Assembly: GCA_930367215.1 (NCBI GenBank)
Contig: OV884059.1
Coordinates: 71,085,393-71,149,392 of the forward strand
Source: Pollenia angustigena
Lineage: Eukaryota > Arthropoda > Insecta > Diptera > Polleniidae
DNA: 64,000 nt
Direction: 5' to 3'
In this document: positions 1 to 64,000 of the stretch, one piece after another
Layout of the letters: every line of letters begins with the position of its first letter
Numbering within the stretch: the stretch's first letter is position 1
Program-made: the position numbers and the translations under genes
Notes under the pieces: generated by a model
What the model saw: only the letters and a program-made list of their open reading frames with translations
Databases searched by the model: none
What the model was told of the DNA's origin: nothing

Positions 1-142
1 CACATGGATGTACATTTAACATTTTCCCATCCATTTGAGGGTATTGTTAGTTCAAAGGGTATGTGTTACTTGTGTTTTATAAATATTTTTAAGTTTTCAT
101 TTGAACTTTGTACTTTTTGTGTTTTTTTTTTTTTAATTTTAG

Positions 143-270
143 GTCAACACAGTGATCCACGTTGCGTTTATGTACCTCCTTCGACGGGTAAAACTTTCTT
201 CTCATTCAGAATATCATATTCAAGATGTGGCACCAAACCAGATTTAAATGGACAGTTTTATGAAAATACG
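143..270 (+). CDS. ZP-domain membrane protein, exon A (ZP-N part; gene continues left of window)
   Basis: The exon follows a polypyrimidine tract and AG at 141-142 and ends before a GTTAGT donor at 271. It enters in phase (the first two bases finish a codon) and leaves in phase 0. The peptide runs QHSDPRCVYVPPSTGKTFFS, then FRISYSRCGTKPDLNGQFYE, with two cysteines spaced as in the first half of a ZP module. ZP proteins of this type polymerise outside the cell at the apical surface and shape cuticle and apical matrix. The upstream exons (signal peptide, start of ZP-N) are outside the window, so no start codon is assigned. The exon partnership rests on reading frame and family logic. Confidence 0.85.
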
Positions 271-2483
271 GTTAGTGGAACTTTCGTTGCGAATTCAGTT
301 TTCTAGAGATTATTGTCGTTTTAAATTTAACTTAAGGGTAAAACAGACATTACAAATGGCTTGGCAAACACCCACTTTGATTCCGTTTTGTGTCGCCAAT
401 AAACAACACAAACATGTTTTTTACAAACATTAAATTTTTGATTTGCTTTCAATGAACGCAGACGACGAAATTGCTGCGATTGTTTTTTCAAACGAAGTAG
501 AAATATAAAATAAAGAAAACAATTTGGCGTAAAGTATAGTTTAACCCACAGAACACACAGAGGCGTCACGAGACAGAAAATATTGTGTTTTTTTCTTCCA
601 AAGCTGCCCTTTTTGCATTTTGATCACGCAATTTGTGTTGATAGAAGCGGCCTGTTTTTACACATTGCCCCTTCACTACCAAAAACCTTATCTTTCTCTT
701 TCTTCGAAAGCTGTCCTCGCAAATGATTTAGGCATTTTTCATACATCACTTTTTTCATTTCTGTATGCTTTGTGGTTTAAACAACGAACTGTTTTGTGTC
801 AAACAATGCTGCTTAAAAAATTAGAATTTACGACTGAAAATGATTTAAGTGCTTCTCCTTCAACGCATTTACACTGCAAAATTTTCGATGAAATTATAAC
901 GTTTAGAACTAGAGACACCACAACAAATTTGACAAATATCCAACATGTCTGCCAAATATCAAAATTTTTACTATTTCTACAAACATGCTTCAAATGTTTG
1001 TCCCAACAGCAAACACCCTAACTAAGAACACAAAACAATTGTATAAACAAAAAAATTTGACATGTTTGCCAAGCACTTTGTGTGGTTTGCTCCGATTTTT
1101 TTGACGATTTTTCAAAACGAGAAAGCTGACGATTTTTTTTACAAATTTTTCTGGCAGCCCTGGATATTTTAAGGCATTTGCGTTGCTTTTTTCCAGACTC
1201 CCACATACGATCTCTTGCGCTTCTTCCGGCCGTAATGAATCCATTTTGTAACGCCGATAATAATTTAATACAAATCTGACTTCATTTTATGGGGTTCAAG
1301 CTTTTTTAGACATGTTTAAACATTGGTATTTTTTAGTTTTTAACTCGCGTGGTATTTAATTTCCTTGCTTTAAATGAATGACTCCCAATGATTGTTTAAG
1401 TTTTTATTGAGCTTGCAAACAATTTTCATGAAGAAATTCCTATAATTCATTATCTTTAAAAATATTCATCGCTGACCTGGGCGGTCTTTGTCTTCAGTGT
1501 CCAAATTACCTTCAATGGAATATATTTAAGAAAAGCAGTCGATATGCAGTTTTTTCAAATTAAAAGTTTTGCTTTCCAGCTTTTTTACAACTTATGCTTT
1601 AGAAAGGTTATTCAGGAAATCTTTTTGCATTACTTTTACACCATCTTTACAACAGACATGAATTTCTGTTAAAACAGGATGTCAAGACTTCATGTTAAAC
1701 TTTTAATATCTTAATGGTGGAGTACCGTACTCATGTTAATATTAATATTTGCCGTTTAAAAAAAAGCAACAAAAGTATGTACTGCTGTCAAGCTAAAACA
1801 TCATTTCATGTTATAAACTAGTTGGCAATAAAATTTGACAGTTAAGTACATACATAATTATTTCCAAGGTTATGGCTTGTGGAGCCCTATTTAACATTTT
1901 TTTAGCGTTTCGTGTTGGAAAAATGGGTAAAAATTAATGTTCGAAAAGAAAAAATTTACTGTTAAAAATAAATAATAAAAAAAGAACTTAAATTGCACAC
2001 AGATTATACATGAAAAGAATTGAACATGGGATACACATGCAAGTAGAAATAACACACAATATGTGCAATTGCACTCACATTGGCAACACTGGGTATGACG
2101 AAGTGGCAGCAAATATGATATGAACACAAAGTTTTTGTTTAAATGAAAAATATTTTAATAAATATCATGCCGATAAGCATTTTATATATGTATCATCGTA
2201 TGTATCTTCCTGTAAGCATTTCAAGTTTTTTTTTGAGGTTTTGCGAAATATGTAAATCAAAATGTGATCCCAACCATGTCAAAACTATTTCTCAGAGAGA
2301 AACAACATGTTATGGAATATTTGCATGACAACCATTTTGTATATTCTAATACAAAATTAAATTAATTTTATTGATAAGACTTAACTTACATATACTTAAA
2401 TTGTATAACTATACCGTCTTTATCAAAGTTTTTCCTGGGAGTCAAAAAATTTAATTAACATAGTTTCGTTAAAGTGTGCTAAA
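271..2483. other. ZP-gene intron, left part
   Basis: AT-rich intron with no convincing coding sequence. Between about 340 and 1090 the motif CAAACATG and its variants recur. A TCTGGCAGCCCTG sequence ending at 1162 looks like the right end of a hAT element, related to the left end at 58285, but no partner end is visible. Nothing recognisable in 1270-2475. Confidence 0.6.
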
Positions 2484-3425
2484 CAGGGCTGTCAGATATA
2501 GCGATTTCTCGCCAAACGTGGGGATTTCTCGCCAAACGTGGCAATTTTGAAACGTGTTTGGCGGTGGGATTTTCCATTTGGCGACTGGCGACTTTTTTGG
2601 CGTTTTTTTATATAACTGGCGATTTATGATATTATAAATTGAATTGAATTGGATATTTCTACCAGTTATATTATTTCAGGGATTTGTTTAACAGTTTGTT
2701 ATTTTTTGTTATCGTTAGACACTTTTCAGACGCGCAAGTCACTTGCCGAGTACAACAAAATCTGTACTCAAGTGTTTTTCCCTTAACCCGACCTTACCGC
2801 TGACATCTACAAGCCAAGAGTTGCGCAAGAGACTTGCGCAAGTAACTTGCCGAGTCCGAAAGGGGTCTTATTAATTTTAAAAAAATCTGGGAATGTTTTT
2901 TTACATGATTTTTATTTTGTTATCAGTTTAAGTGAATTTTATATTCAGTCACTATTAAGTTCTTATAGTTTGTATGCAGGTCAAAATATTGCAATGAAAT
3001 CGATGAGGCTGTACATAATTTAAGTTTTTTTTAAAGGAATATATGATATCCATTTTATGTTATTTAAAAAAAAATAACAACCGGGAGTAACATTTCATTC
3101 AATAGAACGATTATAGTTAGCAGCAAGATATTACGTCTCAATCTGTAAGAAATAGATTGGTCTTACTTCGGTAATATTGAGGTACTGTTACTCCCGGCTA
3201 ACTGAGCATTAAACAAAATTTACTTTCGGCGACCTTTTTGTATTTTTTCTCAGTTTTTGGCGATTTTTGTCTGAAATATTATACTAGCTTTTTTTTGTAT
3301 GCAAAATTTAATTTAAAAAAAAAATAAATGATATATTACGAAAACTGAACAAAATTGACGTTTGGCGATTTTGGCGATCTATGGCATCCGGTTTGGCGAT
3401 GGAGCTAAAAAAACTGACAACCCTG
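2484..3425. mobile_element. Non-autonomous hAT element, 942 bp
   Basis: The ends CAGGGCTGTCAG and CTGACAACCCTG form TIRs, flanked on both sides by GTGCTAAA (2476-2483 and 3426-3433), a perfect 8-bp TSD. Subterminal repeats of GGCGATTT / CTCGCCAAACGTGG are abundant, including a local tandem duplication of GATTTCTCGCCAAACGTGGG. No transposase. It belongs to the same family as 54955-56404 and the left end at 38946. A small inverted-repeat insertion (ends around CCGGGAGTAACA ... TGTTACTCCCGG, about 3079-3200) sits inside it, and a second fragment of that small repeat is near 11450-11575. Confidence 0.88.
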
Positions 3426-3435
3426 GTGCTAAATT

Positions 3436-3592
3436 CCCATTCCATACTATTGATAAAATGAAATTTATTATTGATGGGAGAAGCTAATCCTATGCGCATT
3501 TCACTGGTTGCTTAGGCCAGATCATTAGGAAACTCCATCCAAAGATTTTTGAAAAACTAAAGATATTATACAAATAAAACTGTTAAGCGAAT
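3436..3592 (-). repeat. Dispersed hammerhead-bearing repeat, copy R1 (split by a later insertion)
   Basis: On the minus strand it carries the conserved CTGGCCTAAGCAACCAGTG and GAAATGCGCATAG block, but the first core box reads CTAATGA instead of CTGATGA. The copy resumes at about 6917-6953 after the TIR element 3595-6913, which is therefore a younger insertion. Confidence 0.7.
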
Positions 3593-3834
3593 AACAGCCG
3601 TATTCATAAACATTTTAAACATAATTTCAAATCTGTTTTAAGCATTAATCGTTAAAATTGTATTCATAAGCGAATATTACCTTAAATATCCTATTTTAAA
3701 CCTAAGCAAATTTTAAAATTGGTTCCACCCTTGTTTAAAACTATTTTAAAATTACATTTTTGCTGTGTGTTTATGGTCATTTTGAACATTTTTGCGAGAA
3801 ATTTTCAGGCAATATATTATTATGTATTTATACA

Positions 3835-6367
3835 TCTCTATATATAAATCGGCTAAGGCAAAACAGTTGAGCACTTTCCTCATCTGTATGTCAACCGATT
3901 TGAACAAAATATACACCATTTAAGAGGTATTTACTCAAAGGAGTGCACAATCTATATATATAAAATTGTAACGTTACTGACTGACTCACTGACTGATTCA
4001 TCATCGCACAGCCTAAACGCCTGACGCTAAAAACTTGAAATTTGGACCAGAGATTGGTCACTCCCCAAATCGATCCACTAAGACGGGCTTTTTGGAAATT
4101 CGAATGTTTAGGGGGTAAAAAAGGGTAAAAACGGGATAATTGGGTAACCTTGTATCTCAAAAACTAAAAGAGATACAAAAAAAAAGTAATACTTATCGTT
4201 GCTCTTTAGAAAAATAAGCGGACAGGTGTCTGGTACTTTTTTGAAATTCGGCCCTATTAGGGAGTGAACGGGTAAAATCGGAATTTTAGTACTTTTTTGC
4301 CACCCTATCTATCTTTTGAACCAATAAACATAGAAACAAAGTTTATACTACATTCGAAACTTATCAAAAAAATACAAATATAAATTTGGTACTTTTTTGA
4401 AGTTCGAACATTTGAAAATCGTAGCTATTTTTGGTACTTTTTTCACAAAACCTTTTCCTCCATTCATTGACATATTCGTACTAAATTATGGGCTCCCACT
4501 ACAATACTGAAATTTTAAACACTTAAATGGGGGAAAAAATAGTACCAAAAAGGGGAAATACGGGAAATTTGATATTTTACTTTAGCCTTTTGGTTCTGCA
4601 ACTGGCATTTTTTTAATTATCGTTAGTGTTGGACCTTAAAACATAAGATTAAACATGCAATGTCCTGAGTGGATAAGAACCCATAAGGCGAAGTTCTTGG
4701 TACTTTTCTGTTCATTAACTGGTACTTTTTGAATTTCCGTTAGTATTGGACCTGTAAAAATAAAATTAAACATGCAATGTCCTGAATGGATGAGAATCTA
4801 TAAGAGGGAACTTTTTGGTATTTTTTTGTTCATCAGCTGGTACTTTTTGAATTTCATGCAAGATCTTGAGTGAATGACAATCTGTTAGAGGGATCTTGTT
4901 GGTACTTTTTCGTTTTTTAACTGGTACTTTTTTAAAATTTTCGCCAATATTGGTCTTATGAACATAAAGTTAAACCTGCAAGGTCCTGAGTGAATAAGAA
5001 TCTCTGAAAGGGCTTATTGGTACGTTTTAGTTCATAAACTGGTACTTTTTAAATATGCGTTATTATTGGACTTAGAAACATAAAATTCAAGATGCAATGC
5101 CCTGAGTGAATAAGAATGAAGTTTTTTTCATCCTATGACAAAAACATACTAAACTATAGGCTCCAACTACAACATTGAAATTTTTAATACATAAATGGGG
5201 AGAAAAAAGTATCAAAAAGGATAATACGGGAAACTAACTTTCTTTCATTTGCTTTTTTGTTCTACGAGTCGTACTTTTTGAATTTTCTATATTGAACTTA
5301 GAAGCACAAAATTATAGGTGCAAAGTCCTGTGTCAATATCAACCTATGAGATGAAAAATGTTGGAACTATTTTGCTAAAACCTATTTACAATTTAGATTA
5401 CAAAATAGCGGGTTAAATGCTAGAATTTAAACCTAGAAAAATAAGCTTTGGCATACAAATATGTCCACGAAGGAAAAGGAGACATTAACGAAGTAGCGGG
5501 TTAAATGCTAGTGTACATATATATTATTAAAATCTGTTCAATAGTTTCAGAGTTATAAGCGTTTAAAATTTCTACTAACACAAATGCAAAATAAATAAAT
5601 AAAAATTTTTTTCCAATTATCAAATAATAAAAAATTAGGGTGATTGATTATTCGACATTTTTCAAAAACCGGTTTTCGAATGTTTCGACTATATAAATCT
5701 TATGTATAAATCATACCAGGCAAAACAGTTCAGAACGATTTCTTCCTTTGTTTGTCAACAAAACCTCTATGGGGAGAAAAAAGGAGAAATACGGGAAACT
5801 AAATTTCTTCTTTTTACTTTACTGTGCTTCATGTGATAATTTTTAATTTTCTATAATATTGAACTTAGAAACATAATGTTATAGGTGTAGGGTCCTAAGT
5901 GAATGATAACCTATAAGATAAAATATGTTGGTACTTTTTGTTTTTCATCTGGAACTTTTTGAATTTTCGTTAATATTCTACCTATAAAGATAAAATTATA
6001 CATTAAAGTGGGTGAATAAGAACATGTAAGGGGAGCTTTTTGGTACTTTTTCGTTTAACAGCTGGTACTTTGATTAATTTTCGTTAATATTAGACACAGA
6101 AACATAAAATTAAACGTGCAACGTCCTGAGTGGAGGACAATATAAGTATAAAGAAGACTTTTTGATACTTTTTTGTTTTTCAATTGATATTTTTTATATT
6201 GAAGATAAAATATGGATCGGAGGTTGGTCCCTCGCCAAATCGATCCAATTTGAAGGAAAAAATAAATACTCGAAACAAATTATTTCATATTTAATTAGAT
6301 GAATTATGTTTTCTTCATATTTACAAACAAATTTATGGTCGATTTTTGACCATAAGGCGAACACTAG
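3835..6367 (+). mobile_element. Helitron-like element (outer unit)
   Basis: It starts TCTCTATATATAAATC after an A. It ends CTAG before a T, with a stem-loop just upstream: TTATGGTC, loop, GACCATAA, then ten bases and CTAG. These are Helitron hallmarks (5' TC, 3' hairpin plus CTRR, insertion between A and T, no TSD). No Rep/helicase coding sequence. A third 5'-like end near 5683 (TATATAAATC...GGCAAAACAG) suggests a compound structure, so the pairing of this 5' end with this 3' end is uncertain. Confidence 0.55.
3951..5511 (+). mobile_element. Nested Helitron-like element
   Basis: It starts TCTATATATATAAAATTG after A3950 and ends TAGCGGGTTAAATGCTAG before T5512. The terminal 18-mer occurs twice (5406-5423 and 5494-5511) and again at 10938-10955. 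The interior contains a tandem array with a unit of roughly 140-150 bp, recognisable by GGTACTTTTT, GCAATGTCCTGAGTG and AACATAAAATTAAAC, over about 4580-5350 and again in 5840-6200 of the outer unit. Confidence 0.55.
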
Positions 6368-6917
6368 TAAAAAATAAAATGAAATTCAAAAATATGTATG
6401 TATGTTAAATGTATATTATTAATATATTTTTCAATTTCATAAATTAAAGCTTAAAAAGTTAATTATTGTACATTATGAACTAGTGATGTGTAAACGATCA
6501 AAACTAATAAAATAAAACTCGTTTTTTGAATACTTTTTTTTATCAGCAATAAAATCATCATCCAAATTGCACTTTTACTAAAAAATTTTTGAACTCTTTT
6601 TATTTTTTTAAATATAAGAGAAACTATCGTACAATTATTCATTTATAAAAAGCAATTTTTTTCTCACACACGACAAAAAAAATTGTAGATACGAGTATGA
6701 ATTAATAACCACTGTTTTGCATCATTATGATTCAAGTGAAAAATAAAAGAGATAGCGTTGCCACCATCCAATTAAAAAATACGGTAAAACGTTTATTAGT
6801 TAAAATGCTGATTATGAATACGAATTTTAAAAACAGCTTTTTTAGGCTTAAAATGGTTTTTTAACTAAAAAACATCTAAAACCTGAATTATGATTTTTTT
6901 ATGAATACGGCTGTAAG

Positions 6918-8798
6918 AATTTTAATCCCAAGTTTTACTTGTAACAATATCAAAGGCGCGATCGTCTTTGAATTTTATAAGGATCTGGAATATTGCAAAT
7001 AATTTTAAAGATCTCATCTATAAAACATACCTTCCAGACACGCATTAAATAGTGGTTTCGCTCCTGGTAATTTTGTTCGAAAACTGGAACTATTCATAAA
7101 ATTTTTTCGGCTTCAAAAATGTGTTCCTTTATAACTTTTCTTTCGACATCAACAAAATTTCACTTAAAGTCGTTACATTACATTTGAGACTTGAGACAAA
7201 AACTACTAAAAATAATGAAATATTCCATCTTAGTTTTGTCTGGCATATTTGGATATTTTCTAGATCAAAAACTGACAGATCGCCAAAAGATCGTAGCTTA
7301 TCAGAGTTGTAATAGTATCAATATTAGAGTATCAATTTCTATCAAAATCTTGGAGTTTTAGACTTATTATGCATAATTCTGGTAAAAGGCAATGATTTGA
7401 CAATGTTCAGCCTGCGTCTTTCTCCCCATCAGAGCTGCAGTGAAAATTCAATAAATCATTAGAGCGAAATAAGGTCATTCTCAAGACTCTCTCATATGCT
7501 AGAATTTGCAGCTTTTGGGTAATTGGTAGTCGTGGTGTAATTAGGGCTGTAAAATTTGGCCGAGTGTCAGCATTTTAACTTTCAACGCTTTTAATGGCTA
7601 ATAAATCAGTAAATGCTTAAAAGCTGGTTTTGTTAAGCTAAACTTAAATTTATATATAGTCAACAGCTGTTTATCAGAGCCCTTTATATTCTATAATTGT
7701 ATAATACTATTGTGGCAACTCTATAATAAATGTTGTCAAATTGGGCGTTTAAATTACCATTAAAGACCATATTTTAATGGTTATTAAAACGCCCAATTGT
7801 GAGAGATGATTAAAATGTTTACTGATTTATAAATGTGCTGGCTTAAAAACATTTTAAAACAAAAATAGAGTTTAATTTGCACACATTTTTTAGCCCTAAG
7901 AAATCCAATTCCCATTTTAAACACAACTCATTTTGTTTTTCCCGAAATGTTTAAAACAAAATTAAAATTTTACATAAATTATGAATTTTTTAAATAACCA
8001 TAATTATAAGCATAAAATGTTCCATAAGTGAACATTTTATTTGCTACAATCTCCTTTCAAATCATTTCAATTTCTTTGTTATAAGTTTCAAAAGTAACAA
8101 CAATAATAACAAAAAAAAAATGGTATAAAAGTTTCTTTAGTAGCGCAGCACTTTCCATAAAAGTTTCAAATCACTGATTGTTTTCAAAAAGCAATAAATC
8201 TTTTCCACACAAATAAACAATTACGCTGATTTTAATCGCTTAAACATACAGGGACCTCCCTAAAAGGCAAAATGTTAAAACAAAAGACCCTTCAAAATCA
8301 ATAAAAAAATTTTGAAATAAAACCGAAAATTGCTGAGACCAAATTCCAAAAAGAAAGAAAAATGAAACCCCTGCAACAAGATTTGTATGACAAGATATTT
8401 TTTTAAACGGTTTTTTTATTCCATCCTTTATTGCGAGCTTTTTCCACTTATTCAATGGATTAAATTTTTGGTGGTTTACAGCTGGAGCAAAAAGCACAAC
8501 AAATGCAAAAGCAACTGGAATCCAGGGGATAGTTGCACTTGTTGTCTCTTGTAAAATGAGTTTGCTGTTGCTTTTATTCGTATGATTTGTTTTTTTTTTT
8601 TTTCAATGGTGCACCACATCTGATGTGGTGCTACAAAATGTTGTTTTCAACTCCATGCAGTTTTTATTGTTTACATGTGAAATATTTTAGTTGTTTTATT
8701 TACTTGAAATTTTTTTTTTTTTTTTTTTTGTTGCTTAACAAATATTTGTATGTAATTTTCATTCATGATTTTTTCATCTTTTACTTCAATTTATCCAG
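6918..8798. other. ZP-gene intron, right part
   Basis: AT-rich intron. One palindromic element (7541-7899) is described separately. Nothing else recognisable; long T runs precede the exon at 8799. Confidence 0.5.
7541..7899. repeat. Palindromic MITE-like element
   Basis: The ends TTAGGGCTGTAAAATT and (inverted) TTAGGGCTAAAAAATG pair. The centre holds a strong hairpin at about 7739-7798 with arms TTGGGCGTTT / AAACGCCCAA and inner arms TACCATTAA / TTAATGGT. No coding capacity. Confidence 0.6.
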
Positions 8799-8946
8799 GT
8801 GGTCGTGCAATATGACAAAGATCTGTTGGAGGTCTGGGATGAAGCGAAACGTTTACGTTGTGAATGGTTTAATGATTATGAGAAAACTGCATCAAAGCCA
8901 CCAATGGTAATTGCTGATCTAGATGTAATACAATTGGATTTTAGAG
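8799..8946 (+). CDS. ZP-domain membrane protein, exon B
   Basis: It begins after the acceptor TTATCCAG (8791-8798) in phase 0, matching the exit phase of 143-270, and ends before GTAAGT at 8947 with one base of a split glycine codon. The peptide VVVQYDKDLLEVWDEAKRLR continues CEWFNDYEKTASKPPMVIAD. The phrase IVQYD..L.EVWDEA..LRCEW is the end of ZP-N in arthropod ZP proteins. About 8.5 kb of transposon-rich intron separates it from the previous exon. Confidence 0.92.
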
Positions 8947-9099
8947 GTAAGTACTTAAAGTGCAAAGAAAAAAAAAGTATTTTATAAATGCCAGCACTGA
9001 TTTCCAATGGGAATTTCTATTTCTTGGAAAATAATGTTTTCTTTAGAAAGTATTTTTTTAAATATAAATACAGTTTAATTAATTCATTTATTTCTTTAG

Positions 9100-9222
9100 G
9101 TGACAATGTTGACTGCTGGATGGAAATCCAACATGGTAAAGGTCCATGGGCGCCACCTGTTAGTGGAATTGTTCCCCTCGGCTCTACGCTTACTTTGGTT
9201 GTGGCCATTAATGATTATCGGG
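9100..9222 (+). CDS. ZP-domain membrane protein, exon C
   Basis: Acceptor TTTCTTTAG ends at 9099 and donor GTAAGA starts at 9223. The exon completes the split glycine codon from 8946 and leaves one base of another. The peptide contains DNVDCWMEIQHGKGPWAPPV and SGIVPLGSTLTLVVAINDYR. The W-M-E-I-Q-x-G-x-G-P-W-A and GS-L-T-L-V-V-A-I stretches are characteristic of the start of ZP-C. Only 153 bp of intron separates it from exon B. Confidence 0.92.
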
Positions 9223-9779
9223 GTAAGATTTTTCTCAGCGAAATCCAATATGTTTACTTTTAAAATAATACAGGGCAACACAGTAAAATATTCCAGACTT
9301 CTGTCCTTAGTTTTTGGTTTAATTGAGAGGTGATAACGATGGCATCAATAGTTTTTTTTGTCACCTGCTGACAAGCCATTGGCTTAGCGGGTTTAGAATT
9401 AAAACCTTTGAAAAATGCTATTATATTATCAATAAATTGTAACGAGATGTAATCGATGCGTTTCACAGACATAAAGGAGCACTGATTTTACGCAGGCATT
9501 GAATATATTAATCTTGGTGGACACATTCATGTTCCTAGTACAGTACTTTTCGCTTATAATCACGTCTTTTAGTTGCAGCCAGATCGTGAACTTTATCGCT
9601 AGTGTGACCATAAGCCTCATTCAAATATACACCACTATACGGCATATAGAGAATTCAAATAAAATCAATTTCTGTATGTGAGTTAAAAAAATAAAAAAGT
9701 TATATTTATTACTTCGACAGTAATATGGTTTTCGTATGGTTTTGCATACTGTATAAAAAAAATTAAATAATAATAAAAT

Positions 9780-9910
9780 AATAATTAGTATTGTGGTAAT
9801 TTTGTTTAACTATTTATGGGTTTTAGTCCAAATTTTCAATATTTCTAATCAGGCTTAAGTTCATCAAATTTAATTTTCATTAAATTATTTTTATGAAGAA
9901 AGGAATTTTA
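9780..9910 (+). repeat. 131-bp direct repeat, copy 1
   Basis: AATAATTAGTATTGTGGTAA through GAAGAAAGGAATTTTA recurs at 10342-10472 with few differences. The two copies flank about 430 bp containing the tRNA-like sequence. Confidence 0.85.
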
Positions 9911-9954
9911 GAACATGAAAATTAATTAAAACTGTTATGGATAATCATTCATTC

Positions 9955-10040
9955 TTGACTGACCTGAGATTCGAACCCAGGCGGCTGGTTACCCTGACAT
10001 GTTTCGATCGTTACCACTCGATCTCCTCAGAGGGATATGC
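9955..10040 (-). repeat. tRNA-derived SINE candidate
   Basis: On the minus strand a B-box-like GGGTTCGAATCTC (complement of about 9965-9977) and an A-box-like GATCGAGTGGTAACGATC (complement of about 10008-10025) have tRNA-like spacing. The surrounding sequence does not fold into a clean cloverleaf, so a tRNA-derived repeat is more likely than a working tRNA. SINE boundaries are not defined. Confidence 0.5.
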
Positions 10041-10341
10041 CGTCTTACACTCGCAGCCATCGACGACTGCTGACGTCAATAGTCCAACATCAATCCTTAA
10101 GCCAAATTGTATTTTAACCTTTGGTAGATCGAAGTTTGCTTTTTTGAATGATTATCCATTTTTAATTGATTTTACATATTTTTCCTTTACCTCTGTTTTT
10201 TCGTACTTTTTGTCAAGAATTCTTCTTGAAGTCCAAAGTACATTTTTGTTTTTTCATGTTTGTCTTTCTTTTTCTTGTTGACCTTTTTCAGCACACCTTG
10301 AAGGACAAATGTACACATAGAGCACGTGCCTTAGCTTAAAC

Positions 10342-10472
10342 AATAATTAGTATTGTGGTAATTTTGTTGAACTATTTATGGTTTTTAATCCAAATTTTCA
10401 ATATTTTTAATCAGGCTTAAGTTCATCAAATTTAATTTTCATTAAATTACTTTTATGAAGAAAGGAATTTTA
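10342..10472 (+). repeat. 131-bp direct repeat, copy 2
   Basis: Second copy of 9780-9910, with scattered substitutions. It is followed at once by the truncated Helitron copy. Confidence 0.85.
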
Positions 10473-10489
10473 CAAAAGAAACTAAACGA

Positions 10490-11045
10490 GATGCAAAACA
10501 AATGTAATACTTATCGTTGTTCTTTAGAAAAATAAGTGGACAGGTGTCTGGTACTTTTTTGAAATTCGGGCCTATTAGGGAGTAAACGGGTAAAATCTGA
10601 ATTTTAATTTTATTACTTTTTTGCCACCCCATCTATCTTTTGAACCAATAAACATAGAAACAAAGTTAATACCACATTCGTAACTTATCAAAAAATACGT
10701 ATACGAATTTGGTACTTTTTCGAAATTCGAACATTAAAGGGGTGAAAATCGTAACTATTTTTGGCACTTTTTTTACAAAACATTTCCTCCATTCATTAAC
10801 ATATTCGTATTCGTCAATTATGGGCTGCCAATACAAAACTGAAATTTTTGAAGCTTTAATGGGGGGAAAATATAGTACCCAAAAAAGGAAACACGGGAAA
10901 TTTGATATTTTTCTTTAGGTTTTTGGTTCTACTAAAGTAGCGGGTTAAATGCTAGAATTTAAACAAGTTTAAACCTAGAGAAAATAAACGTTTGCATTAA
11001 AATATGTCCACGAAGAAAAAGGAGACGCTAACGGGTATATGTTAG
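10490..11045 (+). mobile_element. Truncated Helitron-like copy
   Basis: About 10497-10935 resembles 4178-4610 (GGACAGGTGTCTGGTACTTT and following). The rest resembles 5404-5510, including TAGCGGGTTAAATGCTAG at 10938-10955. Most of the internal tandem array is missing. Confidence 0.6.
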
Positions 11046-12669
11046 TATGGAATATATGGCAAGTAGGCGTATATATCGCTAAATGGACTAAAACGTAAAT
11101 ACTTTCTATTAAATTAACTTATAGCGGCAGAAAATAAAGATAAAATGGACTGTATCGCTAATGTCACTGAAAACGGTTGTGACTTTTAACGAAAAATACT
11201 GTACCCCATATTTGGTTAAGTGAAGCAAATGCTATACGTGCTTTGCGAATTCTGTTCAGGACATTATCTCTCGAGCCACCATCTCTAGTAAATATACAAC
11301 CAAATAACTCGATTTTATTAACTCCTTTAAGATAGTTATCTTATATAGCGAGTAGTTTCTTGTTACTAGAATTCGGTATCAATGTCTTCGTCTTGCCGAT
11401 ATTAGTTCGTTGTGCAGCTTTGATTGCTGTATCGGCGATTAGGATAAAGGCTCAGTTAGCCGGAAGTAACAGTAACTTAACCCATAAAAAAGTAAGACCA
11501 ACATATTTCTTACAGATTGAGACATAACATCTTACGTCTCTTGTAAAGGTAGCTCAATTAGTGTGTTGCTAGGAATGGTTGACATTTAAACCGTGAAAAC
11601 TTACAACGCAATGCAAAAAACCCTATGTTGTTTCTGTTTCTTTGGGTTTGTTGTAGTTCCGACACCACCTGCAATTGAATTCGAACCACCAAGCAATTAT
11701 TGCTTAATATCAATACTTTCTAATATAATAAAATCGTATTTTCTTAACATTATTTACAAAAGATTCCTGGTAATGAAAGACAAATGTAAAACGCTCGCCG
11801 GAATTTGGAACGACTTTGCTTTACCAAGTGCTTCACAGTTTGTATTTTTGGTAGACCTACTTTAAACTCTTCAATTCCTCTTTGATTTGGGCCAGTTAAA
11901 TTGATATAAAATTACCCTTTAATTTATTACCAGTGCTCGAATAACAAGTCTTTGATTTCCCGTAACAGACAAATTTTGAAAAAAAAAAAAAACGTTTGTT
12001 ATTTAAAACAAAATCTGATAGTTCGTTCTTGAGTTCTATTGAGTAGTTAACATTACTTTTTTAACTCAATATAATTTTATCTCCTGCATTCAGGACAGAC
12101 ACACTTCAATCAATAGTGTTATCTAAGGCGAATTTATTACAGGTGGTCTTTAAAGCCCAACTGATATTTTTTAGCTTTATAATTGAAGCACAGCCGCGAA
12201 TAACGTTGTATCTAAGTGACAAAATAATTATTTTTCAGGAGGAAAAAAGTTTTTAAAAGGCACCTTGCCATATTTTTAAATTTTTTTTTAAGATTATTAA
12301 AATTAATGATAATAAAAACTTGTATGCAAAATATCAAGAAATTTGAATTTAAAACAACATGCAAATTTACACTTTATTACATTTTTTTAATGGAAAAACG
12401 TTTCATATCTACAAACGCGATGTCATTTAAAACGTTTTCCATTCGCAAGCGGCTGTTTCTGTTTTTGACATTGTACAATGATTTTACGAAAACAAATTGC
12501 TTGTGGTTTCTGTACGAGTTGGACCTTCTGTAGAACCGAAATTATCTGTAATGAATTCGCCTTGGCGCTTACAAGTCATTAGGGGGTTATTTTGTTTTTG
12601 CTTACTCCTTATTAAAAGCCTTATTTAATGCTAAATCTAATTAAAATGAATTTTTTGTATTCCTAACAG

Positions 12670-14090
12670 GCGAATTCGATATGCGCGTAAAATCATGTGT
12701 AGCTTCTGATGGTTCCGGTCATGTCATCAATCTGTCTGATGAGTTTGGTTGTGTTTTACGACCTAAGATGATTTCACGCTTCTTAAAAGCCAGGGCACCA
12801 GACGAGAGGGCAACTGTCATAACGTATGCCTTCTTCCATGCCTTTAAATTCCCCGATGCTCTGAGTGTCCACATCAAGTGTAAAGTAGAAATATGTAGAC
12901 ATGGATGCTTGGATCACTGTCAACTTAACGATAATGCCAATGAGCGTAAAGATGTCATGATGAATGATAACATGATCCATCAAAATCATTTGATAAGTGA
13001 AATGGGCAATGGGGGTTTGGGTGCTGCAGGAGGTGGAGGAGGTTTGGCCGTACCAGCTGGTTTGGGAGGAGGTTTAGGCGGAGGAGATCATCATAGCAGT
13101 ATGGGTGGTCAAACCAATGACATGGGCATGGGTAATTCTGAGGCCGGTCATCATGAGCATGATATTTTCTATGATGACATAATACACAATCGCAAACAGT
13201 TGTCCCAAATTAATAGTGGTATTGCTAATATTCTGGATCAGTTCCATAATGTCCATGAAAAGAATGCCAATTTACCACCCCGGCCAGTGCATGAAGATCC
13301 AGAAGAGGCAGATTTAGAAGACATTTTTGGAGAAGAAGAGCTTGCTGATTTAGATGAAGCTCAGTATATGGAACTACGCAAGAGTGGTAAATTCCCTCAT
13401 GGTCCACGACAATTGGCACAAAAACGCATGGGTATACCCATGGCAGGACCAAGATCATTGGAACCTAAAGTCAAAGATGAACAACCAAGACCAGTTTATA
13501 GACCTCAAGCGGAGGCTTTGAAACAGAGCCAGGAAGATCACATAGACTTGGACCAACATGATGAAGAGGAATCCAAAGAAAGCTCTAACAAAACCCATGA
13601 GGGAGCACCGCGACGTAAAAGACGCTCTATAGTAATTTCTGATCGTAAAGTTCGAAGTGCTGATGTGGGCGTTAGTGGCCTTTACGATGTTATCTCTGAA
13701 GCTGATTTGGCTTTCTCACCCGATATCAAGCAGGAAGCTGTTACAGTTTTCCAAGGCAAGATAAGTGAAGAAGTTGTCTATGGCATTTGCATGCCAGTAC
13801 CTGGTTTCAGTATACTCTTCATTGTGGTCATATCAGCCACTATTGTTTCGGCCTTAATAGCTGGTTCCCTGCTCTATCGCTACCAACTTCAAAAGGAGGC
13901 CATGGAGAAACAGACGCCCATGCCTTTGCAGGGTACCCTGGCCTCGTGGATGACTCTAAGACTGTTTCGCATGCGCGAACAGCAACACCAGTCACAAAGT
14001 GCCCAAAATGCTGCTGCTGTGGTGGCTGTTCAAAATTCTTTAGCTGCCGCTGCTGCTGCTGCCAGCATGACTCACGAATCCGTACAATAA
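12670..14090 (+). CDS. ZP-domain membrane protein, last exon with furin site, transmembrane segment and stop
   Basis: It starts after TCCTAACAG (to 12669), restores the split glycine, and runs to TAA at 14088-14090. The four visible exons give 605 residues without a stop. ZP-C finishes at CRHGCLDHCQ. A glycine-rich linker and an acidic stretch follow (roughly visible residues 220-440). Next is a dibasic furin-type site RRKRR (nt about 13612-13626), a conserved membrane-proximal block, one hydrophobic segment (FSILFIVVISATIVSALIAG) and a short cytoplasmic tail ending in polyalanine. Order and topology fit a type I ZP protein released by furin, as in the Drosophila miniature/dusky/papillote/piopio/trynity group. 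I cannot decide which member it is, so no symbol is given. Confidence 0.93.
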
Positions 14091-15724
14091 TTTTGGCTTC
14101 TCTCAAATATTTTACTCCTACAAAATTGTTTGGCATCACTAGAAATTCTTAATAGTGCATAAGAAAAATAAATAATTTCGCTTAAAGCAAAAATTTACTG
14201 AAAAAATTAATTTATTTATATTTACAAATTTCGGGCATAAATGCAATAGTTATTTATTTATTTTTTATTTCTTATTTTAATTTTATTTTGTTTCAAAAAC
14301 TTTTTGAATTTTGCAATTTGCAAAAGGGGATTTTAATTTTTGTCAAAATTTTTATCATTTAAAGATTTTTTTCTAGTTTTTAAGACTTTAATTTATTATT
14401 CTTAATTATTTTATGTTTATTTTTTTTTTATTAAAATAAATATTTATTTATTGGTGCTTTCTGTGGTGCATTTAGTTAAATCTCACAAATCATACTTTGA
14501 CTATGAAAATCTCAATATCGATTTAAAATTGTATTTTAAATGTTACAAAAATAAAATTGTTTAATATATTTTAAAAGAAAGAGTTTTGGCTTGTATCTAT
14601 GAAATTTAATTTTCTAAAATGTTTAAATAAGATATTTATGTTTTTAATTTGATTTAATTGATTCAATCAAACTTTCTTTAAATTTTATTAAGCCTTTTAT
14701 TTTTTGGTCACATTAAACTTTTTTTTGATAACATTTTTTATTTCTTTTCTTTAGTTGATTAAGTTTCTTTATAAATAATACCATTTGTATTTAGTTAATA
14801 ATTTTGGGTCTTTTAATTATTTTAATTGAAACACTGAGTATTTATTTCTGAGTCAAAATTAAGTCATACTTTTTGAAAAATTGTTAAAAACGAACAAATC
14901 TAAAAATTACTTAATTTTTAAGTCTAAAAAAGAGTACATTTTTGTATACCTAAATGAAAAAGCAATACAAACTTTAATAAAGAAATAAAAACTAATTTAA
15001 TTTTTAAAAATAAATTCTTTCAATTTTAAAATTGCAATTCTTTAGGAACTTTAGGAACAAATTGCATTCAAATGTAAAAAAGTGCTTATACCCTAACCAT
15101 TAATATTTTTTGACGTACTTGTTGAAAAAAATGGAGTGGAAGAAAATTTAACTTTCCCGGGAATCTGAAATACACACTGCACAGTGGCAGCTTTTACAAA
15201 AAAAAAGGTATTAATTGTGAATCAGCAAACGGTTACTCCATTGAAAAAATTTTCAAGAGGCAATTAAGCACTTGTAGTCGAGTTTAAGCTTTGATTTGCG
15301 GTCAAAAAACATATTAGGTGGACTGCCATTTGTTTCCAAGAAGGGCACCCTGGATATTACAAAAATGTATAACGATCCACGAGCCCGGTTTTAAAAATTT
15401 TTAATCAATGAAATGTCCTAACTACCCCGGTTTAATATTTTGCAAATATGTATAAGATTTAAATTTGTCCAGATTTTCTTGAAATATTTTCTATACGTTA
15501 CCAACAAATTGATATATATTCTTCAGAAAGTATAGTGAAAAAATCTTTTGTAATTAAAAAGTTATAAGCATCAGAAGTTTTTTCAACATATGATATTAAG
15601 AAAATTTGTTAAAAGCATCTTATTACAAAAATATATCAGTATATAATATCACTTAAAATAAGCATTAAAATATTTATGTTTTAGTTACATATATTAAAAT
15701 TAAGCATACTTATATCCAATATAC
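14091..15724. other. 3' untranslated region and intergenic DNA after the ZP gene
   Basis: Very AT-rich. Several AATAAA hexamers occur up to about 14.55 kb. No coding sequence or delimited element recognised. Confidence 0.5.
14167..14172 (+). terminator. Candidate polyadenylation signal of the ZP gene
   Basis: AATAAA lies 77 bp after the stop codon. Further AATAAA hexamers occur later (for example near 14446 and 14549), so the true 3' end is uncertain. Confidence 0.4.
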
Positions 15725-16928
15725 ATATGTCTTCTCTTTAATCTTCTTATTTCATTAGTTTCGTCTAAAAGACAAATGGCTAATACGTTGGGGTGTTCAC
15801 TTAATATTTTTAGATATATTTCAGTAAGCCTTTGGACTTCATCCTTCACTTTTGGCATTTTGAGATCGAAATGTATTATATTATTTGTAACATACCATGG
15901 ATTTAAAAAATAAGATTTAAAAAACTTCAGAGGGTTTTTGATTGAAAACGTTGTAAAATTTCTATACTGGAGGTACTGGCTATCCCCCAGTATACGTCCA
16001 AATAGGTTTGAGGAAAGCTTTATAAATTCTTAATTTATTTTCAACACTTAGTGGGGGCTTAGGGCGAAGAAGCCAGTATAATTTTTTAAACTTGATGTTA
16101 AGTTGATCACGTTTGGTTCTGATATGGGTTTTCCATGTCAGTCTTCGGTCAATGTGCATCCCAAGGTACTTGACGCAGGTTTTATGTGGTATTTCTTCAT
16201 TGTTTACTTTGACAGCTCCACAATTTTCTCTCCTTAAGATAAAAGTTATATGACTAGATTTACTATAGTTTACCTTTATATTCCATCTCACAAGCCCGTT
16301 TTGTAAAATGTCTTGCCGCCTTTGTACGAAGAAGGAAGCTTCGGATGGAGAATTGGATTGGATAGAATTTGATACGTGGCTACTAGAACGTTGTCAGATA
16401 TTGGTAGATCAGACGTACAGATCGTATATAAAAGCGGTCCAAGGGCACTACCCTGGGGAACCCCAGCTTCAATTTGTAAAAAACTTGAGTATTCGTTGTT
16501 ATATTTAACATAAAAGAAACGATCCAGTAAATATGATCGCAGAAGCAAATAAAATGGTGTAGGTAAAAGCTTCTTTAACTTGTACAATAGCCCCGCGTGC
16601 CACACTCTATCGATGGCTTGTTGAACGTCTAAAAATACTGCAGAGCAATATTTTTTGTTCTCCAAGGCTTCAGTTATAAATTGTGTAATTCTATGGCATT
16701 GTTCAGGTGTGCCGTGCTTGTGGCGAAAGCCCAACTGGTGTTGTGGTATTATATTGAATTCTTCGACCAATCGCGTAACTCTACGCATAAATACTTTCAA
16801 AAATGTCGCCAGCAAACTTATATATCTGTATGACGAAATGCAGTTTTCCAATTTATTACCTTTGGGTATCATTGTGATCATAGCGTATTTCCATTGTGAT
16901 GGGAAATGGCTAATTCTAATTATAGCAT

Positions 16929-16979
<51 letters not shown>

Positions 16980-17060
16980 TTATTTGATCATAACCTGGTG
17001 ATTTGCTTACATTTAAGTAATCTATTTCTTCGCAGTTAAGATTCTAAAAAAGTTTTGCCA
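15725..17060 (-). pseudogene. Jockey-like non-LTR retrotransposon, degenerate RT fragment
   Basis: Reading leftward from about 17060: CEEIDYLNVSKSPGYDQI, then an (AT)n run inside the coding region. Next come SYRYISLLATFLKVFMRRV, HQLGFRHKHGTPEQCHRI, FLDVQQAIDRVWHAGLLYKL and AGVPQGSALGPLLYTICTSD (nt 16288-16881). A frame change leads to VKYLGMHIDRRLTWKTHI and KLRIYKAFLKPIWTYTGG (15980-16291), and a further degraded tail reaches about 15725. The motif order is that of a Jockey-type RT. The Y-A-D-D catalytic box is missing at the point where the frame breaks, and FLDVQQAIDRV has lost the usual FDKV. It is a dead, 5'-truncated copy. Confidence 0.85.
16932..16976. repeat. (AT)n microsatellite inside the LINE fragment
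   Basis: About 45 bp of uninterrupted AT dinucleotides interrupt the retrotransposon reading frame between SPGYDQI and the next RT motif, so the expansion is younger than the element. Confidence 0.95.
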
Positions 17061-17111
17061 TTTTTTAGCTTAAAAATATCTAATTTTTTTTATAACAATT
17101 GTGATTTTTCA

Positions 17112-17425
17112 AAGTTATTTTTGGGAATACAAAATTTATTATTTATTAGATTTCTGTATGACGTGCTTTATTCCCAATTTTTCATATTTGATAAATACAC
17201 TGAAATTTATTGTTGAGAGAAAGCCAGCTTCTGAGAGCATTTCGCTGGTTGCTTAGGCCAGATCATCAGGAAAACTTTTCCAAAGATTTTAGAAAAGCTT
17301 AAAATATAATATTTATTTGTATAATACTTTTAGCTTTTCTTAAACCTTAAAATCCTTAGAGGAATAAGAATTATAAACACTCAAAGTCTTACTTGTAACA
17401 ATATCAAAACTTTTTTTTTGACTTT
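17112..17425 (-). repeat. Dispersed hammerhead-bearing repeat, copy R2
   Basis: Minus-strand copy with an intact CTGATGA box (complement of 17263-17269) and GAAA (complement of 17240-17243), and stem II arms CTGG/CCAG. The stem III block reads ATGCTCTCA instead of ATGCGCATA, so the closing pair next to the cleavage site is lost. The left edge is set by similarity to R3 and is approximate. Confidence 0.75.
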
Positions 17426-17466
17426 CCTTAAAACTAAAATTTTTTTGGCGAACTATTTATATTTAT

Positions 17467-18804
17467 TAGGGTATTCATTTAATCGGTCTTTTGCTTTAAT
17501 CGGTTAATCGCCCGATTAATTAACCGAGGTTTTGGTTTAATCGGTTACCAATCGGTTAATTTTGTTTTTGATCGGTTAACCGATTACAAATTTCAATATA
17601 TAAAAACGCATTAATTGTTTATTATTTGGAGTTTATTAGTAAAAAAACAATAACATACCAAATTCTTGAACTAAAACGACAAAAAAAACAATTCATTAAT
17701 ATTTAATATGCATTTTTCAATTAATACACAGGGTGTACTATCAAGTCATATCGCCATATTATCCCAAATAATATTTTACAATTGTTTAAAATAAATATTG
17801 TTGTATTTCAAACAAAAATAGTGCTGTGTTCATTGATTCTTCATAACTGCCCACAACAGTTATATCGTCGGCTTAATATCCTTTCAGCACATTTAACAGG
17901 AGAGACGAAAAACTTCTTAATTTTCCTATTTGCAGCTTGATAGAAAATTAAAAATACAGTTAGTTTAACACCCTTCAAGACTTAAATAGAATAAAAACCA
18001 CATGCTGGTCGACGAGGTGTACCTTTTTCTGCCACACGGCATCAAAATCTCAATTTACATAAAAAGTGGATTTAGCCGGTTTGCATATTTAGCCGACAAT
18101 ATATATTTCTTGTAATTTTTTAAAAACATAATATGTATATCCCCCAAATATGTATTTATAAAAAAATAAACTGAGATAATTTTAGTAGTTTCTTTTAAAA
18201 TAATTTTGTAAAAAAAATTCTTTTTTTTTGCCAAAACTTGACTTCTTTCACTTATCGTAGATGAATATCTTATTTCTGAGTCCTGTTCCAGGATTTCTCT
18301 AAACATATAAAAACTCCATTAAAAAACGCCTTTAGAGTTTTTTTTTTAAATTTTTAACACTTCGTATTGTTTCGGTTAATTCTGTTAAAAGACTGATATG
18401 AGAAGATATAAGAAGAAACAAATACATAACTAAACACGTACATAAAACAGAAAAAACGTGTTGGTAATCAAAAATTTAACCCATTTTTCGCCACATTCCT
18501 GTTGATCGATGATAAAGATAAAAAACATTGTAATTTTAGTCACCAGTCGGCGGAAAATTGTTAAAATGAAGATCACTGAACACCTTATTTGTTTTTATGA
18601 AAAATTTTTTTCTATAATCACAAAAAAATGGGTTATAGTACTACAAAATATTGAAAATTTTATCACATCGGTTAATCGGTTAATCGACTGAAATTAATCG
18701 GTTTAATCGTTAATCGAAAAAAGCCAATTGGAAATTAACCGATCAGTTAATCGGGTAGTAATTAATCGGTTAACCGATTGACGATTAACCGAATGAATAC
18801 CCTA
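17467..18804. mobile_element. Non-autonomous hAT element, 1338 bp
   Basis: TAGGGTATTCATT and its inverse AATGAATACCCTA are the ends, with a perfect TSD ATATTTAT (17459-17466 and 18805-18812). Both ends carry many copies of AATCGGTTAATCG in both orientations, likely transposase-binding subterminal repeats. No transposase. Confidence 0.9.
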
Positions 18805-18812
18805 ATATTTAT

Positions 18813-19370
18813 AATGCCAGGGTATCACACAATTTTAGGAGCCTTAACCGCAAAGTCCTCGTTCGACCTAAACCTTCGTAGTTATTTCCTTGGTACTCCA
18901 CCAGTAAAACGTCTGAGTTATATTTGGTTCTCCACCAGTCACATTGAGTTATTAATGGTTCTCCACCAGACAAAACCTTAAATTGAGGTTAAAAAAGATT
19001 GCACAAAATCAAAGGTGACAGCCGCAAAAACCGTAACTCGGTACAGTTATACGACGCCAAGCCATTAACCAATGCGGGGTGACACCGCAAAACGCACGAA
19101 AAGCAGACAAACAAGAACGACCTGATTGTCCTTTAATAAAAATGACAACGAGCGCGAGCTGCTTCTCTATAGTCTATAGTCTCTATAGGCGCCTGCCAGT
19201 CTATACTCAAACATCAATCTTTAACCATTTTCAATTTAACTACCCGTCTCCGCTATCCATCAACTTCGTTAGAACAGCTTGTCGCACATGAATTCTACTC
19301 GTGTAGACTGTTCATGTTTCGTCCATGTGCTGCCATCGTTGCCTTAAAATTCGTCTTAACATTCATGTGC
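18813..19370. other. Intergenic stretch between two hAT elements
   Basis: No gene recognised. GGTTCTCCACCAG occurs twice (about 18920-18970). Base composition is less AT-rich than the surroundings. Confidence 0.4.
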
Positions 19371-19378
19371 GCCATGAT

Positions 19379-20074
19379 TACGGTGACCATTCGTCCTTTT
19401 TTTAAGAGGACAGTCCTTTTTTATGATACGATGTCCTTTAAGATTTTTTTCAAAATAAAGGACAGTAGATTGTCCAATTTTAGCGCATTGTCCTTTTGTT
19501 AGGTTTTGACTTCTTCTTTAAACCCAAAAACTATAAGTTTTATTTTCCCAAACCCCAAAATTTCAACATTAATACAGCAAAACACATTGGTTAACACTAA
19601 TGCCAGCGTTAGATCGAATTATAAATTGTTCGTTCCATTGAAAGCATATTTCCACTCTCAACAAAGGAGCATTATGATATTGCAAAAATTATTTTGATGA
19701 TCCGTGTGCTGTATTGTGGTTACTTAAGAATCACTTTTAATAACAAATTGCAAATTTCAAATGGACTGTGCGGAATTTAAGTTAGTTTAATGTAAAAACA
19801 GCCATATTTAAAGAAATTACTTCTACAGAAATATATAAATTTTGTTTGTTTTAAAGACTTTAACATAATTTTGTTTTCTTTTTATGCATTTCTAGATAAT
19901 TTTATCGATTTGTTCATAGACAATAAAATAAGTATATGTATTAATAGTAGTTCTTCTTGCTAATATCATATTCTTTTAATTAACTTGTTACCTATCCAAT
20001 AACCTTGATACTAATTATCAGTTTTACTACATTTCGAAACGTCCTTTTTTCGTTTGAAATATATGGTCACCATA
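19379..20074. mobile_element. Non-autonomous hAT element, 696 bp
   Basis: The ends TACGGTGACCAT and (inverted) TATGGTGACCAT match, flanked by GCCATGAT on both sides (19371-19378 and 20075-20082), a perfect 8-bp TSD. Subterminal GTCCTTT/AAAGGAC motifs repeat near both ends. No coding capacity. Confidence 0.9.
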
Positions 20075-20293
20075 GCCATGATGTGCCTACAATGTGTTTT
20101 CTATATACAACCAAACGCCACAGGAACAAAAATTTAGACAAGGTAAATAACATGAGGAAAAGATATACAACAGAAAGCTAAGGAAGTCAACAGAAAATAA
20201 ACCGAACAACGAATAAAAAAGAAGATACTGACAATTTAAGCGCCTGTTATATAGTCGTTTTGGAAAACAGTAGATGGCGCCACTTGCTTTGGC

Positions 20294-20345
20294 CAGTGGC
20301 GGATCTAGGCCTGCTTCCTCCCTAGGCCCTTTTTGATTATATAGG
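20294..20345 (+). mobile_element. Possible isolated left end of a hAT element
   Basis: CAGTGGCGGATCTAGGCCTG resembles the common hAT terminus, but no matching right end was found. Confidence 0.35.
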
Positions 20346-21059
20346 AGTGATTATCCAAAAAAAAAATTAAAATTATTGTATATTAGTTTTTATTAATATA
20401 CACACTTATTAGGGTGCTTCAAAATCGTCAACTCTTCAAGGACTGACAATATCAAAGCCTAAACAAAAACAACAACAATAAACAGTGAGTTTATCTTTTC
20501 TAACAGTCCCGACCACAATTGGTTGATTTTTTGTCAACTCTAAATGTAGTTGTAAGTGGGTAAAGAAATTATTTAATTTTTGAGAACCTAATACCCAATT
20601 TGCAGGATAGTATTTAAATCAATATTAAGTTAATTTTCATAACAAACTTAAATCGTACTTAAAACAGATTGGTTTTTTTTTAGTTTTATTTGAAATGTCT
20701 TATTTAATTAAGATAAAAGTATGGTAGCACTACTAAATACAAAAAAAAAAATATTAAAAAGTGTATTTATTTACAAGGTGGTCTGAAAAAACAGCTGAGT
20801 GTTAATGCTTTGCCTGTTGTTATTGTATTGTTGTGAGATTGAGGCCACCTTGCTTAAATATTACAATGTAAACTTAAGTTGAAATTAAGTGTACCACATC
20901 GGTGACTTAAGTTTCACTTAAGTTTTTAGTGAAGAAGAGAATTTTGTATTTAAAACGATTTTAAAAATAAATGTGTTTTAATATCAAACCTGAAAATTGG
21001 CCATAAGTCTGACTTGCAATATATTCATTTTTTGCAAAAGAATAAGCGCGCAAAGCTTA
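20346..21059. other. Intergenic stretch
   Basis: No gene seen. A short inverted repeat around CAAGGTGGTCTG (20775) and GGCCACCTTG (20843), and several ACTTAAGTTT-like words, are the only structure. Confidence 0.35.
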
Positions 21060-21431
21060 CACCTGATCAGGCGCGGATTCAAGGAGGGGGAATAAGGAAA
21101 TTCCCCCCCCCCCCCCTAAATTATAAAAATATGTTTTGTTTATTTCGATAATACAAGAATTCCCAATGATAATATTTTTTTTAAATGTACAAATTTTTTG
21201 GAAACCCCAGCAAGTTTTTTTTTTATTGAATCTCTAACGAAATTTTCAATAATAATTTTTTTTTTTTGTTTTTTATTGAATCTCTTACGAAATTTTCAAT
21301 AAGAGTCCAAATCTTAATCCTAATAGTTATTAAATAGATATTTCCCATGAAACATCTAGTTTACCGTATTCAAGTACTTACTTGTATTCTACATTCAATT
21401 CCAGCAGGTGCCATCTATATCGAAAGACTAA

Positions 21432-21931
21432 GAGCCACTTTTTGGGTTAGAGATTAGCGATTAAATTAACTTTAATCTCCGTATTTAATTTTTGAGTTGT
21501 ATTTTTTTAACTTTTTTTGTTAGTTTTAGCGGCGAACGGTGGCGGTTTAAACCTAAACTTAAATTGTCAACATACACATGTTTAGCATAAAGAACTTGCA
21601 AAAATATAAACAAAAAATACATTTTAAAACATTGCTAAGCACTTTTATATAATTTTTTCATTCTATATTTTTTCTGTAATATATTTTTTCTTTAAACGCA
21701 AAAAATTTCTACCTTGTAAACAATATTAAAATCGCGTTTTTTCTTCTTCTTCTTTGAAAACATCCATATTGCTTGATAAAAAGTTGACATTTGCAAAAAA
21801 TGTTGCCATTTATTTGTGCTCAGTATGGTAGCGCTACATGGTTTAAGCCACCACCCAAAAATATCAAATTCAATTGATACTAGATTAACTAGAATAAAAT
21901 TAACTTTAATCTCAAACCCAAAAAGTGGCTC
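21432..21931. mobile_element. 500-bp TIR element with TAA duplication
   Basis: GAGCCACTTTTTGGGTT at the left is inverted as AACCCAAAAAGTGGCTC at the right apart from one base; TAA flanks both ends (21429-21431 and 21932-21934). PIF/Harbinger-like target choice. No coding sequence. Confidence 0.8.
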
Positions 21932-23664
21932 TAAACGTTTAACTTGATTATGCATGCTGTTGAATTATTAATAAGCCTTAGTAAATGCAATATTTATGTA
22001 TATATGTGTTATATGAATCAAAATTCTATTCAATTATTTTTGACGAAAGCACGCATTTGTCGGGGAAAGCCAGATTTCCTTATCTTTAAGATATTTCAAC
22101 ATACAACAAAAAGTTGTTAAGGAAGAATTTACTGACCTTGTTGTAAACTCATTTGAAGAGGCTTCAAAGGATATTGAAGACATTGATGTGTCAATTAATG
22201 CGAAGGCACTATCACCAATAGTTCTTAAAACTTTGACAAATTTTGGTCTTGACCTAAAAAATTGTGTAGGAGTTGGAACAGATTGGTGTCTTCTAATGTC
22301 AGCAGAAAATGGAGCTGTTCAAAAATTCTGGAAACCGCGACAAATGCGAAACAAACGCCTTGTTATTCCCATAAATCAAACAACTCGATTTCTTAAAGCA
22401 ATAAAGTGCCATTAATACAAATAGCTGTATCATTTGTTTAAGAAACGACAAAATTTTTAAAAAATAATCATCCCAAGCCAAACGCAGTTTTAACAAAGTT
22501 TTTGGAGCCAAACTCTCTACATTATGCGAAATAAGATGGGTGGACCGTCACGACTCAATTTTACACTTTGCAACAAGTGTACATCATAAAGTAGAAGCTT
22601 TGGAACAAATATCTGAGTGGAAAGGTAGCATCTCTACCTTTACATTAAGGAACTCACTTAGAACTTTTGAATTTATTTGCAGAATATACATATTAAGGGT
22701 GATACTTATTGCAACACAGCCGCTTAGTATCATTTTACGAAAGCACGATATAGATCTTCAAAAAGGATCAAGCCTTATCAAAACTTTAAGCATGTGCCTT
22801 GAAGAGAAAAAAATAAAGCCGAAGAACAATTTAAAGCAATTTTTGAAAAAGTTAAAGTTGTTTGCTTAAAATCGAGGTTCCAATCGAAAAGACAAGATTT
22901 AAACGAAATAATTACATTCCAAATGTTGAAGATTACTATCGAGTAGTAGTTACATTTAGAGTTGTCAACCGATTAAGAATAATTCGATTAATCGATCAAA
23001 CAAACCAAAACTCTTGTTCGAATAATTTCTAAATGGCGATTTTCGAATAACGAATAAATCGATGAATTAATGTCGATTAATCGAACAATTTTTTTAAAAT
23101 TAAACAATAAATTAAATGAAAGCTTAGAATTTGATTTATTCTCATACGTTTTTAGTGATTTTATACAAAATGTAGGAAAGTAAAAAATATTGTAGCCATA
23201 GCCCTGACTGTAATTAATTTCAATGTTTATTAAGCAAAAACCCTGTTGAGTACTCATAGTATTCCAAAAATGTATTTTATGTTCTTAAAATGCAAATCTT
23301 TGCAACTGTTTTCTTTTTAACTCAAACGTGTGAAATAGAATAGAAATAAACAAAACGTTAAAAAATTAAAGAACGTGAGGACAAATTTGTAAAAAGGGTT
23401 TTTATAAATGCAAAGTAATGAAGTAGCACTATAGTCAGAAAAAGAAATTACAACAATCGACGCTAAGGAGCTGCAGATATAAGCAAAAATATGCGCTGTC
23501 GTGACGTTAAAAAAACAGAAGTAAAGATTTATTTTTCAAGCTATCAGATTTAAAAATCTTTGCTCGTTTAAAGATACATATAGGCATTTCAGCGAAAAGT
23601 CTGCTTTTTTTAATGTTACGCCAGAATGCAAATAAGGTTGTATTTTAGGACCATGTTGTATAAC

Positions 23665-25104
23665 TATAGTTTTTTCCCCCGGAGTTTTTCGATTCCCGGG
23701 AAAGCGAGAAATTTTTTTGAATTTCCCGGGATCCCGCTCCATATAAATAATACACAGTAAATTTGTTTTTTAAATAAAACAAACTTTTATAAAAAACGCA
23801 AAGTAACTTGTTTACAAAGTAAATAAAAGAAATCCTTAAATACTACAAAATTAAATGAAGATTAAAAGAGGAAATTGAATTATTATTACCTTACGGTTTA
23901 TATGTAAATTATTATCATGCTCTAGATACAAGATAAAAAATTAAGATAAACATAACAATTTAATTCATAAAACAATAATAAAAACAAACACAAATTGAGG
24001 TACTCAAGATATGAGATCAAAAAGTTAATTCATAAAAAAGATAAAATATTTTAAATAAATATATTAAAATTTTTTAACGGCTTAGGAAATAACTTTCTTA
24101 CACACTCAAAGCGCTTAGTAAGTCGTCAAAAAGTATATTGATTATTTTATTTGCTAATTACCATGTTTCCGAAAAATTTCGTTCATTTTTTTACCGAGGT
24201 TGGATAAATAGTTAAAAGTGCACCGTTGTAGAAGGCTTTTGATTCACAATAAGAAGCATTTTTTTTATAAACAACGTCTATGTCAGTCAAATGTATGTCA
24301 AGGTTCATGCAAAAAATAGCATCAACCTCTTACAAACCTTTTCATTTCATTAGGTCTATCTGTAATCTTTAGGACAATGTGTTTTTCAAATTGTATGTTG
24401 TAGTATCTTACACGAGTTTCCAAATTTTTTTTTATTTCGGTTTCCCCGCACTTCAAGGGTATATAAACCAACAAAAAAATTTGTGTTTATCACCTAATAA
24501 ACATATCGCTCCTTCATTGCAACATAGTCATACCTTAAAAAATCAAAAATTGTAAGTAATTTAAGCAAAGTGTTCATACATGCCTTCTCGTATTTTATCT
24601 CAAACTGAACCGAAGTTATAGCAAAATATATCTTTAAATCGGTACATTTTGAAAACTTTAATCGCATTTTGCAAAGTTCATTTGTTTTTGTAGATATGAC
24701 TATGTTACAAAAAAGGAGCTATATGTTTAGGTATCTGCTACTTTAAAGACTTGTCCATGGACAATTAAACTTTACTACCTGTATCTTATTTTGAATTAAT
24801 GTTCTTTATTAACTTTTCACTTCACTAAATTTATTAATTATCAACTGTTGCACTGTCTATTCTGCTTTAAGTAGATTTATTGCATCAGGAGACATTGATT
24901 TACGTATGTACTCACTTTTTGTAATTGATCTAATCGACAACCCATCCACATATGCTTATTTTAAGAGAATAGAAAACTAAATTTCAAAGTATAAATAGCT
25001 GTTTTCTTAAACTATGAGGAATTTTTTATTTCCCGGGATCCCGCATGAAAAATCCCGGAATAGCGGGAAATATAATTATTGAAATTCCCAGGAAAAAAAC
25101 CCTA
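23665..25104. mobile_element. Innermost hAT element of the nest, 1440 bp
   Basis: The ends TATAGTTTTTTCCCCCGG and (inverted) TAGGGTTTTTTTCCTGGG pair, flanked by TGTATAAC (23657-23664 and 25105-25112), a perfect TSD. TTCCCGGGATCCCGC occurs close to each end in mirror position. No coding sequence. Confidence 0.85.
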
Positions 25105-25506
25105 TGTATAACCGTTCTATTACTCTGTTACTAAATGTAGAGCTAGTTGCGCTTTACACCAAAATATAAAAAAAGTAAACTATACATATAAAATTTTTTG
25201 AGAAACAATTTAAATAACTTCTGGCGTTACGTTACAACGCTGGAACGGCCCATATAAATCATATCATGAAAGTAGAAAATGTTTTTATTGTATTATCCTT
25301 TTTAAATTATATATATTTTTACCATTTGCGTAATTGTCACAATATTACCATTGAAAACGATGTAGTGAAAGGTAATCCAACGACATCAAAAAATGTCGAA
25401 CTTGGTCCAAGGAAAAACACTAAAAGAGATACAGCCTTTGTTCTATAGAAGAAATTGTATGCAGAAGTTAAGCTGAAGATGGTAGGTAGTAAGATCTGAC
25501 TATTAA

Positions 25507-25858
25507 AGCCTAGATTACACTATCTCACAAGTCTTACGTATTCCATAATACTTTGGGAGATAGAAATCTAATGAGTTTTGTTGCGACTGTCAACAAATCT
25601 AATGTAACATGACAGTTTGTGTTCACACCATCACACAAAGTATAAACACTCACACATGAAATAAAATGCAACCCTGATCCAATGAAAAGTATTATTGTTT
25701 AGAAATTTTTCAAAAAACGATAAGTCGCATGGGATGTCAAACTTTTTTCATAATACTTGTCATTTTCGTGACACATTGCATTCACACTATCACAATTTGT
25801 CATATTACTTGAGTTTTTGACATGTATAAATACAAAGTATAATAGTGTACTCTAGCCT
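25507..25858. mobile_element. TIR element with TAA duplication
   Basis: AGCCTAGATTACACTAT and (inverted) AGGCTAGAGTACACTAT are the ends, with TAA on both sides (25504-25506, 25859-25861). The interior is rich in TCACA/TGTGA words. Same type as 27193-27699. Confidence 0.75.
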
Positions 25859-26889
25859 TAAGGAATTAAGGGTTTTACAATGCCTTTAAGGAATACAACG
25901 ATATGTGACGCAAAAAATAGAAAGGGACCTAAGGGTTTTGCCATTTTAGAGATTTAAATACGTGTAAATTTGGTGTACCATCACTGAGAGTATTGGTATT
26001 GGTCTCATTTGAAAGGGACACATCTCATCCTTGTTGGTTAACCTTGAAAGCTCGCGTAGGTAGGTCCCTACCTCTTGTTTTGTGTAGTTGGATTTTAGTG
26101 TTCCCTTTACCTTACTGGTCCCTTTCTATATGCGCTGTCACTTATGGAGTTAAGATGAAAAGATTAACTTTAAAAAAAGAAGAATTCATAGCAGATTTGC
26201 AAAAAAATGAAGATTTTCCATAGTGTAGATCAATGGACGAATGTAACTTATTAAAAATACTTCTTAAAAATAATTCTTTTTATTCGTTTTTCTTATCGAT
26301 TAATCGAATAATTTAATAGATTTAATCGAACAAAGTTGAAATGCGAATAATTGACACTTCTAGTTACATTCCTCTTATTGAATTCATTTTAGAAGATCTC
26401 AAAACACTTTTCCCAATAGATATCCTAAATGTATTGAACATACCTAAACTTCCACCTCAAAGTGTAATCAAGTCATATACAGATACAAAACTTTTGAAAC
26501 TAAAACTAGCGGATGAGCTGATTATATTTGATAAAAGAGATAAACACCTACTAAGATCTAAACTTGAACCTGATCTATCAGAGAACGTTGTAGATGCTTT
26601 AATAAACTGTGATGAAGATATCTACCCAAATCTAAGAAAAATATTTCAAATGACAGACATACTGTACTGTCTAAATTTGTCTCACAAGGAAATCATAAAT
26701 TGCTTATTTAAAAATAGTAATATATGTTGAACTGATCTTATATTTTATTTAACGTTTTTGTTAAGTTTTTTTTAATACATTATACACATATTGTTTTTAA
26801 TAAACTTTTAAAAACAAATTTTTTACTCTTTGTATCATACAAAATTTCCCCCCCGTAAAGCTCAAGCTGGATCCGCGCCTGCACCTAAT

Positions 26890-27189
26890 TAATCACCTTT
26901 CAACGCCAAACAGAGGTCGCTTTTTAAGTATTTTTTTTCCAGTAAGCCGCAAGGATGCATTATTTAGTTTAAAAGTTTTCAAATGGGAACAAAGAATTTT
27001 TTTTTTAATTGAACCTGACCTTCGTCTAGACAAAACAAAAAATCTTGTTTTTGGGGAAAAAATCTTAAAAAATAAGGTAAAATCTTACTTCTGGCAGCAC
27101 TGATCCCAAGAAAAACTTTGATAAAAGAATTTTTGTGTATGAAAATCTATGGATTAATTCGTTTTTTATTCCCGATAAAGTAAAACTAC
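26890..27189. other. Intergenic stretch with a possible lone hAT end
   Basis: CTTCTGGCAGCACTG ending at 27103 resembles a hAT right end, but no partner was found. No gene. Confidence 0.35.
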
Positions 27190-27192
27190 TTA

Positions 27193-27699
27193 AGCCTGGT
27201 ACTCTGTTCAACATTTCACGTGAAATGCTGTCAAAATGCATATGAAAAAAACTTGTGCGGAATATCTATGAAATAATGTTGATTGAGTTGTACTCTGTTT
27301 ATTTTGTGAAAAAGTTCCGAAATGTTTCTGGCAACATTTTTTTACAACTGCGAAATAATGTAAGCTACCTTTATTTCACGTGGAATTTTAAGCAAAAGCA
27401 AAAAAGTATGAACTTAATATTAAATAAGAAATAAAAAATTAAAATAACACAACCGGTAACAGTTTTTTATCCATATTTACTTTCTTTTTTATAAAATTTT
27501 TTATTAAAAAAAATAATTTTAGTAAAATACATGTGGCGTTTGTTTACATACACGAAACAATGTGGCATACTTTAAAGGAATAAAAACGTCAAATTGTACA
27601 AACTTGCAAGATTGGTAACATTGATAAATGCCAAAATTTTCGTGTGGAATAATCAATGTTGCTCAACATTTTTCACAAATTTGAACAGAGTACTAGGCT
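27193..27699. mobile_element. TIR element with TTA duplication
   Basis: AGCCTGGTACTCTGTTCAA and (inverted) AGCCTAGTACTCTGTTCAA pair, with TTA on both sides (27190-27192, 27700-27702). The interior has mirrored TTTCACGTG/ACGTGGAAT words. A partial second copy in inverse orientation begins at 27828. Confidence 0.8.
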
Positions 27700-27930
27700 T
27701 TAGTTTTTACAATTTGTATCGCAAATTTGTGTAGAGCAACATGTTTAATATATGTTTGCAACATGCTGCTTTACACAAATTTGCGATAAAAAATGTCAAC
27801 TGAATGCAAACTAAAACTAATGGCTAAAGCCTAGTACTCTGTTCGAACCTGCGAAAAATGTTGAGCAACATTGATTATTTCACACGAAAATTTTGTCATG
27901 TATCAATGTTATCTATCCTGCAAGTATGCA
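27604..27930. repeat. About 330-bp imperfect palindrome
   Basis: The right half of 27193-27699 and the partial inverted copy at 27828-27930 form outer arms (AATGTTGAGCAACATTGATT-like, AGAGTACTAGGCTTTAG). An inner hairpin (27703-27816) has arms TATCGCAAATTTGTGTA / TACACAAATTTGCGATA. The DNA or its transcript could fold into a long cruciform or hairpin. Confidence 0.75.
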
Positions 27931-30000
27931 ACATTATTTTTGAATGTAAGCAAAAACCATAGATGGGGGTAGTACAATAAAGGTTGACTTAAATCAACAT
28001 TGCACTTTCACTAAATAAAACCGCAATAAATTATTTTTTACAAATTTGTACCTTGCAATCAAAAAGCTGTACGAAAACATAATATCACTAAAATTTAAAA
28101 AAATTTAATTTTGTACTTGCATTTTTGATTTTTCCGATGATATGCCTAATCATAGACAATTAAACTAAATGAAATTCTGTCAATAACGGAATAATTCTTG
28201 GATTGAATCATGCAAAAACAAGTTTTGTATTTTAAATTGTGTGCAAAATTTTTAGCCAAATAAGTGAAGAAAAAAAAATTGCAATAAACTGATGATTGCT
28301 TGATTTTAAATCAAACTATTTTTTTATCACAAAATGTTTTAACATTATATACTACGTTTATACGCAGCACTTATTCGCAAATAAATATATTGCAAGTAGA
28401 GAATATTGCCGCATAAACAGTGAATTAAATTTTTATTTGCAAATAGCTAACTCATGAAAACAATTCCTTATTAACGACACTATTTGCAAATAAGATTTTA
28501 AGCATTGCCACACTTTTAACCGTTTTACGTTTTTATTTCGATGTGGCACATTCATATGACAACAAAAGTAAAATTAAATCAATAATGTGCAAATAAATGT
28601 AAAAATACACAATAATTTTTGATCTTTTTCATTTAAAAAATAAAAAGTTTATATACATACAGTGCTACTAAATCAATAAATTTTCCATCTGGCATCAACG
28701 TACGCAAAATAGAAGTCAACTTTGGCTGACAGTAGTGAAATGTAAAAATCTGCGCAATGGAACGGAATATACAAAAGTGATTAATTTATTTTAAAAGTGT
28801 ATTAATGTAGGTCTCCATCCAGTATTTACAAAATAAAATATCTCTCTTGGTTTTTGTTTAATTGGCTTATTTACCGGTCGCGAACGTACGGATCGCGAAC
28901 GTACGATTTTTCCCATAAATGTCTTCAAATTTCCTTAACAAAAAACATAATAATCCTTTTACAATTGATTGAAATGAAGAGATTATGAAGAAAGAGTGTA
29001 AACATAACATATTTTTTGCATGTAAAATAAGTATAGAAAAATGTCTTTAGAAGTAGAAAATAAAGAAAAATATAAAATTTTCCAACCCAATTTCCTCAAG
29101 TAAAACAGCTGCGATATGATATGAAACCATTCTTTTATAAGAACAAAGACTTTTTTTATAATAAAAAGCAATAAAAGACGATGATAATCAACATTTTATT
29201 TTTTCATCCTGGTAGACCATTCTGGGGAAATGCCCATATACAAAATGACACCATTTGCGTTAATAAATCAAACATCACAAACAAAGCATTTGGCCATAGC
29301 ATTATTTTCCAATGTAAAACGTTTAAATATCTAAGTTTTGATTGAGTTAGTAGAATTTTCTTAAAGCATTTTGGTATTTAAAGCAATTTTCACCACACAC
29401 ATAGTGTGGAACTATCGTATAAATTTCCGAAAATATTTGTTTCTTTCTTCAATTAATTTTCCGATATCAAACAAATTTTTATTTAATTACGACCAATTTC
29501 AGATATATTACTATAACTGTATTTTGTAATATTCACATTTATAGTTATAGTTAAGTATAACTGAAACTTAGTGAAATTTGCCGTTAATCTATAAGCTCAA
29601 AAAAATTGTTTGGTTTATTTTTTTTTTCACAAAATTTTAAAATATTTTATCAATATAAAAGAATTTTTTTTTTCAGTTGTGTTAAATTTATGCACTGTTA
29701 ACATCCTGATAAAAGGAAATACTAATGAGGGCTTTAAAGGTTATCATATGTCTTAAAATAATACCACTAAAAAATATGAATGATTTGAGCAACCCCTAAT
29801 TTAATCTGTGTATTTTTTGACAAAACAATAAACGTAGTAAAAAAATTCTAATTATTTTACAACATTTTTTGTTTGCAACACAACAACAATTTTTTTAAAT
29901 ATTAAGACAATATAGCTTGATAGCAAACCGTTAAAAATTCCCAAATGTGTATTTCTTAATATCATTGTTTTTTGGAGACTAAACCAAAAAATCACTACAA
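27931..30000. other. Intergenic stretch
   Basis: No gene recognised. TCGCGAACGTACG occurs twice in tandem around 28878-28905. Otherwise AT-rich and featureless. Confidence 0.4.
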
Positions 30001-30002
30001 AA

Positions 30003-30122
30003 ACAGTACAAAGTGTAAAAAAACAGTACATTTGCGTACTGTTTTGGGTGTTGTGCATAAAACAGTACAATTGACAAAAATCAGTACATGTACTGCTAAA
30101 AACAGTAAGTCTGGCAACCCTA
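30003..30122 (-). mobile_element. Right end of a hAT-like element
   Basis: It ends CTGGCAACCCTA at 30122 (inverse TAGGGTTGCCAG). The preceding 115 bp contain seven AACAGTAC/GTACTG words in both orientations, as subterminal repeats. No left end found. Confidence 0.45.
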
Positions 30123-32512
30123 CACTGTTCACACTTCCATATAACTCGACTATGGCTTTCGCGGCATCGCAATTGTTTTTTTTTTTTCCTTTTGAAAAGT
30201 AATATTAGTAGCATTAGTGGCTACAACAGACGCCAGCAAGCGTTTCAGTATTCGAAATTTCTGCGTGTCGATTCGAAGGTAGTTGCGAACAATATGACGC
30301 TGAAACTCTCACAGGTTCACTTGGGCCTTGTTTGCGGTTTTTTAAGTGTCCACGCGTTGACCACAACGGATCTCAACATTGTGGTAAGAAGCGGCCACCG
30401 CCATTTCTTCCCTCCGAATTTTAGTCTATAATTGTTGAGAGCTTGGGCATGAAGATCAACTTAGGTTGGGCGACATTAATTTTAGCCTTTTTAATGAACA
30501 CCATCGACTAACGGTATGCAATGGCTCTACACCTTCGAAATTTGAACCCAGGGTTACTGCATTGTTGTTGTTCCACTTCAAAAATACTATTTTATTGTTT
30601 ATCTTTTCTTTTTTGAAATAATTTTGTTTTAAGCAGGCATTTGTTTGTTCTTCTATCACGAACAGTCCCAATATTTAGAAATCCTTTTTCTTTCAACGTA
30701 ACCAGTAGCTAGTAAAATCAATAACTAAATGAACCAGTTTTTAAAGAGCCAAATTTCAACAGTTTCGACTGGATTTTTTTCCGTTTAGGTTTGAAACCAT
30801 ACGGCACTAATTGCCAATAAAATAATTGTTAGTATGCATCTCAATATTACACATACTTTCTGTCTATTTAGGGATTTTGTCGGTGGGCTTTGTTGATATT
30901 ATTGTACGCCGTAATTGTTCAAATGGAACATTGTCTCCGCTTTCGCTACCATAAAATACAGCTATTTCCCTTGGCACATCGTATGTTTTACGGCCATCTT
31001 CAATATTTTTGGCAATACCTTTTTCTTCATCTGTATTTTAATCCGGGTTTGGAGGTATAATAGAAAATTTTGCGAAAAAATATCGATCGATATGAAAATT
31101 GCAATTATTTATTCCTGCGGTATACACTTTCTGCGAAGCAAATTTAACATCCCTGTTTTAATTAATGCGGTTAGAACGAAGAGTTTTATGCTATAAATCT
31201 GAAGACGTGTTACAAATGAAGGATAGAGAGTAAGTTCAAAAATAAAAAAAAATTTCAGGATAAATCTATTATTAATATGTTTTAAACCACAAGCAATGCC
31301 TTGATTTTTTTTTATTAAATCAACCATTGCTTCTATTTGCGATTTACTTGAGTTTTTTTCCTTTTTACTCCTATAAAAATATAAAAAAATCAAAATAAAA
31401 GAATTTTTCTTTCAAATTTTACAATTTCTTAAACTTTTGTTCTTTCCGTTATAAAATTTGAGCATAAGGAAAATGGAGAAATATATCTACATTGCGAAAT
31501 CAATAATATGGCAATACCGTCAAGGTAGACATGATACCGCAATAACGGTAGGATACCACACAAACGGAATGAATAATTACAAATTTGGCTTTCGCACAAA
31601 AATTGCTTTCCGCACTTGCGGAACGGAATCAATAATGCCACCCAATATTCATGATGATCATCCTCAAATTCAGTTACTAAAATGTCTACCATAAAAACTT
31701 GAAGATTGAATGGTTGTAAATTCAATTTTTTATGGGCAAAATCTAAAAACAAAAATATAAACCCACTTAGCCCTTGTACTTGATTGGGTGCACCGATTTT
31801 TCTACTCGCCCAGCGTTGTTTCAATGAGTTTTATATATTCCAACTTTTTATAAATTAAAAGCACGGTTATTTTACTATGCACAACTGTAACAAATAGTCG
31901 CTATAACAAAACAGGGTTTTCTCCACGCAGCTGAAAGATCACTGACCTAACAAATATTTGCAAAATTCATGCAGAGGTATAAAAACTAAACAAAATACAC
32001 AGTAACGGTTTATTTTTAATCACGTAAAAATTAATGCTGGCAGTACCATAAATAAAATCAACTGCAAGTTATATTAAATTTAATTGGAAAGCATATTTTT
32101 AGGATGTGTATGTTTAATGTTATCAGTAAACTAAGTAACGTTAGCCTTATGTAGTTAACATTACGTTTCATTTTAGATTTAATACAATGTTAAACTTTTA
32201 ATTTTTATAGTTTTTAAAACACTGCGATCGAACGTATGGCAATTAATTATTATTATTATTAAACTAATCTCCAAATGAAAAGATAATCACATAGCTTATA
32301 TAACAAGAAAAAATGTAAATTAAACATTTATATTACCTACATACATGTAAAGAAATATTAACTAAATCACCAGAAAATATGGCTTGCACCATTCTCGTCC
32401 AAGCCAAAAATTTATTATTGTAAACATATGTATGTGTGGATTGTGGTTTAAGCAAAAGGTTATGACTTAAAGCGAACTTAAATTTACTTAAATACAGCTA
32501 AACAAAATTTAT
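30123..32512. other. Intergenic stretch with unidentified open segments
   Basis: The minus strand around 31109-31824 has long open segments containing SSKSQIEAMVDLIKKNQGIA, reminiscent of Myb/SANT- or MADF-type DNA-binding domains encoded by PIF/Harbinger elements. The similarity is weak and no catalytic domain was recognised. A tRNA B-box-like phrase (minus-strand GGTTCAAATTTCG, about 30537) was too weak to call. Confidence 0.3.
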
Positions 32513-32649
32513 AGCCTGTTCGTCGATTTCGAACGTTAACGTTCGCATAGAAAATTATATTCAAAACAAAAACAAAATTCGAAAATTTGTTTTTGTTTTA
32601 AATGTAATTTTCTATGCGAAAGTTAACGTTCGAAATCGACGAACAGGCT
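32513..32649. repeat. 137-bp near-perfect palindrome
   Basis: AGCCTGTTCGTCGATTTCGA at the left is exactly inverted at the right. The arms continue for about 45 bp (with AACGTTAACGTTCGCATAGA in the left arm) and close on an A/T-rich centre. It is likely a foldback MITE. It abuts the next TIR element by 7 bp. Confidence 0.9.
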
Positions 32650-32845
32650 GTTATACTAGAGTAATTCACGTCACCATTTTTAGTCTTGCAAGAATGCGAA
32701 GTTTTTTTCGAAACATAACAACATATGTATGTAGAAAATAATTTCTCACTGAATCTTTCACCTGGCACTACCCTTGAGAGAGTTCGAAAAATCAAGTTCT
32801 TGCACAAAACATATCGAGCCTTTGCTGCAATAGAGTAATATCTTA

Positions 32846-33407
32846 TGGCGATTTCTTTTCTGGAAAAAATATGTTACAGTATATACATGTTACATTGTGT
32901 AATGTTACTGGAAGTGTTACATGTTGTGCAATTTCAATATAACACAATTAGCTGCTTTTATTTACAACTATTACACTTTCATCATTAATGTACTTCATGA
33001 GCGATTTTTAAAGCTATTTGAGCGGTTTCTGCACGCAATTATGGCTTGGAAACAAATATTGACATCACTAATGGCTTAGAAAAATTTAAACGATTATAAT
33101 ATAAATAGACTTTTTTTTATTTTATTGTGCAAATATATTTATATTATGTTTTAAAATAATTTTTTTACAAAATTATGAGCGGTTGTACAAACAAAGTAGT
33201 AAGTACCAAAGTTGTAAGACAGGACAGTATGAACACCTTAAGTAAAAGTAAGGGTAAAACATGCCACATGTTTTGCATGTTTTTTATCAACATATTCACA
33301 AAAGAACTTGAAAATTTTTCCCACAGTTGTATTTTTTGTACAAACGAACACAAAAATGTAGAACATGTAACATTAATGCAACATATTTCTCAGAAAAGAA
33401 ATCGCCA
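32846..33407. mobile_element. 562-bp TIR element with TTA duplication
   Basis: TGGCGATTTCTTTTCTG and (inverted) TGGCGATTTCTTTTCTG are identical for 17 bp. TTA flanks both sides (32843-32845, 33408-33410). The interior contains ACATGTTACA-type inverted words. No coding sequence. Confidence 0.85.
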
Positions 33408-33699
33408 TTAATTTTGAATTTTCTAGCACCTTAAAATTGAATTCTTGTATGAAATTTTTATCTAAAAAAAAAGTGCCAAACAGAGCAATTATTAATGTAG
33501 GTAATCATCAACCGTATTTTTTTTATTTTTTTTGTGCAACAAGCCAAAATTAAACGGATATTTTTTTATTTAATCAAAATGAATGCTGCAAAATATAAAA
33601 CAAATCAAAATTCAAGAAATATAAAAAATGGACAGACTTAAGACAATCAAAAATAAACTCTAACAAAAGATGGCGTCGTTACAAATAGAAAACAAAGCG

Positions 33700-35407
33700 T
33701 ACTTTTCCGCCACCTTGGACTGCTTTTATTTTCCTTGTTTATAAACGACTTACCACAAGTTATTCAGTTTTCAAATGTTTTAATGTATGCTGATGATGTG
33801 AAAATTTTCCTGAGTATTAGTGAATACTCCAACCATGTTTTACTCCAAAATGACTTGGATACGTTTTACAAATGGTGCAATTCAAATTTAATGGAACTTA
33901 ATCTAAACAAGTTAGAGTGGTATATCCGGCTATGCCGAATCTTTGATACCCTCCACCGACACTTCGAATGTTTAAGGAGTAATATCTGTTTGATGTTATT
34001 ATTATCTTAAACTGTGACGACTTGTTATTAATAATGGTTTTAGGCGACTAAACTGTTTTCCGGTAGTAGTATTTATATAGGGCCTAGGGTAAATTATGGA
34101 CCGATCATCACGAAATTTTACAGTATCATTTAAAGTCCTATAAAACTGTGACGTTCCAAATTTTGTTACGCTAGCGTTATTTTTTACGGTTTTAGGCGTA
34201 CTGAACTGTTTTCCGGGAGTATTGTTTATATGGGGCTTAGTGTAAATTATGGACGGATCTTCACAAAATTTAACAGCGTGATTTCCAGTCAAATAAAACA
34301 AATTTTTGCAAAATCTTATCTCATTCCGTGCCTTGTTCCAGCATTTATGTTATTTTTTGTAACAAAATTATAAATTTTTTTAGGTGGTGGTTCCACATTT
34401 TGATTCATAGCTATGGTCCTAATGAACCGATTTTGCTGGATTTCTATCCCAAACTGCTTAGGATAACTACAAGGAATTTGGCACCAAGTATGTTCATTTC
34501 TTTTGAGTTGTTCGAAAGTGAGCGTGTTTTCAACAGACGAACAGACGGACAGACAGACGGACATGGCTAAATCGACTTAGAATTACTCAAGGACCCAGAA
34601 TATATATACTTTATGGGGTCTGAGATGAATAATAAGAAAGTTTCACACGGAATGACAAACTTAATATACCCTCTTCACAACTAATTGTGGTGGAGGGTAT
34701 AAAAAGTTCAAATATATGCGTTTGGTCCGAAAGCGACCGATATCTGTAAGTTATATACTGGGCAATTATCAACTTCAAAAAGTGGATAGCTTTTAAGATC
34801 TTGGTGTTTTATTGGATCCTAAACTAAGTCTCATTAATCATATAACAATAATGGTAAACAAAGCCAGAGGAGTAATTGGTTTTATAAAACGGTGGGCTAA
34901 AGAGTTCAAAGACCCTTATGTAACTAAAACCTTATACACATCACTTGTGAGACCTATTTTGGAGTATGCTTCCATAATTTGGGACCCTATGTACCAAACT
35001 TATATCGACAGGATAGAATCTGTGCAAAAACAGTTCCTGTTGTTCTGTCTTCAAAGTTTAAATTTCAACCCATTAAGTCTTCCATCAATGTTATTTCTAT
35101 TGAATATTATTAACGGTGATGTTTGTTCTGGTTTTCTGATCAACAATATTTCGTTCAACATTCCTCAACGACCAACACGTTACTTCTCACCATTATTTGT
35201 TCAGTTTTTTAGAGCTTATTACGCAAACGCTGGCCCTCTCAGGAGAATGTGTGTTCAATTAAATTAAAGCTTTATAATGTAACTAAAAGTAAAATAATAA
35301 TTTTTTAAATTCATAATTAATTATTTTATTTGAGTTATTAACATTTATGTTGTATTAATTGTCTGTGAGGATTAATTCCATAGACGAATAAATTAAATAA
35401 ATAAATT
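33700..35407 (+). pseudogene. Non-LTR retrotransposon RT fragment, interrupted
   Basis: It reads LFSLFINDLPQVIQFSNVLM, YADDVKIFLSISEYSNHV and NLMELNLNK (33735-33913). An insertion (33914-34704) interrupts, then it resumes ...KYMRLVRKR, LLDPKLSLINHITIMVNKAR, IGFIKRWAKEFKDPYVTKTL and VRPILEYASIIWDPMY. It ends with TCCATAGACGAATAAATTAA and a (TAAA)-type tail at about 35405. It is 5'-truncated, has stops, and is the same family as the minus-strand copy at 62040-64000. Confidence 0.85.
33914..34704. mobile_element. 791-bp insertion in the LINE fragment, class unknown
   Basis: AAGTT lies on both sides (33909-33913 and 34705-34709), consistent with a 5-bp duplication inside the LINE codon run for NKFKY. 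The ends contain GATACCCTCCACC and GGTGGAGGGTATA in inverse orientation. Internal blocks such as ACAGACGGACAGACAGACGG and TATATATACTTTATGGGGTC are typical of a repeat widespread in flies. No coding sequence. Confidence 0.6.
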
Positions 35408-35639
35408 CTGCATCTGAATTTTTGCACTTTTGGCTAAAATGAATGCTCACGTCAACTAGTGCAAAACTTCGCATTTTGGCAAGACTAAAAATTGTGACGT
35501 GAATTACTCTATTAATTCTATTGTTACTTAAATCAAGTTTTCGTTGCTTATTGCGAATTTCGCCAATTCTATTTAAATATCAACTCATATTAAAATATAG
35601 TTTTTCATATAATTTTAGTTTTATTTAACATGAAAAACG

Positions 35640-36695
35640 AATTTTGAATATAAAAATAGACGAAAAACCGAGGATAATGATGAAATACGTAGGTGACATA
35701 TTCGCAATATTAAAAAAGGACGGAATAAATGACACCATTAAAAAACTAAATTCATTTAATGGACAATTACAATTTACCTTGGAGGAGGAAAGCGACAACA
35801 AACACTTAGGCGCGATTACCATAAGAAAGGTGAACAATTTAAAAGTTAACGGGTATCAAAACCAACAGCCTCAGAACGATTGATCAATTTCAATTCCAAG
35901 CACCCTAATATAATAAATATAAATACAGCATGTGACACGGAATTCCATTAAAAAAATATAGCAAAAATAACTAATGTATTAAGCTGAATGACTTCCCAAT
36001 AAAGACAATTAAAATTCTTATAAAAAGTGCTCAAAACAACAGGCAGCAGGAGGAAAGAGAACCAAAAAGATATAAAAGCGTATCATATAGATATTTCTGG
36101 ACTTTCGAAAAGATGGAAAAGCATAGATATTTATAACGAAGACAATTTTGAACCAGCATTTAGAACGGACAACACTGTGAATCAGTTGTTTAGTAAGACA
36201 AAATCGGAAATTAAAAAGGAAGAAAAGGCAAATGTGGTGTATAAAATTACGCGTTGTGGAATAAAGTATATCATTGGTCTCATGTAGAAAGGTCTAACTC
36301 ACATAAATGCAACTTTACAGGAGAAGGCAAAAACATAATAGAAACTGTATGTATCATAATGTAAAATGGCTTCTTCAATTGCTTGTTAAACTGATATTTT
36401 TGATGCTATTGTATTAAATTTTTGTGACGAGGTGTATTTGTGGGAAATGTATTGGAATCACTAAAAAACTCAATTTCGAAAAAATCGAGTTAGGGCCTTT
36501 CTACATGAGACCGACGATATGTACGTTGGGACGACAAAAAAAACTTAACACAAGAATATCTTCGCATAAATCAGTCCAGAAAGCTAGTGCAGCCCACTTT
36601 ACGCTGACAAATCGTAAACCATATTTCGAAGAAGTACAAATATTACAAGAAGAGATAAATTACTCAAGGAGAGATACACTAGCAGGCTTGCCAGT
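35640..36695 (+). pseudogene. Penelope-like retroelement remnant (RT and GIY-YIG parts)
   Basis: Frames at 35644-35883, 36027-36287 and 36424-36699 read PRIMMKYVGDIFAILKKDGI, LQFTLEEESDNKHLG, ISGLSKRWKSIDIYNEDNFE, VNQLFSKTKSEIKKEEKANV, VYKITRCGIKYI, then LNTRISSHKSVQKASAAHFT. This is the order of a Penelope-like RT followed by the zinc-binding and GIY-YIG endonuclease region. The RT catalytic box is YVGD instead of YVDD, and several frameshifts are present, so it is dead. Its 5' part is missing. Confidence 0.75.
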
Positions 36696-37520
36696 TTAGC
36701 ACTTTTAGTGCTAGATTTTGCATATTTATACCCACACCACAATAGTGGAGAGGGTATTATGCATTTGTGCTGATGTGTGTAACGCCTTAAAATATTGGTC
36801 CTAGACCCACCTTAAAGTATACCGATCGACTCAGAATCACTTTCTGAATCGTACTAACGATGTCCGTCCGGCTGGCTGGATGTCCATGTAACCTTGTGCG
36901 CAAAGTACAGCTCGCAATTTTGGAGATAATTTGATAAAATTTAGGACATAGGTTCTTATTGACACATGGACCAAGCCTATTGAAAATGGGCCAAATCGTG
37001 GAATCACGAGGGAAGATAGGGTGAAATTTCTTCCTCTCAGAAACTATCAAACCGATTTTAATGAAATTTAAAACTTACATAGAACCATATCTTCATGGAC
37101 ACAAAAGGGATGTAGTTTTTAAAAAATAGGACCACGAGGGGAGATAGGGCCAATTTCTGCCTCTTAAACCGATTTTTATGAAATTCAAAACATAGATATT
37201 TCCATATCTATATGGACACATTAGCTATACAGTTTTTCAAATATAGGACCACAAGGGGAAGTAGGGGGCAATTTCTGCCCCTCACAAACTTTTAACCCGA
37301 TTTTAATGAGTTTTATAAACATAGATAAATCCATATTTATATGGACATATAAGCATGATGTGTTTTTTAATACTGTGGTGTAGGGTATCATATGGTCGGG
37401 CTTGACCGACTATACTTTCTTACTTGTTTTTTCTGATTTAGCGTTTAGAATTTCAAAAAAGTGCTAAGTGCTAGTTTAGCACATTTTTATAATTATTTAG
37501 CACTTTTTTTTTGATCCCAA
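36683..37520. mobile_element. Possible hAT left end with a fly-type repeat inserted
   Basis: CAGGCTTGCCAGTTTAGCAC at 36683 looks like a hAT end with TTTAGCAC subterminal words that resume after 37430 (GTGCTAGTTTAGCAC). Between them (about 36726-37425) lies a repeat with ends CCACACCACAATAGTGG... and ...CACTGTGGTGTAGGG-like sequence. Internally it has a roughly 100-bp unit (GGACCACGAGGGGAGATAGGG, ATGAAATTTAAAAC) repeated three to four times. A related inverted copy is at 57785-58190. No right hAT end found. Confidence 0.4.
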
Positions 37521-37571
37521 AACTAATTAAAAGCTCACATAAACAATTCAAGTAAGGTATCAATTCTCTAA

Positions 37572-37757
37572 GGCCCGTTTTCACAACTTACCGATAGCTA
37601 AAGGTAGGATTTTATCGGCCGTATAAAAGGTGTTCCTACTAGGTAGGATGAACCTTATCGCTCAATTTAGGCTAAAGTAAAGTTTTAATAATGGAGCACT
37701 TTTTATGAGGCCGGTTAATGTCAACTTTTAGCTATCGGTAAGTTGTGAAAGCGGGCC
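37572..37757. mobile_element. 186-bp MITE with TAA duplication
   Basis: GGCCCGTTTTCACAACTTAC and (inverted) GGCCCGCTTTCACAACTTAC pair. The TIR is about 30 bp and runs into CGATAGCTAAA. TAA flanks both ends (37569-37571, 37758-37760). Confidence 0.88.
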
Positions 37758-37760
37758 TAA

Positions 37761-38108
37761 AGGTGGAAGTACATAACACGCGTTAGTTCGTCGACGAGTA
37801 TCGTGCGTTGAACAACTTTAGGGCGTTACAAAAGCCATTCCTGTTTATTGAATTTATTCTTTTTATATAAATATTGTATGTTTTTTAAGCTCTTCAATAA
37901 GTTTTTCTTTCATGATTCACAAATTTGTTAAATTATTCATTTTATTGTCAGCTGATTACGTGTCAAAAATACACAACGCGTTAAAAAGTTCAAAGTTAAC
38001 CAACTTTCAGGCGTAAACGCGTCAAAATATTTTGCATGTAGCTTGTTCTATGAAAATACACTAGTTTAACTTTTTTGACAGAAGAACGCGTGTTATGTAC
38101 TTCTACCT
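37761..38108. mobile_element. 348-bp MITE, family GGTGGAAGTACATA, copy 1
   Basis: AGGTGGAAGTACATAACACG and (inverted) AGGTAGAAGTACATAACACG are the ends. TAA flanks both sides (37758-37760, 38109-38111). The left TAA is also the right TAA of the MITE 37572-37757, so the two elements are exactly head to tail. A longer relative is at 46746-47215. Confidence 0.88.
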
Positions 38109-38141
38109 TAAGTGTATCAAGAAAAATTCATATACCATACA

Positions 38142-38668
38142 GATAATATTGGACTACGTGGTCCATTGTGGCTTAAATGGACTACTTACAGCATGGTACA
38201 ATGTACTGTAGTATGGACCATGTTATAAGAAATTAACATGCAGTGCTGCCAACAACTGCATGATATATACTTTTCTATAGTTTACAGTATCACCCATTGG
38301 TAGCCCTGATGGTGTCCATTATTAATTGTTTATTTAAAAGTGGAAGTTTGTGGAAAAAATTAAAAATACCAAGTAAATATATTTAATAATAGCAATAATA
38401 GACTACCGTACACACCATAAAAGGTGATTAATAAAAAATGAAAAATAAAAATGCTTAAACTACCCCTTAAGTGTACTCCATACTGTAGAAACATGCAGTA
38501 CTTTTAAAATTATCCCACTTAAGTACTACGTTGGTGGGTTATACGGTCCCCTCCTAGGACATCGTAATGTTAAATTGACCAACTTTTACCCATATATTTG
38601 GAGTACTCCTACTCCTTTATTAACTACTCTTAACATGGATGTATGGACTAGTCTCGTTATCTTCTGGG
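38142..38668. mobile_element. TIR-like repeat of the GGACTAGTCC family, copy 1
   Basis: It shares TCCTAGGACATCGTAATGTT and many GGACTA/TAGTCC words with 49475-49955. The ends are loosely inverted (CAGATAATATTGGACTA / TAGTCTCGTTATCTTCTGGG). No TSD established, no coding sequence. Confidence 0.5.
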
Positions 38669-38945
38669 TATATATGCTACCTTTTTGCAACTTTAGCGCA
38701 TACTGTTTTTTGCATCTTTGTAGTGTACGAAAAAGAAAACAAAGAAGAATCAAATACAGTTACTTTTATTTTTATGAACAAATAAATTAAGATTATGAGT
38801 ATACAAATTGTGAAAGAAGTTTTGTGCGCGATATTTATGTATTTAGTTAATCAAATTAACTAAAAAGATAGTACAACTGAGACAATTTATTATTTTACAT
38901 CCTTTTAATATACATAATATCTTTGTATGTAAGTATATACATATG

Positions 38946-39175
38946 CAGGGTTGTCAGATGTGGCGATTTCTCGCCAAACGTGGCTATTTTCAAACTTAAA
39001 TGGCGACCCAATTTTAGATTTGGCGACATGGCGATTTTTTGCCGATATTTTAAAATAGTTGGCGATTTTATTGACGCTGTCCAACTGAGTGGCGGCTGGG
39101 TCGTATTGTTCGGTTTTATCGCGGCAGTAACGTTAAGGTGCGAGTAGCCGATTTAAAAACGCAAAGCGGAGTAAT
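38946..39175 (+). mobile_element. Left end of a hAT element, family of 2484 and 54955
   Basis: CAGGGTTGTCAGATGTGGCG followed by ATTTCTCGCCAAACGTGGC matches the left ends at 2484 and 54955. The right end is absent; a GC-richer retroelement segment begins at about 39175. Confidence 0.7.
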
Positions 39176-39960
39176 CACTCGGTCAATACACAGACTGGTA
39201 GCTCTACCAAGGGGCAACACAAATAATTCCTCTTCCTTATAACGTTGGCCTTTTTTAATAAATGTTTCCTTCCAGATCTCCATGGCCTTCAACCCAAACT
39301 TCCGCTGGCCACTGTGCGTACTGTTCCATGCTGTGCGCCATTTCTCACTCTCCCGCCAGAGGAGAAACTAAAGGTCATTTCCCAACACCAGCTGTGCCGC
39401 AAATATCTGGCACACTCCCATACTCAGTCTGCCTGCGGGAGTATATATCGGTGCCGGCGCTGTATGCAAAATCATCACAGTATGCTCCTCCCAATGCCCG
39501 AAGGTCGGGTATGGGTGAAAATGACCGCCGTCGTGCGTATCAGGGTCCAGGCAGGAAGTGAGATTTTTTGGTCGTTTGCACTGCTAGACCCCACCGTAAC
39601 CCGGGCGTCTATCACGCTCGACGAGGATAGGGGCTTGGGGTGTAACTCTGTACAAGGCCATGAGAAGATCGCATGTGGAAGTAGTGGTGGAGAATCGCGT
39701 GTTCGACAGAACTCCGTCGGCCTGGGTGAAGGGAGTATCTGCACCTGAGAGCGGCGTCTCTCCAGCCAACCAGCACTGGGAATTGCCTACTCTTTATTAC
39801 CTGGTCTTTGGAGCCGACGTGGACCCTCGTGGATGCATCTACATCGGTCCAGCGAAAGGAAGGCCAGGTGGCATCTACGCCTAGGACACTATCTTTGGGG
39901 TTGCTTACTTCGGTGAAGGAGTGAAAAGGAACCAGTAGGATACGTGCCTTTTGTCGCCCT
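39175..39960 (+). pseudogene. BEL/Pao-like LTR retrotransposon gag/protease fragment
   Basis: The plus strand reads FLTLPPEEKLKVISQHQLCR, then a knuckle-like block with HTQSAC, YRCRRCMQNHHSMLLP and later FWSFALLDPTVTRASITLDE. The order fits a BEL/Pao Gag zinc-knuckle region followed by the DUF1758-type protease region. The first knuckle has a tyrosine where a cysteine is expected, and the frame breaks by about 39748. The segment is clearly richer in G+C than its neighbours. Fragment only. Confidence 0.5.
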
Positions 39961-40299
39961 TAAAGGCGAGCGTCCTTTGCCCTCTGGGCGACTTGTTATT
40001 TTGTTAATTATTAATTTTGTTCCTCAAGCACTGCACATAATTAAATTTTTAAAATTCATTGATTCTTTACTACCATTACTATTGTTAATATTTTTATCTG
40101 TTAAGTTTGCTTATCTAAACGTATAAATATTCCAACATGTTGTTAATTTTGAATTTTCCTTCAATTTTTAATTTTGTTATTTTTATTTGCTGATTTAAAC
40201 TTAAATCTGATTTCTTAAATTTATTTTAATTTTTATATATGAATGTATATTGAAACATACAAATGTCTTCTCTACTATATATTGCTATTCAACGTTGTT

Positions 40300-40730
40300 C
40301 CTTATTATGTTGCACCACCGTTGCAAGGCGGGACCTCTTCTTGTAGGGACCTGAAACATGAACTCGCCTTTTTTATTACTCGCTCAATAAAACTTCTGCC
40401 AGCCAGAAGCCGGTCATTGCCTTTTTTTTAAATACATAAATTTAAAAATTAAGGAGTTAAAACCTAACAAATTAAACAGAAAATTGAAGCTGTAACTAAA
40501 ATTAAAAAGAAGAAGAAAAGAAAAGTGAAAAATAAGCCCCAAAACGAAAAATACAACCAAAAGTAATTTTAATATTAACCGCAAGAGTGCCACAGCCAAG
40601 GGTGGGTAAATCTCTCTTGTATTCCCTACACATGCCGGTAATATCCACCGGCCACGGAAGAGCCTTACAGATGCACAGCGTGCCACACAGCTGAAAAAAA
40701 CTGTTTGTAAATATGCCATATAAATTTAAA
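40300..40730. other. Possible LTR-derived sequence
   Basis: TGTTGCACCACCG at about 40308, AATAAA at about 40386 and a moderately GC-rich block at 40600-40700 could belong to an LTR related to the fragment at 39175. No paired LTR was found. Confidence 0.25.
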
Positions 40731-41233
40731 TAGAGTATTCGTAAAAAATGTTATCTTATAATAGATTATAAAAGTATTTTTCTGTAAGTTTATTCTATAA
40801 AGTAAGCTACTTTATATTATAAACAAGTAATATTATTGCAAGGGATCAGTTTTCATTATTAAATAATTGTTAATAAGCCTTTTATAATAGTAATCAAAAC
40901 ACTTATCTAAGCTTAAGGCTTATGTTAGTAATCTTGCTACAAGTTATGTCTAAATCGTTTTGGTTTGTTGGGTAAGTTTAAGATGGGTGTAGATGCCACA
41001 AAACGGTCCTCCAATTTTTCTACAAAAGAAGTTTAGAAACGTACTTCTTTAGAAGAAAAAATTAATGCATGGATTGAAATTTAAGCTGAATTTAATTCTT
41101 GTTTTGATAGTTTTCGGTTATTTTAAGACGAAATATAAAAACCTAAAGAAAGTCTAAAAGATAAGTCTGAATTCACTAGTTTAATTTTGATGCTCAACTT
41201 TTGTGTGCTTAGGAGAGAGAAGAAATGGTGTTG
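40731..41233. other. Intergenic stretch
   Basis: AT-rich; nothing recognised. Confidence 0.4.
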
Positions 41234-42421
41234 GTGCTGAGCAGGGTTGCCGTTTGAAAAATTTTTATCCGACCAAAATTGTCAGCAAAACCTACCAAAA
41301 TCCTTTGAAACCGACCAAATTTTTGAAATATTTAAAAACAATTATATCGTCATTAAAATGCAAAAGGGCCTATCATTTTTAAAAAATTTTCAGTAGCGAT
41401 ATGACTGAGATTATAAAAACAGTTTTTCAAAATAGTGTTAATCATGCGTAATGTTGTAACGATATTAACCAGAAAACCCCGTTGTTATAATCACAAAAGC
41501 TGCCTTTTTATTTAGTTATCTCTCTTTTTCTTAAAATGAACATAGGCCCTTTTGCATTTTATATGACGATATGTATGTGTATGTATTTTTGAAAAAATGT
41601 ATAATTTTTATTGGATAAAGCTATAAATCTACATATTTTTTTTTTTTTTTTGTAATTTGCAATTATAGTAAAAACAAAAAGTAAGCCTATGTTCCCACCT
41701 ATTCAGTATTTAACGTCCTACACGTAACTCCTAGTTTTATTAAGAGTTTATTTGCTGGTAACGTTTAACTTTAACAAAATGTATGTATACAAATTCATTT
41801 AATAACGCTTATAATTATTTAGCTCAATTAAATAAAAAATAAAGTTTCATCAAAATTGGCCACGCCCTCCACCCACCGCCCATAGAACCCAAAATTTTTT
41901 TTTGGCCCAAAGTTTTTGGAATTTTGCTCTGAGCCTTTATTTAGCTCAATTAAGAAAAATATAAAGTTTAATCAAAATTGGCCACGCCCTCCACCCACCG
42001 CCCATAGAACCCAAAATGAAATCAGTTAATAAATGTATAATTATTATTGCAATTTATATGTTCCTTGCACAATTCACTATATGAAACACAAAAGGAACCC
42101 ATTTTAAAAATTAGTTAGGTTTAATAGTTTTATTAAACTTTTTTTGGCAAATATTATTATTTCAAATATTCATATTCATATGGTTTTGTTTTTCCTTTTT
42201 TGTTATGCACTTTTTCGATATTGCTGTCAATCAGTTATTAAAAAGAGTTTCTTGTCAACTGTGAAACGTATAAGACGTTTTTTTAGAAAGCTCTAAAAAA
42301 TATTAAAAAAAAATAAATTTGAATTTTCTGTCAAACTAAAAAACAAATTTTTAAAAATAAAAATTTTTTTTTTTTTTCCAATTAAAAAATTTGTTTCGAT
42401 ACAAATATTTGAAAGCATTAA

Positions 42422-44053
42422 TTGGATTTTAAGGAAATCGTAATGGAACGTGATCCATTACTTTCCCAGTCTGGAGGACGTCCTCCTAATATGTCTAAGG
42501 GAGCTGTTTCAAAACAAAAGACTTTGGTAATTAATAAAAATCTTGCTGGTTCCCAAGCAGGGGCACAAGTTTGTAATACAGCAAACGATGGTTTAAAAGC
42601 ATCAGATGTTGGTAAAAACTCCGAGCTAGGGAAGCACTTGCTTAACGCAGTGATGGCACAGCCATCAACGTCTATTCAATTAAAGGAGAATTCGCAAGAG
42701 TCAATGCAAAATAAAAACATTAAAATTTTGGAAAATATACAAATTCCTGATTTGCAAGTTGAAAAAGAAGCTGAAAACTTAATGGATCATGAAGCCTGTT
42801 CAATTTCTTCAATGGAAGATGATTTCAAAATGGCCAAGAACAAAAAAAGAACATACCAAGGTGACGTAAAAATTGATTTGTCAAAATGTAATTTTAAGAA
42901 GTTAGATAAGTTAGCAAATAATGTAAACCGCACGAATAAATTTTCACTTTTAGGAGATTTAGTTTTAGAGGCTGAAGAGCCAATTGATAACACAAATTCA
43001 AAACAAAATAACTCCCAAGCATCTGTAAAGACCAGGAATTCTTATTGTCCTCCAATATTTTTGGAAAATGTAAATGTAAAATCCTTGATTGACCAACTTA
43101 ATTCCAAAAATGTTGAGTTTAAAATAAAAAACCAGTCAAAATTTAGAAGTAAATTGTTTTTGAAAGATTCTTCTGCACATTCGGAAATGATGCAGTTGCT
43201 AAAGGAAAGGGAAATATCTTCTTACACATACACTCCTACGGAGTATAAGCGACAGAAAGTAGTTTGTAGAGGTCTGTATTACAAATCAGATGTTAATGAT
43301 ATTAAGTCTGAAATAGATAGAATTGTCCCAGATACTGTTGAATCAGTTTCTAAATTTTCTACTGAGTATTCTAGGAAACAGGGTATTGAAACTGGTTTGT
43401 TTTTAGTATTCCTTAAACCTAATCGTAAAGCAAGCGAGTTAATCGGCGTAAAATATATGCTTAATCAAGTTGTTTCATGGGAGCGGCCAAAGGCTAACAC
43501 TAAAGTCCCACAGTGTTGGAGGTGTCAAAAGTGGGGTCATTATTCAAGAAATTGCAGTCGTCCATTTTCTTGTGTTAAGTGCAGTGAGAAGCATGCACCA
43601 GGCGAGTGTTCCTTTGTCCAGGAAGATAATGTTTTGCCATTTTGTGTCAACTGTAATCAAAATGGACATACTTCAAATTACAGGGGTTGTCCTGTGTATA
43701 GAAACTATGTGTCATTTAGAAAAAAATCTAATCAGGACACCAAGATTAGAAAACTGTCTGCATCAAATAATGTTGCTAGAGCAATAAATCCTTCTAGTGC
43801 TGTGGTTGAAAACAGACCGTATGCTAGTTTATTTAATGTTTTGAATGACGTTCCAACTCAGACTAGGGTGGTAAAGCCTGCTTTGGTACAGGAATTTATG
43901 AAGCTTGCCAAGGCTTTATGTGCTCCGGATCCTCTAACTTTAGAGGATAAAATTAATAATTTTATGGCAAACTACAAAACAATGACTAGAGATCAGGCCA
44001 AGAAAGAATGCTTGAATTTAATTAAAGATATTCAAAATGTCTATGGTCCGTAA
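42422..44053 (+). CDS. LINE ORF1, Gag-like nucleic-acid-binding protein
   Basis: The frame is open from at least 42422 (TTG); the first ATG is 42443, and either could mark the start. The N-terminal third is polar and basic. A PRE_C2HC-like domain follows at about residues 275-360 (RQKVVCRGLYYKSDVNDIKS ... GLFLVFLKP). Then come three zinc knuckles at about residues 364-430: CWRCQKWGHYSRNC (CX2CX4HX4C), CVKCSEKHAPGEC (CX2CX3HX4C) and CVNCNQNGHTSNYRGC (CX2CX4HX6C). Proteins of this kind bind the element RNA and form the ribonucleoprotein. The frame is unbroken and its stop overlaps the ORF2 start. Confidence 0.9.
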   Translation: MDFKEIVMERDPLLSQSGGRPPNMSKGAVSKQKTLVINKNLAGSQAGAQVCNTANDGLKASDVGKNSELGKHLLNAVMAQPSTSIQLKENSQESMQNKNIKILENIQIPDLQVEKEAENLMDHEACSISSMEDDFKMAKNKKRTYQGDVKIDLSKCNFKKLDKLANNVNRTNKFSLLGDLVLEAEEPIDNTNSKQNNSQASVKTRNSYCPPIFLENVNVKSLIDQLNSKNVEFKIKNQSKFRSKLFLKDSSAHSEMMQLLKEREISSYTYTPTEYKRQKVVCRGLYYKSDVNDIKSEIDRIVPDTVESVSKFSTEYSRKQGIETGLFLVFLKPNRKASELIGVKYMLNQVVSWERPKANTKVPQCWRCQKWGHYSRNCSRPFSCVKCSEKHAPGECSFVQEDNVLPFCVNCNQNGHTSNYRGCPVYRNYVSFRKKSNQDTKIRKLSASNNVARAINPSSAVVENRPYASLFNVLNDVPTQTRVVKPALVQEFMKLAKALCAPDPLTLEDKINNFMANYKTMTRDQAKKECLNLIKDIQNVYGP

Positions 44054-46628
44054 TTTTTTAAATTTAATGACATTTAATGTTGGTTCTCTTGTCCATATTG
44101 GAAGGAGAATTGAACTGAATCGGTTACTGGATCAATTTAATGTTGATATAGCTTTTTTACAGGAAACGCATTTGACTGCGGGGGCAAATGTAAATTTTGA
44201 TAGATATATTTTTTTAAAGGATGATAGTCAATTAGGTGTTGGAATATGTATAAGGAAAACAATTTCTTTCTCCAGGGCGCATGTTCCTAATCTTTCGTTT
44301 CCAAATTTATTTGTAGAAATTAGTGTGTCGATTAATGGCAGTTTAAGGAAAATTCTTTGCGGTTCTGTTTATTTCAATTGTAACTCTAATCGTCAAAATA
44401 TCGCTGGTGGCCTTTCCTCTATTTTAAACTTTTCAAACCGTTACGATGGTTTTATATTAGGCGGTGATCTAAATGCTAAGCACATTTCTTGGGGTGATGC
44501 TATCAATAATTTTAATGGAGAAGTGCTTTCAACTTGGCTTCAGAACGAATCCATTTCTGTTACAAGGATTTGTGATTCATATCCCACTTACCCTGGTGGT
44601 TCATCTCATTTGGATCATTTTGTGGTGAGCAATGACATAGTGGATAATTTGCAACAGAATTTTAAAACATGTACTCTTCCCACCTTCTCGGATCATCTAC
44701 CATTAAGTCTTTCTATAACTTTGTTGAATTTTAATTTTATTTTAAAAACTCCTCAGCATTTTGTTTCTTATAAAGACACAAATTGGAATTCGTTTAAAAG
44801 GGATATAGTTAATGCTTTGCTGAACCACTATCCACCGAAAAATAGAAACTTATCTAATAATGAGATAGATTTTTTTATAGAGGAGTTTAGCACTTCTATT
44901 AATTTTGTTTCACAAGTACATACCAAAAAAGTGGAAGGTAAAAATCAAAAATATATTGTAACGGAAAAGGTTGGAAAGTTACTAAGAATAAAATACAATT
45001 GGCAAAGGGATTTAAAGAGAATATTTACTAGAACTTTGAACAGAAAACATCCTGAGTATTTGCTTATTTCTAAGCAAATTGATCTAATAAAAATTTTGAT
45101 AAAGGAACAGATTGAAATAGAACAGGCAGATTTATTTAATGCCAAACTAAAGGAAATTAAACCTGGTCCATGGGCTAATAAACAGATTTTTAAAATTATT
45201 GGAAACAAGAGTCGTCCTTTAATAAAGGAGGTTTCTGAAAATGGTGTAAACATTGATCAGTTAGATGATAAATTAAATGTTTTTAAGAATCATTTTATAT
45301 CTGTTTATCGAGCTTCGCCTCCAAATAGAGATATTTCAGAGATAAATGGTACAATAAATAATACAATTTTTAATACTCCAGATTGTATTCCATTTAGTGA
45401 TGAAACGACATCACTGAATAACAGAAACGACTCCAAATTAATTAGTATCGATACCCTTTTAAACACCTCGAAATTAATAAATAACAAAAAGTCTTGTGGA
45501 TTAGACAATATATCGAACTTCTTGATTAGAAAATTTCCTACTAAGGCTTTTGAATATTTGACAATATTATTCAACAATTGTTTGAATAATTGCTATTTCC
45601 CACTTGATTGGAAAGTTGCGAAGATTATTATTTAAATCCCGAAAGAGAAAGGTAATTCTGACATAAACAATTTTAGACCAATTTCGCTACTCTCAAATCT
45701 AGGAAAGTTATTTGAAAGAATTATCAGAGAGAAAATGGATTTAAGTTTGGATAGTGCATACATTCCTCAGAGTCAATTTGGGTTTAAGAGGGGTAGTTCC
45801 ACCGTTCATGCGCTATTGAAATTTCATAACGATGTAGTCCAAAATTTAAGAAAAGGCCAATGTACTGTTGCAGTCTCTCTTGACATCGAAAAAGCTTTTG
45901 ATAAGGCTTATCATGACGGTATATTATACAAAATGATAAACATTGGCTTTGGGTCTTCAATAATTAAGCTCTTTCGAAGCTTTTTCGATGACAGGAGATT
46001 TTGCGTGCAAATTGATAATGAGTGTTCATCACAGGGTGAGGTCCTTTGCGGTGTTCCACAGGGCTCTGTATTGGCACCACATTTGTATAATATTTTTATT
46101 AATGATTTTCCTCATGAATATAATAACTCCATGGCTATACTTTATGCCGACGATTCGCTTCTTTATGCTCACGACGAGTCTCCGCTGGTTGCGCTCCAAA
46201 ATGTTTCATCGCACCTTAAACATGTCAATGAATTTTATTCTCATTGGGGAATAAAAATTAACGCTTCAAAGAGTAATGCAATTTGTTTACGTAATGCTTC
46301 TGGAAAGTGTAAATACACTGTTGTTCCAGAGAGCAAAAATTTAAAACTATTTCTAAATGGTACTGAAATTAAATTTAAGGACAGTATAAAATACCTTGGA
46401 GTCAACTTCAATAAGCTTTTAAAATTTAATAATCACGTTTCTTATAATTTAGCGAAGGCTAATCGGGTAAAAGGGGCATTTGCAAGGCTTTTTAATAGTA
46501 AGTTTTTACCAATAAAGACAAAACTACTTTTGTACAAAGTAAGTATAAGATCAATAATTCTCTATGCTTTTCCGATATGGTTTAGTAAGACGCATATACT
46601 CATATGTATACAATTGTTATTAAAATAA
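44037..46628 (+). pseudogene. LINE ORF2, endonuclease plus reverse transcriptase, one in-frame stop and short C terminus
   Basis: ATG at 44037 overlaps the ORF1 end by 17 nt in another frame. The APE-type endonuclease motifs are all visible: MTFNVGSL, FLQETHL, LGGDLNAKHISWGD, SHLDHFVVSND and FSDHLPLSL. A single TAA at 45633-45635 interrupts the frame just before the RT (next residues PKEKGNSDINNFRPISLLSN). The frame continues unchanged with SLDIEKAFDKAYHDGILYKM, CGVPQGSVLAPHLYNIFIND and the catalytic YADD. The RT thumb is cut short: the frame ends soon after YAFPIWFSKTH, so the usual C-terminal region is missing. No RNase H seen. Confidence 0.9.
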
Positions 46629-46745
46629 TACTCTATAGTTTTAAGTTATCTAAAAATCTTATGTTCGCAAACCTTGTACATATAATGAAACTCAATAAAG
46701 TTAACTAACTAACTAACTAACAGTTATTAAAAAGTAAAAGCCTAA

Positions 46746-47215
46746 AGGTGGAAGTACATAGCACGCGTTAGTTCGTCGACAAGTATCGTGCGTTTATAAA
46801 CTTTAGCGCGTCAAAAACTGCAAGTTACACAACATGCGTTACAAAAGCCATTCCTGTCAGATGTTTTTTATTTGTTTACTTATTTGTGCATTAAAAACGG
46901 GTTCGAAAATATATCAAGATTTTGTTATTTTATTAAATTTATTCTTTTTGTATAAATATTGTTTGTTTTTTAAGCACTTCAATAAATTTTTCTTTCATGA
47001 TTCACAAATTTGTTAAATTATTATTTTTATTGTCAGCTGATTACTTGTCAAAAACACACAACGCGTTAAAAAGTTCAAAGTTAACCAACTTTCTGGCGCA
47101 AACGCGTCAAAATATTTTGCATGTAGCTTGTTCTATGAAAACACACTAGCTTAACTTTTTTTGACAGAAGACGACAGAGCGCACGCGCACTAACGCGTGT
47201 TATGTACTTCTACCT
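46746..47215. mobile_element. 470-bp MITE, family GGTGGAAGTACATA, copy 2
   Basis: Same ends as 37761-38108, flanked by TAA (46743-46745 and 47216-47218). It is longer than copy 1 by an internal segment at about 46801-46925. It starts eleven bases after the LINE target duplication. Confidence 0.85.
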
Positions 47216-48195
47216 TAAAAGTATACAAAACCTTTTACTGTTAATATGCATTGCAATTTATTGTAAATATTCACAAAAAATACGTAAGTTTTATCACAAA
47301 ATTTATAAGTTTGTTCAGCGATCGCAATAAGTCGCAGAATTTTTTTACATAAAATGAAAGAAAACATTCCAAACTTTAATTTAGTAGTAGTACTAACAGG
47401 GAGGTAGACCGAGCTAACTTATTTTTTTTTCTAATGAAAACTGCAAATGCTAAATTTTTTGGAGTCATTTTGATTTGCTCAGATCTCTTAAACTATATAT
47501 GTAATTTAAATAATTTTTCTTTCCTATTAAATTTAAAATACTATATTTTAATAACAATGCTCTAAAACTATTCGTAGTTAAACCATATTTATTGTATAAC
47601 CAACTGAAATGTAGTAAAATGTTCATCAGTTTTCGTTGTATAATATTTAGATAACTTTACCACACTCTTTTCTATACAAAATTTTATTTTTTTCGAAAAC
47701 AAATCATAATTTTCTACTAATGAAACATTTCTCTACAGAATTGCATCATAAGATTTCTAAAAAATAACTGTAAAAAAATAGACTTTTTGCCAAAAAAATA
47801 CCACTGTGTGGCGTAAGCGCCGTTTTTTGCCAATCCGATCAAATGTTGTATAGGAATATTGTTTGTTGATAAAAAGTTTTTTTATAAGAAGAAAAATTTA
47901 AACGGCATCTGACTTGGTAAGCTCGAATAAGATGACAAAGCTATCCTTTATATAACTAATACCGTCAAAGTAACTTGCTCCTAACGTAATATTAATGCCA
48001 TATCCATAGTTTCATCAACAATTAAAAAAAAATGTTTGTGTTTGGTAATAAAAACTATGAGATTTGTAATTGTCTCATATCCGTCCAATTTTCTAAAACC
48101 GACCAAAATTAGGTTTGGCCTACCATCCGACCAAACCAAAAATATCCGACCAAATTTGGTCGGAAAAGACCATGTTCGGCAACCCTGGTGCTGAG

Positions 48196-48506
48196 ATGCC
48201 TGTACTCGGTTAGTATCAGAGAACAGCTTTATGCAATTGAAAAAAATCGCATTTAATCAACAGCAACAAGTACACTCGCTTGCGGTCATACAATGAAATT
48301 TCCTCAACCGCAAATATTCGCTGCTGGTTTGCAGTCATTCAAAAACGCACATCGTGCTTTGTTATTTATACAATCGTTAACTTCGTTTTTTAAAAAGATG
48401 TTTTTGTGTTCGGTTCGAAAATGATTGTTTTGGTACAGAAAAAAAAAAATACAAACAAAAAAGCCAGAAATCAAGCAATCTTACTCATGGATTTATCCAG
48501 CATTAA
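48196..48506. other. Spacer between two hAT elements
   Basis: No gene recognised; the sequence before 41234 continues here. Confidence 0.4.
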
Positions 48507-48514
48507 CTATGTAG

Positions 48515-49342
48515 CAGCGTTGCCATTTTGGTGCCTTTCGGGTATTTTTTGGTGCTTTTTTGCTTATGCAATACCCGAAATTTTGTAAAACACCCGTTTT
48601 GGAAAAGCGGGTATTTATAGTGCTTTTAACAATTTCTCACAGTGCTTTTTAGTGCCTTTTACAATATTTATTTTTTTTGTACCATTTTTTAAAACTTCGA
48701 TTATATTGAGGATGATTAAGATGAGATTTGCTATTTGGGGTAAAATTTTGGGAAGGCCTGTAAAGATTTTAAGGTATCAAATGATAAAAAAAAGTGATAA
48801 AGGAAAGTTGCATTCGTTTTACCGAAAACTTTATTTACGAGGTTAGAGCTAGGCTTCCTAGCAATTTGGAAATTTTACAAAACGTTTACTTTTTAGCGTT
48901 GACAACATATTTTTTTTATTAAAACTTGGGCTGTCATTAAGTTTTATAAAGAATGGTCGGTCACTGCAAATTTTTGGTTATTGCAACAGGCCAGATTTTT
49001 TCTAACTACGAAAATCTAGCTCGCACTTTATTACTGTTTTATGACCAATTCAAACTCAGCTGATGATGATCCAAATGATTTGGTTGATATAATTTTTATT
49101 GAAGGTAATAATAATGAATTTAAAAATGTTTAAATGCAAATGGTCACCCATCAACGCCATCGCCTTTTTTTTAATTTTGGAGGTTATAATTTTCGGCACA
49201 GCCGAATACAACTTGTTTTGTGTTTAATTAAATTTAAAATAGGCTTAGTGCTTTTTTGCGCTTTTTTTGTTCAAAATAGTGCTTTTTAGTGCTTTTTTTA
49301 AATTGTAAAGTGCTTGTTGCTCTCAAAAAGTTGGCATCACTG
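48515..49342. mobile_element. Non-autonomous hAT element, 828 bp
   Basis: The ends CAGCGTTGCCA and (inverted) CAGTGATGCCA are flanked by CTATGTAG on both sides (48507-48514 and 49343-49350), a perfect TSD. GTGCTTTTTAGTGC-type subterminal words occur near both ends. No transposase. Confidence 0.9.
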
Positions 49343-49474
49343 CTATGTAGTACAAGAAAAAAAATTGAAATCAAACTCAACACACATACATATGTAGGTA
49401 CACACAATTTCCATAGAAACAGACTTTTTTTCATTTTAAAAAGTACAGTAGTAGTAGTAGTAGTAGGTATGTAC

Positions 49475-49955
49475 AACCCTGCAAATAAAATTGGACCACC
49501 TGACCCATTTTGATAAAATGGACTACTCCATGGACTAGTCCGATGTAATGCAAGCATGGACCATGCCATTGTTAAAAAGTGTTTGTAGTGAGACGACATG
49601 TCTTCGTTTTTTAACGACATGCTTTCGTGTTTAAACGACTTCAAAACTAATCCTCTTGAGTATACCATGGAATAGTTTTAAAACTACTCCTTACTGGTCC
49701 AAAGGTGGGTTATATACCATGGAGTAGTTTTAAAACTACTCCTTACTGGTCCAAAGGTGGGTTATATACCATGGAGTAGTTTTAAAACTACTCCTTAGTG
49801 GTCCAAAGGTGGGTTATATGGTCCTCTCCTAGGACATCGTAATGTTAAATAGACCAGGTTTTTTCCATACGTTTGGGTTACTTGTGGACTAGTCCTGGTC
49901 CCTTGTGGACTACTCTTTACACGCGTGTTTGGACTGGTCCTATTATTTGCAGGGA
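49475..49955. mobile_element. TIR-like repeat of the GGACTAGTCC family, copy 2
   Basis: CCCTGCAAATAAAATTGGAC and (inverted) CCCTGCAAATAATAGGACCA pair. It shares internal TCCTAGGACATCGTAATGTT with 38142-38668. No clear TSD. It contains the 52-bp tandem array at 49664-49819. Confidence 0.65.
49664..49819. repeat. Tandem repeat, three units of 52 bp
   Basis: Each unit begins ACCATGG and contains a palindrome centred on AGTTTTAAAACT (22 bp in units 2 and 3, with arms GGAGTAGTTTT) followed by CTTACTGGTCCAAAGGTGGG. Unit starts are 49664, 49716 and 49768; differences are few. Confidence 0.92.
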
Positions 49956-50276
49956 ATGTATTCTTGTTATTGTTGTTTTTATTGTTGTTAATTTGGAAAA
50001 TGCGTCTCATCGAGTGGTTTATTGTTGTTGTTAATGTAAACAAAAGTATAAGAATGTGTTCTTTTGAATTTACTCAGTTGTGTTATATTGCGTATGCAAC
50101 AAAAATGCAAATAAAGCACTTTCAATAAAAAACGAATAAATGCAAAAATAAAATGTGTACGAAAGGATGTAAAAATTACCAACGTTGAACTTTGTGTTGC
50201 AAGCAAAGAATGAATGTAAATTTTAGCGTATGAATAAATCAAGAAAAATAGTGATTTTGAGGTTCTCTGATACATA

Positions 50277-51912
50277 CACTCCACTTCACATGAATAGGTG
50301 CAGTGTTTTAGCAATCAACTTAAGCTTTCTGCTCTCAAGATAATTCATGGAGAGGATTATGTTGTACTTTTTATTAAAGGTTTAACAATTGAGAAAAAGA
50401 GTGTAAACAAAGAAAAGTCGAAAAAGTACCGTAAGATTCAATGTGAGCTTCATTTCATAATATGTGATTAAAAATGCTAATTATTTTTGCGTCAGTTGAA
50501 TAGGTGCTTATTGAAAAAAAGCGAAAAACGGTAAAAAAAAAACTATAAAAAGACACGAAAACAACAAAGTTTTGTAAATTAGTTTTATTTTCTATTAATT
50601 TTTTAATAATGTGTACTTCCGCCTTTCGACAAAATTATCTCATAAATTCTATTTGGAAGAGAGTTATACAATTGCGATAAATGTTGTAGCGAAATTTGCG
50701 ACCACGCCGATTTTATTGCAGCAATTAAAGATTCTCGGTCATCAAATTGCTGTCCAGACTCATACACTTTCCTCGACAACCATCCCCACACGTTTTCAAT
50801 TATATTTAAGTCCGGGGAGTATGGTGGCCATGGCAGCAATTCAACATTTTGCTCGCTTATCCACGTTTTAATAATCCTTGCGGTGTGTATAGGAGCATTA
50901 TCCTGTTGGAAAGTCCATGGGATGGGTCCAAACAAGTCTTGAAATTTTGGAAACGCTGTTTGCAGAATAGATTTATAAGAATTTGCTGTAATTTTCGTGG
51001 TTTGAAATTCCAAGTCTATGACTCCATAGTACCTACTCGACTATGGCGACGGGCTAAAAAACGTTCTTCCTTCCTCAAATCATGAAAGTAGTAGTTAAAA
51101 CCATCGGGTCCATCAAAATGGAACTTTTTTTCATCTGAGAACACTACTTTATTCCACTCACTCTTCCAAGTCATGTGTTCTTTGCAAAAATTCAAACGTA
51201 ATTCCTTACGTTGCTGGTGTAATGGTGGTTTTTTCTGCAATTTAATTCGTTTTAAATGTTCAGCTGAATTAATTATTCTTCTAACTGAAGAAACACTAGC
51301 ATTGGAACCACTTTTTGCTTTGATTTTCGCAGCAGAGTCACTCGAATTGGAAGCTATTCTTATAATATGTCGCCTTTCTGTAGCTGTTGTGGCCATTGTT
51401 TGCCTTCCTTTCATGTTTTTGCCATATGTTTCTTTATTCCTTAAGTAATTCCACACAACGTTACCACTTTTATTAATTTTTTTGGAAATTTCACGGCCGG
51501 AGAGACCTTGATCCTCATAGGCATCGATTTTTGCCTTCTCTTCGACCGTTAATGATTTACCACCGCCCATTTCCAATTAAAACCGATCAAAATTAATTTT
51601 TGTTGTTGGTTTTAAAAAAATGCTAAGCTATTTTGTAGTTCAAATTTACAGAAATGACCATTCAATGACTTTTAAACGGCTGCACCTATTGAACTGACGC
51701 AAAAATAATAAGCATTTTTAATCACATATTATAAAATGAAGCTCACATTGAATCTTACGGTACTTTTTCGACTTTTCTTTGTTTACACTATTTTTCTCAA
51801 TTGTTAAACCTTTAATAAAAAGTACAACATAATCCTCTCCATGAATTATCTTGAGAGCATAAAGCTTAAGTTGATTGCTAAAACACTGCACCTATTCATG
51901 TGAAGTGGAGTG
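50277..51912 (-). mobile_element. Tc1-like element with about 230-bp inverted repeats
   Basis: CACTCCACTTCACATGAATA at the left is exactly inverted at the right end (51893-51912), and a TA flanks both ends (50275-50276, 51913-51914). The TIRs extend for about 230 bp on each side with few differences. The minus strand between them encodes a broken transposase. Confidence 0.93.
50603..51576 (-). pseudogene. Tc1-like transposase, one frameshift/deletion
   Basis: The N-terminal part (51016-51576, 186 residues from MEMGGGKSLTVEEK) has two helix-turn-helix regions (GLSGREISKKINKSGNVVWN and the SSVRRIINSAEH block) and the first catalytic Asp in VVFSDEKKFHFDGPDG. The frame breaks near RRHSRVGTMES; the GGGSVMVWG-type stretch usual there is absent. 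The C-terminal part (50603-51013) has the second Asp in TFQQDNAPIHTA and the Glu in YSPDLNIIENVWG, with DD34E spacing. Both catalytic halves are otherwise well preserved. Confidence 0.93.
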
Positions 51913-52023
51913 TACCCCTGAATATCGTATAACCAACTCTGGCTCCTTACAATGCAACGAAATCAAGTTGACTGTTGTACGTATGCGTTTACACCATTCA
52001 CTGCAGGTGGAAGAATTAACACG

Positions 52024-52545
52024 GAAAAATGTTTTCGCCTCTAATCATAATATGACGATTATCCAACTGAACATCGGGATGAGCCTCTTCATTGAGAATA
52101 CTTTCAGCACCGCCAGCAGGAGCCAAACCAATTAATTCCCAGTAATCTACATGCAATTCGTGTCCACCTGGTGCATAAAACAAATAAATGAGTTTCTACA
52201 ATATTGTTCACGAAACGAAACTAACCGATTTGCCTTCTGGCACAGGTTTTAGTGTACCAAACATTCTAAAAATCCGCATTGTAAATAAAAAGTTAAACCT
52301 TTGCCTTGACGTCTTAAACGATGTGCCCATCCATAGATTTTTACTTTTCTGTTAATTTTAGACACATTTAAATATGCAGCTGGCCAACTGGGATCTGCGG
52401 ATATGAGTCTTTTTGGCTTCATCCAAATTTTGTTTAGGCTTTTCCGCAACTTCAGCTTCGCATTTTTCTTTTTCGCATTTTTATAACTTACTTACCCCAA
52501 TCCTTTGGATTTTCTTTATTTATTTTAATAACTTAATAATTATTA
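52024..52545 (-). pseudogene. AsnRS: Asparaginyl-tRNA synthetase pseudogene fragment
   Basis: Minus-strand segments read INKENPKDWGK (about 52.5 kb), CEAEVAEKPKQNLDEAKK, DPSWPAAYLNVSKI, KVKIYGWAHRLRRQGKGLTF, then after frame changes TLKPVPEGKS and PGGHELHVDYWELIGLAPAG followed by GAESILNEEAHPDVQLDNRH and IMIRGEN. These match the N-terminal extension, OB-fold anticodon-binding domain and start of the catalytic domain of cytosolic AsnRS. The copy is truncated, frameshifted and lacks the class II catalytic motifs. Splice-like GTAAGTAAG (complement around 52484-52492) and intron-like inserts suggest a non-processed copy. Confidence 0.8.
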
Positions 52546-52784
52546 AAATATTTTGCAGTATTTAATTTAAACAATTCACAAATTTTCACAAATATTAGCC
52601 AGTAAAGCGTATGTATAACAAAAATTAAAAAAAAATTGGCATTTTTATGGTGTTTTCAGTTGTTCTACTCTAACATATATGTTAGAGTGGTACAACTAAT
52701 GTAAAATTGTTGCAAGTGTGTTAGTAAAAATTTTTTTTTTTAGTTTCGGTCATCCATTTCTTGTAGGGTTTGTATGGTACGAGT

Positions 52785-53952
52785 CAGTGTTGCCATTAGG
52801 ATACGAAAGATAAATTTTTCGTATGTTTTGATGGCTTCACGTACCATGTATAAGCCTGACATTTTTCGTATCTTTTGAATCCGTATGCTAAATGTACTAA
52901 AACTTATTAAGACTGATCATCGTAACCGCATCAATACTTATACAATAGCAGCTTTCATAATAGTGAAAGAAAACATGAAGCATGTTTCAACATACAATTC
53001 ACCTAATTCGCGGATTACAAGTAGTGCGAAGTTGTTCGGAAGAAATCTGAACATCTTTTATTTTCAGGAAATTTATATGAACTTTTTGATATAATCGCCT
53101 TGGTATAAACGCCTTAATTTTAACAAAACTGAATTTTTTTCGATAACATCTAAAGATAATTACATATATATTTTTAATGTTTGCTTATTGTATTTTTAAA
53201 AATTACATACCTAATATTTATTTATGACTTAAATAAATAATAAAATGAATTTATATGATATCATTTTCTTTACAATATTAAGGGTAATCACGATGGTCAT
53301 TGTGCAAATTTGCAATGTGTTAATTGGCAGTGCATATTATGATTGATCTTGGGCATACCACTTTTATTTTTGTGCACATATGCTATTTTTCTAAAAATGT
53401 ATTCTGGCAACACTAAAATCTTCTGGCAGCACTGTAAAAAAACTGCATTTGTTTACAATTATACACAAGCAAATTAAAATAAATGTTTTCTTAATTTGAA
53501 TTTAATTCTCTATTTTATTTTACAATCTGCGAAAATGTTCAAGTTATAAGTTTTCTTAAAATCAACATGGCATTTAATATGTCAAATGTTATTGCTTACA
53601 TTTGTTTGCAACTGAGCAAATATGCACTACTAACTTTGCTCATGGTTTTTTAGTTCAAACGAAGTAAAAAAGAGCAAATTGCAAATACGTACATTTTGTT
53701 GTTGTGTTGTGCAAATGTGTGTATTTTTGCACGCATTTGCATCGCTTGCACACTTTGCAATACCCATCGTGATTTCCCTTATTAATTTAATATGAAATAA
53801 AAATGTAATGTTAATAAATGTTTAACTTTAAAAGTGGACTTAAAATTTTTTTCAAAATGTATCTTTTTGGGAAAAAGTGTATCTTTTTGGGAAAAAGTGT
53901 ATCCTTTTTGAAACTAAAATGTTACTTTCTCGAAATTTCACTGGCAGGACTG
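52785..53952. mobile_element. Non-autonomous hAT element, 1168 bp
   Basis: The ends CAGTGTTGCCA and (inverted) CAGTCCTGCCA are flanked by GTACGAGT (52777-52784 and 53953-53960), a perfect 8-bp TSD. It contains the smaller element 53280-53780. No transposase. Confidence 0.88.
53280..53780. mobile_element. About 500-bp TIR element nested in a hAT
   Basis: AAGGGTAATCACGATGG and (inverted) AAGGGAAATCACGATGG pair, with ATT on both sides. TTTGCAA/TTGCAAA words are frequent in the interior. 3-bp duplication type. Confidence 0.75.
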
Positions 53953-53960
53953 GTACGAGT

Positions 53961-54420
53961 ATGTTATATCCTTCATTTTGTAAGTTCAAGCTTTGTAAAC
54001 ATCCCCAAAGTTTTTAGTGTACAAATTTTGTGGTTGGTTTTTGAAATACTAGAAGATTACAATTACTTCTGGAGGAAACATATCGTTGGCGCGATCACAG
54101 CACTCCTCAAACGATTTGCGTGGCCGACCAAGTGAACTGGTAAAACATTCAGCCTCAGTAAACTTAATTGTAAATGTGCCTTCAAGCCAATTTGCATTCT
54201 GTTTTTCAAATCGCGACTTCGTACGATTAGAATCCTGCCATCTTTGTTGAAGTTAGAGTAAAAGCTTTTATATATTGTATCCAAAATTCCACATGCTCTA
54301 GTATCGTTTTACTCAACGTACAATTGTTGCAAAAACTGTAAATAACTTTGATAATATACTTGCATGTGCCCGTGCAGAAAACTGAATTGCCAAATTGGTT
54401 TTTTTTTTTGTTGTTTTCTT
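53961..54420. other. Intergenic stretch
   Basis: No gene recognised. The minus-strand segment around 54063-54284 contains FLDLKNRMQIGLK-like residues of unknown meaning. Confidence 0.35.
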
Positions 54421-54836
54421 GCGAAGACAATAGAATGGAACAATTTGTTTTATAATTTTGTTTTTTCTTTTTACCCACTACAATTCGAGTCGGAAAGAAC
54501 CCAACCAATTGTAGGGGGATGTAAGAAAAGATAAACTCACTGTTTATTTTTTTGGTGTTTTGTTTAAGCTTTGATATTGTTACAAGTAAGATTTTGAGTG
54601 TTTAAAATTCTTATTCGCTTTATGGTTTTATTTGTATAATATTTTTAGCTTTTCTTAAATCTTTGGAAAAGGTTTCCTGATGATCTGGCCTAAGCAACCA
54701 GTGAAATGCGCATAGAGGCTAGCTTTCCCTCAACAATAAATTTCAGTGTATTTATCAAATATGAAAAATTGGGAATTTAGCACGTCATACAAAAATCTTA
54801 ATAGTAAATTTTGTATTCCCGTAAATAACTTTGATA
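54421..54836 (+). repeat. About 416-bp direct repeat with hammerhead motif, copy R3
   Basis: It starts GCGAAGACAATAGAATGG and ends CCCGTAAATAACTTTGATA. The whole stretch recurs at 57074-57488 with few changes, like a pair of terminal repeats around about 2.2 kb (which contains the younger hAT 54955-56404). The hammerhead-like core is at 54665-54728. Confidence 0.88.
54665..54728 (+). ncRNA. Hammerhead ribozyme-like motif (type I, minimal stem III)
   Basis: Core box CTGATGA is at 54677-54683. Stem II arms are CTGG (54685-54688) and CCAG (54698-54701) with a 9-nt loop. Core box GAAA is at 54703-54706. Stem III is the two pairs A106/U113 and U107/A112 (last three digits of the coordinate) closed by GCGC. 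The cleavage trinucleotide is ATA, so the predicted cut is after 54714. Stem I: GGTTTC (54671-54676) pairs with GAGGCT (54715-54720), then after an internal loop GGAAA (54665-54669) pairs with TTTCC (54724-54728). All universally required core bases are present. A U/U mismatch sits at the base of stem II and stem III is very short, so activity may be weak or need a dimer. Confidence 0.65.
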
Positions 54837-54954
54837 CTGTTTTAATTTTGTTCTGTCTTTGTCAAACTCCAGAAGCTTCGAGCATAAAACCCCATGAGAA
54901 ATAGAAAAACTTTCCATCATCGTAAAACTCTTGGGCCTTAATTTCAGTTATAAC

Positions 54955-56404
54955 CAGGGTTGTCAGATGTGGCGATTTCTCGCCAAACGTGGCGATTTTC
55001 TACCATGTTTGGCGACCTAATTTTTGATTTGGCGACATTGCGATTTTTTGGCGATTTTTACAATAGTTAAAATCGCCAACTGGCTATTTTTGATGACCTA
55101 TGAATTTGTTTTGAAATTCGTTAAATTCAATACTTAGAAATAATATTATTTTAATTCTCGTATTTTTATGAATGAAATTTTAGGCAATCATATGTATGAT
55201 AGGTATTTGAAGGTATGTTCAAATGGCTGATGAAGTTAATGAAAATCTTCTAGAAAAGTGTTTCTTATACATATATAAAATTGCTCTTGAAAAAATCAAT
55301 AAATAGAATTCCTTAAAACACTAATATATTTTAAGTCTATAAACATTTTCACATTATACTTATATGTACATATGTGGCAATTTATTATCACAGATAAAAT
55401 ATGTCGTTGTTAGTGATATTTTAAAGATTTTTATGAATCCTATCATACCTTTGGACGTTTATGAAACACAATGGAAAAAATAAGCGTTGGTTAATTGGAA
55501 ACATAGCTAAAAAAGTTTAGGCCAACATTTAAAAGCTACAAGGATACGGCAGGTACGTAAAATTTTAAGGACTTTACTTTGGCTGTCCTTAATATGTGGT
55601 TATTACAACTAGTAATGCCTGTGAAACTATGAACTCCACTTAAACTCGCCTTCGAATTAGAATGCAATACGAGCTTCTAGACTCGTTATTAGGAGTTATA
55701 CAGGCATGCTCTGTAAATCAAAAGATTTCAAATCACAATTGTGATTAATGGGTGTTTTGAAAACCACAAAAGTTTTAACTTAGTTAAAAACGGTGGAAAC
55801 AAATAAGCAAGTAAAAAAAATCGGCGGCCACTTAGCTGACTGGTTTAAAATCACAATTATGAAAAAAGCTTTTTGTCCTGAACACCTTTTTTGTGATTTC
55901 AATTCACTTTCACAAAAAGTGATTTTCAGAACATGCCTGATAAGTTATATGAATGGGAATAGTACATGTTGCACTTCTTTTGTACTTTCGTTGAATAAAT
56001 GTAATACCCTCACAATGTATTCCAAATTAGAAGAAAAATAGCGAGTCTTGACGGCGAAGCGTTTTAGATATATAATAAAACTGCAACTATTGTATATATG
56101 TAGTGCATTTCTAATGTTTGTTAAGTACTAGCCGCATAGTAAACATCGTACCTTTTTTGTGTTCACTAACTATTTTTATTTCGCTCTAAATAAAAATTAA
56201 GCAAAATATATATTATGGCGACTTTTTTTGAATTTTTGGCGTATTTAAGCGATACGGAACTAATTTGGTTTTTAGGATTTATAAAAAATATTTTTAATAA
56301 TTTAAAAAATATGTATTTTATTGTCAAAAACTTCTAAACAAAGGCTTTGGCGATTTTTGATATTGAATTTGGCGAAAAAGGTCAAAATCAATCTGACAAT
56401 CCTG
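54955..56404. mobile_element. Non-autonomous hAT element, 1450 bp
   Basis: The ends CAGGGTTGTCAGAT and (inverted) CAGGATTGTCAGAT are flanked by GTTATAAC (54947-54954 and 56405-56412), a perfect TSD. GGCGATTTCTCGCC and TTTGGCGA words crowd the ends. Same family as 2484-3425. No transposase. Confidence 0.92.
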
Positions 56405-56412
56405 GTTATAAC

Positions 56413-56962
56413 TAAAAAAACCGGAGAAAAATCGGTTGTACTTTTCGCGTTCGTCAGCAATTGTCGAATGACAAAAATCGACAATGAACACATATAAATA
56501 CTACAATATTTTACTGACGGCTACGTTCCAAAACATGAGCACTTATAAATGTGGGTGGAATTTCTGTAAAAAAATCATACAGGTAGCCAACGGAAAACCC
56601 AAATAATTAAAAAAGTGCACTTTCCTTTTTTCCTTTTAATTGTCCACGCACATTTATAACCGCTTATTAGTTTACTACCGCAATCATAAAAATCAAATAA
56701 CCTTTGTTTATTACATTTTTTTTTAATTCTGAGAATCGTAAAAAAAGTCATAAATGTTTTTCCAAAGAATTTTGTGCATATCTCGAGCAAATTTTTGAAA
56801 TTCATACCTTCACTTAATTGTGAATAAAAGCGAAACGCGTTCATCGATTTTCATGATTTATGTCCCATTTTGTTCACAGGTTATGCGACTTTATGTGAAA
56901 GTAATAGGACTTGAAACGTTTTACCGTTTTGGATTTTTTATTAATTAAAAAAAAAAATTTAT
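56413..56962. other. Stretch between hAT and inverted repeat copy R4
   Basis: Internal part of the region bounded by the 54421 and 57074 direct repeats. No RT or other domain recognised in either strand. Confidence 0.4.
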
Positions 56963-57073
56963 CAAGATTTTTGTATGACGTGCTAAATTCCCAATTTTTC
57001 ATATTTGATAAATACACTGATATTTATTGTTGAGGGAAAGCTAGCTTCTATGCGCATTTCACCGGTTGCTTAG
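56963..57073 (-). repeat. Hammerhead-bearing repeat, partial inverted copy R4
   Basis: Minus-strand copy containing CCTAAGCAACCGGTGAAATG and CGCATAGAAGCTAGCTTTCC, that is the second half of stem II, GAAA, stem III and the 3' arm of stem I. The CTGATGA half is missing because the copy stops at the junction with R5 (57073/57074). Confidence 0.75.
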
Positions 57074-57488
57074 GCGAAGACAATAGAATGAAACAATTTG
57101 TTTTTTAATTTTGTTTTTTCTTTTTACCCACTTACAACTACAATTCAAGTCGGAAAGAACCCAACCAATTTTAGGGGGATGTAAGAAAAGATAAACTCAC
57201 TGTTTATTGTTGGTGTTTTGTTTAAGCTTTGATATTGTTACAAGTAAGATTTTGAGTGTTTAAAATTCTTATTCGCTTTATGGTTTTATTTGTATAATAT
57301 TTTTAGCTTTTCTAAAATCTTTGGAAAAGGTTTCCTGATGATCTGGCCTAAGCAACCAGTGAAATGCGAAATAGCTTTCCCTCAACAATAAATTTCAGTG
57401 TATTTATCAAATATGAAAAATTGGGAATTTAGCACGTCATACAAAAATCTTGATAATAAATTTTATATTCCCGTAAATAACTTTGATA
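57074..57488 (+). repeat. About 415-bp direct repeat with damaged hammerhead motif, copy R5
   Basis: It matches 54421-54836. CTGATGA (57335-57341), stem II and GAAA (57361-57364) are intact. The stretch after GAAATGCG is shortened (AAATAGCTTTCC), which removes the cleavage site and the core-proximal arm of stem I. Confidence 0.85.
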
Positions 57489-57784
57489 AAAAAAATACTA
57501 ATTTTTTAGGCAAAAAAAATCTTCATACATTTATTTATAACTGCAAAACTGTTGCTTATGTAGCGAAACGTTATATAAACAGAAGGAATTAATTGCAATT
57601 CTTGATTTTTCTAAATTTGTTTCAGCATAATCCGACTAGTAGTTCTCGAGTTACATATGTTTAACAAAAGGTCCTTATCAGAATTGAGTCCCGAATCAAT
57701 CAGCTGAAAAATGTTGTACTATGTAATGCAACAAATTGAGAGGTGGCACCTGGTGGCACTTGAAATTGATTAAATATGCAACAA

Positions 57785-58190
57785 GTAAGAAAGTATAGTC
57801 GGTCAAGCCCGACCATACGATACCCTACACCACAGTATTTAAAAACACATCATGCTTATGTATCCATATAAATATCGATTTATCTATGTTTATAAACTTC
57901 ATGAAAATCGGTTTGAAAGTTTGTGAGAGGCAAAAATTGCCCCCTACCTCCCCTTGTGGTCCTATTTTTGAAAAACTGTATAGCTAATGTGTCCCTATAG
58001 ATATGGATCTATCTATGTTTTAAATTTCATTAAAATCGGTTTGAGAGGCAGAAATTGCCCCTATCACCCCTCGTGGCTCGATTTTTTTAAAAATTTATAC
58101 ATTTTGTGTTCATATAGATATGGTTCTATATATGTTTTAAATTTCATTGAAATCGGTTTGATAGTTTCTGAGAGGAAGAAATTTCCCCCC
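57785..58190 (-). repeat. Fly-type dispersed repeat with internal tandem units, inverted relative to 36726-37425
   Basis: It starts GAAAGTATAGTCGGTCAAGC and CCTACACCACAG, the inverse of the right end at about 37380-37425. A unit of about 100 bp with ATCTATGTTTTAAATTTCAT and GAGAGGCAGAAATTGCCCC is repeated three to four times. No coding sequence. Confidence 0.7.
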
Positions 58191-58284
58191 AGACAACACA
58201 GATTCTTTTAACTGGAATATTTCCAGTAATTAAGTGTCAAATAAAAGCGAAACGTCAACAAAAGAAATAAATATAATAAAAACA

Positions 58285-58340
58285 GGGCTGCCAGATTTGA
58301 CGATTTATCGTCATACGGACGATTTTATTGTTCAGAAATT
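58285..58340 (+). mobile_element. Lone left end of a hAT-like element
   Basis: CAGGGCTGCCAGATTTGACG followed by ATTTATCGTC resembles the inverse of the end at 1100-1162. No right end found here. Confidence 0.4.
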
Positions 58341-58966
58341 AGCAAACTGTTTGCTGATTTTTTCTAAAAAAGGGACGATATTTTATTTAGTCTTTGAAAT
58401 AAGACAATTTTAAATCTTTTTATATGTTTGTTTACTAGGCATTACAAAAAAAGATATCTTTAGAAACAAGGCAGCCTTAATTTTTATATTTATCCTTATT
58501 GTGAAAATTGTCCTCGAAATTGTTTGTCTCTTCCCTAAAAAATATATTGGCAAGAGCAAAATTTCGAGGGAAAAGTGTTTACTTTTTATTCCAGTTGATT
58601 ATTTAATAGAATTGTTTGTGTTCAAAACATTAAACCATTATCCCATTTTTCAGTCAATATAGAAAAAAGTTTGAGTTAAGATGATTTAAATTAAACAATT
58701 TAAAGTGCTATATTCGGCTATGGTAAATCTTATATGCCCTTCACCATAGCATTAAAAATCGCAACAAAAGCTTAATTTCGAGAGGATACTTTCTTGTATG
58801 AGGATCAGGTGAAGTAATGAACCGACTTGTCTTTTTTTATAAAAATATTTATTTATTTTTTTTGTTCAATATGATATTTTGTCACGACTTTGCGTGATTT
58901 CTTCAGGGAAAAATAACAACTTAAAATTGTTATAGGATTAAAGAAAATAAATAATTTTATAAAAGA
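58341..58966. other. Intergenic stretch
   Basis: No gene. CTATATTCGGCTATGG at about 58710 resembles the left edge of the insertion at 33914. Confidence 0.35.
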
Positions 58967-59160
58967 CTAGCTTAACCCGGTGCGCTTCGCAACACTGCTT
59001 TAACCACTTCTTCAGTTGAGAGATATTTAATACATATATGCATCCTATTGTAGGTTTTCCCCCCTGCGCCTTCGCGCTTTATTTTTATTTTCAAAAGTGT
59101 AGTAAACCATAGGAGTGACTTCTACTAAGTTTGAACATTCTTACTACAGTATTCCAAGGA

Positions 59161-59330
59161 TAATTACCTCGACAAAAATGCCAATATTTTTGGGTAATTA
59201 TGGGGGGTAAGCATTTAAACGAATACGCTTAACTACCTCGTTGAGGTAATTATAAGAAAACTTTTAACTACCTCATTGAGGTAATTAAGCGAATTCGTTT
59301 AAATACCTCAGTGAGGTAATTAGACGTATT
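59161..59330. repeat. Array of ACCTC-nn-GAGGT dyads
   Basis: Three consecutive palindromes, AACTACCTCGTTGAGGTAAT (59231), AACTACCTCATTGAGGTAAT (59266) and AAATACCTCAGTGAGGTAAT (59301), plus TAATTACCTC at 59161. Looser GGTAATTAAGCG words follow as far as about 60290. Confidence 0.85.
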
Positions 59331-60460
59331 TATTTACAAGATAACAACTTTGATGAATGAACAAATTTAAGAGCTTTTAATGAATTTTGGTATCGATTTG
59401 TTTGTAAATAATTTACATGTTTTAGCCATTTGTATTGCACACATATTTTAAGTTATTAAAACATATTTAAATACATGCTCAGCAAATAAAAAAATTGCTT
59501 AAAATTGTGGTTAACAGATGAATTTTCTGTTGCTTTAATTTCGCCACCTACCTTAAATTTTCACTGTATAATTTTAAGCCAAATCCAGTTTTTGTTGAAG
59601 ATAAATGTTTTTCGCACCGTTTAGTAAACAATCGAATCAGAAACACTTTTTTAAGTAATCTTTTCGTGTCCGTCCCTCCATCTTGCTGTTTGTATGTCCA
59701 TGTAAACCTTGTGCGAAAAGTAAAGGTAGCAGTTTTTAGATAATTTGATAAAATTGGGTAAATACGTGTAATTGTCATAAGAGCGAAACCTATGTAAATT
59801 GTAAGAATCGGTCTATAATATCACATAGTCCCCATGCAAACTTTTAACTTTAATCTCTTTAAGACAAAATATCTCATAAATTTGGTGTACCTAGATAATA
59901 TATAACTCTTATATGAATCTTTACCTCATAACATAACTTTTAATGCAAATATTAATTTGTTGAATATTTTGCTTTTAATCAAGCCATATTTTGTTTTTTA
60001 GGCATATTTTTTTAAAAATTTCTAGTGCATATTTTCAAATTATTAACATGTAAAACTTGGTTGCATTACTTGCTGTGTTTTTGTAAAATAGTACTGAGGC
60101 AATTAAACGAATGAAATTTAGGTATAATTTTTTTTTGGGAGTTAAATATTTAAGGCAATTATCCGAATCAGGTAATTAAGCGTATGGCAATTAAACGTGG
60201 ATCTTTGTTTAAAAATGGAAGAAAAACGGGGATTTAAAACTCAAGGTAAATAAGCGTGATACGCATTTAAGCGTGGGGTAATTAACCGGGTTATACTTTA
60301 TAACAGTTCTTAAGATATGCGATATTAAACATTGGCGTCCTATGGGGGAAACCACTTCCTCCGCTGCTACTTTATTTCAATTTTGGGGCTTAGAAGATTT
60401 TACTACCAAAAGTTCAACAAAATGCGTGAAGCGGCTCTTAAGATATGACCAAATCCTTCG

Positions 60461-60857
60461 TGACGAACGCTACATTCGCACGCGTTTTCTGATTGAAATA
60501 TACACATTTGTTGGTCTTTCAAAAAAGATAGCATCAACTTATATATAGTATTTACTGACATTAATATGTACTTACAAATGGCATATATCATAATTTCTTA
60601 GCAAGTATTTGTTGCGAAATAATTGATCACAAAGTTTTGTGACGCACGCTACAAAAAGTGGAAGTAACTTCAAAGGTTGAAGTGCGTTTTCCTCATTTTT
60701 AGCGAATTTTGCATGATAAGGTATACAAAATCTGATTCCTAAATGAAAGATGAGTATAAGAGAATTCTAAACGCACTTATTTGCAGCCAAAAACTGTTGT
60801 GATTTTTTGACAAGAGCCGTGAACCCTTTGTGACGCACGCTACGTAACGCACGCTAC
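60461..60857 (+). repeat. Scattered GTGACGCACGCTAC motif
   Basis: Occurrences: GTGACGAACGCTAC (about 60460), GTGACGCACGCTAC (60639 and 60830) and GTAACGCACGCTAC (60844). The word is GC-rich in an AT-rich setting and is always in the same orientation. Confidence 0.8.
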
Positions 60858-61561
60858 AGTTTTTCCAGTGGTATTTTATGATTTTATTTTATTTATTTTA
60901 ACAAAACAAATTATATTTTTATGAATTGCATTTCTTAAACTAATTTGTTAACTAATAAATATCAACTTTTATTTTAACGAAATTTATATTTTGATAAGTC
61001 TGCTGTAAGTGCTATTTTAAGCACAAAAATCATCTAAAATAATGCTAAATTCACGTATTTTATTAAAAAATCAGCAGTGGGGTAGGATTTGGTAAAAATT
61101 ATTGCATTGATGATCATTGAAATACATATTTTTTAATATAAAAATGAAATTATACATCTAGTCTTATATTCCGTTAAAAAAAAATTCATTTGAAAAATTT
61201 TTGGTTGGTGGACTGTTTCTGGGATTTGCCCATATGCGATATTTAATATTGGCATCCAATTCCCCTGCCCCTATCGAAAAAATAAAAAGCCTATTTTATT
61301 TTTAGGGCTCACGTGATGCTACTGTAAAAATTTCAGGAAAATCGGTTCAGTAGTTTAGGAGTCTATAAGCCAACATACAAACAAACATACATACAAACAT
61401 TTTTCATTTTTATATATGGGGGATTTCATGTCAAGTACCCAATTTTGAAATCGATGTCCTCAAATTTGGATGAAATTGGATAGTAGTTTAGACACAAATT
61501 TTCAACAATATCGGTCTAAAAGTTTCTGAGTTAGTGGGGGTCAAAGTTTGACATTTTGGCC

Positions 61562-61995
61562 ATACAGGTGTTCTTTCTTATCCATGTAACTTATTATCTA
61601 TTGGTGTTAGCAAAATTTGTCCCAAGTAGTTTCGATAGCTATTTGATCCATCTTTTGAAAATTTTTTTTTTGTTTTTTAAAAAAATTTTTTAAATTTAAA
61701 ACTTTTTTTTTATTTTTTTTTTAGCGGGAATGTTTTTTTTTTTTTTTTTTTGTTCAAAAGAAAGCTTATGTATTTTCCTTTAAAGTACTTTTGGTCGCTT
61801 TTTGGGATGCGAGTGGCTTATGTAAAAAAAAAATAATTTCTAACTCTAGACAAGGGTTTTTCAATTTTTAGCATATGCTGTGTTCTTTCTCATCCATGTA
61901 ACTTATTACCTATTGGTGTTAGCAATATTTGTACCAAGTAGCTTCGATAGCTATTTGATCAATATTTTGAAAAAAATTTTTTGTGTTTTTTTTTA
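61562..61995 (+). repeat. Direct repeat of about 95 bp
   Basis: GTGTTCTTTCTTATCCATGT ... TTCGATAGCTATTTGATCCA (from 61569) recurs from 61881 with few changes, about 312 bp apart. Both copies are followed by long poly-T/poly-A tracts. Confidence 0.85.
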
Positions 61996-62039
61996 AATTT
62001 TTAAATTTTTTTTTAAATTTACAATTTTTTTTTATTTAT

Positions 62040-64000
62040 TTTTATTTATTTATTTATTTATTTGTCTATGGAAGATTATCCTTACAGACATTTTAAATTT
62101 AATATTCTTAATTTAGTGTACATTAAACATAAAATACAATACAAAATATATAAAATGATTATTTAAAACAATAAAAAATAAAAACTATGAATTTAATGAA
62201 ATAATAATTTTATTCTTAATGACATTTGAACTTGAAGAAAAATCAATAAAACTATAGAATTTGTTAAATACATTGCACATTCTAATAAGAGGATCAGCAT
62301 TAGCATAATTAGCTCTAAAACATCGAACTGATAATGGGATAAAATGACGTGATGGGCGTTGAGGAACATTAAACGAAATATTGTGTATTAGAAATCCAGA
62401 GCATACTTCACCAGTAATTATGTTGAAAATAAACGATATGTTTAACATTGTCCTACGACTTTTCAGGGTGGGCAGCTTTATAAGAGAGAGTCTAGAAGTA
62501 TACGAAGGCAAGTTTACTGGATTAAAGTTTAGTCCACGAAGACAAAAGAGCAAGAATTGCTTTTGGACGGATTCAATAGCATCGGAATGTGTGTTATATA
62601 TAGGGTCCCATATTATAGATCCATACTCTAGAATAGGTCTTACAAGTGCAGTATACAAAGTTTTTGTGACATATGGATCATTAAACTCTTTAGCCCAGCG
62701 CTTGACGAAACCAAGTACACCCCTAGCTTTATTTACTATCATAGTGATATGCGAAATAAAATTAAGTTTCGGATCAAACAGAATTCCAAGGTCTAAGAAA
62801 TTGACGGCCAATTCCAGCTGACTACCACCAAGATGATATTGTGCAGGCATCGGATTCTTTCTGACAAATCGCATATATTTACATTTATTAAGATTTAACT
62901 CCATAAGATTTATTAAGCACCATGAATAAAACGAGTTTAAGTCATTTTGGAGACGTTGTTGGTCAGAAACTTGACCATAACTAAGAAAAACTTTTACATC
63001 ATCAGCAAACATTAAAATATTTGAAGATTGAATCGCGGCAGGCAAGTCGTTAATGAACAGTGAAAAAAGAAGCGGACCAAGGTGGCTTCCCTGTGGTACT
63101 CCAGAAAGAACATCAATTCGTCTGGAACAGGTGTTTTTAAAAAGAACGGTTTGTTTTCTATTAGTTAAATATGAATAAATCCATTTAATACTAAGGTCTG
63201 TGAACCCCAAAAAATATAATTTCCTTTTGATGAGCAAATGGTTAACTTTATCGAAAGCTTTACTGAAGTCAGTGTATATAACATCAGTTTGTTCTTGTTC
63301 CAAAAATCCACGATTTATAACGGTAGTGAGTTGAAGAAGGTTTGTCGTAGTAGAGCACCTTTTTTGAAATCCATGCTGATAGGGGGGATATTAAATTGGA
63401 CACTCGATAGGATAAATATTCAGTGATGATTTTTTCAAATAATTTAGGTATAATACTAAGTTTAGCTATTCCACGGTAGTTTTCCACTTCAGACTTTTTT
63501 CCTGATTTATACAAAGGAACTATGAAAGAATTTTTCCAAACGTCTGGAAAATAACCATATTTTATTGATGCATTGAATATAATTTCTAAAGGGATGGCAA
63601 TAGCATCGGCACATTTAATTAAAATATTGCTTGGAATTTTATCCGGTCCATAGTTGTACGAAAATTTAAGGTTTTTTAGTTCCACAGATATTGTAGAAAT
63701 ATCAAGAGAAGGTATATTTATTGTTTGCTTTGCTGTTATTTCGAATGGATAATTAACAGAATCATCATAAGTAGAATCTGAATATGTTGTTGAGAAAAAA
63801 TCCGCAAATAAGTTGCTTATAGTTGCATGATCACTGGATTCATTCTGTCTAAACTTCATAGAAGAAGGGTATCCTGTTGCTCTTTTCTTAGAATTAACAA
63901 ACTTGTAAAACGATTTTGGATTACGTTTTAAATTATATTTCATTGTATTAATATAGCTATCATAAAATGGTTTATTTAGTGATGTGTATTCAGCTCGGCT
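62040..64000 (-). pseudogene. Non-LTR retrotransposon, RT region, runs off the window
   Basis: Minus strand. The upstream frame (63284-63943) has KRNPKSFYKFVNSKK, YNYGPDKIPSNILIKC and VENYRGIAKLSIIPKLFEKI. A frame change follows at a six-G run (63382-63387). The main frame (62185-63303) has YTDFSKAFDKVNHLLIKRKL, LSGVPQGSHLGPLLFSLFIN, the catalytic box FADD, then ILFDPKLNFISHITMIVNKA and VRPILEYGSIIWDPIY. It ends at a stop and a (TAAA)n tail (about 62032-62070). It belongs to the Jockey/CR1-type RT group, the same family as 33700-35407. Apart from the frameshift it is well preserved. The 5' part lies beyond 64000. Confidence 0.88.

Follow-up and report, generated by a model that had tools for sequence, protein, structure and literature searches.

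According to PMC7229834 and PMC7761336, metazoan non-LTR retrozymes, those of insects included, carry type I hammerhead ribozymes in low-GC tandem units of 150-450 bp, and either LINEs or Penelope-like elements have been proposed as their movers. In PMC7229834 the Penelope-like elements are called "strong candidates", because the two kinds have type I hammerheads in common, both form tandem copies and they occur together. The same source describes an axolotl retrozyme ribozyme that has a U.U mismatch at the foot of stem II and a stem III of 2 bp with a tetraloop, and of which 22% was cleaved in one hour. For PAc, a Penelope-like element of lizards, it has been established in vitro that reverse transcription starts at two adjacent internal sites on the RNA (PMC11167929). 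Starts are commonest in a stem loop at nt 111-118 of the ORF and the hammerhead cut is at 26, so that the two are 85-92 nt apart; the 111-118 site is one of the two starts, and the main text of that paper leaves open which. The stretch between the two starts corresponds to an optional tail of 30-40 bp in genomic copies. Both DNA strands are cut, preferentially at AT-rich ATT sites, and both are extended, and mutation of the PAc ribozyme left insertion in vitro unaffected (PMC11167929).

As a kind, hammerhead retrozymes are already known. We consider it likely that a repeat present in the 64,000-nucleotide stretch of Pollenia angustigena DNA analysed here (the window) is a non-autonomous retrozyme of the metazoan type, which is predicted to cut itself by means of a type I hammerhead and would be copied, as circles or multimers, by a Penelope-like enzyme. 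The hammerhead-like motif, which was recognised from the sequence, by a descriptor scan and from pairing across copies, spans positions 54665-54728 of the plus strand, as do all elements given next. Stem I is composed of a distal helix of 5 bp, GGAAA/UUUCC (54665-54669 with 54724-54728), and a proximal helix of 6 bp, GGUUUC/GAGGCU (54671-54676 with 54715-54720; three of the pairs are G.U), which are separated by an internal loop with A54670 opposite AGC (54721-54723). The core box CUGAUGA (54677-54683) is followed by stem II, CUGG/CCAG (54685-54688 with 54698-54701), which has a 9-nt loop; together with a U.U mismatch at its foot (54684/54702) this element spans 54684-54702. Then come the second core box, GAAA (54703-54706), and a minimal stem III formed by the palindrome AUGCGCAU (54706-54713; 2 bp and GCGC). 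The bond between A54714 and G54715 we take to be the cleavage site, an assignment based on the sequence and on general hammerhead rules. The features of a type I hammerhead are present: CUGANGA and GAAA in this order, three stems, NUH before the cut, and an open end at stem I. The motif is confirmed as a sequence-only reading had described it: both core boxes, their order and spacing, stem II, the tiny stem III and the ATA at the cleavage position read as claimed, and the closure of stem I by helices of 6 and 5 pairs was borne out. By eye we also noted that the AUG within CUGAUGA opens a frame of 11 codons (54680-54715), which ends with UAG at 54713-54715, across the predicted cut.

The chance level of the motif was estimated with a descriptor looser than the description of the sequence-only reading (stem II of at least 4 bp with a foot mismatch allowed, a stem III loop of 3-8, stem I of at least 4 bp). 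The real window contained one match, namely this motif, and 23 matches were found in 8,162 dinucleotide-shuffled windows, or about 0.003 per window. Searches with Rfam were negative: no family reached its gathering threshold over the window, no hammerhead family was detected at E<=10 in a stretch of 601 bp, and none was found on L031, a copy in which the foot of stem II is G-C. A genome search with RF00163 returned no hammerhead; it was run without a positive control and weighs neither way. Nor did Rfam at E<=1 give a match on the hammerheads that adjoin GIY-YIG elements in the same genome (see below). The sequence-only reading had held that it would be refuted if covariance models failed to match and cleavage failed in vitro. 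The first of these, no match, is what we found for the window, the 601 bp and L031, but it decides little because Rfam likewise passes over the hammerheads that adjoin GIY-YIG elements. The absence of an Rfam match would fit the view that the hammerhead likeness is due to chance. The rarity of matches in shuffled windows, the conservation and pairing across subfamilies, and the position of the motif in tandem retroelement-like units, all detailed below, make that view barely credible.

The sequence-only reading had placed the motif in a dispersed repeat, and this turned out to be right. Besides the insert that carries the motif, the window contains five further copies or fragments, and a core pattern of 35 nt, five of its letters being variable, had 6,821 exact matches in the 1.37 Gb genome (3,430 and 3,391 on the two strands), against 0 for the control, which was the same pattern reversed. 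The core pattern had 0 matches in viral contigs. When the genome was queried with 121 bp, 40 matches were listed out of 2,094 first-look candidates. An unselected sample of 20 10-kb pieces taken at round positions (C1, C2, C4 and C5) included four with matches, which amounted to nine aligned pieces.

With a covariance model for which 16 copies had been chosen by hand, 98 matches were obtained in 84 sources, which are not independent because the loci were picked by likeness and L005 and L006 overlap; 78 of the 98 contained the whole core by a strict pattern. In all 78 intact cores the base before the predicted cut is A. The foot of stem II, which occurs as U.U, G.U and G-C, is U.U in 65 of them, and stem III reads AUGCGCAU in 54, AUACGCAU in 19, AUGCAU in four and otherwise in one. 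A hand count of the first 100 listed cores yielded 76 of the main U.U type, eight with G-C, eight of one G.U type and eight others (4 U.C, 2 U.U and 2 G.U). Stem II is 6 bp long in the eight cores with a G-C foot, each of which is known from 35 nt.

The repeat comprises a main and a sister subfamily, which we compared by majority, using 16 sister copies (out of 41 listed matches) and five main copies. The two were identical in 117 of the 145 aligned columns. All 44 columns of the interval that opens with the 5′ strand of proximal stem I and closes one base beyond the cut were identical, as against 73 of 101 elsewhere, and an identical run this long occurred in 32 of 100,000 permutations. Stem III was shortened yet palindromic in 4 of the 16 sister copies fetched. 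In the 146-bp sister copies L074, L077, L080 and L084 it is 2 nt shorter and reads AUGCAU, that is, a 1-bp stem with a palindromic UGCA loop. Several sister copies are located near contig ends (C1:326.0-328.7 Mb and C2:265.2-265.6 Mb).

The U.U foot had been flagged as a warning by the sequence-only reading, and the mismatch is real. It raises the possibility that the motif derives from an active hammerhead that is now catalytically dead in the main subfamily, and that the repeat spread via uncut multimers of tandem arrays. The prevalence of U.U among intact cores is in line with this, as is the preference of the window copy for another fold: its unconstrained minimum-energy structure is a different one (-13.2 kcal/mol, compared with -10.9 kcal/mol when stems I and II were forced, a difference of 2.3 kcal/mol). 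However, the U.U foot is common to both subfamilies and is located inside the 44-nt core, their longest identical run. In addition, 8 of the first 100 listed cores combine a G-C foot with a 6-bp stem II, and the axolotl ribozyme with U.U is active, as reported in PMC7229834. We therefore regard loss of catalysis as unlikely, and retain the self-cutting retrozyme as the preferred reading. The presence of the U.U foot, in both subfamilies, within the longest identical run of the aligned stretch also means that these copies bear on why a hammerhead with such a foot is kept.

Pairing was evaluated on 16 distinct hand-chosen copies, with controls in which the partners were slid by 1-3 columns and with 500 shuffles. 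In register 89.0% of the cells were paired, against 34.6-52.3% after sliding, and none of the 500 shuffles reached 89.0%. Five cells were changed on both sides, a number attained by 0 of the 500 shuffles, and the covariation score was attained by 4 of 500. The number of pairs changed on both sides (2) and that of further pair types (10) were not above the shuffles, 229 and 439 of 500 of which reached them, respectively, and sliding by +3 reproduced both figures for two-sided change, 2 pairs and 5 cells. At columns 6/63 of distal stem I, A-U is replaced by U-A in 4 of the 16 copies, which probably reflects one event. Compensatory change is thin, being one event, in stem I. When 16 copies were folded with stems I and II forced, 5 were at their minimum energy, which speaks for the hammerhead. 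Taken together, the intact core in most model matches, its conservation between subfamilies and the pairing in register support the type I hammerhead that the sequence-only reading had proposed, and the results as a whole likewise support its interpretation in terms of retrozymes and Penelope-like elements.

The repeat unit is 488 bp long with a GC content of 30.5%, and we number it from the predicted cut (u1 = 54715). Its longest ATG frame is 35 aa (unit of L001), and the unit is without coding capacity. ARAGORN identified no tRNA gene in L001, L023 and L035, a search which decayed tRNA likeness would escape, and on this result a tRNA-derived SINE was set aside. The insert with the motif (54338-54836, plus strand) contains 1.03 units, from u107 to u122. 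On the same strand the window includes the two positions at which most 3′ ends of the family are found (see below), 3′ site 1 at 54799-54812 (u85-98) and 3′ site 2 at 54833-54841 (u119-127), the insert itself ending at the latter. The further copies comprise an inverted pair, with a minus-strand piece ending at u98 (56954-57075) and a plus-strand piece ending at u123, in which the ribozyme is broken by 6 missing nt (57074-57489); an old minus-strand copy, about 80% identical, in which the bases of the cut site read CTCA (17106-17412); an old minus-strand copy with letters of the sister subfamily and the core CTAATGA (3426-3594); and a minus-strand fragment of the unit without the ribozyme (20446-20564).

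Several other features of the window were recorded. Another dispersed repeat (TGGCGATTTCTCGCCAAACG) occupies 54951-55068, just downstream of the insert, and recurs at 38946-39060 and 2480-2608. At 50275-51914, inverted ends of 233 bp, 97.9% alike, flank two frames that by eye resemble pieces of a mariner/Tc1 transposase. The region 42422-46630 is LINE-like by eye, with a 543-aa frame containing CCHC knuckles followed by an endonuclease/RT frame that is interrupted near 45.6 kb. Inverted copies that are 90.7% identical, each with a 117-bp tandem repeat, are located at 37019-37428 and 57780-58189; a 52-bp unit, judged by eye to be partly palindromic, is present in 3.1 copies with 98% matches at 49661-49819; and a 330-bp foldback, 76% self-complementary, is found at 27599-27928.

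Head-to-tail runs of the repeat reach 3.55 units (L001) and 14 fragments exceed 1.05 units, although not every insert is tandem. Insert ends were surveyed in 46 fragments from L001-L048 and the window; L002 was left out, as were the duplicated places in L005 and L006. The 3′ ends of 38 of the 46 are in two windows, 21 of them at u85-98 and 17, the insert with the motif included, at u119-127, the numbers being distances in nt beyond the predicted cut; these windows were set after looking at the ends. The eight other 3′ ends are at 66, 69, 69, 74, 80, 112, 354 and 362. For most copies the criterion of choice was similarity to approximately u414-u46, so that some 3′ ends are excluded and the cut is necessarily spanned. 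The window and the 20 unselected pieces together supply 13 fragments, of which 11 extend over the cut and 7 have their 3′ end in one of the two 3′ windows; the six with a 3′ end elsewhere belong to the short or more divergent fragments, and the aligner may have trimmed their ends. The 5′ ends, by contrast with the clustered 3′ ends, are scattered: of 45, the inner joints of inverted pairs included, two fall in the two windows and one is within 5 nt of the cut. Because 11 of the 13 fragments span the cut and 1 of the 45 5′ ends is within 5 nt of it, the RNA that was copied was probably continuous at the predicted cut, being either circular or an uncut multimer. With its head-to-tail units, clustered 3′ ends and scattered 5′ ends, the comparison with retrozymes and Penelope-like elements that the sequence-only reading had drawn is right and can be taken further than was done there.

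Four inverted pairs were found (L011, L013, L024 and window positions 56954-57489), in each of which the 5′ ends of the two pieces meet and have 2-3 bases in common. In three of the four, each outer end falls at one of the two 3′ sites; those of L013 are u121 and u80. Duplications of 8-12 bp in the flanks were legible by eye in L004, L017, L022 and L035; over a set of 31 they are weak, the mean longest match being 7.3 compared with 6.4 for mispaired flanks. No regular A-rich or microsatellite tail was seen at the inserts by eye. A hairpin is predicted around 3′ site 1 that is no more stable than in shuffles (z -0.12 to 0.15).

Tandem units and a high copy number would also be expected of a Helitron/DINE-1-like element, or of a satellite spread by DNA exchange, in which the motif would be a passenger. 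Elements of the Helitron/DINE-1 type have a fixed 5′ end, however, and here the 45 5′ ends are scattered, the 3′ ends cluster at two internal sites and some flanks are duplicated over 8-12 bp, which makes this origin very improbable and leaves retrotransposition of a retrozyme as the reading that we follow.

The same genome contains candidates for the enzyme. A genome search gave 19 GIY-YIG hits among 150 that were scored out of 493 candidates, and Pfam confirms two. The best hit is probably a cellular gene, putatively SLX1. In each of three stretches that were fetched, a minimal hammerhead was recognised by eye roughly 0.5 kb beyond the point where the GIY-YIG hit begins, with the pattern CCC CUGAAGA N GUSAA...UUSAC (G/A)AAA CGUY GGG; one of the three has AAAA instead of GAAA. 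Genome-wide this pattern had 352 matches and its control 0. On C1, for which the list is complete, five of the eight GIY-YIG hits other than the best are followed by the pattern, on their own strand and at no more than 1.1 kb, one has it only upstream and two lack it. The hit whose frame is the longest (778 aa including stops) lies between two copies of the pattern that are separated by 2,864 bp. Judged from the GIY-YIG hits and the adjoining minimal hammerheads, we take these elements to be Penelope-like. The covariance model of the repeat misses their minimal hammerheads. A comparison of the tail of the repeat with three GIY-YIG elements revealed no convincing shared sequence, only T-rich stretches, and a likeness between the retrozyme tail and L087, TTTAG(G)CAC, was rejected as too short to count. 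A scan of the loci for short GIY-YIG/RT motifs gave two unconvincing matches only, both in L041. The repeat was also considered as an autonomous Penelope-like element and rejected as such, since it is without an ORF having RT and GIY-YIG domains; yet it appears to insert like one.

Truncation at the 5′ end is typical of LINEs. The scattered 5′ ends of the repeat fit LINEs as well, LINE-like frames are present in the window (by eye), the repeat has no tail in common with the GIY-YIG elements, and LINEs are among the candidates named in PMC7229834, all of which would agree with insertion of the retrozyme by a LINE-type rather than a Penelope-like enzyme. It is in other respects that the inserts resemble Penelope-like elements, namely in the two 3′ sites beyond the hammerhead, with some 33 nt between them, in the inverted pairs and in the lack of a regular A-rich or microsatellite tail, and an internal start that is non-homologous to the cut DNA has been called unique to Penelope-like elements (PMC11167929). 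A LINE-type enzyme is on balance an improbable mover.

For a retrozyme moved by a Penelope-like enzyme we propose the following life cycle. Transcripts of tandem units would be made and then cut by the type I hammerhead after 54714. The cut monomers may be ligated into a 488-nt circle, or the RNA may be left multimeric. A Penelope-like enzyme would start reverse transcription internally, at u85-98 or u119-127, and the circle would be copied round and round into new genomic sites. We tentatively go one step further, with confidence slightly short of even, and suggest that a self-cutting RNA circle parasitises the Penelope-like enzyme by carrying the paired internal start sites of that enzyme, and that the approximately 6,800 copies with an intact core are the record of this. 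If this is true, a direct footprint of the machinery that moves animal retrozymes would for the first time be visible in a genome, and it would suggest that per insertion one circle can be copied several times round, from both DNA strands at once.

In several respects the repeat agrees with systems described before. Like the retrozymes of coral, mussel and axolotl in PMC7229834, it combines a type I hammerhead, the stem III of which is tiny, with short low-GC tandem units, lacks LTRs and is dispersed in many copies. One axolotl form in that source shares with it the U.U foot and the 2-bp stem III with a tetraloop, and the other has a 1-bp stem III with a palindromic tetraloop, as in L074. It differs from the retrozymes described there in its unit of 488 bp, just above 150-450 bp, and in the grouping of its 3′ ends at two sites, which recalls Penelope-like elements. 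Two insect repeats can be likened to it by description. PMC2837043 describes pDo500 of Dolichopoda cave crickets, a repeat of about 500 bp with a hammerhead and with compensatory changes at 10.1/11.1; pDo500 is satellite DNA, whereas the repeat described here consists of short dispersed inserts with truncated 5′ ends. For Aedes aegypti, interspersed repeats with a hammerhead have been reported, for which a dimer form was proposed and no cleavage of the tested Aedes RNA was detected (PMC3088659). From Penelope-like elements the repeat differs in having no ORF, and its hammerhead is fuller than those, of minimal form, that accompany the GIY-YIG elements in the same genome. In the open literature we found no report of Penelope-type start sites or of a double 3′ end in a retrozyme. 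PMC7229834 does not settle by which enzyme animal retrozymes are spread, and the junctions described here add positional evidence. As in PAc, two internal 3′ sites are present past the hammerhead, at a comparable position, with an optional tail of about 33 nt, use of both strands, and tandem copies (PMC11167929). The spacing of the two 3′ sites is of the kind observed with the purified Penelope-like enzyme, and the question of which enzyme moves animal retrozymes therefore becomes a simple in vitro test.
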